Below the pieces are notes generated by a model that was not told the DNA's origin, made no database searches, and saw only the letters and a list, made by a program, of their open reading frames with translations. The translations under genes were made by a program, and so were the position numbers. Below, in pieces: positions 1 through 58,808 of a DNA stretch of 58,808 nucleotides (position 1 is its first letter; each line of letters begins with the position of its first letter). Source of the DNA: an uncultured Prevotellaceae bacterium (GTDB lineage: Bacteria; Bacteroidota; Bacteroidia; Bacteroidales; Bacteroidaceae); contig CAMVIM010000023.1 of the NCBI GenBank assembly GCA_947167515.1, positions 1-58,808 on the forward strand, read 5' to 3'.

Positions 1-80
1 GAAAGAACTTTAGACACACAACTTGCACTGTGGTGAATTCGTCGAACTCACGTTATAATATCTTTGGCAGTTGTCATTTC

Positions 81-788
81 TTATTTCAGCAGTTTCTGTA
101 TTTGTTTCTCTGTCGCTCCTGGCAAAAGTTGACGCAAGTGGTCGTACATCAGTTGGTAAGACTCTTCGGGGGTGTGGGAGCACTCGCAGGCCTCGATGCC
201 GAGGAGTTCTTCGGGGGTGGTGAGGAGCGAGAGTCCCCAGCCGTACTCGCGACCATGCTTGTCAAGAGGATAAACGAAATCTTCTGTGACGATGCGGCAT
301 GCCATCTGGAGACGGGTCACATAGCCATCGAACTTACCGCGCATCTTACTGCCTGTAAAGCCACATGCGTTGCGGAGGTCGCGGGTGATGAGGCTGCCTT
401 CTTCGCGCAGGGTGGCGAGGATGGCATCTTCAATCGTTCCCTCTTCTGGAACGGGGTTCTGACTGCGTCTCCAATTGAAAAAATCGGGCCACCACTTGCG
501 GCTGATGAAGCCCGCCTTGCCAGCAAAGAACTTGCCATAGACGCAACCGCCTTCCTGAATGACAGGTCCTTTCCATTGCCACAACGGCCACTCCCATCCT
601 CCATCGGGAAACTCGACAAATCGGCATTCTTCTGCCATCAGACGCTCGGCACTATAACCCCGTATGCCACTTTCCAGCAAGGGCAGAAAACCCACCTGCT
701 GAATGCACTCCATCAGTTCGGGGCAAGAATGTATCTCATGCAGAGTCCCCTCACCGTTTTCTGTAAAATAGTCGGTAAATGCGCTCAT
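81..788 (-). CDS. AlkZ-related winged-helix protein
   Basis: 235-residue protein with the look of the winged-helix proteins related to the DNA glycosylase AlkZ/YcaQ. The recognisable core includes a Trp-rich stretch near residues 65-110 (EWPLWQWKG, KWWPDFFNWRR) and a helical segment near residues 115-160 (ILATLREEGSLITRDLRNACG) of the kind these proteins use as a winged helix. True AlkZ enzymes are about 350-400 residues and carry a catalytic QxQ/D motif that I cannot place here, so glycosylase activity should not be assumed. The gene is monocistronic, with its own promoter at 823-830, divergent from nadD. The start ATG at 786-788 lies about 35 nt below the -7 box. The family call is from memory of similar Bacteroidales proteins. 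Confidence 0.6.
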   Translation of the reverse strand: MSAFTDYFTENGEGTLHEIHSCPELMECIQQVGFLPLLESGIRGYSAERLMAEECRFVEFPDGGWEWPLWQWKGPVIQEGGCVYGKFFAGKAGFISRKWWPDFFNWRRSQNPVPEEGTIEDAILATLREEGSLITRDLRNACGFTGSKMRGKFDGYVTRLQMACRIVTEDFVYPLDKHGREYGWGLSLLTTPEELLGIEACECSHTPEESYQLMYDHLRQLLPGATEKQIQKLLK

Positions 789-822
789 GTAACTCTATCC
801 TGTCTTTTTTGTTAATTTGCTA

Positions 823-881
823 CAAAGGTACAACTTTTTTCATGATTCTTTGCTACCGAAAAGAAAAAGTGATTACCTTTG
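823..881. promoter_or_regulatory. Divergent promoters for AlkZ-related gene and nadD
   Basis: Two Bacteroidota -7 boxes face away from each other: TACCTTTG on the minus strand (823-830) reads into the AlkZ-related gene, and TACCTTTG on the plus strand (874-881) reads into nadD. Both fit the TAnnTTTG consensus exactly. Confidence 0.75.
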
Positions 882-928
882 CAACATCGAACAAATATGC
901 GGACCCATCATATTGAGTCTTTTTCTTG

Positions 929-1507
929 ATGAGAATCGGTATCTACGGAGGAAGTTTCAACCCCATCCATAAGGGGCACACCGAGTTGGCAGCATCCATC
1001 GTGCAGCAAGGCTTGGTGGATGAATTGTGGCTGCTGGTGTCGCCGCTAAACCCCTTAAAGCAAAACGTGACGAGTGACATTGCGGAGTACGAGCATCGGC
1101 TTAACATGGCACGTTTAGCTACGGAACCTATCGTTGGCGTGAAGGTGTCGGACTTTGAGCGAAACCTTCCCATCCCTTCCTACACAGTCACCACTTTGGG
1201 CGAACTCCGCAAAGCCTATCCAGAACATGAATTCGTGCTCGTCATTGGTGCCGACAACTGGGAGCGTTTTCCACGGTGGTATCATGCCCAAGAAATCATC
1301 GACACTTATTCCATCCTCATTTATCGCCGTCCTGGATGTGAACTCGACGAGAAGGCTTTGCCATCTTCCGTACAGGTGGTGGACACCCCCTTGTATGATG
1401 TGAGTTCCACGCAAATTAGGGAATCTGTGAAGAAAGGAAGGATGATGAGAAAGTGGCTTGATGCACGAGTGGCGCGATACATCAAAGCCCATCAGTTATA
1501 CCTCTAA
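929..1507 (+). CDS. nadD: Nicotinate-nucleotide adenylyltransferase NadD
   Basis: Transfers AMP from ATP to nicotinate mononucleotide, giving deamido-NAD in NAD biosynthesis. The 192-residue protein starts MRIGIYGGSFNPIHKGH, the nucleotidyltransferase GGSFNPxHxGH motif that holds the ATP phosphates, and ends with the second family signature, VSSTQIRESVKKG, near residues 160-172. Length is normal for the family. ATG at 929 is preferred over the adjacent TTG at 926. Its stop overlaps by 4 bp the 3' end of the convergent helix-hairpin-helix gene. A second NAD-pathway gene, nadC, lies at 49.8 kb in the same window but is not linked to it. Confidence 0.95.
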   Translation: MRIGIYGGSFNPIHKGHTELAASIVQQGLVDELWLLVSPLNPLKQNVTSDIAEYEHRLNMARLATEPIVGVKVSDFERNLPIPSYTVTTLGELRKAYPEHEFVLVIGADNWERFPRWYHAQEIIDTYSILIYRRPGCELDEKALPSSVQVVDTPLYDVSSTQIRESVKKGRMMRKWLDARVARYIKAHQLYL

Positions 1508-3579
1508 AATTTCCACCTCACCTGCACCAGCAAATCCTCCCGATGGTTGGCATCAATCATCTCCAGTCCGCTGCCGATAGTGTCTCGGTTGAAGTACTTG
1601 GTCATGGCGAACTTGGCATTGAGGAAGAGCGTGTTTTTCACGAGAGGCAGGTTGGCGAGGAGGGTGGTGCGGATGCCCTTGTAGTAGTATGCCGTGGAAC
1701 CGAACGAGTAGAGGAGTGTCGGTTCATAGTGATAGACACGGGCATTGTAATTGTCGGTGTTGAAATAGGTGATGCCCAAGTCGATGCGGCATTGGTTCTT
1801 AGGGTTTTGCCAACGGATGTTCTCTCCGATGGTAAAGCCTTTTTCGTTGGGGTTGTTGCCAAAGGAGACGAGGGTTCCGCTGGCAGAAGTGCGGAGCGTG
1901 ATGTAGGTGGAAAGATTGAGGTTCAGCTGCATCTTCAGACTCTGATTCGTATTGTATTCGAGGGTGGTGAATTCGCCGTCCTCGCGGTTGTAGATGAAAT
2001 CCTTCTGCTTCGTGTTGATGCGGTAGCGGGCAAGCAGCGCCCACTTGCTGCTGGGCGAGAACGTGGCTTGCAGCATGCCTTCGAAGCCATAGGAACTGGC
2101 GGACACGTTCTGCTTCATCCACGGGAAATACATGACATCTGCGTAAGCCTCAATCAAGGTGTTTCTCACCGATTGGCTTTTCCAGCTGAGCAGCATTCCC
2201 TCCTCATTCTGCACCGAACTGTTTTCGCCAAACGCCTTTCCGTTGAGACTGACGAACTTGGCTCCGTAATATCGGCCTACGAGCATAAAACTATTGGTAC
2301 TATTGGCGCACCATCGCAGGGCATTGAGCGTGGCGATGCCGTTTTGGTCGTCGCTGCTGCTGTAGGCGGTTTCGCCACTGAACGTGATGGATTTATGGCG
2401 ATATGTATAGGCAAGACTGCCCACGAAGAAGTCCTTTCCGTGTGCGTTGTAATAGCGGTAAATGCTGGCTTGTGTGTCATGTTTCGGCTTCAGCGGCACC
2501 GACAGGTGGGTGGCAATGGCCGTGGCGGACAGTTGCAGCCCCTTGTTCCCCCAATGGATATTTCCTCCCAGATTGGTGACGCCTAGATTTCCCTTCTTGC
2601 TTCGTTCCGACCGAGTGCGGTGCAGGCCGTCTGTCTTCAACGACGACAAGCCCGTGGAGTCGTTGTTGTAAGTGCCATCGTTCTTCTGATATGACCCGAA
2701 TGCCGACAACTGCCACCTGCCAGGTCTGAGTGTGACTGCCCCTCCTGTGAAATACCCGGTTTCGCTGGTCGATGAGTGCTTCCTGATGCCCTCGTCCATT
2801 CTGTCCATCGAACTGAGCATCATCATCTTGCCGTAAGTCATTGATGTGTTCACCGCCAGCCCCTTTCCGAAACTAATCTTGTAGTTGCCCACAATGGCAC
2901 GCTTGACCAAGCCCACATCTTTTAGCATCACATAGCCCGACACATAATCCACTCCCCGTTCTCCCGCATCCTTCTCCATGTTCAGACCTGCATACAGATG
3001 GTTCATGCTCGAAAAACCATATCGGAACGCATGGTGAAACTTGTCTCCCCGATACACCTTGTTGGGCGACCTTTCCAGTTCCTCCGCTGCCACCTTCTTG
3101 TATCCCTCCTTCTCATAAAACGGCACATCCGTCCGCCACACCACCTCATGCTTGCTCCATTTTAGCATTTCACTCAAGGAGGGGTTTCGTTTGTCGTCAT
3201 GCCATGACGACTTTTCCTCCACCCTCACAAACAGCCGCAGCATTTCCCTCTCCTTCGCACCCAGTTCCCTCACAAACATCAACTCTCCCAAACTCTCCAC
3301 AGGTCGATTCTTCTCCACATAGTTCACGATTCCCTCCATCTGTTCCTCGCTCAGAAACGGCAGCATCTCCAAGTCCTCCTTCCTCACTTCGTTGATGTCC
3401 CACGGCTGCATATTCACCTCCTGCAGCTGCTCTATCAACTCCTCGTCCACTCCCTCCTCTTCCTCTGACGCCATCAGTTCCACAAAATCCTCCCACGCCA
3501 TCTCCTTCCGTTCCGTCTGGGCGAAAGCGATGAAGCAATTGCTCATATATAATATAAATAGGAGTAAAAAATGTTTCAT
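1504..3579 (-). CDS. Helix-hairpin-helix protein with outer-membrane barrel-like body
   Basis: 691-residue exported protein. MKHFLLLFILYMSNCFIAFAQ is a good signal peptide, so the start at 3579 is chosen over the longer open frame; it also sits 18 nt below the -7 box at 3597-3604. Residues ~25-110 contain ComEA-like helix-hairpin-helix repeats (INEVRKEDLEMLPFLS, SLGELMFVRELG). The remaining ~550 residues alternate in short amphipathic strands with many aromatic residues and end in VQVRWKF, as outer-membrane barrels do. The combination is known in Bacteroidota but I know of no assigned function. DNA or nucleotide binding through the hairpin domain is only a guess. No neighbour is co-transcribed. 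Confidence 0.6.
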   Translation of the reverse strand: MKHFLLLFILYMSNCFIAFAQTERKEMAWEDFVELMASEEEEGVDEELIEQLQEVNMQPWDINEVRKEDLEMLPFLSEEQMEGIVNYVEKNRPVESLGELMFVRELGAKEREMLRLFVRVEEKSSWHDDKRNPSLSEMLKWSKHEVVWRTDVPFYEKEGYKKVAAEELERSPNKVYRGDKFHHAFRYGFSSMNHLYAGLNMEKDAGERGVDYVSGYVMLKDVGLVKRAIVGNYKISFGKGLAVNTSMTYGKMMMLSSMDRMDEGIRKHSSTSETGYFTGGAVTLRPGRWQLSAFGSYQKNDGTYNNDSTGLSSLKTDGLHRTRSERSKKGNLGVTNLGGNIHWGNKGLQLSATAIATHLSVPLKPKHDTQASIYRYYNAHGKDFFVGSLAYTYRHKSITFSGETAYSSSDDQNGIATLNALRWCANSTNSFMLVGRYYGAKFVSLNGKAFGENSSVQNEEGMLLSWKSQSVRNTLIEAYADVMYFPWMKQNVSASSYGFEGMLQATFSPSSKWALLARYRINTKQKDFIYNREDGEFTTLEYNTNQSLKMQLNLNLSTYITLRTSASGTLVSFGNNPNEKGFTIGENIRWQNPKNQCRIDLGITYFNTDNYNARVYHYEPTLLYSFGSTAYYYKGIRTTLLANLPLVKNTLFLNAKFAMTKYFNRDTIGSGLEMIDANHREDLLVQVRWKF

Positions 3580-3596
3580 TCCACGTTTCTTTGAAA

Positions 3597-3667
3597 CAAA
3601 GGTAGGCACTTTTTCCAACTTGTACAAATTTTTGCAACCCGATTGCAAAACTTTCTCCGTACCTTTG
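3597..3667. promoter_or_regulatory. Divergent promoters for HhH gene and metal permease
   Basis: Minus-strand TACCTTTG at 3597-3604 serves the helix-hairpin-helix gene. Plus-strand TACCTTTG at 3660-3667 serves the permease, whose ATG is at 3709. Confidence 0.7.
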
Positions 3668-3708
3668 CAGCGGAAAATGAAAAAATAAAGAAATAAAGAG
3701 TTAAAGTG

Positions 3709-5013
3709 ATGGAATATCTGTTACATGTTTTGCAGGCAGTGTTGGGCATCGTAAACGAGATGTCTCCCTACCTGTTGTTAGGTTTCCTCTTGGCGGGCAT
3801 CATGCATGCCTTCATCCCCGATGGGTGGTACACGAAATATCTGAGTGGCGACACGTTCCGCTCTGTGGTCAATGCCGCCATCTTCGGAGTGCCACTGCCT
3901 CTGTGTTCATGTGGTGTGATACCTACTGCCATGTCCCTTCGTCGCGAAGGGGCCAGCAAGGGTGCAGTGGTGTCCTTCCTCATCGCTACGCCACAAACGG
4001 GTGTTGACAGCATCTTCGCCACCTATTCCCTGATGGGGCTTCCCTTCGCCATTGTGCGCCCCATCGCGGCATTGTTCACAGCGATGATTGGAGGCACGTT
4101 CGTGAATTGGAATGGAAAAGAAGTGGAGGCAACCCTGCCGACTGACGAATCTCGTGCCTACTCGGAACGGCCTCATCTTTCTTTCGGCGACAGATGTGTT
4201 GAAGCCCTCAAGTTTGGTTTTGTCGAAATGATGGAAGACATCGGAAAGTGGCTCGTGGTAGGTCTTGTCGTGGCAGGTCTCATCACGGTGCTGGTGCCCG
4301 ATTCCTTCTTTGAAATCTTCAAGGACAACACACTTTTGAGCATGCTTCTTGTGCTCTGCATCAGTGTGCCCATGTACATCTGCGCAACAGGTAGCATTCC
4401 CATTGCCGTGGCACTGATGATGAAGGGGTTAACACCAGGAGCTGCTCTCGTCATGCTTATGGCAGGTCCTGCCTGCAACGTGGCAAGCATCCTCGTGGTC
4501 AACAAAGTGTTAGGCAAGAAAACACTCATGCTCTATCTCGCTGCCATCATAGGAGGTTCCATCCTCTTCGGCTTTGGCATCGACCAACTCTTGCCTCGTG
4601 AGTGGTTCACCGATCACCTGATGCACACCCACGCCTGCTGTCACGAAGTGGCGAGCTGGTTCCAGTGGCTTTGCACAGGCATCCTCACCCTCCTCCTCCT
4701 CAATGTGCTCCGCATGCGACTCATGCACAAGTCTGCATGCAGTTGCGGACACGAGCATGATTCCCATTGTTCTTGCGATTCTCATGATTCTCATTGTTCC
4801 CATCAACAGGAATCAACGAAGACCTATATGGTGTGTGGCATGACCTGCAACCATTGTCGTGCCAATGCCGAGAAGGTCATCCGTACCGTCAAAGGTGTTG
4901 AGTCAGTCTCTGTTGATTTGCAGAGTGGCATCGCCACAGTAGTGGGTGACGACATCGATGACACCGCCATTCGTGAAGCAGTGGAAAGCATTGGTTTCAC
5001 GTTGAAACAATAG
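3709..5013 (+). CDS. SO_0444-type Cu/Zn efflux permease with C-terminal HMA domain
   Basis: 434-residue inner-membrane permease of the ArsP/DUF318 type known as the SO_0444 Cu/Zn efflux family. Two symmetrical membrane halves flank a short loop. The first carries the conserved GVPLPLCSCGVIPTA motif (residues ~60-75) and ATPQTGVDS, the second a matching CATGSIPIA. After the last helix comes a His/Cys-rich tail (repeated CSCxH, SHCS) and then a heavy-metal-associated domain with the metal site GMTCNHC near residue 380. The fused HMA domain suggests direct cytosolic loading of metal. GTG at 3706 is an alternative start. Substrate (Cu, Zn or another soft metal) cannot be fixed from sequence. Confidence 0.85.
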   Translation: MEYLLHVLQAVLGIVNEMSPYLLLGFLLAGIMHAFIPDGWYTKYLSGDTFRSVVNAAIFGVPLPLCSCGVIPTAMSLRREGASKGAVVSFLIATPQTGVDSIFATYSLMGLPFAIVRPIAALFTAMIGGTFVNWNGKEVEATLPTDESRAYSERPHLSFGDRCVEALKFGFVEMMEDIGKWLVVGLVVAGLITVLVPDSFFEIFKDNTLLSMLLVLCISVPMYICATGSIPIAVALMMKGLTPGAALVMLMAGPACNVASILVVNKVLGKKTLMLYLAAIIGGSILFGFGIDQLLPREWFTDHLMHTHACCHEVASWFQWLCTGILTLLLLNVLRMRLMHKSACSCGHEHDSHCSCDSHDSHCSHQQESTKTYMVCGMTCNHCRANAEKVIRTVKGVESVSVDLQSGIATVVGDDIDDTAIREAVESIGFTLKQ

Positions 5014-5115
5014 CACCATCCTCATGGTTACGTATGTGGTGGCATCCCTCACGGGGTGCCACTTCTTTGTGTGTTCCATAGCCTCCCAATTGTATGGCCC
5101 ACAACCACTAATTAT

Positions 5116-5299
5116 TTTGGCTTGATTACACAAATGCATTTAGCTTGATTATACGAATGTGTTTAGCATGATTACAAAAATACATTTAGCTTGATTACAA
5201 AATTGTATAACCAAGCTAAATATTGAGTTGTATTCAAGTGAAAAGTAAGGCTATATACAAGTAAAATAGGAGAATGTATATAAGCTAAATATTTTGGAG
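5116..5299. repeat. 23-bp repeat array, four forward plus four inverted units
   Basis: Four contiguous 23-bp units begin at 5116, 5139, 5162 and 5185, each close to TTTAGCTTGATTACAAAAAT. They are followed with no break by four more 23-bp units at 5208, 5231, 5254 and 5277 carrying the reverse complement (TAnnCAAGCTAAA). The whole intergenic space 5014-5346 holds nothing else that I can name. There is no spacer diversity or cas gene, so this is not CRISPR. Confidence 0.85.
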
Positions 5300-5346
5300 A
5301 CTATGGAGGGCACATGAGGGAGGTAGTGGAAGAAAGGGTTTTGTGT

Positions 5347-6129
5347 TTATGGAAGACGGATGGGTAAGTCATCGTATATGGGTTCATCTTTCAGATATTT
5401 CAAGGCTCGATCCTGCCACGTCTTACAGATAAAGTAGGGGGCATGCGCCATCTTGATGTGAAGATTACGTAGATGGATTTTGTATGGAAAAGCTAACATG
5501 GCACAACGTTCGCCAATGTTGACAGTTAGTTCGTCGGGGGCTAAGTCGTAGAATACGTTGCCAATGACTTTGACTTTCTTTGTGTTTCGCATGGGGACGG
5601 GGATTTGGTCAAGGATATAATAGTAATCATCATTTCTATGACCAAAACTGTTCACGCCTGCAATGGTCGTATAGCCGCTATGGGGTCTTTCATTGACTAA
5701 TTTGGCACGGCTCATTCCTCCGTTCGAAGGGATGTCCGCTTCCATAAACATGGTGGCTTTCACCACATCGCCCGTGTAGATTTTCTCCCCCTTGTCATCA
5801 CGATAGCCTGTATAGAAGCCAGCGAACATGACAGGGAATATTTTGATGTCTTTGAACACCTCCAGATACTGAAGCCTTCCTGTCAACTTGAAGTCATCTA
5901 ACGTCAAATAATGCTCGGCTTTTTCATCCTGCGTCCAGAAGAACAGGAGGTCACGATAAAAGAATAGGTTGTCCACGCTGGCATAGCCAAATGTGCAGTC
6001 GCTCTTGATAAACCTCACTTCGATTTCGTCGAAATAGTGGTCGGTATCAACATCCATTAATAAATCATCCAAGAATTGTTCAACATTCTCTTGGAAATCT
6101 GCATTAGAACACATTACCTTTGCTTTCAT
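5347..6129 (-). CDS. YopX-domain protein
   Basis: 260-residue soluble protein. Its middle (residues ~105-200) holds the YopX signature: GFYTGYRDDKGEKIYTGDVV followed, after a variable stretch, by KVKVIGNVFYD. YopX proteins are typical of phages and prophages (the name comes from Bacillus phage SPbeta) and have no settled biochemical role. The N-terminal ~100 residues are acidic and hydrophobic with no motif I recognise. It is the third gene of the minus-strand island but has its own promoter, with the same 20-bp operator that precedes Nmad2, so it is probably regulated by the WYL protein. AT-rich like its partners, which suggests horizontal acquisition. Confidence 0.7.
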   Translation of the reverse strand: MKAKVMCSNADFQENVEQFLDDLLMDVDTDHYFDEIEVRFIKSDCTFGYASVDNLFFYRDLLFFWTQDEKAEHYLTLDDFKLTGRLQYLEVFKDIKIFPVMFAGFYTGYRDDKGEKIYTGDVVKATMFMEADIPSNGGMSRAKLVNERPHSGYTTIAGVNSFGHRNDDYYYILDQIPVPMRNTKKVKVIGNVFYDLAPDELTVNIGERCAMLAFPYKIHLRNLHIKMAHAPYFICKTWQDRALKYLKDEPIYDDLPIRLP

Positions 6130-6155
6130 ATCTACTTGTTTTAGTTAATATGATG

Positions 6156-6193
6156 CAAAGGTAATGTGAGATGTGGCAAAAACGTTGCACAGT
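6156..6193 (-). promoter_or_regulatory. YopX promoter with WYL-type operator copy 1
   Basis: Minus-strand -7 box TACCTTTG lies at 6156-6163. Exactly 10 nt further upstream is the 20-bp sequence TGGCAAAAACGTTGCACAGT (6174-6193), containing the inverted repeat GCAA-N5-TTGC. An identical copy with the same spacing precedes Nmad2. It covers the position where a -33 element would sit. Confidence 0.7.
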
Positions 6194-6203
6194 GGAAGCC
6201 TTT

Positions 6204-7007
6204 TTATTCGATTATTTGTTTAGCCCATGTTAAAACTTCAGGTGTTGCTTCCATGACAAACTCTTGTCCTCTTCCTGCTGATTGAAAATAATTGCTTCGC
6301 CAAGGGTTGGGATGATATGAAATGGGTACATTTCTAAAGAATTGAGGTAAATTCCAACGTCCTTTTGGCATATTAGGCATAGTTAAAACCCTATTCTCTC
6401 TATAATCTAAGGTGTCACACCCCTTTTTGTTGGGCAAGACTGATAATTTGTCAGAAGGGAGAAAAATTGCATTCAGATTCTTGTTCCAAGCATTCCTATA
6501 TGAAGCATGAGGATGTTTCATCAGCCATTGTGGTACGTCTTTCTCTTTGTTAATGATTTCTCCTATTTGCATATAGCCATATATGATATGCAAATCAGGG
6601 GCACCCTTTTTATATACAAGTGTGCCATTCCTTTCTTCGGTAGCCTTAAACCATCCAAAAAAGAGAAATATATCGCCAATGGAAACTTGCTGATTGCGAA
6701 GATGGGTTAATGCGCTGTCAACTTGGCCAAAGGCCGGTTTCCATTCAGATGGTCTGCTACATACATCTTTCCTAATGTCTGGGTCTAAATGACAAAAATC
6801 ATTAGCCATTATTTTGCTTTTAGGTTTCAATGAATGGATGATGTCATAATAGCTTCTCCCATTCCAAGATAGAGAAGAATAGGTAGTCACCCTGTCATCT
6901 TTTTCTGATGGAATAGGCAGAGAAAGCAATGTGCCGTCAGGCATGATAGGATTAGGTTGTTTCCCGCTTGCGGAATCGAATCCCTTTCTACTTAGTATTA
7001 TTTTCAT
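6204..7007 (-). CDS. Nmad3 (nucleotide-modification-associated domain 3) protein
   Basis: 267-residue protein matching the Nmad3 family, defined computationally from gene neighbourhoods of DNA base-modifying enzymes. Visible hallmarks are the N-terminal MKIILSRKGFDS, then MPDGTLLSLPIP (residues ~23-34), the CHLDPDIR motif (~72-79), and the central SIGDIFLFFGWF (~109-120). Biochemical activity is not established for the family. Its start overlaps the end of Nmad2 by 20 bp, so the two are translated from one message. The stop lies 11 bp before the operator of the YopX gene. Low GC compared with recJ/recQ next door. A DNA-modification or modified-base-sensing role is inference from family context. 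Confidence 0.75.
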   Translation of the reverse strand: MKIILSRKGFDSASGKQPNPIMPDGTLLSLPIPSEKDDRVTTYSSLSWNGRSYYDIIHSLKPKSKIMANDFCHLDPDIRKDVCSRPSEWKPAFGQVDSALTHLRNQQVSIGDIFLFFGWFKATEERNGTLVYKKGAPDLHIIYGYMQIGEIINKEKDVPQWLMKHPHASYRNAWNKNLNAIFLPSDKLSVLPNKKGCDTLDYRENRVLTMPNMPKGRWNLPQFFRNVPISYHPNPWRSNYFQSAGRGQEFVMEATPEVLTWAKQIIE

Positions 7008-7656
7008 TGTTTGTTATAATGCCTGATTTATAATGATCTTTGATAAAGTTGATAAATGATTCAATTTTATCATCTGTGGAACTTACTTTTTTCCAACGAG
7101 GAATTGGACGAGGAGATATTTGGTCTGGTATTTCACACGCATGGTTGACACCGAAATAATAGAATTCTTCGCAGATTAAGATATATTCTCCTTTTAAATC
7201 ATGTTCCTTGTCTCTGTTACCATGTCCCCCACCGTTTCTTTTCTGTATAAATTGATCTTTATTGTCTTTGTCTGGTTCATAGATATTATCTCCACTATCA
7301 TAGCGAGTCTCATCATATTCTTTTTTCCCTTTTTTATCCGTACTTGATATAGGCTCTACATCTTCAAGTGGGTGGGGTCTTTTGTCTGTATATTCCTTCC
7401 AATAATCTTTATATTTGATTTTTTTTGTCACTTTAGCCAAATAGATAAGTTTTTCTTTATCTGGGAACGGGTGTATTTTGTTATTTTTATCGTGGACTCT
7501 TACGGCTGTCCATCCAGATATCCAATCTCCGACTTCTGCGTATTTCCTGATACGAGGTTTACATGTGGCTAATGTTAATACACCATGGTGGGGATTAGGT
7601 GCAAATTCCGTGTCCCATACCATTTTATAACAATGTAAGAATTTCTCATCTTCCAT
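6988..7656 (-). CDS. Nmad2 (nucleotide-modification-associated domain 2) protein
   Basis: 222-residue protein of the Nmad2 family. The N-terminal motif WDTEFAPNPHHGVLTLATC (residues ~14-32), followed by KPRIRKYAEVGDWISGW, is characteristic. A charged, low-complexity middle (residues ~90-150, rich in Lys, Asp, Glu) separates it from a C-terminal part containing EYILICEEFYYFG. First gene of the island operon, led by the divergent operator region shared with the WYL gene. Families of this group were predicted to work with DNA base modification systems; no such modifying enzyme is within this window, so its substrate is unknown. Strongly AT-rich. Confidence 0.75.
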   Translation of the reverse strand: MEDEKFLHCYKMVWDTEFAPNPHHGVLTLATCKPRIRKYAEVGDWISGWTAVRVHDKNNKIHPFPDKEKLIYLAKVTKKIKYKDYWKEYTDKRPHPLEDVEPISSTDKKGKKEYDETRYDSGDNIYEPDKDNKDQFIQKRNGGGHGNRDKEHDLKGEYILICEEFYYFGVNHACEIPDQISPRPIPRWKKVSSTDDKIESFINFIKDHYKSGIITNNENNTK

Positions 7657-7686
7657 AATATAAAGTTTATTAGTTTGTTATTGCTG

Positions 7687-7746
7687 CAAAGATACACAAT
7701 CTTTTGGCAAAAACGTTGCACAGTCTCAATAATTTCCGTACTTTTG
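7687..7746. promoter_or_regulatory. Divergent Nmad2/WYL promoter with operator copy 2
   Basis: Minus-strand -7 box TATCTTTG at 7687-7694 serves Nmad2. The 20-bp operator-like sequence lies at 7705-7724, 10 nt upstream of it. On the plus strand the operator's TTG (7716-7718) is exactly 20 nt from the WYL -7 box TACTTTTG (7739-7746), so one site can act on both promoters. Confidence 0.7.
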
Positions 7747-7762
7747 CGAAAATAATGGGATT

Positions 7763-8674
7763 ATGGCTAAGAATTTGTTTGCACGCTACATTTGGGAGTT
7801 GACCACTATTTATCGTGTTGGGCGTATCACACTGAAAGAGTTGAATGAGCGGTGGCAGAATTGTTATTTGTATGATGGGAAGGATATTCCTCGTCGCACG
7901 TTTGACTATCATCGCAAGGAAATAGAAATGCTGTTTAATTTGAACATCATTTGTGACAAGCATGATAACACCTATCGTGTGGAGGATGACGATGACTATC
8001 GCAATGGGGAATTGCGCCAGTGGCTTGTCAATAGTGTGGCTGTGAGTTCCATTGTGCGTGAAGCAGAAGATTTGGGTAGCCGTATTGCTTTGGAGCACAT
8101 ACCATCAAGCGAGCCTTTCCTACCCAACATCATTCAGGCTCTGCGAGAGAATAAAGTTATTTCGTTTGTTTATCAGAGTTTCGATAGGGATACACCAACA
8201 CAACACACGCTCATGCCTTATGCACTCAAGTTGTTTCGTCAACGTTGGTACATTGTGGGTAAGCCATTGGATGATGAAAGGACTCTTATTTTTGCTACTG
8301 ATCGTATCAGCACATTAGCCATAGAAGAGAAAACATTCAAATATCCTAAGGACTTTGACATCAACGAGTATTATAGTGATTCCTTTGGCATCATCATCGA
8401 AGAAGGTGTGCCCTGTGAGCATATTGTGATTAAGGTGGCAAGCCCTCAAGTGAAATACTTGCGTTCCCTGCCTCTTCATTCATCCCAACGTGAAACAGTC
8501 ACGACACCTGAACACTCCATTTTTGAATATGACTTGAAGCCAACTTATGACTTTGAGCAGGAACTTCTCTCGCATCGCGAAGATTTTGAAGTCCTCCAAC
8601 CCGAGTCTTTGAGAAATAGAATGAAGGCTATTGTGCAGAATATGTATAAAAGGTATTGTGCTGATGCCTCTTGA
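7763..8674 (+). CDS. WYL-domain transcriptional regulator
   Basis: 303-residue regulator. An N-terminal winged helix (residues ~1-75, including RITLKELNERW and RRTFDYHRKEIE) is followed by a WYL domain centred on MPYALKLFRQRWYIVGKP (~150-168), with WYI in place of the eponymous WYL, and a C-terminal WCX-like extension ending near LRNRMKAIVQNMYKRY. WYL proteins sense ligands such as nucleic acids and often repress phage-defence and DNA-modification clusters (BrxR and CapW are examples). Transcribed away from Nmad2 across the shared operator, it is most likely the autoregulator of this island. Regulation of the YopX gene through the second operator copy is inferred. Confidence 0.8.
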   Translation: MAKNLFARYIWELTTIYRVGRITLKELNERWQNCYLYDGKDIPRRTFDYHRKEIEMLFNLNIICDKHDNTYRVEDDDDYRNGELRQWLVNSVAVSSIVREAEDLGSRIALEHIPSSEPFLPNIIQALRENKVISFVYQSFDRDTPTQHTLMPYALKLFRQRWYIVGKPLDDERTLIFATDRISTLAIEEKTFKYPKDFDINEYYSDSFGIIIEEGVPCEHIVIKVASPQVKYLRSLPLHSSQRETVTTPEHSIFEYDLKPTYDFEQELLSHREDFEVLQPESLRNRMKAIVQNMYKRYCADAS

Positions 8675-8762
8675 CCCAGCCCATAAGACCGGCTGCCTCT
8701 AATAATAAGAACCCAAATAGTGTGTGGAGAAAGTGTTTCTTCAGGTCACGAAACTTAAGGGC

Positions 8763-8827
8763 AAAAAAAATGGGATGCCGCTGCATCCCGAACCTTTGTT
8801 AACCTTAAATCTAATACTATGAAAAAC
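8763..8827 (-). ncRNA. Candidate small RNA, about 65 nt
   Basis: A minus-strand transcript is bounded by a good promoter (8834-8864) and an intrinsic terminator. The terminator is GGGATGC-AGCG-GCATCCC followed by A and eight T residues in transcript sense (8789 to 8763). The body is AT-rich and contains AAGGTTAACAAAGG. No convincing protein is encoded in sense; the opposite strand has only a 7-codon frame. The rest of the 350-bp gap before recJ shows nothing else. The promoter-to-terminator layout recalls the Bacteroidales-1 RNA, but I cannot confirm membership and no L20 gene is near. Confidence 0.6.
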
Positions 8828-8833
8828 ACGATA

Positions 8834-8864
8834 CAAAGGTAGGCGGTTTTTTTTTATTTGTCAA
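8834..8864 (-). promoter_or_regulatory. Promoter of the small RNA candidate
   Basis: Minus-strand TTGAC (TTG at 8864-8862), a 20-nt spacer, then TACCTTTG (8841-8834). Start expected near 8827. It reads towards the WYL gene's 3' end, not into recJ. Confidence 0.65.
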
Positions 8865-9024
8865 GAAAAAAATGAAAAATCTCAAAGTTTTTTGTATTTT
8901 CTTGACATGAGTCAATGAAAAGAGTCAAAAAGGACTGAAAAATAAAAAACATTGGACGAAAATGGTGCGTATGTCATTTTTTCTTCTTAATTTTACATCG
9001 AAATAGAAAAATGACAACTTTATA

Positions 9025-10776
9025 ATGAATTACAGATGGAATTACGAACCACCTACAACCGAGAACGAGGCATGTGCCCAGGCGCTGGCTGAAGAGGTCA
9101 GGGTGAACCCTGCCATTGCGCAGATGCTGGTGGCACGGGGCATCCGTACGGCTGAACAGGCTACCAAGTTTTTCCGTCCGCAACTGCTGGAATTGCACGA
9201 CCCCTATCTGATGAAGGATATGGACAAGGCCGTGGAACGCCTGAACGAGGCAATGGGGCAGCGTGAGCGCATCATGATTTATGGTGACTACGATGTGGAC
9301 GGATGTACGGCGGTGGCGTTGGTTTATAGGTGTATCACGCAGTTCTACTCCAATGTGGAATGTTACATACCCGACCGTAGTGATGAGGGGTATGGGGTTT
9401 CGATGAGGGGAGTGGACTATGCGGCCAGTCGGGGTGTGCGGCTGGTGATTGTGTTGGATTGCGGCATCAAGGCGATAGATGAGATTCAGTATGCCAAGGA
9501 TAAGGGCATCGACTTCATCATCTGCGATCACCATGTGCCCGACGAGGTGTTGCCTCCTGCAGTGGCGATCCTGAATGCCAAGCGGGTGGACAACACTTAT
9601 CCTTATCTTGACTTGTCTGGTTGCGGCGTGGGCTTCAAGTTCATGCAGGCTTTTGCTATCAGCAACGGCATCCCTTTCAGCACGCTCATTCCGCTGCTTG
9701 ACCTCTGCGCCATCAGCATTGCCAGCGACATTGTGCCCATCATGGGCGAGAACCGCATCTTGGCCTATCATGGGCTGAAGCAGTTGAACAACAACGCCAG
9801 CGTGGGGGTGAAGGCGGTGCTGGAGGTGTGTGGATTGACGGGTAAAGACTTGACGATGAGCGACATCATCTTCAAGATAGGGCCACGTATCAATGCGAGC
9901 GGCCGCATCCAGAACGGAAAGGAGTCCGTGGATTTGCTGGTGGAGCGCGACTATGAGAAGGCGTTGGCTATGGCCAAGACCATCAACCACTACAACGAGG
10001 AGCGGAAGGAACTGGACAAGCGCATGACGGAGGAGGCGAGCCGGGTGGTGGCGCACATGCCGAAGATGGATAACCAGAGTGCCATCGTCATCTACAATGC
10101 TGACTGGCACAAGGGGGTTATCGGCATCGTGGCTTCGAGACTGACGGAGGAGTTCTTCCGTCCAGCGGTGGTGCTGACACTCGATGGCGACATCGTGACG
10201 GGCAGTGCGAGGAGTGTGAGTGGCTTCGATGTCTATAGGGCCATCCAGAGTTGTGAGGACTTGCTCGACAACTTCGGTGGACATACCTATGCGGCAGGAT
10301 TGTCGATGAAGGTGGAGCATGTGGCGGAGTTTTCACGTCGCTTTGAGGCGTATGTGCATGAGAACATCGACCCTGAGCAGACACGTCCGAACCTCGACAT
10401 TCATGCCGTCATCAATTTCCGCGACATCACGTCGAAGTTCTTCAACGACCTGAAGCGCATGCGTCCCTATGGCCCTGGCAACCCCAAGCCGATTTTCTGC
10501 ACAAAGAACGTGTTTGACTATGGCACCAGCAAGGTGGTGGGCCGTCAGCAGGAGCACATCAAGCTGGAACTGGTGGACAGTAAGTCGAACAATGTGATGA
10601 ACGGCATCGCCTTCGGGCAGAGTTCGCAGGCGCGTTACATCAAGACCAAACAGGCGTTTGACATTGTCTATACTGTAGAGGAGAACACCCGCAAGCATGG
10701 CGAGGTGCAGTTGCAGATTGAGGATATCAGAACGCATGAAGAAGATGTTGTCGATGCCAGAGCGGAGACCACTTGA
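9025..10776 (+). CDS. recJ: Single-stranded-DNA-specific exonuclease RecJ
   Basis: 5'-3' single-strand exonuclease of the DHH phosphoesterase family, acting in recombination and mismatch repair. 583 residues. Catalytic motifs are in order: MIYGDYDVDGCTA (~84-96), LDCGIKA (~144-150), CDHHVPDE (~167-174), then GRINASGR (~288-295) and the DHHA1 part with GGHTYAAGLSM. Length is normal. ATG at 9025 is preceded by a tiny in-frame-overlapping reading frame, MTTL, whose TAA shares its last A with the recJ ATG (9011-9025); whether this affects translation is unknown. The end overlaps the start of recQ, so the two repair genes form an operon. Confidence 0.97.
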   Translation: MNYRWNYEPPTTENEACAQALAEEVRVNPAIAQMLVARGIRTAEQATKFFRPQLLELHDPYLMKDMDKAVERLNEAMGQRERIMIYGDYDVDGCTAVALVYRCITQFYSNVECYIPDRSDEGYGVSMRGVDYAASRGVRLVIVLDCGIKAIDEIQYAKDKGIDFIICDHHVPDEVLPPAVAILNAKRVDNTYPYLDLSGCGVGFKFMQAFAISNGIPFSTLIPLLDLCAISIASDIVPIMGENRILAYHGLKQLNNNASVGVKAVLEVCGLTGKDLTMSDIIFKIGPRINASGRIQNGKESVDLLVERDYEKALAMAKTINHYNEERKELDKRMTEEASRVVAHMPKMDNQSAIVIYNADWHKGVIGIVASRLTEEFFRPAVVLTLDGDIVTGSARSVSGFDVYRAIQSCEDLLDNFGGHTYAAGLSMKVEHVAEFSRRFEAYVHENIDPEQTRPNLDIHAVINFRDITSKFFNDLKRMRPYGPGNPKPIFCTKNVFDYGTSKVVGRQQEHIKLELVDSKSNNVMNGIAFGQSSQARYIKTKQAFDIVYTVEENTRKHGEVQLQIEDIRTHEEDVVDARAETT

Positions 10777-12682
10777 CATATTAAAGGAATACTGGGGCTA
10801 CGACTCGTTTCGTGGCATCCAGAGCGACATCATCGAGAGCATCCTCCAGGGGCGTGACACGCTGGGACTGATGCCGACAGGTGGTGGCAAGAGCATCTGT
10901 TTTCAGGTGCCGGCACTGATGCTGGAGGGACTCTGCATCGTGGTCACACCGCTCATTTCGCTCATGAAAGACCAAGTGCAGCAGCTCAAGAATCGCGGCA
11001 TCAAGGCTGAGGCGGTCTATTCGGGCATGATGAGGGATGACATTGTGCGTGTGCTCGACAATGCGGTGCTGGGGGCTTACAAACTCCTGTATATTTCTCC
11101 AGAAAGACTTTCTTCCGAACTTTTCTTGGCGAAGCTGGCCCGTATGCGGCAAGTGAGCATGATTGTGGTGGATGAGGCTCATTGCATCTCGCAATGGGGC
11201 TACGACTTCAGACCATCCTACTTGCAGATAGCGAAGATTCGGCGGCTCTTGCCTGCCGACGATGTGCCAGTGCTGGCACTGACGGCGACAGCCACTCCGA
11301 AGGTGATGGATGACATTCAGGAGCGGTTGGGGTTCCGCGAGAGGAATTTTTTCTCCATGAGTTTTGAACGCAAGAACCTCATCTATGTGGTGCGTGAGAC
11401 GGAGGACAGGGCAGGGGAGATGCTCCACATCTTGCAGGGAGTGTCCAACGGCAGTGCCATCGTCTATACCCGCACTCGTCAGCAGACGGTCGATATAGCT
11501 CGCTATCTGGAGGAGAACGGCATCACCGCCAGCAACTATCATGCAGGGTTGACCAATGCGGAAAAGGATTATCGGCAAGCGAACTGGACGAAGGATCGTG
11601 TGCGTGTGATGGTGGCGACGAATGCTTTTGGCATGGGCATCGACAAGCCCGATGTGCGGCTGGTCATCCATTACAACATGCCCGATTCGCTCGAGGCCTA
11701 CTTTCAGGAGGCTGGACGTGCAGGGCGCGATGGGAAGATGTCATACGCTGTGCTGCTCTACAATCATCAGGACATCAAGACCTTGAACCGCCGTGTGCTG
11801 GAAACTTATCCCGACATTGAGTATGTGCGAAAGACCTATGAGAATGTGGCGTGTTTCCTGCAAGTGGGGGTGGGGGAAGCCTTGGGGCGCAACTTCTATT
11901 TCCCGATGGAAACCTTCTGCAAACGCTTCCATCAGTTTCCTGTGCAGACAGGGGCTGCGCTCAGTCTGCTCAACAATGCCGGCTATATAGAGTACCACGA
12001 AGAGCAGGAGTTTAAGTCTGCCCTCCACTTCATTCTCCGCAAGGAGGAATTGTACCGCATCTACACCACCGATGAGGACACCGACCTGCTCATTCAGACC
12101 ATCTTGCGCACTTATCCAGGTGTGTTTGCCAACTTCGTCTATATCGAAGAGACCTATCTCGCTCACCTCACAGGCTTCTCAGCTGAACTGGTCTATCAGA
12201 TGCTGAAAGACCTGCATCATCACCGCATCATCGACTTCATTCCGCACCGCAAGACTCCGACCGTGGGCTATACGGTGGCAAGGGTTGACACGGAACTCAT
12301 CAGCCTTCCTCCCATTGTCTATGAAGACCGCAAGGCGGATTTCCAGCAGCGCATTGACGAGATGGCTCGCTATGCCACTTCCACCGACACCTGCCGCAGC
12401 CGCATGCTCCTCAGCTATTTCGGCGAGAAGACCGACCGCGACTGCGGTCAGTGCGATGTGTGTCTGGAAAAGAAGAAGACGAAACAGACTCATGCTCACG
12501 ACATCCGCCAAGCCATCCAGTCCATCAGAGCTTGCTTGCAAGACGGGCTGGAGCACCGACTGGCAGAACTGAAGACTCTCCCCATCCAGACTCCTGTCTT
12601 CGAAGAGGCTTTCCGTTATATGATGGCCGAGGAACTGTTGCGTGTCAATGGCCTCAAGGTCTCACTGAATGAAGAAGAATAG
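10736..12682 (+). CDS. recQ: ATP-dependent DNA helicase RecQ
   Basis: 3'-5' superfamily 2 DNA helicase. The protein is 648 residues from ATG 10736; ATG 10754 (642 residues, MPERRPLDILKEYWGYDSFR) is equally plausible, and both overlap the recJ end. Motifs: aromatic-rich YWGYDSFRGIQ motif 0, Walker A MPTGGGKS, DEAH box VDEAHCISQWGYDFRPSY, motif VI EAGRAGRDG, and the RQC zinc-binding cysteines ending in DCGQCDVC. The C-terminal ~80 residues are helical and too short for me to assign a canonical HRDC domain. Translationally coupled to recJ. Confidence 0.95.
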   Translation: MKKMLSMPERRPLDILKEYWGYDSFRGIQSDIIESILQGRDTLGLMPTGGGKSICFQVPALMLEGLCIVVTPLISLMKDQVQQLKNRGIKAEAVYSGMMRDDIVRVLDNAVLGAYKLLYISPERLSSELFLAKLARMRQVSMIVVDEAHCISQWGYDFRPSYLQIAKIRRLLPADDVPVLALTATATPKVMDDIQERLGFRERNFFSMSFERKNLIYVVRETEDRAGEMLHILQGVSNGSAIVYTRTRQQTVDIARYLEENGITASNYHAGLTNAEKDYRQANWTKDRVRVMVATNAFGMGIDKPDVRLVIHYNMPDSLEAYFQEAGRAGRDGKMSYAVLLYNHQDIKTLNRRVLETYPDIEYVRKTYENVACFLQVGVGEALGRNFYFPMETFCKRFHQFPVQTGAALSLLNNAGYIEYHEEQEFKSALHFILRKEELYRIYTTDEDTDLLIQTILRTYPGVFANFVYIEETYLAHLTGFSAELVYQMLKDLHHHRIIDFIPHRKTPTVGYTVARVDTELISLPPIVYEDRKADFQQRIDEMARYATSTDTCRSRMLLSYFGEKTDRDCGQCDVCLEKKKTKQTHAHDIRQAIQSIRACLQDGLEHRLAELKTLPIQTPVFEEAFRYMMAEELLRVNGLKVSLNEEE

Positions 12683-12745
12683 ACTCTGGTCTTGTCTCGA
12701 AACCACTCAATAGGAAAAAGTAAACAGAAAATCGTCAATCGTCAA

Positions 12746-13075
12746 ATGCTAAATACTATGACTCCCTTTGAAATCATCGCCCAAACCACTCAGGCCATAG
12801 CGGCCAACCCCTCCGATGCCGAGGCCTACAAGCAACGTGCCCTCACCCTCTGCCAGATGCAGCAATACGATGAGGCCATGCAAGACCTCAACACCCTCAT
12901 CGACATTCTTCACACCGAAGATGCCGAAATCTACCAACTTCGTGGCACCCTCCGCATGAACCGAGGCGACAAGACTGGCGCACTCGACGACATGCGCCAT
13001 GCCCTCGACCTCAACCCCGACCTGCTCCACCAACTCAACGGAGAGTTTAAGACGAAAGAAAAAGGGCATTGCTGA
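12746..13075 (+). CDS. Small tetratricopeptide-repeat protein
   Basis: 109-residue, cytoplasmic, nearly all helical. Two to three TPR-like units are visible (AEAYKQRALTLCQMQQYDEAMQD, AEIYQLRGTLRMNRGDKTGALDD), with the Ala/Gly and Tyr spacing of TPRs. No signal peptide. ATG 12746 is chosen over a TTG at 12692; ATG 12758 is also possible. It follows recQ by 63 bp on the same strand and may be the last gene of the recJ-recQ unit. A protein-protein scaffold role is the family expectation; the partner is unknown. Confidence 0.65.
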   Translation: MLNTMTPFEIIAQTTQAIAANPSDAEAYKQRALTLCQMQQYDEAMQDLNTLIDILHTEDAEIYQLRGTLRMNRGDKTGALDDMRHALDLNPDLLHQLNGEFKTKEKGHC

Positions 13076-13175
13076 TACTTTTTCATTGTGGGCTATTTTT
13101 TGAGATAAGAATGGAAGAGAAGGAACTGAAAGAGATTTATGGGGCGTTGGAGTGGCAGAGGGGGTAATTATGAAA

Positions 13176-13211
13176 GGCAACCATGAAGAGGAATTGTGCT
13201 TCATGGTTGCC
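13176..13211. terminator. Hairpin between convergent genes
   Basis: Perfect 13-bp inverted repeat GGCAACCATGAAG / CTTCATGGTTGCC with a 10-nt loop, between the TPR gene and the MORN gene. Only a short T-run follows on the minus strand (TTTCAT), so it is a plausible but not a classical terminator. Confidence 0.55.
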
Positions 13212-13242
13212 ACTTTGATGCTTCGAGGATTTGCTGTACCCT

Positions 13243-14006
13243 TCAACGCCCGATATACCCTATCTGTTTGCCTGTGCCTCTGCAAGAAGAACATGTGCCC
13301 TTTTGTCCACAGCTGCCACATCTGAGAGTTCCTGCCGTGATGGTGTGGTAGTAGCCCTTGCCGCCACAAGTGTTGCATTTGCCCGATCCATGACATACGC
13401 CGCAGGTTTTATAGCCGTGAACACTTGAAGAAGACCTTCTTGAGGAACTGCTGCCCGAAGACTCGTCGGATGAGCTGGAGTGGCTGTCTGCCCCAGCGTT
13501 GAGATAAGTGGTCACTCCTTGGTCAAAGGATGTCTTACTGTACTTCGGAGAGGCAACTTGTCTCATGCTTACTTGTGTGCCATTGTTATAAATAAAGTCA
13601 TAATACTCTCCGTCAATAAAAGTCGAACCTTCACCATGGCATATACCATGAGAATAGTGAGAATATTCCCAATCCCCGTCTTTCCATATATAGAGACAAA
13701 GACCGTCTCTTTTATTATTGGCATCAAAATGACCGTGGCAGATATCACCGTTCGGATAATTCATCGTTCCTGATGTGGGACGGCCATTCGAAACTGCCCC
13801 TTTGAACCAGCTTCCATCATTGAAGCGAATGACTTGCCCGAAGTTTGAATCGCCTACCAGACCTGTATTTGCCATAGAGAAATCATTTCCCACCACATTT
13901 CTGGCGTATGTGTTTGACAAGGAGAAACCACTATTCACTTGGGCGGAAACTTGAATGGTGCAGTATGAAAAAATACTGCGAATGTAGCTAAATATATCTT
14001 TTTCAT
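13243..14006 (-). CDS. Exported MORN-repeat protein with DnaJ-like zinc motifs; probable frameshift
   Basis: The C-terminal part has MORN-like repeats (GSWFKGAVSNGRPTSGTMNYPNG and NNKRDGLCLYIWKDG), a Ser-rich linker, and four CxxC motifs arranged as in DnaJ zinc fingers (CGVCHGSGKC, CGGKG, CGSCGQKG, CSSCRGTG). At the 5' end, ATG 14006 begins MKKIYLATFAVFF, half of a signal peptide, and the expected rest, SYCTIQVSAQ, is in the -1 frame. Adding one base to the six-A run at 13968-13973 (T in the coding sense) joins them perfectly. The run lies in the loop of a 7-bp inverted repeat (13960-13979). A longer continuous frame from 14118 exists but gives an implausible N-terminus. The cause may be sequencing error, slippage or true mutation. 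Confidence 0.65.
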
Positions 14007-14163
14007 TGTTTCTTGGTTTACATTTATCGGTAATAATTGAATATAGCACTTTGAACTTGCAAATTATAGAATTTTGGGCGCAGATGAAAGCTTCTGTGGG
14101 AGTTTTCATCTGCGCCAAACAAGCAGTCCTCCCGACACACTCCCTTGAATGTGTGAAGGGTGG

Positions 14164-15456
14164 TTAGTTTACTTTGATGAATTCAAACTCATTGCCGTGG
14201 ATACGCATCACCAGCTTGGTGGAGGTGAAGGACACCACTTCCCAGACGTCGGTGACGGTATCTTTGGGATCTTCCACATCGACAACGGTGAGGGTCTTCT
14301 TGCTGGCATCATACGACCATGTGATGGGCCAACGCTCAGTTTCGCCAGGATAGTGGTCTTCCTCGTAGCCCTTGCCGTTAGCATTGAAGATGAACCATGT
14401 GCCGTTGGTTCCATCCATGCTTACCCCGTCCTCTTTGCTGATTCGCCATGTGCCGACCAGGTCAGATGCCGTTCCGCTGTTGCTGTTGTTGTCGTCGCTG
14501 ATAGTGGTGTAGGTGTAGGTGATGGTCTGGTTACCCTCTTTCTCGGTGGCAATGCTGCCGTTGCTGTTCAGCGTGTAGCTCGTTGTGTAGGTGTTCTCCT
14601 CCGTGAAGGGGGCTTCGCCAGAGTAGTTCTCGACAAGCTTTTCTGTATAACTGGTGGGGAGATTGGCGGGGCCGACACCGAAGTAGCCCAACAAGGCGAA
14701 GACGGCCATACCCTCTCCTAAGTTGATGGCAGAGTCTGCTATACGGTAGGGATACTGCTTTGTCGTGTTAACCAGGCTGCCATATGTGTAAGTGAAGGTG
14801 GTGGTGGCTTGTCCCCCTCCTGTATAGTTGGCAACCACTTCCGTCTTGGTCAGGTTGCCGTTGTTCCAGGTGTTGGTTTGGGTGAAGGTCGTCTGGTAGC
14901 TCCACTTCTCTCCATCCTCTTCTTTATGGGTCGTGCCAGTGCCAGTTATTTTCACCAGTTGTTTCTGTCCATTGTAGCTGAATGTCACGCTTCCCTGTGT
15001 CACCGCGGATTCAAAATATGTCTGCTGAATCTCCTCCTTGGTGGTCATCGCGATGCCCGTGACGAGTCCGTCGCTGTTGAGTGTCACGATGTACTCGTCG
15101 TTGATTTTCTCCCAATTGTTATTACCCCAAGAAGCCTCGTAGGTGTAGGTGATTTTGTTGCCGTTCACGGTCACCTTGCCCTCGTTGCCCAAGTTAAACT
15201 GTGAAGGCACTCCGTTGGCATCGTAGGTAAGGGTGCAGTTGCCATCTGGCCCTCCCACGATGGTCTTGAGACGCAGGAGGTTCCCGTTGATGTCCTTTGG
15301 GGTGGTTGTGGGGATGGTGGAAGAGAGGCTGCCTCCCCCTGTTCCACCTCCGTTTCCTCCGTCTTCGTCGCCTCCGTCACTACTGCAAGCCGTGAAGGCT
15401 ACACTTGCCACTGCCATCGTGAGGATGGTGGCCAGACTCTGATAAATCTTTTTCAT
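14164..15456 (-). CDS. Surface-exposed lipoprotein with lipocalin-like C-terminus
   Basis: 430-residue lipoprotein. MKKIYQSLATILTMAVASVAFTAC is a type II signal peptide with lipobox FTAC. The following SSDGGDEDGGNGGG is an acidic/Gly tract of the kind that serves as a surface-export signal in Bacteroidota. The middle is made of YD/RHS-like beta repeats (LTYDANGVPSQFNLG, VTFSYNGQKQLVKI) as in DUF4595-type lipoproteins. The last ~95 residues, starting at GTWRISKEDG, resemble a lipocalin-like domain. The start at 15456 is chosen because it alone gives the signal peptide. A promoter at 15874-15881 implies an untranslated leader of about 410 nt. Function unknown. Confidence 0.7.
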   Translation of the reverse strand: MKKIYQSLATILTMAVASVAFTACSSDGGDEDGGNGGGTGGGSLSSTIPTTTPKDINGNLLRLKTIVGGPDGNCTLTYDANGVPSQFNLGNEGKVTVNGNKITYTYEASWGNNNWEKINDEYIVTLNSDGLVTGIAMTTKEEIQQTYFESAVTQGSVTFSYNGQKQLVKITGTGTTHKEEDGEKWSYQTTFTQTNTWNNGNLTKTEVVANYTGGGQATTTFTYTYGSLVNTTKQYPYRIADSAINLGEGMAVFALLGYFGVGPANLPTSYTEKLVENYSGEAPFTEENTYTTSYTLNSNGSIATEKEGNQTITYTYTTISDDNNSNSGTASDLVGTWRISKEDGVSMDGTNGTWFIFNANGKGYEEDHYPGETERWPITWSYDASKKTLTVVDVEDPKDTVTDVWEVVSFTSTKLVMRIHGNEFEFIKVN

Positions 15457-15881
15457 GTGTTTTTTGAGATGTTTGTGTTCCGCCAGCCACCCCAGATGCA
15501 AGAACGTGTTTGTAGATGTGTGATATGTTTGGTACATGATACGAAAAAGTGTGGGTTGCTGTACCAGTCGCTCGCTCCACTATTACGAGGCTCTTGCATT
15601 GCCCATCCTGTCGAAACGAGCAACGCAGAAGCCCACACGTGTATGTATATACAACCCTCCTCTGCGCCCCTATGGGAAGGCACAATGTAGGCTGTCATTC
15701 GATACATACCCATCGGACATCTACCGTTGCTTTGCTTTTGACAGGATTGGGAATTTGCAAGATTCGTAATAGTCAAAGTACAAAGCGCCTAATAGACACC
15801 TTTACATATTATGTATGTCTCCGCCCACCCGCTTCTGCACCAGAAATGTAGCCGCTTCGGAACAAAGACGTGGCAAAGGTA
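15457..15881 (-). promoter_or_regulatory. Long structured 5' leader of the lipoprotein gene
   Basis: Minus-strand -7 box TACCTTTG lies at 15874-15881; the ORF starts only at 15456. Within the leader an imperfect ~33-nt inverted repeat pairs 15580-15612 with 15740-15772 (common ends CTATTACGA and ATCCTGTC), enclosing 127 nt. A second stem pairs GTGTGGG at 15549-15555 with CCCACAC at 15632-15638. No long ORF is credible in this 512-bp gap. Confidence 0.5.
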
Positions 15882-15884
15882 CAT

Positions 15885-15933
15885 AAAAAAGATTGAACTC
15901 CAAAAAATAATGATGTTTTTTGGGAGTTCAATC
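15885..15933 (-). terminator. Terminator of the aromatic amino acid operon
   Basis: GATTGAACTCC (15891-15901) pairs with GGAGTTCAATC (15923-15933), and inner A6/T6 tracts extend the stem. On the minus strand the hairpin is followed by TTTTTT, so it ends transcripts leaving tyrA. Confidence 0.75.
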
Positions 15934-15968
15934 TGATAGGATGGTGAGATTCCGTGATTACAGGCTCT

Positions 15969-16742
15969 TCACTTGATGTTCTTCCGTATCTTCGTTAAGT
16001 ACTGCTGCATGTGCTCCTCGTCGCGGGTGTCGATGATTTCGATAATCTCTTTCATCTCCTTGCGAATCTGCTCCACCTGTCCTTTGGTGTAAGGGTTGAA
16101 GAGGATTTCTCGCAGGAGGGTGTCATCCTCAGAAAGAACGCCCTTGGCAATCTTCATGTGACGCTTGAAGGTGGTGCCTGGTGCATCCTGATGCTTCATC
16201 ACGGCTGCAAAGGCAAACGTGGAGATGAAGGGGATGGAGAGGGAGTAAGCCACCGTCTGGTCGTGCTCCTCGAAGGTGTATTCAAAGATGTTGAGGCCAA
16301 GACGCGAGTAGAGGTCTTTGAAGAAGCAACGCCCCATGTAGTCGCCTTCGTTGATGATGATGGCGTTCTCGTCGTTCAGTTTGCCCAAGTTGGCAAAAGT
16401 AGGGCCAAACATCGGGTGGGTGCTCACATAGTGGAAGCCGCTCTTCTCGTAGTACTCCTTAAAGCCAGTCTTCACCGACGAGATGTCGCTGAGGATGCAA
16501 GACTTGGGCAGATGCGGAATCACCTCGTCAAATACCTTGAGCGTGTATTTGAGGCTCACGGCGTTGATGAGCAGTTCTGGCTCAAAAGCGTCAATCTCAT
16601 CCAGCGACGTGAACCGCTGGGTGTTGTACATGAATCTCAGTCGCTTGGGGTCAATGTCATAGACCGCCACTTCGTGGTCGAACGAGAGCAGGTCAGTAAA
16701 GAACGACCCCATCTTTCCTGCTCCTAATATCAGTATTTTCAT
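15969..16742 (-). CDS. tyrA: Prephenate dehydrogenase
   Basis: Oxidatively decarboxylates prephenate to 4-hydroxyphenylpyruvate, the committed step to tyrosine. 257 residues. The Rossmann motif GAGKMGSFF is at residues 7-15 and an acidic residue ends the second strand (YDIDP), favouring NAD. The family core STHPMFGPTFANL (~125-137) supplies the substrate-binding His. No C-terminal ACT domain is present, so feedback control is probably not on this enzyme. Last gene of the pheA-aminotransferase-DAHPS/CM-tyrA operon, 15 bp after the preceding gene. Confidence 0.93.
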   Translation of the reverse strand: MKILILGAGKMGSFFTDLLSFDHEVAVYDIDPKRLRFMYNTQRFTSLDEIDAFEPELLINAVSLKYTLKVFDEVIPHLPKSCILSDISSVKTGFKEYYEKSGFHYVSTHPMFGPTFANLGKLNDENAIIINEGDYMGRCFFKDLYSRLGLNIFEYTFEEHDQTVAYSLSIPFISTFAFAAVMKHQDAPGTTFKRHMKIAKGVLSEDDTLLREILFNPYTKGQVEQIRKEMKEIIEIIDTRDEEHMQQYLTKIRKNIK

Positions 16743-16757
16743 AATTTCATGTACAAT

Positions 16758-17822
16758 TTACTTGTTGATGATTTCTATCTGCTGATGTACACTTTCCTCA
16801 TGAATGCTCTCGAACACTTTGGCGACGAAGTCGGGGCTCATGCCGCAGAGCGAGCCTTGCACACCGCGCTTTGACAGAATCTCGTTGTAGCGAGTGGCCT
16901 GCAACACCGTCATGTTGTGTTCTTTTTTGTAGTGACCGATTTCGCGGCATACACGCATACGCTTGGCGAGGATGTCCATGAGCTGGTTGTCCAGCTCGTC
17001 AATCTGCTTACGCATGCTGGTCAAGCCCTCGGTGGTGGTGTGCTCGTCACGGATGACAAGCAGGGAGAGAATGTAGTCAAGCACTTCGGGAGTCACCTGC
17101 TGCTTGGCATCGCTCCATGCTTTGTCGGGGTCACAGTGAGCCTCCACAATCAGACCATCGAAACCAAGGTCCATTGCCTGCTGACAGAGTGGAGCAATCA
17201 GCTCGCGACGGCCGCCGATGTGCGAGGGGTCGCAGATGATGGGCAGGTTGGGTATGCGGCGATGCAGCTCAATGGGAATCTGCCACATCGGTGCATTGCG
17301 GTAAATCTTCTGCTCGTAGCTGGAGAAGCCGCGATGGATGGCTCCCATGCGCTTCACACCAGCTTGGTTGATGCGTTCAAGTGCACCAATCCACAGCTCG
17401 ATGTCTGGGTTGACAGGGTTCTTCACAAACACAGGCACATCCACGCCTTTCAGCGCATCGGCCAGTGCCTGCACGGCAAAGGGATTGGCTGTGGTGCGGG
17501 CTCCTATCCAGAGGATGTCTATGTCGTACTTCAGCGCCAGTTCCACATGCTCGGGTGTAGCCACCTCTGTGGATATGAGCATGTGGGTCTCTTCCTTCAC
17601 TTGTTTCATCCAGGGGAGTGCCTTCTCGCCGTTGCCTTCGAAGCCTCCGGGTTTGGTGCGTGGCTTCCAAACGCCGGCACGGAAGTTGTGACAGCCCTTC
17701 ATGGCCAGTTCACGTGCAGTTTGCATCACTTGCTCCTCAGTCTCGGCGGAGCATGGGCCAGCAATCACGAATGGGCGTTCGTTGTCGCTTGGCAAACCTA
17801 ATTTTTCTAAATCTAATTCCAT
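16758..17822 (-). CDS. Bifunctional DAHP synthase / chorismate mutase (type II)
   Basis: Fusion of the first shikimate-pathway enzyme with chorismate mutase. Residues ~1-255 are a type I-beta-like DAHP synthase (IAGPCSAETEEQ, FRAGVWKPRTKPGGFEG, CDPSHIGGRRE, EAHCDPDKAWSDAKQQ). Residues ~265-354 are an AroQ helical chorismate mutase (LTSMRKQIDELDNQLMDILAKRM, REIGHYKKEHNM). The fusion is typical of Bacteroidales and channels chorismate to prephenate for the flanking pheA and tyrA products. It sits in the middle of the operon. A palindromic repeat element fills the 124-bp gap to the upstream aminotransferase. Confidence 0.94.
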   Translation of the reverse strand: MELDLEKLGLPSDNERPFVIAGPCSAETEEQVMQTARELAMKGCHNFRAGVWKPRTKPGGFEGNGEKALPWMKQVKEETHMLISTEVATPEHVELALKYDIDILWIGARTTANPFAVQALADALKGVDVPVFVKNPVNPDIELWIGALERINQAGVKRMGAIHRGFSSYEQKIYRNAPMWQIPIELHRRIPNLPIICDPSHIGGRRELIAPLCQQAMDLGFDGLIVEAHCDPDKAWSDAKQQVTPEVLDYILSLLVIRDEHTTTEGLTSMRKQIDELDNQLMDILAKRMRVCREIGHYKKEHNMTVLQATRYNEILSKRGVQGSLCGMSPDFVAKVFESIHEESVHQQIEIINK

Positions 17823-17866
17823 ATTGTGTATTGTTTTTAATGGACATGAATATAAAATTTATGATA

Positions 17867-17948
17867 AATTCGTGGTTAATTCGTGATAATTCGTGTTTTT
17901 ACTTTTAACATGAATTTCCATGAATTGTTCATGAATTATTCATCAATT
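17867..17948. repeat. Palindromic element with 10-11-bp repeats
   Basis: Three AATTCGTG copies (17867, 17878, 17888) are followed by four near-inverse copies CATGAATT/CATCAATT (17909, 17919, 17930, 17941), so the RNA could fold with G-U pairs. It lies inside the aromatic operon between two genes, and the last copy touches the aminotransferase stop. Confidence 0.7.
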
Positions 17949-19137
17949 ATTTTTTGTTGAATACCTCGTCAATTCGTTGTAATGCAATTTTCATGTTTTC
18001 ATCCTTCGCACAAAGCGAGATGCGGATGTATCGCTTGCCGTTACTTCCGAAGATGAAGCCTGGGGTGATGAAGACGCGAGCCTCGTGCAGCACTTTCTCC
18101 GTCAAGTCTTCCACATCGGCAATGCTGTCGGGGATGCGTCCCCAAAGGAACATGCCCTGCTGTTTCGGGTCAAAGGTGCAACTGAGAGTGGTCATGATGT
18201 CCTCAGCAATCTTGCGACGGGTGGCGTAGGTCTCAATGTTCGCATGAGTGTGCCATGCTTCCGAGTTCTCGTAGGCTTGTGCAGCAGCCAGCTGCAGTGG
18301 ACGGAAAGTGCCAGAGTCGATGTTGCTTTTGATTTTTAGAATCCACTGCACGAAAGTGCTGTTCGTGGCCAGCATGCCCACACGCCAACCTGGCATGTTG
18401 TGGCTCTTCGACATTGAGTTGAACTCGATGCAGCACTCTTTCGCTCCTGGAACTTGCAGAATGCTCAGGTGTTCATCGCGATTCAGGATGAAAGAGTAGG
18501 GGTTGTCATTCACCACTACGATGTTGTGCTTCTGTGCAAACGCTACAATCTTTTCATACAGTTCGCGGGTGGCACGTCCGCCTGTCGGCATGTTGGGGTA
18601 GTTCGTCCACATGAGTTTCACACCCGTCAAGTCCATTGCCTCCAACTGCTCGAAGTCTGGCTGCCAGCCATTGCTCTCCAGAAGATCGTAGTTCACAATC
18701 TGCTGACCCAGAATCTTGCTCAACGAAGTATAGGTGGGGTAGCCAGGATTGGGCACCAGCACCTTATCACCAGGGTTGCAGAGTGCCAAAGTCACGTGCA
18801 GGATGCCCTCCTTACTTCCGATGAGTGGCTGGATTTCTGTGTCAGGATCAAGCGTCACACCGTACCAACGCTGATAGAAGTTGGCCATTGCCTTACGCAG
18901 TTCAGGGATACCGACTGTAGGCTGATAGCCGTGGGCATCAGGGCGATGGGCATGCTCACAGAGCACGTCAATGGTTTCTGCACTGGGTGGCATGTCGGGC
19001 GATCCGATGGCAAGCGAGATGATGTCTTTGCCCTCGGCATTCAATTTCGCCACTTCCTTGAGTTTTCTTGAAAAGTAGTACTCGCTGACGAGCGACAGAC
19101 GCTCAGCGGGTTGTATCTTACATTGTTTGTCTTCCAT
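17947..19137 (-). CDS. PLP-dependent aromatic/aspartate-type aminotransferase
   Basis: 396-residue fold type I aminotransferase. The PLP lysine is within FNSMSKSHNMPGWRVG (~240-255), and the cofactor-contacting NDNPYSF motif and C-terminal RISLC arginine are present. In this operon the likely role is transamination of phenylpyruvate and 4-hydroxyphenylpyruvate to Phe and Tyr; the wider class also includes LL-diaminopimelate-like and alanine-type enzymes, so the exact substrate is inferred from context. Its start overlaps pheA by 20 bp, so translation is probably coupled. Confidence 0.85.
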   Translation of the reverse strand: MEDKQCKIQPAERLSLVSEYYFSRKLKEVAKLNAEGKDIISLAIGSPDMPPSAETIDVLCEHAHRPDAHGYQPTVGIPELRKAMANFYQRWYGVTLDPDTEIQPLIGSKEGILHVTLALCNPGDKVLVPNPGYPTYTSLSKILGQQIVNYDLLESNGWQPDFEQLEAMDLTGVKLMWTNYPNMPTGGRATRELYEKIVAFAQKHNIVVVNDNPYSFILNRDEHLSILQVPGAKECCIEFNSMSKSHNMPGWRVGMLATNSTFVQWILKIKSNIDSGTFRPLQLAAAQAYENSEAWHTHANIETYATRRKIAEDIMTTLSCTFDPKQQGMFLWGRIPDSIADVEDLTEKVLHEARVFITPGFIFGSNGKRYIRISLCAKDENMKIALQRIDEVFNKK

Positions 19138-19960
19138 CTTTATATTCTCCTAAAATTTTGAATTCTTTGGTTAGTGGGATGATGGCGTCTATTGATTGAC
19201 GATAGCGGGTTAGGTCATCGTACAGCACATCTACATAGAACAGATATTCCCATTCCTTTCCGATGATGGGCAACGACTGAATCTTCGTCAGGTTGATGTG
19301 GTAGAAAGAAAGGATGGCAAGCACGTGGCTCAGCGAACCCTCCTCATGAGGCAGCGAGAAAACGATGCTCGCCTTGTTTGCCTCCGTCAGCGGACGGAGC
19401 AGGTCTGCCTTGTTGGGGTTCGACACCACGAGGAATCTGGTGAAGTTGTGTTTGTTGTCTTCGATGTGGTCTTCCAGCACCTTCAGCCCGTACATCCGTG
19501 CAGCCTCTGCGTGGCAGATGGCTGCCCATCCACGCTTCTGCCCCTCGCCAATCATCTTCGCGCTACCAGCTGTGTCCTCAGCCTCCACGTGCTTGATGTG
19601 TGGATGCTTCTCGAGGAAGTGGCGACACTGCATCAGCGCCACAGGGTGAGAGTGAATCTCCGTGATGGTGTCCCAATCGTCCTCTGGCAGACAACAGATG
19701 CAGTGCGTGATGTGCAGTTTGTGCTCACCCACGATGGTCGTGCCCGAGTCCCTCAGCAGTTCGTAGTTGTGCAACAGCGAACCTGCAATCGTGTTCTCGA
19801 TGGCAAGCATGCCGATGGTCGTCGGGTCTTGCTTCATCGAGGCAAACACCTCCTCGAACGTCGCGCAGCATACCAGTTGCACCTGCTGACCCTCGAAGTA
19901 GAGGTGAGCGGCAATGTCGTGAAACGAGCCTGTTAAACCTTGTATCGCAATCTTTCTCAT
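19118..19960 (-). CDS. pheA: Prephenate dehydratase
   Basis: Converts prephenate to phenylpyruvate. 280 residues: catalytic periplasmic-binding-like domain (AIQGLTGSFHDIAA near the start, MLAIENTIAGSL, and the catalytic TRF motif in NFTRFLVV at ~170), followed by an ACT domain (~190-280). In the ACT domain the usual ESRP phenylalanine-binding motif reads QSLP (KIQSLPIIG), which may alter feedback sensitivity; I believe this variant is common in Bacteroidota. First structural gene of the operon, preceded by an aromatic leader peptide and hairpin. Confidence 0.93.
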   Translation of the reverse strand: MRKIAIQGLTGSFHDIAAHLYFEGQQVQLVCCATFEEVFASMKQDPTTIGMLAIENTIAGSLLHNYELLRDSGTTIVGEHKLHITHCICCLPEDDWDTITEIHSHPVALMQCRHFLEKHPHIKHVEAEDTAGSAKMIGEGQKRGWAAICHAEAARMYGLKVLEDHIEDNKHNFTRFLVVSNPNKADLLRPLTEANKASIVFSLPHEEGSLSHVLAILSFYHINLTKIQSLPIIGKEWEYLFYVDVLYDDLTRYRQSIDAIIPLTKEFKILGEYKDGRQTM

Positions 19961-19979
19961 ATATTATATAGAATGTATA

Positions 19980-20065
19980 AGCCCCACTCATCAGAGCGGG
20001 GCTATATTGTTTCTTTCCTATGTTTCAGTCACATGATTGTTAGAACACACATAACTACCCGCTCT
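19980..20065 (-). promoter_or_regulatory. Attenuator-like hairpins ahead of pheA
   Basis: In transcript sense AGCCCCGCTC (20003-19994), a TGAT loop, and GAGTGGGGCT (19989-19980) form a strong hairpin ending 19 nt before the pheA ATG. An alternative 8-bp pairing joins AGAGCGGG (20065-20058, overlapping the leader stop codon) to CCCGCTCT (20000-19993), which would break the first hairpin. The U-run after the hairpin is weak, so control may act on translation rather than termination. Confidence 0.7.
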
Positions 20066-20121
20066 TACTCCTTTGTAAAGTAAAAGTAAAAATAGTAATA
20101 TGCGTTAAACAATGACTTCAT
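20065..20121 (-). CDS. Phe/Tyr-rich leader peptide of the aromatic operon
   Basis: An 18-codon frame encodes MKSLFNAYYYFYFYFTKE: five Tyr and four Phe, nine of 18 residues, eight of them in a row at positions 8-15. It lies 27 nt below the -7 box, so it is at the very start of the transcript, and its stop codon abuts the 5' strand of the alternative hairpin. This is the classical layout of ribosome-mediated attenuation: stalling at scarce Tyr or Phe codons would release downstream expression. It would be missed by length cut-offs in gene calling. Confidence 0.8.
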   Translation of the reverse strand: MKSLFNAYYYFYFYFTKE

Positions 20122-20147
20122 TTGTCTTTTTTGCTTTAAATCGAGTG

Positions 20148-20178
20148 CAAAAGTACACACTTTCTCCGAAACTGCCAA
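20148..20178 (-). promoter_or_regulatory. Promoter of the aromatic amino acid operon
   Basis: Minus-strand TTG (20178-20176), a 20-nt spacer, then TACTTTTG (20155-20148). Start expected near 20141, just ahead of the leader peptide. Confidence 0.75.
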
Positions 20179-20221
20179 CACTTTTCCAGAAAAAATGCAG
20201 TTTAAGTGGAAAAAAGTTTCG

Positions 20222-20728
20222 TTACTTCTTCCAAAGTCTCAGTAAAGCCCATGTGCCAAATACTTGCAGCAGTAGGCCTGGCCAGCCGATGGTGAAGTCG
20301 GCGAGGGTGGCTGCGATGCCGCCTGTGAGGGCTAATTCGGCAAGACCTCCCAACAATTCTGTTGCGAGCACGACGCCGAGGAGGAGGATTAGGTTGACTT
20401 TCTTGAAGTATTGGGCAGTAAAGCCTGCGGCCAAGGCGAGGAAAGCGAGTTTGAGTGCCATGAGGGGAATGACGCTCCAGAGGGGTGCACCCCAAAGCAG
20501 GTTGTTCACGATGGGTGATGCGAGGGCCGCCAGGAGCCCTGTCTTCCACCCCAGTTTGTAGGCACCAGTCAGAATGACGAACGACAGCGGGGCGAACATG
20601 ATGCCTCCCTGCGGAATGAGGTGGAACAGTTGGGGCAGCACCATGTTGGCCACCACAAACAGAGCCGCCCAGAGGTAGGTCTTTCCCTCGGCATAATCAA
20701 AAGAATAGAGTTTTACGTTAGTAGTCAT
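20222..20728 (-). CDS. ECF-type transporter substrate-binding (S) component
   Basis: 168-residue integral membrane protein with about five to six hydrophobic helices (AALFVVANMVLPQLF, APLSFVILTGAYKLG, LLAALASPIVNNLLWG and others), the size and composition of ECF transporter S components that bind vitamins or metals and borrow a shared energising module. No EcfA/EcfT genes are nearby. The ligand cannot be assigned. It follows the HD-domain gene by 33 bp on the same strand and is likely co-transcribed with it. Confidence 0.65.
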   Translation of the reverse strand: MTTNVKLYSFDYAEGKTYLWAALFVVANMVLPQLFHLIPQGGIMFAPLSFVILTGAYKLGWKTGLLAALASPIVNNLLWGAPLWSVIPLMALKLAFLALAAGFTAQYFKKVNLILLLGVVLATELLGGLAELALTGGIAATLADFTIGWPGLLLQVFGTWALLRLWKK

Positions 20729-20761
20729 AAGCGTGTTGTGTTTTATGTTTATCTCTTATTG

Positions 20762-21406
20762 TCACTTTTTCATGACTCTCAAATTTCCAGGCTTTTCAAT
20801 CACCAGATCCAGCATCGCATCCACCATCACATCGGGCAGCAAGAGGCGAGGGTCATTTGTCACCTTGCTGAGCGACTCCAGAAAGTGGGGAAGTTCCATG
20901 CGGTATATAGTCCTCATGTGCTCGTTGGAGTCGTTCGAGTTCGAGCATGAATAGGTGATATTCGCCAGTCGGTCAGCCAGTTTTACAAAGGGGGCATAGG
21001 GAGTTTCCCGAATGCCCTGATAGTATTTTTCACCAGCCCGCTCAGCGCGTGTGCGTCCCTTGTCGTTGGTCAGTGCATAGACAATCTCCGCTGCCATGTA
21101 CGACTGGCGGTCACCCATCCAGCGGTGCGCTATCTTGTTGATGTCGTTGTAAGTCTGCCGCGCATCCTCGATGCTGTCGTGGTAGTAGGCACCGAAGAAC
21201 AGCGGCAACACATCGCGCTCCTCCTGACATACCAAGTGGCCGTACTTAAACACCGATGCCGTCACCATGTCGAGGTGAAACCCATACGGATGCACCTTGT
21301 CGTAGTGCTGGTTCACGTGCTCGTGCAGCGTATGCGCCGACTCCTTGATTTCCTCCAGTTCCTTGGCATACTTCTTTATATACCCTTGAAATTCGTTCTC
21401 TGTCAT
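20762..21406 (-). CDS. HD-domain phosphohydrolase, SpoT-like
   Basis: 214-residue protein with the metal-dependent HD signature of RelA/SpoT-type hydrolases: HLDM, AYYHDSIEDAR (~80-90) and KLADRLANI (~145-153). It lacks synthetase, TGS and ACT domains, so it resembles small alarmone or nucleotide hydrolases, but ppGpp hydrolysis is only an inference. Start 21406 (MTENEFQGY) is set by the -7 box TAATTTTG on the minus strand at 21428-21435; the longer open frame to 21643 runs through that promoter and is rejected. Confidence 0.75.
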   Translation of the reverse strand: MTENEFQGYIKKYAKELEEIKESAHTLHEHVNQHYDKVHPYGFHLDMVTASVFKYGHLVCQEERDVLPLFFGAYYHDSIEDARQTYNDINKIAHRWMGDRQSYMAAEIVYALTNDKGRTRAERAGEKYYQGIRETPYAPFVKLADRLANITYSCSNSNDSNEHMRTIYRMELPHFLESLSKVTNDPRLLLPDVMVDAMLDLVIEKPGNLRVMKK

Positions 21407-21498
21407 GTCTTGGAAAGTTTCAGTTTGCAAAATTACATCAAAACATTGGAATCTCCAAATTTTTTCGGAACTTTGGCTTTTCGGACACTTTTTGTTCT

Positions 21499-22317
21499 CT
21501 ACTGGATGACGATGCCCTCGTGGATGGTGAGTTTGCGTGAGTCGATGCTGGCCATCCCGCCTGACTGCTTGGTGAGCTGGGCACATTCGCCTTTCAGCTC
21601 GACGTCGCTGGTGCCGCTGGCTTTCACGTTGAGGTTCTGGCACTTCACGTCGAGTTTGGCTTCGCCTGCACCACTGATGAGCACACTGATGTCTTTGGCC
21701 TTCATGTCAACGTTCATGTCGCCTGCACCGCTGATGAGCACGTCGGCATTTCCTTTGCACTTGATTTTCTCGGCGCTGATGTCACCCGCTCCGCTGATAC
21801 GGAGGCTGAAGTTCTGGCATTTGAGACGGTTGATTTCTACGTCGCCAGCTCCTGAGATGTCGATGCAGAGGTCGTTGCTGAGTGCCAACGTGTCCTTCAG
21901 CTCAATGTCGCCCGTACCAGCCACGTCGATGCGCTCCAGCGTGGGGGTGGTGATGATGATTTTGATGCTGGGTTGCCTCTTGTCAGCTGTCTCCTTGAGG
22001 GCGATGGTGAGGGTGCCGTCTTTTACGTAGATGTCATTGCCACTGATGGCTTTCTCGTTGCCGTATGCCTCCACCTTCGTCTCGTCGCCTTGGGTGAGCT
22101 TGATGTCGGCGTTGCCTTGCAGGTCAATGCGTGTGAAGTCTTCCAGCTGTAGGGTTTTGGTCACGACCTTGCCCCATTTTTTGCTGTCTCGGAAGTCGTC
22201 TTTTCCTGCTTCCTTGCGGACGATGGTTCTGAGTTCCTCTGGCGAGAAGTTGCAGGAGACGGTGCTGCATAGGGTGATGCCGAGGCAGATGGCGAGGATG
22301 AGTTTGTAGCTCTTCAT
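21499..22317 (-). CDS. Head-GIN-domain (DUF2807) lipoprotein
   Basis: 272 residues. Lipoprotein signal peptide with cleavage before Cys (LCSTVSC, ~18-22), then a long right-handed beta-helix-like domain built from repeats ending in GxGDIxL / SGAGDVxI (for example VAGTGDIELKD, ISGAGDVEINR, ISGAGDISAEK). This is the putative auto-transporter adhesin head-GIN domain widespread in Bacteroidota envelopes. Last gene of the operon ABC ATPase - permease - GntR regulator - GIN lipoprotein, 4 bp from the regulator. Role unknown; the operon resembles envelope-stress units. Confidence 0.82.
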   Translation of the reverse strand: MKSYKLILAICLGITLCSTVSCNFSPEELRTIVRKEAGKDDFRDSKKWGKVVTKTLQLEDFTRIDLQGNADIKLTQGDETKVEAYGNEKAISGNDIYVKDGTLTIALKETADKRQPSIKIIITTPTLERIDVAGTGDIELKDTLALSNDLCIDISGAGDVEINRLKCQNFSLRISGAGDISAEKIKCKGNADVLISGAGDMNVDMKAKDISVLISGAGEAKLDVKCQNLNVKASGTSDVELKGECAQLTKQSGGMASIDSRKLTIHEGIVIQ

Positions 22318-22321
22318 GGTG

Positions 22322-22687
22322 CTATTGTTCCATTTGATGTTTGATGATTCCGTGGTTTAACTCTTCCATCGTGATGTCGAGGCTTGCCATTTGCCGTGCC
22401 ACTTCGGGCAGGGTGATGGTGAGGAATTCCTGGCGTTTCATCTGGCGGATGGATTCTTTGGCCCCTCCGCTGACGAAGTAGCCGAGGCCGCGTTTGGTGT
22501 AGATGATGTTTTGGCCTTGCAGCCAATCGTAGGCACGGGCGCAAGTGTTGGCATTCACTTCCACCGTGGCGGCATATTCGCGTACGCTGGGGATGCGTTC
22601 GTCCTCCAACAGCTTGCTCTGTAGGATTTCTTCGCAGATGCGGTCGGCTATCTGTAGATAAATGGCTTTATTGTCTTTGAAGTGCAT
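22322..22687 (-). CDS. GntR-family (YtrA-type) repressor
   Basis: 121 residues. N-terminal winged helix (IYLQIADRICEEIL, RIPSVREYAATVEVNANTCARAYDWL) and a short ~45-residue C-terminal helical part, the hallmark of YtrA-subfamily GntR regulators, which lack a large ligand domain and usually control an adjacent ABC transporter. The matching operator (GTGTA...TACAC, 24469-24490) lies at the operon promoter, so autoregulation is expected. Typical ligands are cell-wall-active stresses rather than small metabolites. Confidence 0.88.
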   Translation of the reverse strand: MHFKDNKAIYLQIADRICEEILQSKLLEDERIPSVREYAATVEVNANTCARAYDWLQGQNIIYTKRGLGYFVSGGAKESIRQMKRQEFLTITLPEVARQMASLDITMEELNHGIIKHQMEQ

Positions 22688-22720
22688 AGGCTTTTTGTTG
22701 GGTGCAACATGCGAGTAGGG

Positions 22721-23674
22721 TTATTTGTTAAATGCGGAGGTGATTTGGGCATGGGTGTAGCGGCGGTAGCTCCACCACATGAGGAGGGCTGAGAAGGCAA
22801 GGGCGAGGACTCCCAAGGTGATGGTGAGGCCGATGAAGAAGTTGCCCATATCGTTGCCGGCTGTCTCCCAGTCATCGATGCTGCTGATAGCTTGGTCGGC
22901 GGCGATGGCTGTGAAGATGAAGAAGCCGATGGTGCCGATGGTGCCGATGATTTGCAAGGCAATGTAGGTGAGGATGATGTTGTACTTGTACTTCAGCGCG
23001 TTGCCGAAGAAGAAGATGATGGTCTCGCAGATGACCGATGAGATAATGAGGAAGGTGGTGGCATAGAGCATGCGCGCTTCAGTTTCGTTCATTTGGGTGC
23101 TGTCGCCGTTTACGCTGATTATCGGCAGGCTCATGAAGTTGCTGTCGTGGGTGGTGAAGGTGAGGAGCTGCCAGGCTGATGCGGTGAGGGAGCCGACTCC
23201 GTTGCTGGCACCGAACACCATGAGGGTAAGCAAGGCGTTGAGCCCGTCGGCTACGAGCAGGGAGGCTATGCAGAGCACGAAGCCTCCGACGAGTGTGATA
23301 AGGGCGTGCCAGGTGAATTTCTCCAGGTTGGTGGCTGGCAGCGTGAGTTCGGTGATGCGTCCTTGCTTGTTGCGCAGGTTGTGTGCCCAGCAGCCGGCGA
23401 AGATGGCCAACATCAGGAAGATGAATCCTGCTTCGTAGAGGGTGGTGATATAGTTCCACGTATAGTGGGAGAAGTCTCCCGGAACAGGTGGAGCGCCCCA
23501 TTCTTCAGCTCTATCGGCAACGTCTTTATAGATGTTGTAGCGTGTGATGAAGCCAAGCATGGCAATGCCTATGATTCCGGCAAGGGTGACGAGTGCCATG
23601 TTGCGGAAGAAGGCTTTATTGATGGCGAGGTCGTATTTTGCGAAGTTCGCAAATCTGGTTTTATTGAAAGACAT
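22721..23674 (-). CDS. ABC transporter membrane subunit
   Basis: 317-residue polytopic protein with about six hydrophobic segments (MALVTLAGIIGIAML, AGFIFLMLAIFAGC, ITLVGGFVLCIASLLVADG, and others), lacking an ATPase domain or signal peptide. It lies 26 bp after the ATPase gene and before the YtrA-type regulator, so it is the permease partner. The substrate is not evident; such systems in this position are often drug- or envelope-stress-linked exporters. Confidence 0.72.
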   Translation of the reverse strand: MSFNKTRFANFAKYDLAINKAFFRNMALVTLAGIIGIAMLGFITRYNIYKDVADRAEEWGAPPVPGDFSHYTWNYITTLYEAGFIFLMLAIFAGCWAHNLRNKQGRITELTLPATNLEKFTWHALITLVGGFVLCIASLLVADGLNALLTLMVFGASNGVGSLTASAWQLLTFTTHDSNFMSLPIISVNGDSTQMNETEARMLYATTFLIISSVICETIIFFFGNALKYKYNIILTYIALQIIGTIGTIGFFIFTAIAADQAISSIDDWETAGNDMGNFFIGLTITLGVLALAFSALLMWWSYRRYTHAQITSAFNK

Positions 23675-23700
23675 GATAGTTGGGAATTAGGAGTTAAGAA

Positions 23701-24441
23701 TTAGGAGTAGAGGTGAGCTTTATTAAGGGCTTCGATGAAGAGTTCTTCCAGATTGACGGGCTGCTCCATGTTCATCTTCTCGTTGAGCAGGACAGCGTTC
23801 TGCTCGATGATGGTCACGTGGTCGAGCAGGGTCTCCACGTCGCGCACCTGATGGGTGGAGATGATGACTATCTGGTCCTCGCGCATACCTTGTGCCACCA
23901 CCTTGCGGAACTGGCTCTTGCTGGGGATGTCGAGTCCGTTGGTGGGTTCGTCCATCAGCAGAAGCTTCGTGCGGGTGGCGAGGGCGATGCACATGTAGAT
24001 TTTCTTTTTCTGCCCCATGGAGAGGGCGCCGAGATTGATACGTGGAATGCCGTCGGCATCGGGGGTGGCACCGTTTACGCCCTGCATCTCAAAGACTTCG
24101 AGCAGGCGCACGAGCAGCTGGCTGTCGAAGTGGGGGTAGAAGGGACGGAGCACCTTCACGTAGTCGGGTAGCAGGATGGAGGGCAGATTATATTCTTCGG
24201 GCACGATGAACATTTCCTGGAGTGTATCGGGATTGCGCTCTTGGGTGTTGGTTCCGTCGAAGGTGATGCAGCCTTGTCGTGGGCGCAGCAGTCCCATGAT
24301 GAGGTATAGCAGGGTGCTCTTGCCGGTGCCGTTCTTGCCCAACAGACCGTAGATGCCTGGCTCGTCGTAGGAGAGCGAGAAGTTTTCCAGCACGTTGTGC
24401 ATGGCGTTGTAGCCATAGGTGATGTTCTGAATCTGTAGCAT
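23701..24441 (-). CDS. ABC transporter ATP-binding protein
   Basis: 246 residues. Walker A GLLGKNGTGKST (~33-44), ABC signature GALSMGQKKKIYM (~140-152, with a relaxed SMGQ), Walker B LLLMDEPTNGLD (~162-173) and switch His in IISTHQ (~195-200). First gene of the four-gene operon, read from the promoter at 24493-24500. A single half-transporter ATPase, presumably forming a homodimer with two copies of the neighbouring permease. Confidence 0.9.
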   Translation of the reverse strand: MLQIQNITYGYNAMHNVLENFSLSYDEPGIYGLLGKNGTGKSTLLYLIMGLLRPRQGCITFDGTNTQERNPDTLQEMFIVPEEYNLPSILLPDYVKVLRPFYPHFDSQLLVRLLEVFEMQGVNGATPDADGIPRINLGALSMGQKKKIYMCIALATRTKLLLMDEPTNGLDIPSKSQFRKVVAQGMREDQIVIISTHQVRDVETLLDHVTIIEQNAVLLNEKMNMEQPVNLEELFIEALNKAHLYS

Positions 24442-24468
24442 GGTTGTCGTTGTTTATGTGTGACATTA

Positions 24469-24500
24469 GTGTACTACTTTAATAATACACCGCAAAGGTA
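24469..24500 (-). promoter_or_regulatory. ABC operon promoter with YtrA-type operator
   Basis: -7 box TACCTTTG on the minus strand at 24493-24500. Directly below it, across the expected start site, is the 22-bp inverted repeat GTGTA-N12-TACAC (24469-24490), the form of operator bound by YtrA-type regulators, one of which is encoded in this operon. Confidence 0.72.
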
Positions 24501-24608
24501 GGGCGTTCCTGATGAATGTTCCAAACAAAAAAAGGAAAAAATGTGAATTTTTAACAAAGTTTTAGCATTTTGTGGCTTTAGCCTTGTTCTACATTTCCAA
24601 TTTTTCAC

Positions 24609-24616
24609 TACCTTTG
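24609..24616 (+). promoter_or_regulatory. Promoter of the Nif3 gene
   Basis: TACCTTTG -7 box 62 nt before the chosen Nif3 ATG. Confidence 0.65.
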
Positions 24617-24677
24617 CACCCGAAACGTGGTGCGGTGACTAATGGTAATGACAACAGACACGTTTCAAGTATCATAT

Positions 24678-25481
24678 ATGAAAGTAAAGGATATCTTAGG
24701 TGCCCTTGAAGAGTTCGCTCCTCTGGCCCTGCAAGACGGCTACGATAATGCGGGATTGCAGATTGGATTAGCAGAGGATGCAGAGGCTACAGGGGCTTTG
24801 TTGTGTTTAGACGTCACCGAAGACGTCGTGGATGAGGCTGTCCTGCGTGGCTGCAACCTTATCGTGAGTCATCATCCGCTGCTGTTCCGTCCGCTCAAAA
24901 GCATTACGTTCGACGATTACGTGGGGCGCACAATCGTGAAGGCCATCCAGCATGGCATTGCCGTGTATGCAGCCCACACGAATCTGGATTCGGCTCAAGG
25001 GGGCGTGAACTTTAAGATTGCCGAGAAGCTGGGGCTTGTGGCTCCTCAGTGGCTGTCGCCCAAAGAGGCTTATCTGCGTGGGATGGCTTACGTCACAGCT
25101 GGCGAAGGCGTCATTGCCACACTTCCGACTTCTCTGTCAGAGCGTGAATTCATGGAGCGTGTGAAGGAAGTGTTCGGCCTGAAGTCGCTGCGGGTGAACT
25201 ATGCGCAGAAAAAGACTATCAGCCGTGTGGCCCTGTGTGGTGGTTCGGGTGCGTCTCTCATTCCGAAGGCCATCGAAAAGGGTGCAGATGCCTTCCTCAC
25301 GGGCGAAATCGGCTACCACCGTTTCTTTGGCTACGAGAAGGATATCCTCCTGTTGGAAATAGGACATTATGAGAGCGAACAATACACGCTCGAAGTGCTG
25401 AGGGACGTGCTGCTGAAGAAAGATCCCACGCTGCCAACGCTTTTCTCAAAGACAAGAACCAATCCAATCAATTATTTATAA
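24678..25481 (+). CDS. Nif3-like dinuclear metal-centre hexameric protein
   Basis: 267 residues. Metal-binding motifs of the NIF3/YbgI family: DGYDNAGLQIG (~20-30), VSHHPLLFRPLKS (~65-77), AAHTNLDSAQGGVN (~100-113) and the C-terminal LEIGHYESE (~230). The two His pairs and Asp/Glu residues form the di-iron or di-zinc site; the biochemical role is debated (cyclohydrolase-like or structural). Many Bacteroidota orthologues have a ~100-residue insertion, which is absent here. ATG 24678 is preferred over 24642. It forms a two-gene unit with the zinc-ribbon gene 7 bp downstream, a pairing conserved in this phylum. Confidence 0.9.
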   Translation: MKVKDILGALEEFAPLALQDGYDNAGLQIGLAEDAEATGALLCLDVTEDVVDEAVLRGCNLIVSHHPLLFRPLKSITFDDYVGRTIVKAIQHGIAVYAAHTNLDSAQGGVNFKIAEKLGLVAPQWLSPKEAYLRGMAYVTAGEGVIATLPTSLSEREFMERVKEVFGLKSLRVNYAQKKTISRVALCGGSGASLIPKAIEKGADAFLTGEIGYHRFFGYEKDILLLEIGHYESEQYTLEVLRDVLLKKDPTLPTLFSKTRTNPINYL

Positions 25482-25488
25482 AAAAGAA

Positions 25489-26313
25489 ATGGCAAAGAAA
25501 AAGGAAAATCCGTCTGAGATGCCTGTGGAGGAACGTTTGAAGAACCTCTACCAGCTTCAGACCATCTTGACAGAAATTGACCGCATTCGCACCCTCCGTG
25601 GTGAACTTCCTCTCGAAGTGGAAGACTTGGAGGACACGATTGAGGGTCTGAAAACTCGTATCAGTAAAACAGAGTCGGAAATTGCAGATTTGCGTGCGAA
25701 AATCAACGAGCACAAAGGTAAGATTGATTTGGCAAACTCGCAGTTGGCCACCTACAAGGAGCAGATGGACAACGTGCGCAACAACCGCGAATATGACCTG
25801 CTGAACAAGGAAATCGAGTTCCAGACCTTGGAGGTGGAACTCTGCAACAAGCGCATTCGCGAGGCTCAGAACTTGGAGAAAGAACGTGAAGAATATTTGG
25901 CCAAGAGCAAGGAAGAGCTGGATGGACGCATACAGGACCTTGAGGTGAAGAAGAATGAACTGGATGAAATCGTGGCTGAGACAAAGGCAGACGAGGAAAA
26001 ATTGCGCGAAAAGGCTAAGGGTCTTGAAACGGCCATTGAGCCACGTCTGCTGCAAAGCTTCAAGCGCATCCGCAAGAACTGCCGCAACGGTTTGGGTATC
26101 GTGTATGTGCAGCGTGATGCTTGTGGCGGTTGTTTCGCCAAGATTCCACCTCAGCGTCAGCTGGATGTGCGCATGCGCAAGAAGGTGATTGTGTGCGAAT
26201 ATTGTGGCCGTATTCTTATCGACCCCGAATTGGCGGGTGTCAAGATAGAGAATCCTGTTGCAGACGAGAAGCCCAAGCGCCGTTCACGTCGTAAGAAGGA
26301 GGAAGAGGAATAA
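25489..26313 (+). CDS. Coiled-coil C4-type zinc-ribbon protein
   Basis: 274 residues. Residues ~10-185 are a long coiled coil (IRTLRGELPLEVEDLEDTIEGLK onward, heptad pattern). The C-terminal part has the zinc ribbon ACGGCFAKIPPQRQ ... VCEYCGRIL (~210-245), as in the CT398/FlgZ-like family, then a basic tail rich in Lys/Arg. The fold suggests binding to a protein or nucleic-acid partner; function is not established. Co-transcribed with Nif3 and followed by a strong terminator. Confidence 0.85.
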   Translation: MAKKKENPSEMPVEERLKNLYQLQTILTEIDRIRTLRGELPLEVEDLEDTIEGLKTRISKTESEIADLRAKINEHKGKIDLANSQLATYKEQMDNVRNNREYDLLNKEIEFQTLEVELCNKRIREAQNLEKEREEYLAKSKEELDGRIQDLEVKKNELDEIVAETKADEEKLREKAKGLETAIEPRLLQSFKRIRKNCRNGLGIVYVQRDACGGCFAKIPPQRQLDVRMRKKVIVCEYCGRILIDPELAGVKIENPVADEKPKRRSRRKKEEEE

Positions 26314-26342
26314 CTTTCTCTCCTTTCCAAATCAAGAAAAGA

Positions 26343-26384
26343 AGCTGGGAACGCTCCGCGTGAGAGTGTTCCCAGCTTTTTTTG
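26343..26384 (+). terminator. Strong intrinsic terminator after the zinc-ribbon gene
   Basis: AGCTGGGAACGCTC (26343-26356) pairs with GAGTGTTCCCAGCT (26364-26377), one G-U pair, and is followed by a T-run to about 26384. Confidence 0.92.
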
Positions 26385-26411
26385 TTGTTTTTCAACTCCA
26401 TCGTGCATGGC

Positions 26412-28253
26412 TCACAAGTCGCCTAGCCGTTCCAGTTTGAAGTCGGTGGCCGAGAACCAGCCTGTCGTGGCGGTGCTGCCGGTGATGTTCTCGTCGGTGG
26501 TGACTCCGTAGAAGAGTTCTGAGGGCTTCTCCACACGGATGCTGTCGATGTAGATGTAGCTCCAGCCGAAACCCTTGCTGAGGTTGGCTTTGCTTATATT
26601 TTGACGGTCTCGTGGAGAGAGATGGCTGACCAGCTCGTTCACCACTTCGTCATAGACGAACGCTTCCCCGTTAGTCCCTATAGTACTTCCCTGCAATGTG
26701 CTGCCGTACCGTGCATATTCCACAATGTTGCCGCCATCCGCACCAAAGACGGGAATCGCCTTCACCAGAGTGGGCAGTTGTGTGGTGTCGTTCTTCTCGT
26801 GGTCGATGGTTTGTCCGTTCAGGTAGATGAACCTGCCGGTATTATCGGCCCTCACCGCTGCCGAGAGACGATAGATGCCTGGTTCCACTTCTCTCTTCTT
26901 GCGGGCTGTATAGATGACAGGAGCGTCATTGTTGCAGGCATCAAGATAGCGCACCTTTCTGTCGCCCGTCATCCATTCGCCTTTGTAGGTGTAGCGGTCG
27001 GTGTTCTCTGCCTTGATGAGTTCCCAGCCGTTCTGCTCGAAGAAGTCCCATTCCTCCTTGCTGAACACGTGTCCCAGTGCATCGGTGACAGATTCTTCCA
27101 CCCGCAGGGCGGCCTCTCTGTCCCAACGCGCAGTCTGCGTCTTGGCCAGGCTGCCCACGGCCCATATCGTACAACCGACGAAGGCTACTACCGATGCCAC
27201 CCACAGGAGGAACCAGATGACACGCTGGCGAACATGCCACGATGCGGTCTTGCCAAAAGAGCTTACGGCTGCATGGATGGAGCAGTAGAGCGGAATGGCG
27301 ATGGACGTGAGCATCATGATGCCGCTGAGGATGGCGGGGAGAGTGATGGCTTGAATGTCTTCTGCCTTGTAGATGTTCCACCATTTGTCTGCCATCAGCT
27401 CATGTGCTGCCACGAATGCCACGAAGAAACAGAGCGCCACGATGAAGCCAATGGTCAGGAATGTGCTCAGGCCGATGGACAAGACACCCACAAAGATGTC
27501 CCATGCTGAGATGTTGTTCTTCTTTTTGTCTTTCGAGAGGTTCGCCTCTTGTACTTCTGCTGCAAGGTTCTGCGGATTTACTTCCTTGCCCTTCATCTGC
27601 AGCACGTCCTCGGGTGTCTTCGTTTCGGGCGTGAAGATGGCTGTTAGGAAGTAGGGTAGTAGGGGCAGAATGGCGAAAGGTAACGACATCAGCATGAACG
27701 GTAGCGCCATGAAGCCGAAGAGGCTCTCAAACGGTAGCGCAAAGGCCATGGAAGGCCCTATGCCGAAGATGCCCACGATAAGGAGCCACGCCGCACATAT
27801 CAGCACATAGCCCCAGCGCCAGGCATTTATGCTGCCGCCATAATACTGCGCACAGCCGGCCAGTACACCTGCTAACACCTTGTGCTCGGAGTCGCGGAAG
27901 AACTTCTTGCCGCCTTGGGACTTCTTGGCTCCAGCGGCAGCGCTGGCGGTTTGGCCACTTTGTGCCTCGGCATCCTGCGGGTTGGCACTTTCACCCACAA
28001 TCTCCTCTACCTGACCAATCTGGTGAATCACCCCCTGCACGTGCTCGATGGTGATGGCTTCAATGCCCTGAGCCTTCAGGTCGTCGAAGAGTTCTGCCAC
28101 ACGCTCCTCGATGTCGTCGGCTATTTCCTCGCCACCCTCCTGCTTCTTGAAATAGTTGCGCAATGCGTCAATGTACTGGCTGAGCAACTCATAGGCATCC
28201 TCGTCTATTTGGTAGAGTCTGCCACAAAGGTTTATTGTAATGTTCTTTTTCAT
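26412..28253 (-). CDS. PspC-domain membrane protein
   Basis: 613 residues. The N-terminal ~100 residues are cytoplasmic and helical (INLCGRLYQIDEDAYELLSQYI, DDIEERVAELFDDL). A PspC domain follows (FFRDSEHKVLAGVLAGCAQYYG ... WRWGYVLICAAWLL, ~118-165), then several more hydrophobic helices and a C-terminal ~250-residue soluble, probably extracytoplasmic, part without recognised domain. PspC proteins respond to membrane stress. It is the second gene of a PadR-PspC operon, a pairing common in Bacteroidota, so PadR is the probable regulator. Confidence 0.87.
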   Translation of the reverse strand: MKKNITINLCGRLYQIDEDAYELLSQYIDALRNYFKKQEGGEEIADDIEERVAELFDDLKAQGIEAITIEHVQGVIHQIGQVEEIVGESANPQDAEAQSGQTASAAAGAKKSQGGKKFFRDSEHKVLAGVLAGCAQYYGGSINAWRWGYVLICAAWLLIVGIFGIGPSMAFALPFESLFGFMALPFMLMSLPFAILPLLPYFLTAIFTPETKTPEDVLQMKGKEVNPQNLAAEVQEANLSKDKKKNNISAWDIFVGVLSIGLSTFLTIGFIVALCFFVAFVAAHELMADKWWNIYKAEDIQAITLPAILSGIMMLTSIAIPLYCSIHAAVSSFGKTASWHVRQRVIWFLLWVASVVAFVGCTIWAVGSLAKTQTARWDREAALRVEESVTDALGHVFSKEEWDFFEQNGWELIKAENTDRYTYKGEWMTGDRKVRYLDACNNDAPVIYTARKKREVEPGIYRLSAAVRADNTGRFIYLNGQTIDHEKNDTTQLPTLVKAIPVFGADGGNIVEYARYGSTLQGSTIGTNGEAFVYDEVVNELVSHLSPRDRQNISKANLSKGFGWSYIYIDSIRVEKPSELFYGVTTDENITGSTATTGWFSATDFKLERLGDL

Positions 28254-28336
28254 TGTCCAAATCTTTTTAATCTGTTTAATCGCCCCGATGGGGCATGTTC
28301 CTTCTTATATATTAATAATGTGTTGATTCGTTTTCT

Positions 28337-28681
28337 TCAGTTTTCGATGAGCAGCTTTCGCTCCTTCAGCTGGTGCACCGTGTCCTCCAGTTCGCCCCAG
28401 GCAGTGTCCAGCTGCTTTAGGGTTTCCTTGCCGTCATCGGTCAGCACGTAATACTTGCGCGGAGGCCCCTGTGTGCTCTCCTGCCATTCGTAACCCAAGA
28501 GGCCATCGTTCTTCAGGCGTGTCAGCAGCGGGTACAGCGTGCCCTCCACCACCAACAGATTTGCCTCTTTCAGTCGCTTGATGATGTCGGACGTGTAGTA
28601 TGCCTTTTCTCTGAGCAGCAACATAATGCAGTACTCCAGCATCCCCTTCCGCATCTGCGATTTTGCATTGTCCACATTCAT
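28337..28681 (-). CDS. PadR-family transcriptional regulator
   Basis: 114 residues, the short PadR form (subfamily 2). Winged helix: MRKGMLEYCIMLLLREKAYYTSDIIKRL, then the PadR core VVEGTLYPLLTRLKNDGLLGYEW and the wing GPPRKYYVLTDDGKETL, ending in a C-terminal dimerisation helix. Controls the downstream PspC gene with near certainty of linkage (same strand, 83 bp apart). The start fits a leader of about 40 nt from the -7 box at 28724-28731, which lies inside a likely operator. Confidence 0.92.
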   Translation of the reverse strand: MNVDNAKSQMRKGMLEYCIMLLLREKAYYTSDIIKRLKEANLLVVEGTLYPLLTRLKNDGLLGYEWQESTQGPPRKYYVLTDDGKETLKQLDTAWGELEDTVHQLKERKLLIEN

Positions 28682-28723
28682 ACGCTTTAGCTATTAGTTG
28701 ATACTTCTTTTCATTTTCCGCTG

Positions 28724-28750
28724 CAAAGGTATGTAAAATATAAATACCTT
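28724..28750 (-). promoter_or_regulatory. PadR promoter with overlapping inverted repeat
   Basis: TACCTTTG -7 box (28724-28731, minus) is embedded in the perfect inverted repeat AAGGTAT-N11-ATACCTT (28726-28750), suited to autorepression by PadR. Confidence 0.6.
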
Positions 28751-28875
28751 GCAATACATAGTACTGTAGTTTAACTTTCTTTAAGAGAATGAGCATTATG
28801 ATAGGCATTATACAGATAAATACCTTTGTGCTATATGGAATATAAGTCGAGAAGAATGAGAGTTTATTGACGTGG

Positions 28876-28958
28876 CCTCAAAATCGGTGTGACTCACACC
28901 CCTATCATAGGTGTGACTCAGACCACTACCATAGGTGTGACTCAGACCGATTTTGAGG
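28876..28958. repeat. Palindrome-framed 24-bp repeat element
   Basis: CCTCAAAATCGGT (28876-28888) and ACCGATTTTGAGG (28946-28958) are a perfect 13-bp inverted repeat. Between and overlapping them GGTGTGACTCA occurs three times at exactly 24-bp steps (28886, 28910, 28934). The 390-bp gap otherwise holds only the PadR promoter and, at 28831-28838, a plus-strand TACCTTTG with no gene behind it. Confidence 0.85.
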
Positions 28959-29071
28959 TTGTGAAACATCTGTTGTGAAGAACTGTCGGAGGGGAGAAAG
29001 TGGAAGGTCTATTCGGGGGAGCGATAGAAAAATTTCGAGGGCGAGTTTTATGTTTGTGTATGGGCGGAAGA

Positions 29072-29536
29072 CTACAGTTCGGCAAATGTGGGGATGTCTT
29101 CCAAAAAGGTGTAGGTGCCGCCTTGCAGGTCGATGCGGCAGCAGTAGTGTCTCAATCCGTTGCTGACCACCAGATACTCCACCTCGAGCACCATGTTGTA
29201 GCGGCAAATCTGGTCGAACACTTTCTGGGTGATGTTTACGTCGGGACGTTTGTATTCCACAATCATCAGTGGTTTCAATTCCTCTTGCCGATACACCACG
29301 GTGTCGCACCGGCGGCTCATGCCATTGAGCGTCACCGCCACCTCGTTGGCCATGAGTGTGGGGGAGTAGCCTTTGTGGCCGATGAGGAAATGCACGAAAT
29401 GCTGCCGCACCCACTCCTCTGGTGTGAGTGCCACAAAGCGGCGGCGAAGCACATCCAGTATCTTCACCATCCCGTCCATCTTCTTGATGTTCGCCTCAAA
29501 AGGCGGCAAATTCAGCGGCTGCATTGTCATGACCAT
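29072..29536 (-). CDS. HsdR N-terminal-like nuclease-domain protein
   Basis: About 154 residues (152 from ATG 29530). Matches the stand-alone family related to the N-terminus of type I restriction endonuclease subunit R: ALTPEEWVRQHFVHFLIGHKGY, then the PD-(D/E)xK-like core DTVVYRQEELKPLMIVEYKRPD (~85-107) with its catalytic Asp, Glu and Lys, then VSNGLRHYCC. No HsdM/HsdS or helicase part is present, as is usual for this Bacteroidota family, so restriction is not implied. A -7 box TAACTTTG at 29551-29558 rules out the longer frame to 29671. Lone gene. Confidence 0.85.
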   Translation of the reverse strand: MVMTMQPLNLPPFEANIKKMDGMVKILDVLRRRFVALTPEEWVRQHFVHFLIGHKGYSPTLMANEVAVTLNGMSRRCDTVVYRQEELKPLMIVEYKRPDVNITQKVFDQICRYNMVLEVEYLVVSNGLRHYCCRIDLQGGTYTFLEDIPTFAEL

Positions 29537-29624
29537 TTTCCTTTTCGCCACAAAGTTACGGCTTTTTCTCCAAACCCAAGAGCATTTATGCCATTTTTCT
29601 TCGTAGGCTGAAGCGGTCTTCCTC

Positions 29625-29903
29625 CTATCGTGAAATCTCATGAATGTGTGGCGTTGCAGATTTTTTGCCATAGAAATATTGAGACAGCCCCATCTTTTTC
29701 AAGCCCCATTCTACGAATAGACTTCCAGCGATGCATATTAGAAGAGAGAGTAAAAGAAAGGACAATCCAGACGGGTCGAACTGCAATAATGGCACAAGGG
29801 GCTTGCACAAAAAAGTGAAGATGGGGGAGAACAGAAACAGTGGCATCGTGTTCCTGCCTAAGAAAGTCAGAAAGCGGTGAGGAACTTTACCGATGTGGGC
29901 ACT
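29625..29903 (-). pseudogene. C-terminal remnant of an acyltransferase-3-type membrane protein
   Basis: An open stretch of 92 codons after an in-frame TGA (29904-29906) reads IGKVPHRFLTFLGRNTMPLF, then hydrophobic helices ending VEWGLKKMGLSQYF. The FLGRNTMPLFLFSPIF segment resembles the last helices of acyltransferase family 3 proteins (usually ~350 residues), so the first two thirds are missing. A 73-residue ORF from ATG 29846 exists, but nothing suggests it is a real short gene. The 250 bp upstream contain only repeat DNA. Confidence 0.5.
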
Positions 29904-29974
29904 TCATACATCTATAATACACATGAAAACGGATTTACTAAACCCTTGGAGGAAACTTTTTTGTGGGTGCCTTC

Positions 29975-30062
29975 ACAGCAACGCCGTTGTCGTAATGACG
30001 TTTACGCCGTTGGGGTAATTACGTTAGTGTCGTTGCCATAATGACGTTTACGGCGTTGCTGT
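29975..30062. repeat. Palindrome-framed 23-bp repeat element
   Basis: ACAGCAACGCCGT (29975-29987) and ACGGCGTTGCTGT (30050-30062) form a perfect 13-bp inverted repeat. CGTTG recurs at exact 23-bp steps (29985, 30008, 30031, 30054), and TAATGACGTTTACG is repeated at 29993 and 30039 (two units apart). Confidence 0.85.
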
Positions 30063-30088
30063 CTTAGCTAATATTCAATACCTGATTT

Positions 30089-31201
30089 TTACCAATCAAC
30101 ATCCTCAAAAGGAAGGTATTGGTTCACCCACTCTTCATGCTGGCGGACAGGCGTTTCGTCCTCTTCTGTAGGAGTGGGGTTGCTGACTGACAGGCCAAGC
30201 AGACGAATAGTGTGGCCTTCGAGTAGAACCTTTTGGAAGAGTTGTTTGGCGAGCGGAAGAATCTGTTCTTTGGTCAGAAGGCTTTCGGGAGAAGTGACGG
30301 AACGGGTGATTTGAGTGAAGTCCTGAAACTTTACTTTTAGCGTGAGTGTATGTCCTTGAAACTGTGAGCGGTGCAACCGTTCCAAAAGTTCGAGCACCAA
30401 ATGGTAGATTTCGATGATGACAGCCGGTGGGGTGGTCAAATCGTGCTCATAGGTCCGTTCGCAACCCACCGACTTGCGCACCCAATCCGTCACCACTGGG
30501 CGGTTGTCGATGCCTCGTGCAAAGTCGTAAAACATCTGTCCGGCCTTGCCAAATGCCGTCGTGAGTCCTTGCAGGGAATAGTCGCGCAGTTGTGCCCCGT
30601 TGTAAATGCCCATGCGGTGCATCTTCTCAGCCGTCTTCTTGCCCACCAGCCAAAACTGCTCGATGGGCAATCGCGCGATGAAGTCGAGTGCACGGTCGGG
30701 ATGGATGGTGCAAAGCCCATTCGGCTTGCGGTAATCAGACGCCACCTTTGCCAGAAACTTGCAGTAAGACACGCCTGCCGAAGCCGTCAGTGCCGTCTCT
30801 TCCAAAATCCTCCGTTTGATGTCTTTCGCCACCTCTACTGCCAGCGGCATCCCCTTCTTGTTGTGGGTCACATCCATAAAAGCCTCGTCCAGCGAAAGCG
30901 GCTCAATCACCTCCGTGTAGTCAAGCATGATGTCGCGAATCTGATGCGACACCTCCTTGTACACGCTGAATCGTGGCGGCACAATCACCAACTCCTTGCA
31001 CAGCCGCTTCGCCACCTGTATGCTCTGTGCCGAATGTACCCCAAACTTCCGTGCCTCATAACTCGCCGTAGCCACCACACCGCGCTCCGCATCATGCCCA
31101 ACTGCCACAGGCAGCCCTCTCAATTCGGGGTTGTCCCGTTGCTCCACCGCCGCATAGAACTGATCCATATCGACGTGTATGATTTTCCACTGTGTGTCCA
31201 T
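30089..31201 (-). CDS. dinB: DNA polymerase IV (Y family)
   Basis: Error-prone translesion polymerase, 370 residues. Catalytic acidic residues are in HVDMDQFYAAVE (~9-20) and EPLSLDEAFMDV (~98-109); the steric-gate region and YEARKFGV motif are present. The thumb helix-hairpin-helix and little finger follow (LPIEQFWLVGKKTAEKM; the LKVKFQDFTQITRS strand). No C-terminal clamp-binding peptide is obvious beyond QYLPF. Promoter TACCTTTG on the minus strand at 31225-31232. No LexA box was identified. Confidence 0.96.
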   Translation of the reverse strand: MDTQWKIIHVDMDQFYAAVEQRDNPELRGLPVAVGHDAERGVVATASYEARKFGVHSAQSIQVAKRLCKELVIVPPRFSVYKEVSHQIRDIMLDYTEVIEPLSLDEAFMDVTHNKKGMPLAVEVAKDIKRRILEETALTASAGVSYCKFLAKVASDYRKPNGLCTIHPDRALDFIARLPIEQFWLVGKKTAEKMHRMGIYNGAQLRDYSLQGLTTAFGKAGQMFYDFARGIDNRPVVTDWVRKSVGCERTYEHDLTTPPAVIIEIYHLVLELLERLHRSQFQGHTLTLKVKFQDFTQITRSVTSPESLLTKEQILPLAKQLFQKVLLEGHTIRLLGLSVSNPTPTEEDETPVRQHEEWVNQYLPFEDVDW

Positions 31202-31390
31202 TCACTTTAAATACTTTCCAGACACAAAGGTACGAAAAAAATAAACAAAAAATGAAAAAATATTCTATTTTTGAGTCCACTTGAAAAAGTGGCATTTTTA
31301 CATAATTTCTAATATTCGGTATTGTCATATCCTCTTTTGCCTGTCATTCACTATTTCCCCAGCCTCACATGCGCTTCCTGTTCTATTCAA

Positions 31391-31504
31391 CACCAATATC
31401 AACCATAAAACATAAGTTACATTTGATGAAATATAACTTACAATCGATGAATGATAGATTATAATTGATGAAATGTAACTTATGTTTTATGGTTGATATT
31501 GGTG
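31391..31504. repeat. 114-bp element with 34-bp perfect inverted repeats and 21-bp units
   Basis: Bases 31391-31424 are the exact reverse complement of 31471-31504 (34 of 34; ends CACCAATATC / GATATTGGTG). GATGAA recurs at 31425, 31446 and 31467, a strict 21-bp period that continues, less perfectly, into the arms. It is in the 518-bp gap between divergent dinB and holA. No T-run follows either arm. Confidence 0.9.
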
Positions 31505-31663
31505 GGAGATCAAGTAGAATAGGGCTGTGTGCAGTCCGTCGATGTGGGTTTGTTGGATTGGAGAATACCCTTCATCGGTGGAGTTGTGGAACTTTGGGGG
31601 CTTGTGTTCTACCTTGTTGCGAAAAAAGAGAAGGTTTTATTTTGCCTTGTTCTCAATTTGCTG

Positions 31664-31671
31664 TATCTTTG
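31664..31671 (+). promoter_or_regulatory. Promoter of holA
   Basis: TATCTTTG -7 box, 49 nt before the chosen ATG. Confidence 0.65.
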
Positions 31672-31719
31672 CATTTCGTAGGGCAGAAAGCCTGATTGCA
31701 TAGCAACAAAAGACGTTAC

Positions 31720-32742
31720 ATGGCAAAGACAAATATCACACATCGCGAAATCGTAGCGCAGATTCGCCAGCAGGAGTATAAGCCGATTTATCTCCTGAGG
31801 GGAGAGGAGGCATATTACATTGACCGCATCTCAGAGTTCATTGCCGACAGCGTGTTGACAAAAGATGAGCAGGATTTTAACCAAACCATCATCTATTGTA
31901 CGCGCGAAACGAATGTTGCTGACGTGATAAATTGTGCGCGCCGCTACCCGATGATGGCAAAATATCAAGTGGTAATTGTTAAAGAAGCGCAGAATTTGTT
32001 AAAAATTGACGAGCTTGCCGTCTATGCACAAAATCCAATGCAGACCACAATTTTGGTCATTTGCTACAAAAATGGAAAGGTGGATGGACACAAGAAGTTG
32101 GTCTCTGCTATCGAAAAAGTGGGGATTGTCTATGAAAGCCAGAAACTGAAGGAAGGCATGCTGCCACAGTTCATCGTCGATTATCTGCGAAGAAAGCAGG
32201 TGTCCATCGATGAACGCGCTTGTCAGATGCTGGCAGAGAGTGTGGGGAGCGATCTGAACCGCCTGGCTGGTGAACTGGACAAGCTGGTCTTGGCTTTACC
32301 AACAGGACAGACACGCATCAGCACAGACATCGTCGGGAAGAATATTGGAGTTTCTAAGGAGTTCAATGTGTGGGAGTTACGTACAGCAGTTGCCAACAAG
32401 AACGTGGCGAAAGCCAATCAGATTCTGTATCAGATGGAGCAGAATCCCAAAGCCAATTCTCCTGTCATGACCGTTTCCACATTATTTAATTTCTTTGCGT
32501 TGGTCATGCAGGCTCTCTATGCGCCCGACCGCTCGGAACAGGGGCTGGTGCAGCATCTGGACTTCAAGAACACGTGGCAACTTCGCGAGTACTTGGCGGC
32601 TATGCGCAACTATAGTGCCCTGAAAACGATGCAAATCATAGGAAAACTGCGGGAAACGGATGCGCGCCTCAAGGGAATCAATAGGGGAAACCTGACCGAT
32701 GAGGACATCATGCACGAGCTTCTGTATTTTATCCTCCACTAA
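31720..32742 (+). CDS. holA: DNA polymerase III subunit delta
   Basis: Clamp-loader subunit that opens the sliding clamp. 340 residues from ATG 31720 (MAKTNITHREIVAQI). Recognised by the N-terminal KPIYLLRGEEAYYIDRIS (~20-37), the degenerate AAA core (KYQVVIVKEAQNLLK), and the C-terminal collar helices with REYLAAMRNYSALKTMQIIGKLRETDARLKG, where LKG precedes the terminal helix. Length fits. An in-frame ATG at 31696 lies closer to the promoter and is less likely. Monocistronic. Confidence 0.92.
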   Translation: MAKTNITHREIVAQIRQQEYKPIYLLRGEEAYYIDRISEFIADSVLTKDEQDFNQTIIYCTRETNVADVINCARRYPMMAKYQVVIVKEAQNLLKIDELAVYAQNPMQTTILVICYKNGKVDGHKKLVSAIEKVGIVYESQKLKEGMLPQFIVDYLRRKQVSIDERACQMLAESVGSDLNRLAGELDKLVLALPTGQTRISTDIVGKNIGVSKEFNVWELRTAVANKNVAKANQILYQMEQNPKANSPVMTVSTLFNFFALVMQALYAPDRSEQGLVQHLDFKNTWQLREYLAAMRNYSALKTMQIIGKLRETDARLKGINRGNLTDEDIMHELLYFILH

Positions 32743-32857
32743 CATCAGTCCTTCTTCTCCTGACATCCGTCTTTCTCTTCCAGCAGTTTTTGTCTTTCTC
32801 TTTGCCGACTTTCTTCCTTCTCTTTTTCCCTCATTTTTCCCAATTGTCTTTTGCTGA

Positions 32858-32904
32858 TTTTTCCGAGCAAAAAAAATAGGTCGCGTTTTTTTTGCTCGGA
32901 AAAA
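32858..32904. terminator. 19-bp perfect inverted repeat after holA
   Basis: TTTTTCCGAGCAAAAAAAA (32858-32876) and its exact complement (32886-32904) enclose a 9-nt loop; a third copy of the arm, TTTTTCCGAGCAAAAA, lies at 33118-33133. It probably terminates holA transcripts about 120 nt after the stop, but A/T tracts on both sides would let it work in either direction. Confidence 0.6.
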
Positions 32905-33203
32905 TGGTGCAGAAAAAAATGGAAGGCATTTTTTTGTTCAAAAAAGTGATGCTGAAAATCATTTTTAGGCTTCCCAAAATCTTGTGGGAGGGGTCATTTT
33001 TTGTTCTTGAAAGGTCGAAAAAAATCTCTTTCGTCAAAAAAACAAATCAAAAAAATAGGGCATCTTTCTTCGGAATATCAGCCGTTTAACGATGAAAAAG
33101 GGCTTCTGAAAATCGCGTTTTTCCGAGCAAAAACGAGGTCAAAATCACCTGTTCGATTCTCGCTAAAACGCCTCCTTTTTCCTTCATGAAAAGTCCCCCA
33201 AAT

Positions 33204-33659
33204 TTTACGTTATTATTTTTTAAGTTTTATTTTCTTGCGATTTACAGAAGTAAACGGATTCGTTTGTAAAAAGTGTTTACATAAGTAACACACCCGAAAT
33301 CGTATAAAGGTGTTCAATGATGTAAAATGAGGAATATTTACATTTTGAAGAGTAAAGGCTTTAGAAGTGTAAATGCAAGCACATTCACCTAAATGAAATG
33401 AAATATAACTATGTGATTTGTTGCTTTTTGTCCCATATTATCTGCACTTCTGATTTAATATCAGCGTTGTAAAACCCCTTTTTCAAGGTTATTTGGCTAT
33501 GTACCCCACTTTTACCGCTATTTATCAAGTAATAACTTGGAATTAACCAATCAGTTATATTCCTGATAGAAAGTGATAGAGCAGAACCATTTTACAACAC
33601 AAAACAACATGTTTGTAAAGCATACAAATGTAAAGACGTCGCTACTTTAAGGATGTAAA
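33204..33659 (+). promoter_or_regulatory. Cluster of TTTAC/GTAAA motifs before an XRE-type regulator
   Basis: About 15 TTTAC or GTAAA pentamers occur in this AT-rich stretch, several as close inverted pairs (TTTACAGAAGTAAA at 33241-33254; TGTAAA-N10-TTTACA around 33321-33342). The whole 32743-33779 gap has no credible gene; it contains the hairpin above, A/T tracts and this motif cluster. Confidence 0.5.
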
Positions 33660-33734
33660 TATTTTGAAATAGAAAATAAAAATATAAAATTACAAAATTA
33701 AATGAAAATGTTTTGGAAATTGAAAATAAGTTCT

Positions 33735-33742
33735 TACCTTTG
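33735..33742 (+). promoter_or_regulatory. Promoter of the XRE-type regulator
   Basis: TACCTTTG -7 box; start expected near 33749, which rules out an upstream ATG at 33702 and supports ATG 33780. Confidence 0.75.
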
Positions 33743-33779
33743 TAAAAAAATAGAAAACGACACAAAATTGAAAGAAAAG

Positions 33780-34310
33780 ATGACTGATAAGGAAAAAATT
33801 GAACTGATCATTCAGGAAAAGCACCTGAACAATACCCAGTTTTGTAATGAGGTTTGTATAGCTCCTGGTACCCTCTCCCATATCCGTAGTGGTCGAACGG
33901 AACCAACCCTCAATATTTTGCGGAGCATCGTTCAGGCATTTCCTGACATCAACCCAGCATGGCTCTTCTATGGAGAGGAACCGATGTACAAGAATGCGGA
34001 CTCGCCTACTCCCGAAAAAGCGGTGGCAGATGATGCACCCATAAATATAAATAATGTGGAGGAACGGGGTTCGGCAGATGATGACCGCATGCCCCTCTTG
34101 CCCTTCTCGCCCAATGAGAATGCTTCCCCAACCGCCTCTCCCCAGCCTCATGCGGCTTCGCGACACTCATCTACAGCCTCTGTGGCTACGCTGAATGTGC
34201 AGGAAATCGTGGCTGAGACCCTGAAGCAGCAGCAAAGACCTCAGCGTAAGGTGGTTGAAGTGCGCATCTTCTTTGATGATGGCACATTTGAGACTTTTAG
34301 CGCCAAGTGA
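33780..34310 (+). CDS. XRE-like helix-turn-helix DNA-binding protein
   Basis: 176 residues. N-terminal HTH of the lambda-repressor type (MTDKEKIELIIQEKHLNNTQFCNEVCIAPGTLSHIRSGRTEPTL; recognition helix around APGTLSHIRSG, residues ~28-38), an AWLFYGEEPMY segment typical of Bacteroidota members, a Pro/Ser/Ala-rich linker (~70-140), and a conserved C-terminal strand pair KVVEVRIFFDDGTFETF. The C-terminal motif may be a dimerisation or partner-binding patch. The long motif-rich upstream region makes autoregulation likely. Target genes are unknown. Confidence 0.8.
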   Translation: MTDKEKIELIIQEKHLNNTQFCNEVCIAPGTLSHIRSGRTEPTLNILRSIVQAFPDINPAWLFYGEEPMYKNADSPTPEKAVADDAPININNVEERGSADDDRMPLLPFSPNENASPTASPQPHAASRHSSTASVATLNVQEIVAETLKQQQRPQRKVVEVRIFFDDGTFETFSAK

Positions 34311-34402
34311 TGGCACTTCTTTCCCGTGCGAGGGAGTTGCCTTGCCTTGAAAAAGGTTGCAAGGGGCTGCCTGAAGGGCGATAGGCGATATAACAAAAAT
34401 TT

Positions 34403-34469
34403 AAGGTTGTTAATACATGGACATTTCTTAACATTTTACGGAAGAAATAGTGCATGAATTAACAACCTT
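34403..34469. terminator. Long hairpin after the XRE-type gene
   Basis: 17-nt arms 34403-34419 and 34453-34469 match at 16 of 17 positions (AAGGTTGTTAAT core); inside them ATTTCTT pairs with AAGAAAT. GTTTTGTC follows on the plus strand. Probably the terminator of the regulator gene, 93 nt past its stop. Confidence 0.55.
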
Positions 34470-34502
34470 GTTTTGTCTATAAAATGCTTCAAAATAGAAA
34501 AG

Positions 34503-34576
34503 TGACTCGGATGGGACTCAAACCCATGACCTGCAGAACCGGAATCTGACGCTCTATTCAACTGAGCTACCGAGCC
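34503..34576 (-). tRNA. tRNA-Arg (anticodon CCG)
   Basis: 74-nt cloverleaf on the minus strand. Acceptor GGCTCGG pairs with CCGAGTC (one G-U); D stem GCTC/GAGC; anticodon loop TTCCGGT gives CCG, reading CGG; T arm ATGGG-TTTGAGT-CCCAT with the conserved TTGAGTC region. The top pair of the anticodon stem (U27-C43) is a mismatch. Discriminator A; CCA is not encoded. It is followed by a short T-run. Confidence 0.93.
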
Positions 34577-34762
34577 AAAAAGTGCATTTCGGTTGCAAAG
34601 TTAAGAATTTTTATTGATATAATCGATTTTGTCGTATTTTTTTGTGTGATTTTAGAGATTTTGTGCTAATTTTGCAAAGATAACACAATATACGGATAAA
34701 CGTGTGGAGTGTTAGCGTGAGATTTCTCATCAATCGAAACAAGAGCTATTACCAAGACAAAA

Positions 34763-35929
34763 ATGAAGAATAGAATCATACTGGCTGTATTGTGTCTGCT
34801 GTGCGGATTGACACTTTCAGCCCAGAATCAGATAGTGAAACATAAGCATGGGGATTGGTTTTGGGGCGCTGGATTAGGCTTCAGCCAATCGCTTGCAGAG
34901 AATGCGAAGGGAACGGACTTTATTTTTCGTCAGGTGCCTTCGGTGGACCTCCTTTTTGGACATAATTTCACGCCAGCCTTTGGTTTTAAGGTGTCGGGAG
35001 GACTGAATATGCAGGTTTCGCGATGCAGCAAGGCGACGGAAACTGCGATGCCAGAAGTGTATGGTAACGGACGCTACTCATTTAAGTGTCTTACGGCCTC
35101 GTTATCGACCGTTTTTAACTTGACCAACATCTTCTTTGGTTATGAGGTGGAACGTCCGATGACGTGGAGCTTTTTTATGGGTGCAGGTGTCATTAAGACC
35201 CTCAATTTCGATGAAAAAGTCAATCTTTGGAATGTGACTCCAAGTGCTGAAAAACCTTATTATCCGGTAAATAACAAGGGCGGAAACTACATTGTGGCAC
35301 ACGCAGGCTTACAGTGCGATGTGCGCCTCAATGAGCCTTGGGACTTGAGTGTGGAACTGCGCGCCAATGGTACGGACAATAAGTATAATGGCGTGTCGAA
35401 CGGAAATCGATTGGACTTCTACCTTGACTTGATGTTCAACCTTGTGTATCATTTCAAGAACGGAAAACAGCAGTTGCGCCGTTTCCGCGATCCTGTGCGC
35501 CCGCCTTACATCGACCCTGTGCTGATAGACCATACGAGTGACTATCAGGAGACGGTTCGCTATGGAGAGGCTATGTACACGGAGATTCCATTCTATTCGG
35601 GGTTCTACTATCTGAATGCTGCCACGACCAAACGTCTGGAGTTTGTGGCGCGATTCCTGCAGTCGCATCCGTTGGTGAACATTAACATAGTGGGACATCC
35701 AGACATCATTCCCGATGAGGATGTGGAGTATCATCTTCGTTTGGCTCAGAAACGTGCCGAAGTGGTGCGAGAGGCGCTGATTACGAAGTTTCAGGTTGAC
35801 CCGCTTCGTCTTCGCACTAGCTACAACGATAAGGCCTTGCAGTCTTATAAAACGGTGCGTGAATGGGTGCCTGCAGTCAATTTCATCATGGAAGACCCTG
35901 GAGATGCGGGGCCGGCTTTGGATCGCTGA
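34763..35929 (+). CDS. OmpA-like outer-membrane protein
   Basis: 388 residues. Signal peptide MKNRIILAVLCLLCGLTLSAQ; residues ~25-235 alternate as an 8-strand-type barrel (GAGLGFSQSL, FGFKVSGGLNMQVS, DFYLDLMFNLVYHF); the C-terminal ~130 residues are an OmpA/MotB-like domain with NINIVGHPDIIPDEDVEYHLRLAQKRAEVV, where GHPD replaces the usual GHTD and the peptidoglycan-contacting Asp and Arg are kept. Likely anchors the outer membrane to peptidoglycan. Monocistronic: candidate -7 box TAATTTTG at 34667-34674 and its own terminator. Confidence 0.8.
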   Translation: MKNRIILAVLCLLCGLTLSAQNQIVKHKHGDWFWGAGLGFSQSLAENAKGTDFIFRQVPSVDLLFGHNFTPAFGFKVSGGLNMQVSRCSKATETAMPEVYGNGRYSFKCLTASLSTVFNLTNIFFGYEVERPMTWSFFMGAGVIKTLNFDEKVNLWNVTPSAEKPYYPVNNKGGNYIVAHAGLQCDVRLNEPWDLSVELRANGTDNKYNGVSNGNRLDFYLDLMFNLVYHFKNGKQQLRRFRDPVRPPYIDPVLIDHTSDYQETVRYGEAMYTEIPFYSGFYYLNAATTKRLEFVARFLQSHPLVNINIVGHPDIIPDEDVEYHLRLAQKRAEVVREALITKFQVDPLRLRTSYNDKALQSYKTVREWVPAVNFIMEDPGDAGPALDR

Positions 35930-35940
35930 TAAAAACAAGC

Positions 35941-35966
35941 GAAAAAGGCTCTTGTCAGCCTTTTTC
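35941..35966 (+). terminator. Intrinsic terminator of the OmpA-like gene
   Basis: GAAAAAGGCT / AGCCTTTTTC, perfect 10-bp stem with a 6-nt loop, 11 nt past the stop. It may also end the convergent GH127 transcript. Confidence 0.85.
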
Positions 35967-36062
35967 AATCAGCTTGGGGCGTAGGGGTTCTGAAGATGAT
36001 TTCTAATCATTCTGGCTCATTCATTTCCGAATGGTTTCATTCCCGAATGATTTCATGTCGTT

Positions 36063-39000
36063 TTATTTCATCACTTTCTTCCCATTGTGGATGTAGATGT
36101 GGTGGGGAAGTGGATGAGTGACAGGAGTGCCTGAAAGCGTGAACCATTTCTCTTTCTGGCGCATGGCGTTGTTTATGGAGGGTGCTGTTGGGCTTTGAAT
36201 GTTGACAGTTTCGTCTATGTTGCTGATGTTGTCGAGGAAGCCGATGTAGCGGATGATGGAGGTGCCAGTGGTGGAGGTGAGTCCGAAGATGGTGGCTCCT
36301 TGGCAGATGGAAAATGGGTCTCCCGTGTTGTTGGCATCGAGGCCCGACGTGGTCATGTCCCAGACGAAAGCGGTGCCGTTCGAAAGGCGTTGAGTCTTGG
36401 TGGGGGCTACGCTGCTGCCGTGATTGACCCCATTCAGCCACCAGAGGTAAGCCGAGCCGCCCGTGGTTTTTGCGTTGGTGGCAATGACCACCAGATATTT
36501 CTGGTTGGCTTGCAGCAGGTCGTCTTCCGTGTTTTCATAATTCAAAGACAGGCACAGGTTGTTTGTGCCTGTGCCTGCCTTGATGGTGATGGTGTTGTCG
36601 CTGTTGTAAGTAAAGTTGCTTTGTGCCACACGGCCCCCGTCGCCTGTTTGCCAATCGGCTGCGTTCCACTGATAGGCGTGGTCTTTGTAGTCTTTCAGCA
36701 GCCTCAGGTAGTAGAGTCCTGGACACATCGTGTTGGGTGATGCCACAATCTTGAACGTGAGCTTCTTTTTAGCGTTGCCCTTGCTGTCCACGAGCAGTTC
36801 GTCAGGTATGCGGTATTCGACATTGAAGAAGCCTTGCTCGTCAGCTCCCTTCATGCGTTGTTGCACGGTGATGTCGCCAATCTTCTGTCCGTCGATGTAG
36901 ATGTCAGCCACACGCCCACGGTCGGAAGTGATGAATCGGAGCATCAGCGAAACATTGGTCTTGACGCCTTCGGTGTTCTCAACCACATATTGTATATATT
37001 CGTTCGCCTTGGCATCGCGGTAGTTTTCGCCTCGGTAGCTTCCGCTGGTGGAGCCTGTGGAGTACTTGACTTCGTGTCCTGCCTCGCTCTGCTGTTCGCC
37101 AGTAGCCACATAGTCGAGGGTGCGGGCTTGAAGGGCTTGTTCTTCGGCATCTTTGCGACCCATGTCAGAGTTGGCGTAGTCTTCCTGAGTGCCTTGGAAG
37201 AAATAGCAGGAGTAGCGTGAGTGCTGGATGCTGTAGAAAGGCTCAAGTGGCAGGGTGCCCTTGTCGGTATTGAGCGTGAAGCTGAGTTTGGAGAGGTCTT
37301 TTGTCTCGATGTTCTCCAGCACTTTCGAGCGCTCGCCGATGAGGAGGGGGGCCGAAGAGAGGGGCTTGGCAGCGGAACGTGCGCCTGGCGAATGGTCCAT
37401 GCGACCTTCGCCGCCATATTCGTTGGGCAGCTGAGCCTCTGTAGCAGTGCGGGCAGCCAAGAGGATGGGGCCATACTTGAAGGCGATGTAGCTGCTGTAG
37501 TCGGGACATTCCTCATAGCGGAGCGTCATGGGCAGTTCCACCTCCTTCACGTCGCCCTTCTTCCACTTCTTGGTCTCATAGATGTAGCTGGCCTTGCCGT
37601 CGCTGCTTGCCCATGCTGGTTTGCGGATGGCGAGGGTGAAGGTGCCGTCCTTCGTGATGGTCAGCTTCGTCTTCTGCTCGTAGGGGAAGTTGGTTTCCTG
37701 ACGGATGCCGAACTTCTTGCTGTTCAGTTCTGAGGCTGTGAAGAGGTTCACGTAGAGTGTGTCGTTGGTGGCGCTATGGGTGTAGATGAAGTGGCCGTAC
37801 TTCGAGTGGTTCTCCATGCCTGTGCCCACACAGCACCACATGCCCTGATTCACCTGCGAGTAGATGCGGTAGGAGAGGGGGCGCAGCGAGGTGAAATAGA
37901 CGTAGCCTCCCGTTTGGGGGTCTTGGGTGGACATGATGTGGTTCCACATCGTAGCCTCGTAGAAGTCGGCATACTTAGCCTCGTGCGTGTCGTCGAAGAG
38001 GTCTTCGGTGAGTTTCAGCATGTTGTTTGAGTTGCACGACTCGGGACCCTCCATGTTGTTGATGTAGAGGTGTCCGTTCTGATGGTTCTGGAAGTGCTCG
38101 CTGATGGAGTTGCCGCCGATGCAGACGGTGCGGTTCTGTGCCACATCTGTCCAGAAGTTCAGCACCGATTTGCGGTAGTCGGTCAGTGTCTTGTCCTCCT
38201 GCCATGCACGTTCAAATCCTATGTACTTAGGCACCTGCGTGTTGGCATGCTTGCCGTCGAGGAAGGTGGGATTGAACGTCTTCATGCCGTCAATCATCGT
38301 GCGGTGGCTGTACTTCTTGGCACCGTTCAGATATTTCTTGTCGCCAAAAATCTTGTAGGCATCCACCAGTGTCTCGTTCATGCCTCCGTGCTCCCATCCA
38401 AGTACCTGCTGCATCTGCTCGTCGGAGATGTTGCTCACTACGTTCACGCTCCAGTCGCTAAGTCCCTTGAAGAGTTCCTTTGCCAATGTGCTGCCCGTGT
38501 AGAGATAAGCATCGCGCAGACCTGCCAGCACCTTATGCTCGCAGTAGAAAGGCACCCATCCGCCCGACTTGCGGAATTCCGTGAGGTCGCCTGCATAGAG
38601 TCCTGTCCAGATGTGGTTGAGGGGCTGTCCGCCAATGAAGCCTTTTAGCCCCTTTGTGTCATCCTTGTAGGCATCCTGACAGTCTTTCATGATGTTGAGG
38701 CAATAGTCGAGGCGTTCCTTCATTTTTGCCTTCATGTCCGCATCATTAGTGGCAGCATACGCCAGTGCCAGTGCGCTCACATAGTGTCCACCCACATGGC
38801 CGCTGAGGTCGAAACCTGCATCGCCGCCCCAGTTGCGGAAATTCGGATGCTTCTCTTCCCATCCGTAATACTTGGAGGAAGGATCCTTGCTGAGTCCTGC
38901 CTGACGGATGAAGGGGGTCATCAGTCGGTCGTTGTCATACTTGAGCAGCAACTCGTCGTTCACTTCCATCATGGTCTTCATCGGACCGTCCAGCAGCGTC

Positions 39001-39107
39001 ACCTCGCTCAGGTCGAAGTGCTGCGGATAAATCTCGCTTTGTGCGTAGGCACCCGTTGCAAACAGGAGGCTCGAAGCCAAAGTGACAGATAATAGTTTCT
39101 TATTCAT
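36063..39107 (-). CDS. GH127-type beta-L-arabinofuranosidase-like enzyme, exported
   Basis: 1014 residues with a signal peptide ending TGAYAQ. The (alpha/alpha)6 GH127/DUF1680 domain covers ~30-560. Its zinc and nucleophile set is visible: E356-x-C358 (GPESCNS) and C425-C426 (MWCCVGTGMEN), matching Glu338/Cys340/Cys417/Cys418 of the characterised enzyme HypBA1. Beta-sandwich accessory parts follow (~560-960). The extreme C-terminus, PLPHHIYIHNGKKVMK, looks like a type IX secretion tail of Prevotella enzymes. Promoter TACCTTTG (39137-39144, minus). No SusC/D pair is adjacent, so it is an orphan carbohydrate enzyme here. Exact sugar specificity is inferred. Confidence 0.88.
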   Translation of the reverse strand: MNKKLLSVTLASSLLFATGAYAQSEIYPQHFDLSEVTLLDGPMKTMMEVNDELLLKYDNDRLMTPFIRQAGLSKDPSSKYYGWEEKHPNFRNWGGDAGFDLSGHVGGHYVSALALAYAATNDADMKAKMKERLDYCLNIMKDCQDAYKDDTKGLKGFIGGQPLNHIWTGLYAGDLTEFRKSGGWVPFYCEHKVLAGLRDAYLYTGSTLAKELFKGLSDWSVNVVSNISDEQMQQVLGWEHGGMNETLVDAYKIFGDKKYLNGAKKYSHRTMIDGMKTFNPTFLDGKHANTQVPKYIGFERAWQEDKTLTDYRKSVLNFWTDVAQNRTVCIGGNSISEHFQNHQNGHLYINNMEGPESCNSNNMLKLTEDLFDDTHEAKYADFYEATMWNHIMSTQDPQTGGYVYFTSLRPLSYRIYSQVNQGMWCCVGTGMENHSKYGHFIYTHSATNDTLYVNLFTASELNSKKFGIRQETNFPYEQKTKLTITKDGTFTLAIRKPAWASSDGKASYIYETKKWKKGDVKEVELPMTLRYEECPDYSSYIAFKYGPILLAARTATEAQLPNEYGGEGRMDHSPGARSAAKPLSSAPLLIGERSKVLENIETKDLSKLSFTLNTDKGTLPLEPFYSIQHSRYSCYFFQGTQEDYANSDMGRKDAEEQALQARTLDYVATGEQQSEAGHEVKYSTGSTSGSYRGENYRDAKANEYIQYVVENTEGVKTNVSLMLRFITSDRGRVADIYIDGQKIGDITVQQRMKGADEQGFFNVEYRIPDELLVDSKGNAKKKLTFKIVASPNTMCPGLYYLRLLKDYKDHAYQWNAADWQTGDGGRVAQSNFTYNSDNTITIKAGTGTNNLCLSLNYENTEDDLLQANQKYLVVIATNAKTTGGSAYLWWLNGVNHGSSVAPTKTQRLSNGTAFVWDMTTSGLDANNTGDPFSICQGATIFGLTSTTGTSIIRYIGFLDNISNIDETVNIQSPTAPSINNAMRQKEKWFTLSGTPVTHPLPHHIYIHNGKKVMK

Positions 39108-39332
39108 AATAGGTGATTTGGGTTATATTCCGTTTGCAAAGGTACAACTTTTTTTTTGTCCCAACATGATTTTGGCGCAACATCTTTTTTTCATTATGAT
39201 ACATCGACTTCCCAAATATTTGCAGAATTTGTTGTGGATGTGGGAAAAAAGGCATAACTTTGCAGCAAGAAAATAACAAATATCTGAAACTTCAATAACC
39301 TAAATCAATTCATTCAAAAAAAACGACATCAT

Positions 39333-39917
39333 ATGAAAAAGTTAGTTTTCCTTTTTTCCCTTATGACAGGAACGGTCCTTCTGTCGGCACAAACTCCCCA
39401 AAGAACTGTTCAAAGTGCTCAAGCCGCCACTAAGACATTTGTGCTCACCGATGGAAAATTGGGTTCCGTTCAGGTGGGGCAGAAGTTTGCCAACATCCCA
39501 GCAACCTTCGCGGGGCTTTACGACAAATACACGCGCAAGGTGGAGACGATGGCCGATATGGACGGCGAATGGACTGTGGAATATTATCTGTTCACCCTGG
39601 CGGGAAAGGCCATATTCCGAGTGGATGTAGATGACAGCAAGACCATCACCATGCTCACGTTGCAGGCAGGCTCTTCAGCCATTGTGAAGACGCCGGAGGG
39701 CTTCTCTGTAGGCTATCCCGTGCGTTCACTCTTCGCCAAGAAACGCATGGAGTGGAGCACCTATTATGACGGTGAGGCTTTTGCCACCAGCGGGCACTAC
39801 ACCTACAAGATGAGCAGCGACGACCTCATCAACACAGACATTCCTCAAAATGCCAATCAGGTGAAGCCCACCGCCAAGCTCACCGCCATCATCTACAGCG
39901 CGGAAATGGGCTATTAA
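39333..39917 (+). CDS. Exported protein of unknown function
   Basis: 194 residues. Signal peptide MKKLVFLFSLMTGTVLLSAQ. The mature part is predicted beta-rich with a KLGSVQVGQKFANIPATFAGLYDKY segment and several aromatic strands; I recognise no domain. It has its own promoter (TAACTTTG at 39255-39262). The ATP-grasp-like gene begins 22 bp downstream, so the two may be co-transcribed. A periplasmic or surface location follows from the signal peptide only. Confidence 0.65.
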   Translation: MKKLVFLFSLMTGTVLLSAQTPQRTVQSAQAATKTFVLTDGKLGSVQVGQKFANIPATFAGLYDKYTRKVETMADMDGEWTVEYYLFTLAGKAIFRVDVDDSKTITMLTLQAGSSAIVKTPEGFSVGYPVRSLFAKKRMEWSTYYDGEAFATSGHYTYKMSSDDLINTDIPQNANQVKPTAKLTAIIYSAEMGY

Positions 39918-39938
39918 CGAGAACGCCGGCTGTTATCA

Positions 39939-40901
39939 GTGAAGACCTCACCTCCTGTTGCTTTGACTATCCCAAGCATTTTCAACCCATCTAACGACAT
40001 GGCATTGGCAGCCCATGTGCGCCAGTACCTGCCGCCAAAGCGCATCCAGCAGATGGAGGCGGATTTGGCGGCATTGTCATGTGTGTGGGAACACACGCCG
40101 ATGGCAGGGCCATGGGGATGGAGTCTTGCCGCAAAGCAGCGATATAGGCAGATGGGGGTGGCTGAGGAGTTGCTGCCTTCCGACGAGTGGCTGGAAGAGG
40201 TGAGGCGATTGTCGAGCCGAGAGTTCTCATGCTTCTATCTGAAACAATTGTTGGGGACATTGAAGGATGTGAACATGCTGGGATGGGAAATGAGGTATTG
40301 GAACAAGATGCCCGCCTCACAGAGTGATGATGCTTCCTATATCTTCAAGTCCCTGTGGTCCTCATCTGGAAGAGGTGTTTTTGTGGGGCGTGTGGGTGAT
40401 GCACATACCAGAGCGAGGGTGCAGGGTTTCCTTTCTTCGCAGGGCGGTTTTGTGGCTGATGAGTTCTACGAAGATAAGGTCTTGGACTTTGCGATGGAGT
40501 TCTTCGTCCATACAGACCACGTGGTGGACTTCTTGGGCTATTCGGTGTTTCAGACAGGGGAAAGTGGGGTGTATGGCTACAATTATGTGGAGAGCCAAGA
40601 GGAGTTACTGCGACGCATCAATGTGGACGAGACTTTGCTGCAACAACTTATTGCCTATCACAAGGAACATCTTGCCAAGACTGCCTATCACGGTCCCGTT
40701 GGCATCGACATGCTCAAGACGGCAGATGGCAGCATCCATCCTTGTCTCGAAATCAACCTGCGCCTCAACATGGGCATCCTCGCCCTGCTGCTGCATGAGC
40801 AGTACGGCTCGGGGGCGACGGTGGCACTGACCCCTGTGCGTGAACACGGCTTCCAGGCACTGGTGGAGGACGGACGGCTGATGATATTAAGTGAAAAGTG
40901 A
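39939..40901 (+). CDS. ATP-grasp-like protein
   Basis: 320 residues, start GTG 39939 because no ATG fits before residue 21. The N-terminus FNPSNDMALAAHVRQYLPPKR is characteristic of an uncharacterised Bacteroidota family. ATP-grasp features follow: IFKSLWSSSGRGVFVG (nucleotide-binding lysine and glycine loop, ~112-127) and GPVGIDMLKT ... CLEINLRLNMG (~250-280, the metal-binding E-x-N motif). Such enzymes ligate a carboxylate to an amine or thiol; the substrate is unknown. Its last codons run into simple AGTGAAAAGTGAAGAG repeats, so the C-terminus may have been changed by repeat insertion. Confidence 0.7.
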   Translation: MKTSPPVALTIPSIFNPSNDMALAAHVRQYLPPKRIQQMEADLAALSCVWEHTPMAGPWGWSLAAKQRYRQMGVAEELLPSDEWLEEVRRLSSREFSCFYLKQLLGTLKDVNMLGWEMRYWNKMPASQSDDASYIFKSLWSSSGRGVFVGRVGDAHTRARVQGFLSSQGGFVADEFYEDKVLDFAMEFFVHTDHVVDFLGYSVFQTGESGVYGYNYVESQEELLRRINVDETLLQQLIAYHKEHLAKTAYHGPVGIDMLKTADGSIHPCLEINLRLNMGILALLLHEQYGSGATVALTPVREHGFQALVEDGRLMILSEK

Positions 40902-40942
40902 AGAGTGAAAAATCTAAGTTACTCAAGTTTCGGATATTTTTT

Positions 40943-41068
40943 ACAACGGATTGCACGGATTATACGGATTTCTCGTCGCAAGGGGCGACGATGGTCGAGG
41001 GCAGAACAATCCGAATGACAGGAGCCGCCGAGGCTCAAAAAATCCGTATAATCCGTGCAATCCGTTGT
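40943..41068. repeat. 126-bp palindromic element with 9-bp CGGATT repeats
   Basis: Bases 40943-40971 are the exact reverse complement of 41040-41068 (29 bp). The arms are built of 9-bp CGGATTnnn units. Inside are two more hairpins, TCGTCGC/GCGACGA and GAGCC/GGCTC. It lies between convergent genes, 14 bp before the next stop. Confidence 0.88.
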
Positions 41069-41082
41069 GGAAACCTCACTCC

Positions 41083-43794
41083 TCACTTTTTCTCTTCTTT
41101 CTTTGGGTCAAACCTGTACTTGAGGGTCAGCATGACGTAGCGGTGGAGATAGTCTTCGCCGCTTTCTGTGTGGGTGGTGGGGGTGATGCTGTAGGTGTGG
41201 CGTTTGACCTGGCTCAGAAGGTCTTTGCCTTCTAAGGTCAGTTCTGCCTTGCCCCGCAGGAACTTGTAGGTGGCGGAGGCATCAAGCAGGAACTGGCTGG
41301 TGTTCATCTGTGGCGCGAGATGTCCCCGGTCGATGACGAGCCGGGGGTGGAGGCGGAGTGTCCACCGGGGGCGGTGGTAGCGGATGTTCAGTTCGGTCTC
41401 GTTGCGGAAAATGTCTTGTTTCTGCTGCGATGCGTCGCTGTAGGTGAAGCGGGTCCATCCGAATGTGTTGGAGAGGTTCAGCGTCCAGTCCTTCAGGCCG
41501 CATTCCGTCTCCGTTCTGTAGGAAAACGCCGACTGGCTCTGCCGATTGTAGGTCTCCTCCGTATCTTCGTCCACCAGGGTGAGGATGCCGTAACTTCTTC
41601 CCCATGACTCCGAGAGTTTGTTTCGCCACGTGAGGTGCTGGCCGATGCTGCGTTCGTAGTCGAGTCCGATGCCCACGTGTCCCCCTCCCTGCACATTCTG
41701 CTGGGTGGCGCGGTAGGCTCCCGTCTGCGAGTTGTAGTGCAGCACAGTGGCGATGGGGTCGTGCTGCTTCCTGTAGTCTGCCGACAGGCTCAGGGCTTGG
41801 TTGGCATGGGCGATGAGCATGCTGTACTTGATGTCGGCATGGAACGAGTGGCTGTTTTTCAGTCCCGAGTTGCCCGAACGGATGTAGAGCGGATTGGTGT
41901 CATCCACATAGTCGATGCAGTCCAGCAGTTGGGCTGGGGTGGTGGTGTAGCCCACAGAACCCCTCAGCGTCATTTGCTTCTTGATTTTATACTTTATCTC
42001 CATGCTCGGCTGCAGGAGGAGCAGGTTGCGTCGTGCCACTGTGTCGAGGGCGGCGCGTCGGTAGTCGAGATGTTCATGCTGATGGGAGAACGCGACCGAG
42101 GGGCTCAGCGTGAGGGCGCCCGAGGTGAGGGTGACACCCGTTGACAACTTGTTTTCCCATGTATGGGTATGGCTGTAGAGGCTGTTGGCGAGGTCGGGGG
42201 TGTTGTCTCGCAGTCGCTCTTCGTCGTGGGTGTCGCGACTGTAGGTGGTGGAGAAGTTGATGCTTGTGGAGAGTTTGCTCCCCACTCCATGAAAGAGACC
42301 CATGTGCCATGTGGCAGCGAGATGGTGCGTGTCCGTGTCGTAGTTCTGCAGGTCGAGCGTATGGTGCGGGTCGAGCGTGTAGTAATGGTAGTTGCCCTCC
42401 GAGGCTCCCCTGTTGCTCTGTTGGCTGAAGTTCAGGTTGATGCCAGTCAAGACGGCACCGTCTTTGATGTGGCGTGTCAGCGAAACCTCACCTTTGGCCG
42501 TGATGCCTTTGGAGCGGTTGGATGCGTGATAGGTGGAGGTATTCACAGTGAAGAGTTTGCCTTCTGTCTGTTCGGAAAGGGTTTGCTGCTGATGGTTCTC
42601 CTTCCGTCCCTCTTCATACTTCACCTCACCCTCCAGCCGCAGGGTGTGCTGCTTGAGATAAAGGTAGGAGACGGCATGAAGGGGAACCGTCAGGGCGTGT
42701 TGGTAGTCGTGACGGGTGGTGCGGCTCTCGGTGGGTGCTGTGCCTGGCAGGAAAGTCTGTGTGTTCTCCCAACTGTCCTTGCTTCGGTCGGTGTGGTTGG
42801 GGCTTGCCGTGATGTTCCAGTAGTTGTGGCGCAGTTCCTCGCCAGTCTTCTTCCACGAATGCTGATACCCCACCGATGCCATCTGTTGCCTCACAGGCTC
42901 AGCCCCCCATCTGGAACCGTTAGAGTTGAGGGTTCGCATGGTCACTTCCGCAGGTTCGTCAGACACTCGCCCGAACACTAGCAGCGGGTCGGTGTCGCTC
43001 AGCCGCAAGGCATCCAGCGACGCGGCATAGTGTCCGCTCGAATATCCTGTGGCCTTTGCCTCGCCATACATCTTGTCCATCCACGAGGGCTTGATGCTCA
43101 CGTCCAGCACGTGTTCCTCCTTGCCGTCGTTCACGCCTGTCCGCTCTGCCAACTCGCTCTTTTGGTCGTAAGCCTTGATGTTCTCCACCGCCTCTACGGG
43201 CAGATGCTTCATCAGCATGTCCTTACTGAATACCTCCCTGCCGTTCATCATCAGTTTCAGTGGTTCGCCGTTCCAGAGCAGTTGGCCGTCCTTGATGCTC
43301 ACGCCCGGCAGTTTCTCGATGAGTTCTTCCAGCCGTGCGCCCTCCTCCATGTTGAAGGCTTCAGGGTTGAACACCACCGTGTCGCCCCGCATGTAGAACC
43401 GCCTCTTCTTGGCTCTCACCTCCACCTCCTTCAGCAGCAGCGGTGAGGGTTTCAGCCGGATGTCCTTCAGCCGGATGGTGTCGTTGCCTTCCATGCCGAT
43501 GGTTTTTTCTGTCCCGTCAAGATAGCCGAAGTATTTGGCCGTGAAGGTCAGTCGCCCCATGTCGCCACAACGGTAGTGGAAGTAGCCCAGCGAGTCGGTG
43601 TTCACTTTGGTGAAGAAAGTCGTTGACTCAAAAGCCTCGTTCACATGCACCTGTGCGCCTTCCAGCGGTTCGCCTGTTTCGGCATCGACCACACGGCCTC
43701 TGATGATGTTGGCCTGCAAGGTTGCTGTGCTGGCAAAAAGGCATAGCATCAGCAGGATGCGGAGATTTCCGCATCGGAAAAAGGTTGTTTTCAT
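41083..43794 (-). CDS. TonB-receptor-like outer-membrane barrel protein
   Basis: 903 residues. Signal peptide with MLCLFASTATLQA; carboxypeptidase-regulatory-like beta-sandwich (~29-115, IRGRVVDAETGEPLEGAQV); a plug-like region (LEELIEKLPGVSIKDGQLLWNGEPLKLMMNGREVF, ~150-190) and a long outer-membrane barrel with alternating aromatic strands to the C-terminus YVMLKYRF. This is the architecture of the TonB-dependent barrel family without an evident TonB box. It starts 21 bp after the TPR/HTH regulator gene, so the pair forms an operon. Ligand unknown. Confidence 0.82.
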   Translation of the reverse strand: MKTTFFRCGNLRILLMLCLFASTATLQANIIRGRVVDAETGEPLEGAQVHVNEAFESTTFFTKVNTDSLGYFHYRCGDMGRLTFTAKYFGYLDGTEKTIGMEGNDTIRLKDIRLKPSPLLLKEVEVRAKKRRFYMRGDTVVFNPEAFNMEEGARLEELIEKLPGVSIKDGQLLWNGEPLKLMMNGREVFSKDMLMKHLPVEAVENIKAYDQKSELAERTGVNDGKEEHVLDVSIKPSWMDKMYGEAKATGYSSGHYAASLDALRLSDTDPLLVFGRVSDEPAEVTMRTLNSNGSRWGAEPVRQQMASVGYQHSWKKTGEELRHNYWNITASPNHTDRSKDSWENTQTFLPGTAPTESRTTRHDYQHALTVPLHAVSYLYLKQHTLRLEGEVKYEEGRKENHQQQTLSEQTEGKLFTVNTSTYHASNRSKGITAKGEVSLTRHIKDGAVLTGINLNFSQQSNRGASEGNYHYYTLDPHHTLDLQNYDTDTHHLAATWHMGLFHGVGSKLSTSINFSTTYSRDTHDEERLRDNTPDLANSLYSHTHTWENKLSTGVTLTSGALTLSPSVAFSHQHEHLDYRRAALDTVARRNLLLLQPSMEIKYKIKKQMTLRGSVGYTTTPAQLLDCIDYVDDTNPLYIRSGNSGLKNSHSFHADIKYSMLIAHANQALSLSADYRKQHDPIATVLHYNSQTGAYRATQQNVQGGGHVGIGLDYERSIGQHLTWRNKLSESWGRSYGILTLVDEDTEETYNRQSQSAFSYRTETECGLKDWTLNLSNTFGWTRFTYSDASQQKQDIFRNETELNIRYHRPRWTLRLHPRLVIDRGHLAPQMNTSQFLLDASATYKFLRGKAELTLEGKDLLSQVKRHTYSITPTTHTESGEDYLHRYVMLTLKYRFDPKKEEKK

Positions 43795-43815
43795 AAAGAT
43801 GATGTTTAGGGGATG

Positions 43816-45522
43816 TTAGTAATTCTCAATCACTTGTTCGAGTGTCACCGTCGGGTCGCTCACGCCGAAGCCCTCCTTCTTCAGTTTCTGCTTGCGGTGC
43901 TGCACGGCAGACACCGAGATGGCATAGATGGCAGACAGGGCAGCATTGCTCAGTTTCAGTCGGGTGAGCATGCACAGGCGGATGTCGTCTTCGCTGAAGG
44001 TGGGGTGCTGCGCTCGTAGCCGGCTCACAAACTGGTTGTCGGCCATGTCGAGCGTTGCCTCCATCTCTCGCCAGTTGCGGGCATTGATGATGGTGCGCTT
44101 GCCCGCCGTGGGTTCCAGCATCTCGAGAATTTCGCTCTTGTCGATGATGTGTCCTCTCAGCGAGGCGATGAGTGTCTCCTTCTGTTGCAGTTGGGCCGAT
44201 AGTTGTTCCACTTCCTGCTCCTGCTTCAACTGCTCTTCCTTGTGTTTCCGCTTCACCTTTTCATGCCAATTCCACACGGACAGCAGCAGCACGAGCACCG
44301 CCAGGATGAGGCAGCCGATGACCGCCCACAGGAGTCGAGTCTGCAGCATGGAGGCCTGACGTGCATAGCCCGCAGAGAGGTAGGTGCGTGTCTGCACATT
44401 CAGGCGGTTGACCGCACGTCGCATCTCCTCGTCAAACTGCTGTTGCTTCTCCTTCACCGTTGCAGCCCTGCCTTCTTTCGCTTCTTCCTCGTAGGCATGC
44501 TCAGCATCCTCAAACAGTCCTTTCGGCACACCGAGTTCACGGACAGTCTTTTTTCCGTCGTAGGTGGACTGGAACTCCGTGCGCGACGAGAAGGGGAGCA
44601 CGGGGGCTTTCTCCACACTGTCGATGAGGGTGGCCACAGAGTCGTAGAGGGTATCTTGTGCCTCCCCGCTTTTGCAGGCGAGACTTGCCGCATGAACCAA
44701 CGTGGGGAAGTGGCGAGGATTGAGCGGATGCAAAGACAGGTAGGAGAATCCGTAGTCGTTCACGAGGGTGAGCAACCATTGTGCGCTATCTCGGCATCGG
44801 CCGAAGTGCTTCAGAGCCTGCCTCTGACAGTAGTATGCCTCGTGGTAGGCAGCGTAGTTGTGGGCATATTGCAGATGCCTGCCCAACTGCTGATAGGCCC
44901 GATAGGCCGTCTCGCTGTCTCCGCAAGCCTCGGCACAATGGATGGCCAGCAAGTAGAGTTGGTCTTTCTGCAGCAGCGAGTCGTTCTCCTCATAGTGGCG
45001 GCTCATCACATAGCAGATGCGGCCAAACCGCCGCAAGTCTTCCTCGTTGTCTGTCACTCCGCTCACGCTCTTCTCATTATAATAATGGTACGCGCGGAGG
45101 AGCGACGAGTCAGCCATCATGCTGTCCAACTCCTCGTCAATCCTTCCTCTGCTCTGCAGGGTCTCACGCTTGAACTCCCAAGTTTCCTCATTGTCACTCA
45201 GACACACCGCCGTGTCGGCATGGGCACGTTGCCACTTTTCTTCCAGCACCAAGCCTCGTGTGAGCGTATATAACGCCCGTTCGCTTTCCCCCAAGTGGGT
45301 CGTGTCGATGGTTGCCAGACAGGCCGCCGCACTGTCGGGATGCTCCATTGCCAACCGCTCTGCCAGCAGCAACTCCTGTTTCGTGCAGGCAGAAAGAAGG
45401 GCGATGCCGACGATGGAACAGAGCATCGCGATGGTCTTCACTTCAGGAATGAGGAATGAGATGTTTAGTGAGAAATGAGGAATGTAGTGTTTCTTCGTCA
45501 TCATGTCATTTGTAGTTTTCAT
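43816..45522 (-). CDS. Lipoprotein-like TPR regulator with C-terminal HTH
   Basis: 568 residues from ATG 45522. A signal peptide ending LLSAC suggests a membrane-anchored N-terminus; TPR-like helices follow (~60-370), one transmembrane helix (LLWAVIGCLILAVLVLLLSVW, ~395), a coiled coil (KRKHKEEQLKQEQEVEQLSAQL) and a C-terminal HTH (FSEDDIRLCMLTRLKLSNAALSAIYAISVSAVQHRKQKLKK). This is a known Bacteroidota regulator type with periplasmic TPR and cytoplasmic DNA-binding. Codons 11-27 read HYIPHFSLNISFLIPEV from CATTCCTCATT-type repeat DNA, apparently inserted in the signal peptide; GTG 45441 is an alternative start that avoids it. It leads the operon with the barrel gene; -7 box at 45536-45543. 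Confidence 0.78.
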   Translation of the reverse strand: MKTTNDMMTKKHYIPHFSLNISFLIPEVKTIAMLCSIVGIALLSACTKQELLLAERLAMEHPDSAAACLATIDTTHLGESERALYTLTRGLVLEEKWQRAHADTAVCLSDNEETWEFKRETLQSRGRIDEELDSMMADSSLLRAYHYYNEKSVSGVTDNEEDLRRFGRICYVMSRHYEENDSLLQKDQLYLLAIHCAEACGDSETAYRAYQQLGRHLQYAHNYAAYHEAYYCQRQALKHFGRCRDSAQWLLTLVNDYGFSYLSLHPLNPRHFPTLVHAASLACKSGEAQDTLYDSVATLIDSVEKAPVLPFSSRTEFQSTYDGKKTVRELGVPKGLFEDAEHAYEEEAKEGRAATVKEKQQQFDEEMRRAVNRLNVQTRTYLSAGYARQASMLQTRLLWAVIGCLILAVLVLLLSVWNWHEKVKRKHKEEQLKQEQEVEQLSAQLQQKETLIASLRGHIIDKSEILEMLEPTAGKRTIINARNWREMEATLDMADNQFVSRLRAQHPTFSEDDIRLCMLTRLKLSNAALSAIYAISVSAVQHRKQKLKKEGFGVSDPTVTLEQVIENY

Positions 45523-45567
45523 TTGTTTTCGGTGGCAAAGGTACGGCAATTGATGCACCTGAACAAC

Positions 45568-45602
45568 AAAAGCGGGTGGAAAACTCTTTTCCATCCGCTT
45601 TT
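45568..45602 (-). terminator. Terminator after the GHL10 gene
   Basis: AAAAGCGGGTGGAAAA (45568-45583) pairs with TTTTCCATCCGCTTTT (45587-45602), one G-U, followed on the minus strand by TTTTGTTGTT. It separates the GHL10 transcript from the next promoter. Confidence 0.75.
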
Positions 45603-45783
45603 GCTTTATTATCAGTTAATTACCCTCCCATTTTCCACCCATTTTCCACCTTCTGCCTATGGAAAACTAACGAAAAACGTCACTCTGTGACAGGGTCGGA
45701 ATGCTTTAAAAGGATTTTTCCTTTGTCGCTCCGTGGCTTTTGTTTCACTTGGTTGTTTGGGGGATAATCCGTGGAAGGTGTGT

Positions 45784-47448
45784 TTATCTTTTCTTCTTTT
45801 TCTTGTTCTTCTTGCCAGTTGCTTTGGACGTACCTTTCAAATCACGGTTAATCAACCGTGGCACATTGATGTGTTCTGGCAATTCAATGGTGGGCTTCTC
45901 CTCTTGCAGGGCTGGGCTTTCGTTGCCCAGACGGTCGATGGCGGTGACGGCATAGTGGCGCACCTTTTGGGCACGGGCATTGAGTGTCCAGTGGTCGTCC
46001 TGCACACGGACGGCAAGGAGGTTCTCGGCCTTGGTCACATCGACGGGATAGGTGTTGGAGCCATAGATGTTGTAGAGAAGCCCCCTCCCATCCTCCCCCA
46101 AGGGGGAGGGGACTTTCCGGATGGAATCCTCCCCCTCGCAGGGGGAGTTAGAGAGGGTATGGAGGGGGCTTTTCCAGTGGAGGATGCCGTCCTTATAATA
46201 TAAAGATGTGGGGGAGGGGGGCGCAAGCGTGTCACCCATCCAGGTCATGCGGGCGGTGAGGGCAGGATAGGGGAAGAACTCGTCACAGGTGGTATCGTAG
46301 ATGCCCTTTGTGTTGTTTGTCAGGAATTCGCCACGATAGAAGGCGATGCCACCGATGCCGCTGTTGCGGGCAGTGTGCATCTCGGCGCGCACTTCGTTGA
46401 GTGTCCATCGTCCTTCACGAGGGTCGAGAAAATAGATGCCAAGCCCTGGGCAGATGGGGTGTCCGTTGGCTTTTTCTGCCCATTGGAAGAGGAAGGGATA
46501 GTAATTATTGCCTGTGAAGTACATCATGGGGAAAAGTAAGTCCTGCCAGTTCTTTTCCAGCCACAGCACGGGATCTTGCCACACGGCGTTATAGCCGTTC
46601 CATCCTCCTGCACTGTAGCGGCTGGTGTCTCTGTATTTTCCGATGGGCGAACTGCTCAGCTTCACCCAAGGCTTGATGGGTTTGACCACATCGTGCACTC
46701 GACGCACTATGCGGTTGATGTTCTCGCGTTTCCAGTCGGCTTTGCTCAAGGACGATGTGCGTGAATAGAGTTCATCGTCGGAGAAGTTGAATATGGATTC
46801 GGGGTAGCGGATGTAATCGAGTGAAATGCCGTCCACATCGTAGTTCTCCACAATTTCCTTGCAGATGCTGGCAATGTAGTCGGCCGTTTCGGGCTTGCCA
46901 GGAATCATGAACATTTCGCCTCCCTTGGCGGTCTTGACCAGCTCTTTTCTCTTCTTGACCAGCGATGCCGATCCGTATTTGGCTTGACGTTCGGTGGTGC
47001 CGATGGGGATGCACACCACCCAGGCATGCAGTTCCATTCCACGTTTGTGGCACTCTTCGATGCAGAAGGCCAATGGGTCATATCCGGGGTCTTTTCCAGC
47101 CACGCCCGTGAGGGAGAGTTCCCAAGGCTCAATCTTGGAGGGGTAGAGCAGGGCGGCGCGCACACGTGTCTGGAAAATGACGGTGTTGATGTTGGCGCGC
47201 TTGTAGTTGTCGAGAATGTGGACGAGTTCCTCCTTCTGTCGTTCACGGCTGGCAGGGTCGGTCGCCTTGATGCGTGGCCAGTCGAGTCCTCCGATGGTGG
47301 TGAGCCATACGGCACGGGTTTCACGAAGTGGATGCCGTTTTTCGTAGAGATATTCGCCTCGGTGGCTTTCCTCGTTTTGTGCTATGAGTGTGATTGGCAA
47401 GAGGGCGAAAAATGCCAACAAGAGGAGTGCTTTGTATCGATTATTCAT
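45784..47448 (-). CDS. GHL10-family (DUF187) glycosyl-hydrolase-like protein
   Basis: 554 residues with signal peptide (ALLLLAFFALLPITLIAQ). TIM-barrel GHL10/DUF187 domain (~35-390): ETRAVWLTTIGGLDWPR at the start, KRANINTVIFQTRVRAALLYPS, and GISLDYIRYPES. A fibronectin type III-like domain follows (~420-540). Inside that domain residues ~444-476 (SPLHTLSNSPCEGEDSIRK and following PSPLGEDGRGL) come from a palindromic DNA element at 46078-46171 and look inserted. The C-terminus is a Lys-rich tail. Such proteins act on cell-wall or surface glycans; substrate unproven. Divergent from cstA. Confidence 0.85.
   Translation of the reverse strand: MNNRYKALLLLAFFALLPITLIAQNEESHRGEYLYEKRHPLRETRAVWLTTIGGLDWPRIKATDPASRERQKEELVHILDNYKRANINTVIFQTRVRAALLYPSKIEPWELSLTGVAGKDPGYDPLAFCIEECHKRGMELHAWVVCIPIGTTERQAKYGSASLVKKRKELVKTAKGGEMFMIPGKPETADYIASICKEIVENYDVDGISLDYIRYPESIFNFSDDELYSRTSSLSKADWKRENINRIVRRVHDVVKPIKPWVKLSSSPIGKYRDTSRYSAGGWNGYNAVWQDPVLWLEKNWQDLLFPMMYFTGNNYYPFLFQWAEKANGHPICPGLGIYFLDPREGRWTLNEVRAEMHTARNSGIGGIAFYRGEFLTNNTKGIYDTTCDEFFPYPALTARMTWMGDTLAPPSPTSLYYKDGILHWKSPLHTLSNSPCEGEDSIRKVPSPLGEDGRGLLYNIYGSNTYPVDVTKAENLLAVRVQDDHWTLNARAQKVRHYAVTAIDRLGNESPALQEEKPTIELPEHINVPRLINRDLKGTSKATGKKNKKKKKR
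46078..46171. repeat. Palindromic element inserted in frame in the GHL10 gene
   Basis: Ends AAGCCCCCTCC (46078-46088) and GGAGGGGGCTT (46161-46171) are exact inverse copies. Inside are two more hairpins, CTCCCCC-AA-GGGGGAG and CTCCCCC-TCGC-GGGGGAG. The reading frame passes through the ~94 bp without a stop. Confidence 0.8.
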
Positions 47449-47467
47449 TATTTACGTTAAATTTTTG

Positions 47468-47495
47468 CAAAGGTAAGGATTTTTCCTTACTTTTG
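47468..47495. promoter_or_regulatory. Divergent promoters for GHL10 and cstA
   Basis: Minus-strand TACCTTTG (47468-47475) and plus-strand TACTTTTG (47488-47495), only 12 bp apart, so the two promoters probably compete. Confidence 0.7.
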
Positions 47496-47523
47496 CCGAA
47501 TATTTGAAAGAATAAAATCAGAA

Positions 47524-49005
47524 ATGGTTACTTTTATTACCTCTTTACTGCTCTTGCTTTTAGGGTATCTTCTCTATGGAGCATTTGTTGATAGGGTGTT
47601 TGGTTCAGACCCCCAACGAACAACCCCTTGTTACACTTCACAAGACGGTGTTGACTATATGCCGATGCCGACATGGAAGGTCTTCCTGATTCAGTTTCTC
47701 AACATTGCCGGCACTGGCCCTATCTTCGGAGCCATTCAGGGCATCTTGTTCGGTCCCAGCGCCTACTTGTGGATTGTGCTGGGATGTATCTTTGGCGGAG
47801 CGGTGCACGACTACATGTCGGGCATGATTAGTCTGCGGAAGAATGGTGCCAGTTTGCCAGAGATGGTAGGCGACGAACTGGGTTCGGTGGCTCGTCTCTC
47901 CTTGCGTATCCTTTCTCTGGTGCTGATGATTCTGGTGGGTGCCGTGTTTGCCACCACCCCAGCCGATATCCTTGATGGTCTGGTGGCCGACCAAGGGTTC
48001 TTGTGGTCGAAATACTTCTGGGTGATCATCATCATCGCCTACTATATCCTCGCCACGTTGCTGCCTGTCGATAAGTTGATAGGTCGCATCTATCCCATCT
48101 TCGGTTTGGCTCTGCTCATCATGGCGCTGGGACTTTGCTACGGCATCTTCGCCAACGAAGGTTCGATGCCCGAAATCACGGAGGCATTCTCCAATCATCA
48201 TCCCGCCTCTTCCATGCCTATCTTCCCGGGACTTTGTATCACCATTGCCTGTGGTGCGGTGAGCGGATTCCATGCTACACAAAGCCCGATGATGGCACGT
48301 TGTCTGAAGAACGAGAAATATGGCCGCCCCATCTTCTATGGTGCAATGATTACCGAAGGTGTCGTGGCCTTGATTTGGGCAGCAGCAGCCATCAAGTTTG
48401 CCGACAGCCTCAATGTGGCAGGCGATACGCCCTATGAGAAGCTGCTGGCTGCCATGGTGAATCCCGAGACAGGCAAGCCATCTCCTGCCGTACTGGTCAA
48501 TGCCATCTGTCACAGTTGGCTGGGCAGTGTGGGTGCCGTGCTGGCGGTGCTGGGAGTGGTGGCTGCACCTATTACGAGTGGCGATACCGCCTTCCGCAGT
48601 GCCCGACTCATTGCAGCGGATTTCATGCACTATAAACAGAACAAGATTTATAAGCGCGTGGTACTTTCATTGCCCATCTTTGCGTTGAGCATCGCGCTCA
48701 TGTTCATCAACTTCGACATCCTGTGGCGTTACTTTGCGTGGTTCAACCAAAGTTTGGCTGTCATCACCCTGTGGACAATCACCGTTTGGCTGACCCGACG
48801 CAGTGTGTCCCAGCGCACACAGAAGTACGCCTGCCTTGTGGCGCTTGTTCCTGCCCTTTGGATGACAATTGTCTGCACCACCTACATACTCATTGCTCCT
48901 GAAGGTTTCCAACTGCTCCCCTGGGTGGCCTACTTGATCGGTGGCATCATCACAATGGGTGTGCTGCTATGCTATATTCTTTGGGCAAAAAGGTTGAAGA
49001 GTTGA
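47524..49005 (+). CDS. cstA: Carbon starvation protein CstA (peptide/pyruvate transporter family)
   Basis: 493-residue inner-membrane protein with about 13 hydrophobic helices. Family signatures: GYLLYGAFVDRVFGSDP near the start, FLIQFLNIAGTGPIFGAIQGILFGP (~57-81), GGAVHDYMSGMISLR, and GVVAAPITSGDTAFRSARL (~340-358). CstA proteins import peptides or pyruvate under nutrient stress. It is shorter than the ~700-residue E. coli form, as is usual in Bacteroidota. Likely operon with the two small genes downstream. Confidence 0.94.
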   Translation: MVTFITSLLLLLLGYLLYGAFVDRVFGSDPQRTTPCYTSQDGVDYMPMPTWKVFLIQFLNIAGTGPIFGAIQGILFGPSAYLWIVLGCIFGGAVHDYMSGMISLRKNGASLPEMVGDELGSVARLSLRILSLVLMILVGAVFATTPADILDGLVADQGFLWSKYFWVIIIIAYYILATLLPVDKLIGRIYPIFGLALLIMALGLCYGIFANEGSMPEITEAFSNHHPASSMPIFPGLCITIACGAVSGFHATQSPMMARCLKNEKYGRPIFYGAMITEGVVALIWAAAAIKFADSLNVAGDTPYEKLLAAMVNPETGKPSPAVLVNAICHSWLGSVGAVLAVLGVVAAPITSGDTAFRSARLIAADFMHYKQNKIYKRVVLSLPIFALSIALMFINFDILWRYFAWFNQSLAVITLWTITVWLTRRSVSQRTQKYACLVALVPALWMTIVCTTYILIAPEGFQLLPWVAYLIGGIITMGVLLCYILWAKRLKS

Positions 49006-49029
49006 GAATAGACCTCATTACCTGACAAC

Positions 49030-49215
49030 ATGAAAAGATACGTTTGGCAACCCATCGCCTTCTTCGCTGTCGGTGTCGGTTTCTACATCTACAACGGTAT
49101 TGTGTGGAACACCTGGATGACTTATCTGCCCCACATCTTGGGCTATGCGCTCATCTGTGCAGGATTGGCGTGGGCACGTTACAAGCAAGATAAAATACAA
49201 AATTCAAAATCATAA
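49030..49215 (+). CDS. Small two-helix membrane protein downstream of cstA
   Basis: 61 residues: MKRYVWQPIAFFAVGVGFYIYNGI, a short loop, then LPHILGYALICAGLAWARYK and a polar tail. Two transmembrane helices are predicted. The 24-bp spacing to cstA suggests a partner or accessory subunit; it does not resemble the soluble YbdD partner of enterobacterial CstA. Function unknown. Confidence 0.65.
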   Translation: MKRYVWQPIAFFAVGVGFYIYNGIVWNTWMTYLPHILGYALICAGLAWARYKQDKIQNSKS

Positions 49216-49229
49216 AACAAAAAAGAGTC

Positions 49230-49757
49230 ATGAAAAAAATTCTTTTGTCATTACTATTGGTTGTAGTGGGCATCAGCAGTGCCTCTGCACAGTTCGAAAA
49301 GGGAAAATATTATCTGGGAGCCACAGCCAATGCAGGCAGCCTTTCCTACAGTAAGCATGAGAAGTTTGGCATCAATCTTGGTGTGAACGGTGGCTACCTG
49401 TTCGAGGATGGTTGGATGCTGCTTACCGAAGTGGGCTTCGACTACCACTGCAAGGACATGCAGTCCCTCTATGCAGGACTGAAGTGCCGCTACCTTATTG
49501 AGCAGAATGGCCTCTTCCTGCAGGCAGGTGCCCGCTATCTGCACGGTGCGCCCAACTACAACGACCTTCAAGTCACCCCTGAGATTGGCTACTGCTTCTT
49601 CCTCAATCGCCACCTCACCATCGAGCCATCCCTCTTCTATGACATCTCGACCAACAAGTTTTCCGAGTATAGCAAGGCTGGCGTGAAGGTGGGTCTTGCC
49701 TGGTATTTCGACAACGACAAGAAGCCGTCCGACTATGTGAGGAGAAAAAAGAAATGA
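49230..49757 (+). CDS. Small outer-membrane beta-barrel protein
   Basis: 175 residues. Signal peptide MKKILLSLLLVVVGISSASAQ, then an 8-strand OmpW/OmpX-like pattern (YYLGATANAGSLSY, GINLGVNGGYLFEDGWMLLTEVGF, SLYAGLKCRYLIE, VKVGLAWYF). A short basic tail, YVRRKKK, ends it. It sits between the cstA-associated small gene and nadC with gaps of 14 and 24 bp, so it is probably in one transcript. Confidence 0.78.
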   Translation: MKKILLSLLLVVVGISSASAQFEKGKYYLGATANAGSLSYSKHEKFGINLGVNGGYLFEDGWMLLTEVGFDYHCKDMQSLYAGLKCRYLIEQNGLFLQAGARYLHGAPNYNDLQVTPEIGYCFFLNRHLTIEPSLFYDISTNKFSEYSKAGVKVGLAWYFDNDKKPSDYVRRKKK

Positions 49758-49781
49758 CCGTTTCATGAAAAACAGATAAGT

Positions 49782-50657
49782 ATGTTAAGCGTAGAAGAAC
49801 TCAACGACCGACTCATCGACCTCGCCTTTGCAGAAGACATCGGCGATGGCGACCACACCACGCTTTGCTGCATCCCGGCTGATGCCTACGGCGAGAGCAA
49901 ACTCCTCATTAAGGAAGAGGGTATCTTTGCAGGCGTGGAGATTGCCAAGGAAGTGTTCCGCCGCTTTGACCCCACCATGGAGGTGGAAGTATATATTCAG
50001 GACGGTGCCCATGTCAAGCCTGGCGACATCGTCATGTCCGTCAAGGGCAAGGAGCAGAGTCTCCTTCAGACCGAACGCCTCATGCTCAACATCCTCCAGC
50101 GAATGAGCGGCATCGCTACCATGACCCACAAGTATCAGCAGGCACTCATCGATGCAGGCACCAAGACCCGTGTGCTTGACACCCGCAAGACCACGCCCGG
50201 TATGCGTATGCTCGAAAAAGAAGCCGTCAAGATAGGTGGTGGCATGAACCACCGCATCGGACTCTTCGACATGATACTGCTTAAGGACAATCACATCGAC
50301 TTTTGTGGCGGTGTGCATAACGCCATCTCTCGTGCTAAGCAATACTGCAAAGACCACGGAAAAGACCTCAAGATTGAATGTGAGGTGCGCAACTGGAAAG
50401 AGCTTGAGGAGGCCCTTGCCGAAGGGTGCGACCGTATCATGTTCGACAATTTCACCCCCGAAGACACCGAGAAGGCGGTCAAACTCGTGGCTGGTCGTGC
50501 CGAGACCGAATCCTCAGGCGGCATCACCTTCGACACGATGATTCCCTATGCCAAAGCAGGTGTTGACTTCATCTCTTTCGGAGCCTTGACCCATAGCGTG
50601 AAAGGTCTCGATATGAGTTTCAAGGCAGCAGGAAGCGACAAACTCATCATCAAGTAA
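49782..50657 (+). CDS. nadC: Nicotinate-nucleotide pyrophosphorylase (carboxylating)
   Basis: Quinolinate phosphoribosyltransferase: quinolinate plus PRPP gives nicotinate mononucleotide, CO2 and pyrophosphate. 291 residues. Motifs: LAFAEDIGDGDHTT (~13-26), NILQRMSGIATMTHKY (~103-118), RVLDTRKTTPGMRMLEKEAVKIGGGMNHR (~135-163), IECEVRNWKELEEAL and SGGITFDTM. Length is normal. Last gene of the cluster, followed by a strong terminator. Confidence 0.96.
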   Translation: MLSVEELNDRLIDLAFAEDIGDGDHTTLCCIPADAYGESKLLIKEEGIFAGVEIAKEVFRRFDPTMEVEVYIQDGAHVKPGDIVMSVKGKEQSLLQTERLMLNILQRMSGIATMTHKYQQALIDAGTKTRVLDTRKTTPGMRMLEKEAVKIGGGMNHRIGLFDMILLKDNHIDFCGGVHNAISRAKQYCKDHGKDLKIECEVRNWKELEEALAEGCDRIMFDNFTPEDTEKAVKLVAGRAETESSGGITFDTMIPYAKAGVDFISFGALTHSVKGLDMSFKAAGSDKLIIK

Positions 50658-50674
50658 TATCACAAAATCACGAC

Positions 50675-50705
50675 AAGAGAGGAATGCGTTCGGCATTCCT
50701 CTCTT
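50675..50705 (+). terminator. Intrinsic terminator after nadC
   Basis: AAGAGAGGAATGC / GCATTCCTCTCTT, 13-bp stem, 5-nt loop, followed by TTCTTG. Confidence 0.92.
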
Positions 50706-50711
50706 TCTTGT

Positions 50712-51536
50712 TTAGTGTATGTTGATGGGAAAAGTCCAATTCTGTAGATGTTTCGGTTTTCCGTTGATGAGGTACAGCGGGATGAGACCGTTCGTGAGGA
50801 TGTATTGACTTAGCTTCTCTTTCAGTTCGTGAACCATCTGCTGGTTGGACGGTTCCTCTCGCAAAAATTTGATGTTTACGGCTGTCGGCATGTGGTTTTG
50901 ATCAAAGCCTGTGTATTGGGCTCGGAACAGGATGCGCCCACTTATCTCTGGATAGCGTTTGTGCAGTTCCGCACCTAACTTCTTGAGATAATCCATGCAC
51001 TCCTTCTCCTGTTCGTTGTTGACCATCCCCTTGATGAGCACTTTGTTCTCCGACCGTTGCACGGAAACGACCTTTCCACGTTTCACAACAATGAAATCCT
51101 CATGCTCATAGTGGCGGCTAAATCCCATATGCTCGTAGAAAATTATGTTACCCGACACGACTCGCAAGGTATCTGAAAACCACGTTGCAACGGCTCGTTC
51201 CCCTTTGCAATACTTTCGGAGTTCAGGGATGTCCTTGGGCAGGAGTTTCTTCTCTTGTCCAGTCACGACATGGTCAAGGTATAGACATCCGTTCTCAATG
51301 CTCCAATGTCCGACATATCCACGCCAAAGAGCCGTGCTTGGCCACTCCTTCTCCATGCGTTCGTGCCAATTCTTCATATCAGGATTGTCATAAAGAGGAC
51401 AGGTAAGCATCTCATACTCTTTTCCACCCCATACAATCCTTTCGCCCTCCTGTCCTGTGGCAGAGGCGGTGGAAAGACAAGTTACCCATACGATGAGGGA
51501 AACAAAAAGCGTGTATCTGTGTTCTTTTCTCATCAT
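50712..51536 (-). CDS. Exported protein of unknown function
   Basis: 274 residues from ATG 51536 (51533 also possible). Signal peptide with FVSLIVWVTCLSTASA. The mature protein contains WSIENGCLYLDHVVTG and a C-terminal TonB-C-like pattern (YPEISGRILFRAQYTGF ... AVNIKFLREEP), but I cannot assign a domain with confidence. Promoter TAACTTTG on the minus strand at 51567-51574 supports the start. Convergent with nadC. Confidence 0.6.
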   Translation of the reverse strand: MMRKEHRYTLFVSLIVWVTCLSTASATGQEGERIVWGGKEYEMLTCPLYDNPDMKNWHERMEKEWPSTALWRGYVGHWSIENGCLYLDHVVTGQEKKLLPKDIPELRKYCKGERAVATWFSDTLRVVSGNIIFYEHMGFSRHYEHEDFIVVKRGKVVSVQRSENKVLIKGMVNNEQEKECMDYLKKLGAELHKRYPEISGRILFRAQYTGFDQNHMPTAVNIKFLREEPSNQQMVHELKEKLSQYILTNGLIPLYLINGKPKHLQNWTFPINIH

Positions 51537-51608
51537 CAAGAAAAATGAAGAAGTTTTATCTGAGGGCAAAGTTACGAATTAAACACTTCGCTTGCAATTT
51601 TTTTTGCT

Positions 51609-52229
51609 TTATTTAACTTCATGTATTCTCTTTTGCAACTCCTCCAAGAATTGTGCAGCGTCTCCACCATCCATTTGGGCATGGTGAAACTGGAAAGAGA
51701 TGGGGAGGGTCGTCTTTAGCCAACCATGCTTGTAGCGTCCCCATGCAAGGAAAGGATTGTTGAAGATGCCGCTGTATTGGTTCACGATGCAGTCAAGTTC
51801 CGTTTCCACTATGGCTGATGTACCCACAATCATCGCCTCTTCATTCGTGATGTCGTGGCAAGTCTCTGCTGCTTGATGCGTCAGAGAGTCATAGTCACGG
51901 CTGAACTGCTCCATATCATCGCTGAAGGGAATGTCGCAAGTGCTGATGCCCCCTTTCGTGTTGTTCACAATCACATTGATGGCCAAGCGGTCATATCTGA
52001 ACAGGTTCCCCTGTTGAGGCAGCAGGTAAAACTCGTCTATCCGACTTGCCGCCTTGCCGATGCACCAGCACAGGAGCATGTTGAACTTCAAACCACTCCG
52101 TTTGCTCACCTTATATAGATGCGTCACATCGAAAGTCTTGACAAGCGTCACCATTGGCATTGGCGACTGCATCCACATCTCGAAAGCCTGAGCCCTGCTT
52201 GTGTCCTTGGGATTGATTTCCTCTTTCAT
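51609..52229 (-). CDS. Chloramphenicol acetyltransferase-like acyltransferase
   Basis: 206 residues with the CAT fold. The active-site motif is SFQFHHAQMDGGDAAQFLEEL (~180-200), where the second His of HHxxxDG is the catalytic base; FNMLLCWCIGKAASRI and FLAWGRY also match the family. Chromosomal CAT-like proteins of Bacteroidota act on unknown acceptors, so antibiotic resistance should not be inferred. Monocistronic, promoter TATCTTTG on the minus strand at 52293-52300. Confidence 0.82.
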   Translation of the reverse strand: MKEEINPKDTSRAQAFEMWMQSPMPMVTLVKTFDVTHLYKVSKRSGLKFNMLLCWCIGKAASRIDEFYLLPQQGNLFRYDRLAINVIVNNTKGGISTCDIPFSDDMEQFSRDYDSLTHQAAETCHDITNEEAMIVGTSAIVETELDCIVNQYSGIFNNPFLAWGRYKHGWLKTTLPISFQFHHAQMDGGDAAQFLEELQKRIHEVK

Positions 52230-52369
52230 CTTCTTGTCAGGTTATCCAAAGCAATCATCTTTTTCATTTCCATGTATGATGTTTTGGCGCAGCAAAGATA
52301 CGTATAGTTTCTGAATCCACCAAACTTCAGGGATAATCTGCATGAATTTGTGACGAGTTGTATCAGGAA

Positions 52370-52774
52370 CTAAGCCTCTTCGTTCAAGGCTTCCACGTCC
52401 TCAAAGTCCATTTTCCTCAAGGTCTCCTGAAATTCCTTGTGGGGATAAAAGCGCACTTTCACCGTGTGTACACTTTGGCGACCCAACTGTTCGGGTGACT
52501 CGGCACTCGACGCATTGAACACAGGGCGAAGTGTGCCAATGCCGCTAATCTGTACACTATGCCCTAAGGTCAGATAGTGACGCAGACGGTCTGACATGGC
52601 ACAAGCGATGCCTTTCACTTGTGCCTGAGCCACTCCTTGTGACAGCATGCACTCTTTCACGAATTCTTCGAACGAGACAGGTTTCGGACACACCTGTTGC
52701 ATCAGCCAAGCCTCACGTGTTGTGTGGTCAGGGTTGATAATGTTTCTTTTCACTTTACGGTAAGCAATACTCAT
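52370..52774 (-). CDS. HU/HIG-type DNA-binding protein
   Basis: 134 residues. Resembles the Bacteroidota variant of the HU fold: conserved VCPKPVSFEEFVKECMLSQGVAQAQVKGIACAMSDRL, then the GHSVQISGIGTLRPVF hairpin and a KVRFYPHKEFQETLRKM end. The long DNA-embracing arms of HU are represented by the Ser-rich FNASSAESPEQLGRQSVHTV loop. Likely binds DNA non-specifically or stabilises nucleoprotein structures. Promoter TATCTTTG (52864-52871, minus), giving a leader of ~80 nt. Confidence 0.82.
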   Translation of the reverse strand: MSIAYRKVKRNIINPDHTTREAWLMQQVCPKPVSFEEFVKECMLSQGVAQAQVKGIACAMSDRLRHYLTLGHSVQISGIGTLRPVFNASSAESPEQLGRQSVHTVKVRFYPHKEFQETLRKMDFEDVEALNEEA

Positions 52775-52980
52775 GGTAATAAATGTTTTTAAGGGTTAGT
52801 ACTAAGGTTAATAATGAGGGTTAACGAAAACTTTCAACTGTGTTTTTCTTCCGTTTTCCGCTGCAAAGATACAACATTTTTTCGCAAAAGTCAATACCTT
52901 TTTGCAAGTGGTTCATATAGAGTGGATTGTGAGTTACTTCTTGAATTGTATGGGCTTCGTCTTCTATGCATCCACACAGC

Positions 52981-53043
52981 CGTACCCCTCGACTGCACCA
53001 CATCGTACCCCTCGGGTACGGCATGGCGTAGCCGAGGGGTACG
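52981..53043. repeat. Palindrome-framed 23-bp repeat element
   Basis: CGTACCCCTCG occurs at 52981 and 53004 (23 bp apart) and in inverse form at 53033-53043. CATCGTACCCCTCGG (53001-53015) is exactly inverted at 53032-53046. The rest of the 293-bp gap has the HU promoter only. Confidence 0.82.
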
Positions 53044-53067
53044 ATGTTTGTTCCTTGTGTGGTGAAG

Positions 53068-55122
53068 TTATTGTTTCATTCTTTCCAGCAGACCCGCCAA
53101 TGCGTCAAGGTCTATCGGGTCGGCATTGACGTCAAGCAGTGTGCCATCGCGGTCGATGAGTTTGTAGGTGGGGTAGCCATTCACGCCGATATAGTTTTCT
53201 ACGGCACTCTGCTGCTCGTCGGGCAGGTTGTAATGAACCACGTTGTTGCCCTCCACCTTGTACTCCTTGATGACGTTCTTCCACGACTCGTTGCTGCTAT
53301 GGTTGCAGAGGTAGAGATAGACGATGTCGAAGTCCTTCAGCCGCTCGTATTCCTCCTGCGAGTGGGAGAGGCGCATCTTGCAGGGAGCGCACCATGTGCC
53401 CCAAATATCGACGAGGATGATTTTGCCCTTGTAAGGCTCAATGATTTTGCGGAAAATCTTCTCGCCGTCGCTCATGTTCTTCACGGCATCGTTCGATTTT
53501 ATGTTGTCCTCGTTCGAGAGTTTGCTTTTGCCTATCTGTTCATATTTGTCGTTGATGGAATACACGGCATGGAGAGCGGCGGGCATGTGGATGTGCTCGT
53601 CGGCAAAGGCGAGAAGTTCCTTGCTGAGCGGCTTGCGACTCCAATCGATGTCTTGGCGGATGAGTCGGCAGAGCATGATGTCTTGTGCCGTCGCTGACCA
53701 TTCGTGCTCGTTCATTTCTTTCACCATCTGCTCCAATTCGCGTTTCCTGAATTTTTGGAGTGAGTAGTCTTCGTATTTAGGGCTTCGATTCTGTATGGCG
53801 ACCACGGCTTTCACAAAGTCGTTCTTGCCAAATTCATCGTCAATCAACTTCTCTTGCACGCTGTCTGGAGCGTTTTGTCTTTTCTCCCAATATGTGGGAT
53901 ATGCCTCGTCGTACTGCCTGATGGCTTCCCTGTCTTTGGCTGACAAGTTGACGATGCCGTCCCTCTCGGCTTGATCCATGATCCATTTCATTGAAAAGTC
54001 AATCTTGTCCTGAGCCGTATTATTCAGAAGGAAAGCATAGTCTTTGAAGAACTGCGAGAATGTGTATGCATCCATCGTATATGGCTCGGCAAATTCTTTC
54101 CAATACTCCTCTTCCACCGCCTTGCTGTATTCCTCGGGCACCTTATAGTTGGGCGCAAGATACATGCCCTGTGTCAAGATGCGGGCGTAGTTAGTCAATA
54201 TCTTGTTGCGATAGAAGACACGGTAACGTTCTGAGAGGGTGGAATGCTGGCGGCACACTTCGTCCAGTTGCTGCATGGTCTCTTTTGTCTGCATCCTGAC
54301 GCTGTCGAGGATGTCCATGACTGTCCCCATCTTCTCCAATCTCTCCCCACCGTATGAGTGGATGGAGATGTCGTGGGCATTGACCTCGTTCTGCAAACGG
54401 GCATTCTTGCCCATGAAGAGCTTCTTCCTGTTCTGTAGGTCAATCCAAAGGAAATACGTCTCGTTGGGTTCCGCCACCACTCTCGCCCACCATCCGTTGC
54501 CTTCAAGATAGAAGGATGTTGTGTTCTCTATCGGTATCCGCAGTTCGAAATGGTTGTAGGAATCTATCGGTGCCGTGAACGATGGCACTTCGTCTGTCAG
54601 GATGTTGGCCATCATCTCGACGGACACCTCATTGCTATTCCCCTCTTTCCCCTCTGCCTTGTTCTTCAGCCAGTTCACGACAGCAGGCAGGGGGCGCACC
54701 CATCCGATGATGGTCACGCTGTCACCCTCACGATAGTTATTGTTGGCAATTGTGTCGCAAGTGTCCCTCTCGGGGTAGTCGGGCATATACCAGCCATTGT
54801 CGATGAGGCTGCAATCATACTGTTTGTCACCGATGGTAATGGTGCGCTTGCCGTCCTGATTGCTGCCGAGACTGATGTCGATGCTGTTCAAGCCATAGTT
54901 TGCTTGTAAGGTGTACGCTCCATCGCGCTCTTCCATCTTCGAGATGCCCCACACCTTGCAGTCGTAGATTACTCTGTCCTCGGTCAGTCCTATCAGCCAC
55001 TCGCCCGTCTTGTCGTTGCGCCAATAGGTGTCCATGATGTCGTTGCCGCTGCATGCGCTCAACAGAAAGAGCATCATGGCAAATAAAAAGCAATGTGGTT
55101 TCTTTACAATAGAAAGCTTCAT
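53068..55122 (-). CDS. TlpA-like thioredoxin-fold lipoprotein
   Basis: 684 residues from ATG 55122. Lipoprotein signal peptide with lipobox LLSAC at ~22-26. A long middle (~100-540) has no recognised domain (helical, charged; includes WYMPDYPERDTCDT). The C-terminal ~140 residues are a TlpA/ResA-type thioredoxin domain with active site WGTWCAPCKMRL, probably reducing or isomerising disulphides in the periplasm. Follows the SDR gene by 47 bp and may share its transcript. The open frame continues upstream into the SDR gene, but that extension is Pro/His-rich antisense-like sequence and is rejected. Confidence 0.8.
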   Translation of the reverse strand: MKLSIVKKPHCFLFAMMLFLLSACSGNDIMDTYWRNDKTGEWLIGLTEDRVIYDCKVWGISKMEERDGAYTLQANYGLNSIDISLGSNQDGKRTITIGDKQYDCSLIDNGWYMPDYPERDTCDTIANNNYREGDSVTIIGWVRPLPAVVNWLKNKAEGKEGNSNEVSVEMMANILTDEVPSFTAPIDSYNHFELRIPIENTTSFYLEGNGWWARVVAEPNETYFLWIDLQNRKKLFMGKNARLQNEVNAHDISIHSYGGERLEKMGTVMDILDSVRMQTKETMQQLDEVCRQHSTLSERYRVFYRNKILTNYARILTQGMYLAPNYKVPEEYSKAVEEEYWKEFAEPYTMDAYTFSQFFKDYAFLLNNTAQDKIDFSMKWIMDQAERDGIVNLSAKDREAIRQYDEAYPTYWEKRQNAPDSVQEKLIDDEFGKNDFVKAVVAIQNRSPKYEDYSLQKFRKRELEQMVKEMNEHEWSATAQDIMLCRLIRQDIDWSRKPLSKELLAFADEHIHMPAALHAVYSINDKYEQIGKSKLSNEDNIKSNDAVKNMSDGEKIFRKIIEPYKGKIILVDIWGTWCAPCKMRLSHSQEEYERLKDFDIVYLYLCNHSSNESWKNVIKEYKVEGNNVVHYNLPDEQQSAVENYIGVNGYPTYKLIDRDGTLLDVNADPIDLDALAGLLERMKQ

Positions 55123-55169
55123 GTTTGATTGAATAATGTATAGTTTTTGAATGGAAAAAAGTCCAAGGG

Positions 55170-55922
55170 TCATTTCGACACCACTTTCAACCTCACCCAC
55201 AACCATCGGGGTACGAGTCGCCAGAAAAAGACGAGGAGGCGATAGCGCCAGTCGATGGTGATGATGGAGCGATTGGAACGGATGCCTTTGGTAATGGAGA
55301 GGGCAACGCGGTGCGGGTCGAGTTGGAGAGGGTAGTGATGTCCGTCGGAAAGGAGGGGAGTGCGGACAAAGCCAGGACGAATGTCGTGGAGGTGGATGTG
55401 ATGGATGCCTCGGATGTGGCAGAGCTGGGTGAGACATTCCATGTAGTGGTTGATGTAGCGTTTGGTGGAGGAATAGGCTGGGGCAGCCCCTAATCCTCGT
55501 GTGCCAGCGATGCTGCTGATGACGGCGAGGTGAGCTTCACGGTCAGGATGCTCCATGAAATAGTGGAAGGCGGTATCGACCATCTGGGTGAAGCCTGTCA
55601 CGTTGGTGGCTACAGTTGCCATCTCCTTCTCTATGTTGAAGGATGGGTTTTGGTAACCCACTCCAGCACTGTGAAAATAGAGATCCATGCCGCCCGTCTT
55701 TCCGATGAGGGTGAGGAGGCGGCGAGGGGCATCCTCCTTGGTGATGTCGATGCACTCGGTGGCAACTACGTCGAGGTTCTTGCTCTGAATCTGCTGCAGT
55801 CGTTCTTGCCGACGACCGGCAATGCCCACCTGCCAGCCTTGCGCAGTGAGCACCTTCACCATCTCGAGTCCGATGCCCGATGTGGCTCCGATGATGATGG
55901 CTTTCTTCTGTGCTGTCTTCAT
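55170..55922 (-). CDS. SDR-family NAD(P)-dependent oxidoreductase
   Basis: 250 residues (ATG 55931 gives 253). Classical short-chain dehydrogenase: cofactor motif GATSGIG (~10-16), catalytic Ser/Tyr/Lys in VISSIAGTRG and YSSTKRYI (YxxxK, ~150-157), and an Arg-rich C-terminus. The acceptor substrate is not predictable. Promoter TATCTTTG (55947-55954, minus), so the start lies very near the 5' end of the message; 55922 leaves a more reasonable leader. Probably co-transcribed with the TlpA-like gene. Confidence 0.87.
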   Translation of the reverse strand: MKTAQKKAIIIGATSGIGLEMVKVLTAQGWQVGIAGRRQERLQQIQSKNLDVVATECIDITKEDAPRRLLTLIGKTGGMDLYFHSAGVGYQNPSFNIEKEMATVATNVTGFTQMVDTAFHYFMEHPDREAHLAVISSIAGTRGLGAAPAYSSTKRYINHYMECLTQLCHIRGIHHIHLHDIRPGFVRTPLLSDGHHYPLQLDPHRVALSITKGIRSNRSIITIDWRYRLLVFFWRLVPRWLWVRLKVVSK

Positions 55923-56011
55923 GCCCTTCATTGTTTTTTGTGGTTGCAAAGATAGGGCTTTTCCTTGAATCGGCGACCTTCTTGTGCCTATTTTTTCGTG
56001 TGGCGAGCATG

Positions 56012-56051
56012 AAAAAAGGGGAGGAACTCCCATATGGAATGTTCCCCCCCT
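56012..56051 (-). terminator. Terminator of glnN
   Basis: In minus-strand sense GGGG-GGAAC ... GTTCC-T-CCCC stem (about 56018-56051), followed by TTTTTT (56017-56012). Confidence 0.78.
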
Positions 56052-56078
56052 TCCGTATTGGAAGAATGATTTTTTTTA

Positions 56079-58265
56079 TTAGTTGATAAACAGCAGTTCG
56101 CGGTACTTTGGCAGTGGCCAGAGGTCGTTGTCCACCACTTCTTCGAGTTTGTCGATAGGACGACGGATAGCGAAGAGTGATTCAGCAATCTCGTGGTAGG
56201 CAAGAGCCTTCTCACGCTCATCCTCAATCTTGTTGGCAGCCTTGCGGGCATCCACCATGGCAGCACACTTGGTGCGTACCTCCTCGATGAGCTTGGTCAC
56301 ACGCTGGAGCAATGCCAATTCTGTCTGTGCCATAGACTCGAAGTCCTCTGGATAGAGCGCCTTGAGCTGAGTGACGATGTTGAGCAGACGGGTCTTGTAG
56401 GCGAGGGCAGCAGGGATGATGTGGTTCTGAGCCATACGTCCCATCACACGTGCCTCGATCTGCACCTTCTTCGTGTAAGTCTCCCACTTCACCTCGTTAC
56501 GAGCCTTCAATTCAGCCTCGGTATAAACACCTGTGTGGGTGAACATCCCCACAGAAGCAGGTTTTGTGAACTGGTCGAACATGAGTGGCACACTGATTTC
56601 GGTGTCCAAACCGCGACGCTTAGCCTCTGCCTTCCATTCGTCGGTGTAACCGTTACCATCGAAGCAAACCGTGTTGATGATGCTGGAAATGAGGGGTTTC
56701 AGCACGTCCATGAAGGCGATGTTCATTGGCTTGCCTGCAGCGATTTCCTTATCCACGGCAGCCTTGAAAGCGGTGAGTTGTTCAGCAACAGCAGCGTTCA
56801 GCGTAGTCATGGCACCAGCGCAGTTTGCACTTGAACCTACAGCACGGAACTCGAAGCGGTTACCTGTGAAGGCGAATGGGCTTGTACGGTTACGGTCGGT
56901 GTTGTCGATGAAGATTTCAGGAATCTCGACCAGACCTACAGACTTCTCCTTCTTGCCGGCAATCTCGATAGGCGTGTCAGATGGCACTTCGAGCAACTTG
57001 TGCAGCACCTGAGTCATCGTGTGTCCGAGGAACGAAGAGATGATGGCTGGAGGAGCCTCGTTGGCACCCAGACGGTGAGCGTTGGTTGCAGTGGCGATAG
57101 AGGCCTTCAACAGGGCGTTGTGCTTCTGCACAGCCACCAGCACATTCACGAAGAACGTCACAAACTGGAGGTTGCCCATCGCATCCTTACCAGGAGCGAG
57201 GAGGAGTGTGCCTGTGTCCGTACCGAGTGACCAGTTGTTGTGCTTACCCGAGCCGTTGATGCCAGCGAATGGCTTCTCGTGCAACAGGAGCACAAAGCCG
57301 TGCTTGCGGGCAATCTGCTGCATCAGGTTCATCATCATCTGGTTTTGGTCATTGGAGAGGTTGGTCTCACCGAAGATAGGTGCCAACTCGAACTGGTTGG
57401 GTGCCACCTCGTTATGACGGGTCTTCAATGGAATGCCGTGACGGTAACCTGCTATCTCCACGTCCTTCATGAACTCCATCACACGTGATGGGATGGCACC
57501 GAAGTAGTGGTCATCCAACTGCTGGTTCTTCGAAGATTCATGTCCCATCAGGGTTCTGCCTGTCAACATCAGGTCGGGACGAGCCGCATAGAGATCCTCA
57601 TCCACGAGGAAGTACTCCTGCTCCCATCCGAGGTAAGAATACACCTTCTTCACCTTCGGGTCGAACATCTGACAGATAGGCACAGCAGCATCGCTCACAG
57701 CCTTCAGAGACTTCTTCAATGGGGTCTTGTAGTCGAGGGCTTCACCTGTGTAAGAGATGAAAACTGTTGGGATACAGAGCGTGTCATCCTGAATGAACAC
57801 AGGAGACGTAGGGTCCCATGCTGTGTAACCACGAGCCTCGAAAGTGGCACGGATACCACCACTTGGGAACGAACTTGCATCAGGCTCCTGCTGAATGAGT
57901 GACTTACCGCCAAACTCCTCCAACATACCGCCCTTGCCGTCATACTCCATCAGTGAGTCATGCTTCTCGGCAGTACCCTCGGTCAGTGGCTGGAACCAGT
58001 GTGTGATATGCGTCACACCATGCTCCATAGCCCAAGTCTTCATGCCGTCAGCCACCTCGTCAGCAATGGTGCGGTCAAGTTGATGTCCGTTGTCGATGCA
58101 GTCGATGAGTGCCTCATAAGTCTCTGTGCTCAGATACTTACGCATCTTCTCGCGGTTGAAAACTAACTCTCCGAAATACTCAGATGTTTTCTTCTCAGGA
58201 GTCTCGGCAGGCACCGCCTTCTTCTTGAAAGCGTCCTGTACAACGTCAAATCTTAGTTTGCTCAT
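56079..58265 (-). CDS. glnN: Glutamine synthetase type III
   Basis: ATP-dependent synthesis of glutamine from glutamate and ammonia; main ammonia assimilation enzyme in many Bacteroidales. 728 residues, as expected for type III (types I and II are ~450 and ~370). Type III hallmarks include THWFQPLTEGTAEKHDSL (~83-100), FPSGGIRATFEARGYTAWDPTSP and the GINGSGKHNNWSLGTDTGT motif that holds the ATP site (~335-355). It is downstream of asnB on the same strand, so glutamine and asparagine synthesis are linked in the genome. Confidence 0.97.
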   Translation of the reverse strand: MSKLRFDVVQDAFKKKAVPAETPEKKTSEYFGELVFNREKMRKYLSTETYEALIDCIDNGHQLDRTIADEVADGMKTWAMEHGVTHITHWFQPLTEGTAEKHDSLMEYDGKGGMLEEFGGKSLIQQEPDASSFPSGGIRATFEARGYTAWDPTSPVFIQDDTLCIPTVFISYTGEALDYKTPLKKSLKAVSDAAVPICQMFDPKVKKVYSYLGWEQEYFLVDEDLYAARPDLMLTGRTLMGHESSKNQQLDDHYFGAIPSRVMEFMKDVEIAGYRHGIPLKTRHNEVAPNQFELAPIFGETNLSNDQNQMMMNLMQQIARKHGFVLLLHEKPFAGINGSGKHNNWSLGTDTGTLLLAPGKDAMGNLQFVTFFVNVLVAVQKHNALLKASIATATNAHRLGANEAPPAIISSFLGHTMTQVLHKLLEVPSDTPIEIAGKKEKSVGLVEIPEIFIDNTDRNRTSPFAFTGNRFEFRAVGSSANCAGAMTTLNAAVAEQLTAFKAAVDKEIAAGKPMNIAFMDVLKPLISSIINTVCFDGNGYTDEWKAEAKRRGLDTEISVPLMFDQFTKPASVGMFTHTGVYTEAELKARNEVKWETYTKKVQIEARVMGRMAQNHIIPAALAYKTRLLNIVTQLKALYPEDFESMAQTELALLQRVTKLIEEVRTKCAAMVDARKAANKIEDEREKALAYHEIAESLFAIRRPIDKLEEVVDNDLWPLPKYRELLFIN

Positions 58266-58324
58266 AGTTGTGTCTGTGTTTAGTTGTTTATATGTTACTA
58301 AAGTTTCGCAAGCTCCACTTTTTT

Positions 58325-58466
58325 GAAGTTAAAGAAGTTAGAGAAGTTAAAGAAGTTAGAGACGAATGTCATGCTGCTGTATTCATTGTCAGAAGGTATC
58401 GACGATACTCATTGACTATAGCATTTGTCTTTAACTTCTAAGCGAAGCGATAACTTCTTTAACTTC
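58325..58466. repeat. Palindromic element with 9-bp GAAGTT repeats
   Basis: GAAGTT recurs every 9 bp (58325, 58334, 58343, 58352); inverse AACTTC copies are at 58433, 58452 and 58461. The end segments 58325-58340 and 58451-58466 are exact 16-bp inverse copies. It fills most of the 216-bp gap between asnB and glnN. Confidence 0.82.
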
Positions 58467-58481
58467 TATAACTCCTTCATG

Positions 58482-58808
58482 CTAATACGCTTGTTCATGC
58501 ACCCCTTTGACAGCGCGTCCGCTCGGGTCATTCATGTTCTTGAATGCCTCGTCCCATTCCAGGGCGATGGCGGTTGAGCATGCCACCGATGCTTCCTGGT
58601 TCACGCTCTTTGCGGCAGAGGCGCTGGGAAAGTGTTCCTCAAAGATGCTGCGATAGTAGTATTCCTCCTTGCAGAGTGGGGGATTGATAGGGAAGCGCTC
58701 GGCAGCATGTGTCATCTGCTCGTCACTTACAGCTTCGGAAGTGATCTTCTTCAGGGTGTCAATCCATGAATAGCCCACACCGTCGCTGAACTGCTCCTTC
58801 TGTCGCCA
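58482..58808 (-). CDS. asnB: Asparagine synthase B, C-terminal part (runs off the window)
   Basis: The window ends inside the gene, so only the last 108 codons are seen. RQKEQFSDGVGYSWIDTLKK, PLCKEEYYYRSIFEEHFP and the end GRAVKGVHEQAY are the C-terminal signature of glutamine-hydrolysing asparagine synthase B. Upstream of glnN on the same strand, separated by a palindromic repeat element. Confidence 0.92.
   Translation of the reverse strand, partial: WRQKEQFSDGVGYSWIDTLKKITSEAVSDEQMTHAAERFPINPPLCKEEYYYRSIFEEHFPSASAAKSVNQEASVACSTAIALEWDEAFKNMNDPSGRAVKGVHEQAY

Follow-up and report, generated by a model that had tools for sequence, protein, structure and literature searches.

The window examined here, a stretch of 58,808 nucleotides from an uncultured Prevotellaceae bacterium (contig CAMVIM010000023.1), carries a minus-strand cluster in which matches to Pfam and NCBIfam models gave the gene order pheA, aminotransferase, DAHP synthase/chorismate mutase and tyrA:

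19118..19960, minus strand: pheA, prephenate dehydratase (PF00800, 4.1e-57)
17947..19137, minus strand: class I/II aminotransferase (PF00155, 6.4e-61)
16758..17822, minus strand: bifunctional DAHP synthase / chorismate mutase (PF00793 and PF01817)
15969..16742, minus strand: tyrA, prephenate dehydrogenase (PF02153, 4.4e-10)

Given the identities of these four genes, the operon would supply both phenylalanine and tyrosine from their common pathway. Beyond a gap of 261 nt lies another gene of that strand (20728-20222), with a likeness, below the Pfam cut-off, to an ECF transporter component. Elsewhere in the window, positions 8760-8829 (minus strand) matched the FopS sRNA family (RF04319) at 75 bits, above the gathering score of 56.

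The region ahead of pheA contains the following features, listed with the evidence for each:

20148..20155, minus strand: putative -7 promoter element TACTTTTG of the TAnnTTTG type, 26 nt before the leader ATG (sequence; conservation)
20065..20121, minus strand: leader reading frame MKSLFNAYYYFYFYFTKE and stop; ATG at 20121, 18 codons, stop at 20067-20065 (sequence)
20077..20100, minus strand: putative sensing codons 8-15, Tyr-Tyr-Tyr-Phe-Tyr-Phe-Tyr-Phe (YYYFYFYF; sequence)
20077..20106, minus strand: segment 1, 5' arm of hairpin 1:2, which includes the sensing codons (fold; locus-specific pairing at 61 divergent loci)
20044..20071, minus strand: segment 2, 3' arm of hairpin 1:2 (fold)
20058..20065, minus strand: core of segment 2, AGAGCGGG, predicted antiterminator partner of segment 3, overlapping the stop (sequence; pairing comparison)
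19993..20000, minus strand: core of segment 3, CCCGCTCT (sequence; pairing comparison)
19980..20003, minus strand: hairpin 3:4, terminator-like, AGCCCCGCTCTGATGAGTGGGGCT (covariation within the genus)
19970..19979, minus strand: degenerate U-tract TATACATTCT (sequence; a U-tract is present in 231 of 252 relatives, not here)

The first-pass annotation had described an 18-codon frame with eight consecutive Tyr or Phe codons upstream of pheA and a stop-overlapping sequence complementary to the 5' arm of a hairpin just before that gene, and both descriptions proved exact. Thus, the frame lies at 20121-20065 of the minus strand, the first base of AGAGCGGG is the last base of its TAA stop, and all 8 nt of AGAGCGGG are complementary to CCCGCTCT, which falls within the 5' arm of the hairpin at 20003-19980, 19 nt from the pheA ATG (19960). 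When frames of 8-45 codons opening at the 3303 ATG, GTG and TTG starts on both strands of the window were compared, the sole frame with at least six Phe or Tyr per eight codons was the leader, with five nested starts.

Conservation of the frame was assessed at 335 pheA loci, namely that of the window's own genome, 80 loci of a genome-contig set and samples from the genus, order, phylum and family. At least 200 nt of upstream sequence was available for 331, and 325 were distinct after removal of exact duplicates. The genome-contig set is mostly Prevotella and includes three loci of the window's own type (L002-L004), through which the duplicate own-genus loci L082, L083, L087 and L092 were counted. 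The upstream sample covered 40 of 43 genus matches and, from the 101 phylum-sample genomes that had a match (own genome excluded), 68, with 22 of the 24 same-class genomes of the phylum sample used (G187 and G250 were left out). Loci were placed in genus, order or class by the kinship assignment in the search results; in line with the named relatives, we take the order and class to be Bacteroidales and Bacteroidia. A frame that opens with ATG, spans 8-45 codons and has six or more Phe or Tyr in a stretch of eight was present in 246 of the 325 distinct upstream regions; the reverse strands gave 2 in 325 and sequences shuffled by dinucleotide 2 in 975. By group, such a frame was found at 35/36 loci of the genus, 79/79 of the genome-contig set, 76/95 of the family, 41/48 of the order, 13/21 of other orders of the class (four more had five Phe or Tyr) and 2/46 of other classes of the phylum. 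Among the 79 upstream regions that failed were 19 at the family level, of which 13 belong to divergent pheA genes (36-41% identity) preceded by what appears to be coding sequence, and another three (L264, L275, L195) are loci with GTG or TTG as start codon or with their leader beyond 300 nt. The two genomes of other classes with an aromatic leader before pheA (L227/L356 and L234/L355), unlike the other 44 of 46, may owe it to either old ancestry or transfer.

The putative promoter element was identified by its agreement with TAnnTTTG, which we take to be the -7 promoter consensus. In the 110 nt that precede the leader ATG, this motif occurred at 35/35 loci of the genus, 78/79 of the genome-contig set and 75/77 of the family, and at 29/42 of the order and only 10/19 at the level of the class and beyond; reverse-strand controls gave 5, 18, 11, 5 and 2 occurrences, respectively. 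The first-pass reading of the leader as a Phe/Tyr leader-peptide attenuator with alternative hairpins is supported by this conservation, including the promoter motif at every genus locus, and the absence of frame and stems from close relatives, which had been named as the outcome that would speak against that reading, was not what the genus and genome-contig counts showed. Its restriction to Bacteroidales was too narrow, since the leader is present in that order but also at the majority of class loci from other orders noted above.

The 186-nt leader had a predicted folding energy of -53.3 kcal/mol (z -5.83), a value equalled by none of 200 shuffles. Evidence for the two competing pairings came from 61 divergent loci, 42 at the order level (nearly one per family) and 19 from the class and beyond (representing fewer families), at which each segment was paired with its own or with a foreign partner. 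For pairing 2:3, mean energies were -12.76 kcal/mol with the own and -8.32 kcal/mol with the foreign partner (permutation sd 0.30), and for pairing 1:2 they were -17.23 and -12.61 kcal/mol (permutation sd 0.40), whereas a control segment upstream of the leader displayed no locus specificity (-4.61 versus -4.73 kcal/mol). Locus-specific 2:3 pairing was also obtained with an ungapped score. Within the genus, hairpin 3:4 showed 29 two-sided changes and was 98.3% paired, a level reached by none of 500 shuffles. The core of 2:3 is nearly invariant there, with two compensatory cells (2 of 500 shuffles), and its outermost pair is unpaired at 24 of 35 loci. No covariation beyond that of shuffles was detected in the genus for hairpin 1:2 (345 of 500 as high), for which the support is between families.

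In the relatives, the second hairpin is generally followed by a U-tract. Thus, a hairpin at least as stable as -10 kcal/mol, with at least six T of eight at its end, was located between leader and pheA at 231 of 252 loci as opposed to 1 of 252 2-mer-shuffled sequences. The corresponding counts were 26/35 for the genus, 70/79 for the genome-contig set (by a second method, the first hairpin finder having misplaced many terminators there and given a U-tract at only 25/77), 75/77 for the family, 42/42 for the order and 18/19 for the class and beyond. The copy in the window differs from this pattern in that neither of two scans detected a U-tailed terminator. Its tail, GGGGCTTATAC, is common to 8 of 40 genus loci (the window and 7 of the other 39), and longer relatives have the tail GGGGCTTTTTGGTGGAGCAAACTATACATT (L102); loss of most of the U-tract through a short deletion would therefore be the simplest account of the window tail.

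In the comparison of these sequences, a conserved frame, codons that track the products of the operon, mutually exclusive pairings and the U-tailed hairpin of relatives are evident. The leader is very probably a ribosome-mediated attenuator that reads charged tRNA-Phe and tRNA-Tyr jointly and sets expression of the joint Phe/Tyr operon. From the sequence features we infer that the ribosome stalls and transcription terminates, and in which direction the switch responds, as follows. With ample Phe and Tyr, the ribosome would pass the aromatic codons, reach the stop and mask segment 2, upon which hairpin 3:4 would fold and RNA polymerase would terminate ahead of pheA. With either amino acid in short supply, the ribosome would stall on the aromatic run and cover segment 1, leaving segment 2 free to pair with segment 3; this pairing would block hairpin 3:4 and the operon would be transcribed.

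A different outcome of the same switch was proposed by the first-pass annotation, which took the weak U-run as a sign of translational rather than Rho-independent control. Hairpin 3:4 would then hide the pheA start region without terminating transcription, and stalling in the leader would open it. The weak U-run is real (GGGGCTTATACATT), and together with the 19 nt between hairpin end and pheA AUG it is what favours such a translational attenuator. As a general statement the proposal is not supported, having been drawn from the window copy, whose tract is degenerate: most relatives have the U-tailed hairpin, and within the genus the distance from hairpin to pheA AUG ranges from 9 to 188 nt, a spread unlike that of a start-site occluder. 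We regard this alternative as improbable, though as the least so of those considered here. Given the U-tailed hairpin in relatives, the family is best read as a ribosome-mediated transcription attenuator and, judged from sequence, it is filed under the intrinsic-terminator subtype, to which the window copy, its tract being degenerate, is attached only as a relative. In the window copy, termination is probably weaker, or else the nearby hairpin adds or substitutes translational control; this copy may be leaky or partly translational.

That tyrosine as well as phenylalanine is sensed was examined by comparing leader codons with operon content at 60 loci with about 5.5 kb of downstream sequence where the contig allowed, same-strand genes being counted as a proxy that does not prove a single operon. 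These loci came from order-level genomes (40 of the 51 that had a match, own genome excluded) and from 20 genomes of the phylum sample (18 of the same class and 2 of other classes). A short frame with at least six Phe, Tyr or Trp in 10 codons was found at 58 of the 60 (not at L357 and L390). Among leaders of operons in which pheA is followed by an aminotransferase, DAHP synthase or tyrA gene, 53 of 54 had at least two Tyr in the 10-codon core, the exception (L397) having one. In contrast, the core of the four leaders that precede a stand-alone pheA (L359, L363, L380, L393) contained 0, 1, 0 and 0 Tyr. Fisher's test of this difference (53/54 versus 0/4) gave p 1.2e-5, a value that flatters the comparison because the two-Tyr threshold was set post hoc and L380, L393 and L397 were picked as Phe-rich. 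The first 40 loci, which were chosen for the codon test and not by Tyr content, gave 37 of 37 operon leaders with at least two Tyr and two stand-alone leaders with 0 and 1. The pheA tree requires four changes, forced by supported branches, to account for the four stand-alone loci. In all four of these genomes, the separate tyrA region has a Tyr-containing leader of its own (3 to 6 Tyr), followed by a U-tailed hairpin:

G058, tyrA-aroF: leader MNNTFGYYAFYYYFFYNN, U-tailed hairpin follows
G133, aminotransferase-tyrA-aroF: leader MVNFEFYYGFYYYLD and, upstream of it, leader MMTTYTFSYFYYWFRTP, with U-tailed hairpins
G068, aminotransferase-aroF-tyrA: leader MIKNISVFAYFYYYFYFSKK, U-tailed hairpin follows
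G078, tyrA at contig end: leader MAPVHTYYAWSFFFFYFQNKRGHAV, U-tailed hairpin follows

The two leaders of G133 (reverse complement of L399, 20-204) thus stand in tandem, each with its own U-tailed hairpin. The Phe codons that are retained in the tyrA-region leaders are consistent with the role of DAHP synthase in the synthesis of both products.

These comparisons bear on the alternative that only Phe is sensed, the Tyr codons being a by-product of pairing or codon drift. Such a reading has in its favour that pheA is the first gene of the operon and that a single base distinguishes TAY from TTY codons. It does not accord with the drop of core Tyr to 0-1 in all four stand-alone pheA leaders or with the Tyr-containing leaders of separate tyrA regions in the same genomes, and we consider it quite unlikely. 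The divided operons provide the best evidence that the codons act as sensor and that Tyr is among the amino acids sensed, a view that is well supported by the sequence comparison. Leaders L338, L344, L346, L354 and L358 (class or order level) have one Trp codon within the aromatic run; there might perhaps be a weak Trp input at these loci, since DAHP synthase also feeds Trp.

Relative to the frame, the position of segment 2 differs between groups. It follows the stop at 34 of 35 genus loci, where 12 nt separate it from the last sensing codon, and among scored duplexes it lies inside the frame at 54/67 loci of the family, 24/34 of the order and 11/14 of the class and beyond, which points to constraint on the RNA rather than on the peptide. 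This in-frame or post-stop placement, and the variation of the peptides between groups outside the aromatic run, make it very unlikely that the leader encodes a small protein acting in trans with attenuation as a secondary role, even though a second role has been described for a leader peptide elsewhere (peTrpL of Sinorhizobium).

Aromatic runs by themselves are not rare. Seven-codon runs gave 5 matches (at 4 places) in the window's own genome compared with 14 for a backward control pattern; in five genomes, overlapping matches included, the corresponding numbers were 34 and 68. The other three places in the own genome were in long open frames (L413, L418) or a short Met-less frame (L423). Of 24 matches that were classed, 5 were pheA leaders and 19 were other runs, the latter located in short frames without Met (12), in frames of at least 70 codons (5) or in frames with Met (2; L426, L432). 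Thus, the unusual feature is a conserved run inside a short started frame at the pheA position. A functionless chance or low-complexity AT-rich leader, to which the commonness of TWY-codon runs and of the still commoner backward pattern might point, was rejected as highly implausible in view of the placement of most of the 19 other runs in Met-less or long frames and of the statistics for frame conservation (246/325 versus 2/325 and 2/975), pairing specificity and terminators (231/252).

A known sRNA or riboswitch family was rejected for the leader, since Rfam 15 gave zero matches at the window locus or at 18 related loci. Among the closest described systems is the Phe_leader of enteric bacteria (pheL-pheA), which we take to be Rfam RF01859, in which a short Phe-rich leader before pheA is followed by alternative hairpins and a U-tailed terminator. 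The leader described here shares with it the short Phe-rich frame ahead of pheA, the alternative hairpins and, in relatives rather than in the window, the U-tailed terminator; it differs in its mixed Tyr and Phe codons, in preceding an operon for both amino acids, in its occurrence in Bacteroidota and in the lack of an Rfam match. Bacteroid-trp RNA (RF01692), which from its name is presumably tied to the trp operon, was found neither at the locus nor elsewhere in the own genome; in 14 control genomes, its only match was in Bacteroides ihuae. It has been reported as a cis-regulatory RNA of Bacteroidetes (PMC2864571, Weinberg 2010). The own genome does contain trpE without this RNA. No convincing His or Trp leader was present in the stretches examined at own-genome hisG and trpE, the latter search being no test of a trp leader because another open frame ends just upstream of trpE.

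An open-access literature search, outside which most subscription papers fall, returned no paper that describes an aromatic leader in Bacteroidota. One paper, PMC4833913, cites Lopatovskaya 2010, in which attenuation was surveyed comparatively and which may list Bacteroidetes. For Flavobacterium psychrophilum, strong clues for leader peptide attenuation before amino-acid biosynthesis operons have been reported (PMC9723704), signals of the same kind for which operon and amino acid are not named in the pertinent part of that paper. For Bacteroides thetaiotaomicron, sORFs in long 5' UTRs are described, with BT_4401 as an example, in a paper whose main text is silent on pheA and phenylalanine (PMC7366714). 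Because of the scope of this literature and what Lopatovskaya 2010 may cover, we claim novelty for the dual Phe/Tyr leader only as a variant of known leader-peptide attenuation, of which there are hints in print for Flavobacterium and Bacteroides.

We know of no earlier leader-peptide attenuator that reads Tyr. On present comparisons it seems likely, with less assurance than for the leader in the window, that aromatic leaders throughout Bacteroidia form an either-or gate for Phe or Tyr shortage that is retuned by its codons with each operon split, even by tandem stacking as in G133, and that they argue for coupling of translation and transcription. An attenuator of this type requires a ribosome close behind RNA polymerase and would therefore, if the reading is true, argue for such coupling in Bacteroidia, whose ribosomes sequester the anti-Shine-Dalgarno sequence. 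Bacillus subtilis is described as uncoupled in PMC10931766. If conserved throughout a class of Bacteroidota, a leader-peptide attenuator would offer a ready assay for coupling outside E. coli-like bacteria. It would also be a testable amino-acid sensing switch, without an Rfam match, in a dominant phylum of gut and rumen, with the four separate operon splits as a natural experiment on codon-specific sensing.

The pheA gene of the window has a history of its own. In a tree with 16 of the 80 genome-contig loci chosen, from which rows that were too short were dropped (L326-L335, all ten from the genus, and 12 of the 24 selected for the family), 6 of 30 genus rows, the window's pheA included, nested in a Prevotella clade (100/100; parent 96/87), and the remaining 24 formed a genus clade (98/98). 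The window leader above this Prevotella-type gene is of the genus type, and the window aminotransferase has 90-97% identity to nine non-swapped genus members as opposed to 71-79% to seven Prevotella loci. The comparison with non-swapped genus members extends over leader, pheA and aminotransferase. A genus-type leader and a genus-type aminotransferase on either side of a Prevotella-type pheA indicate, from these sequence relationships, that pheA (19118-19960) is a xenologous replacement, exchanged between resident neighbours.
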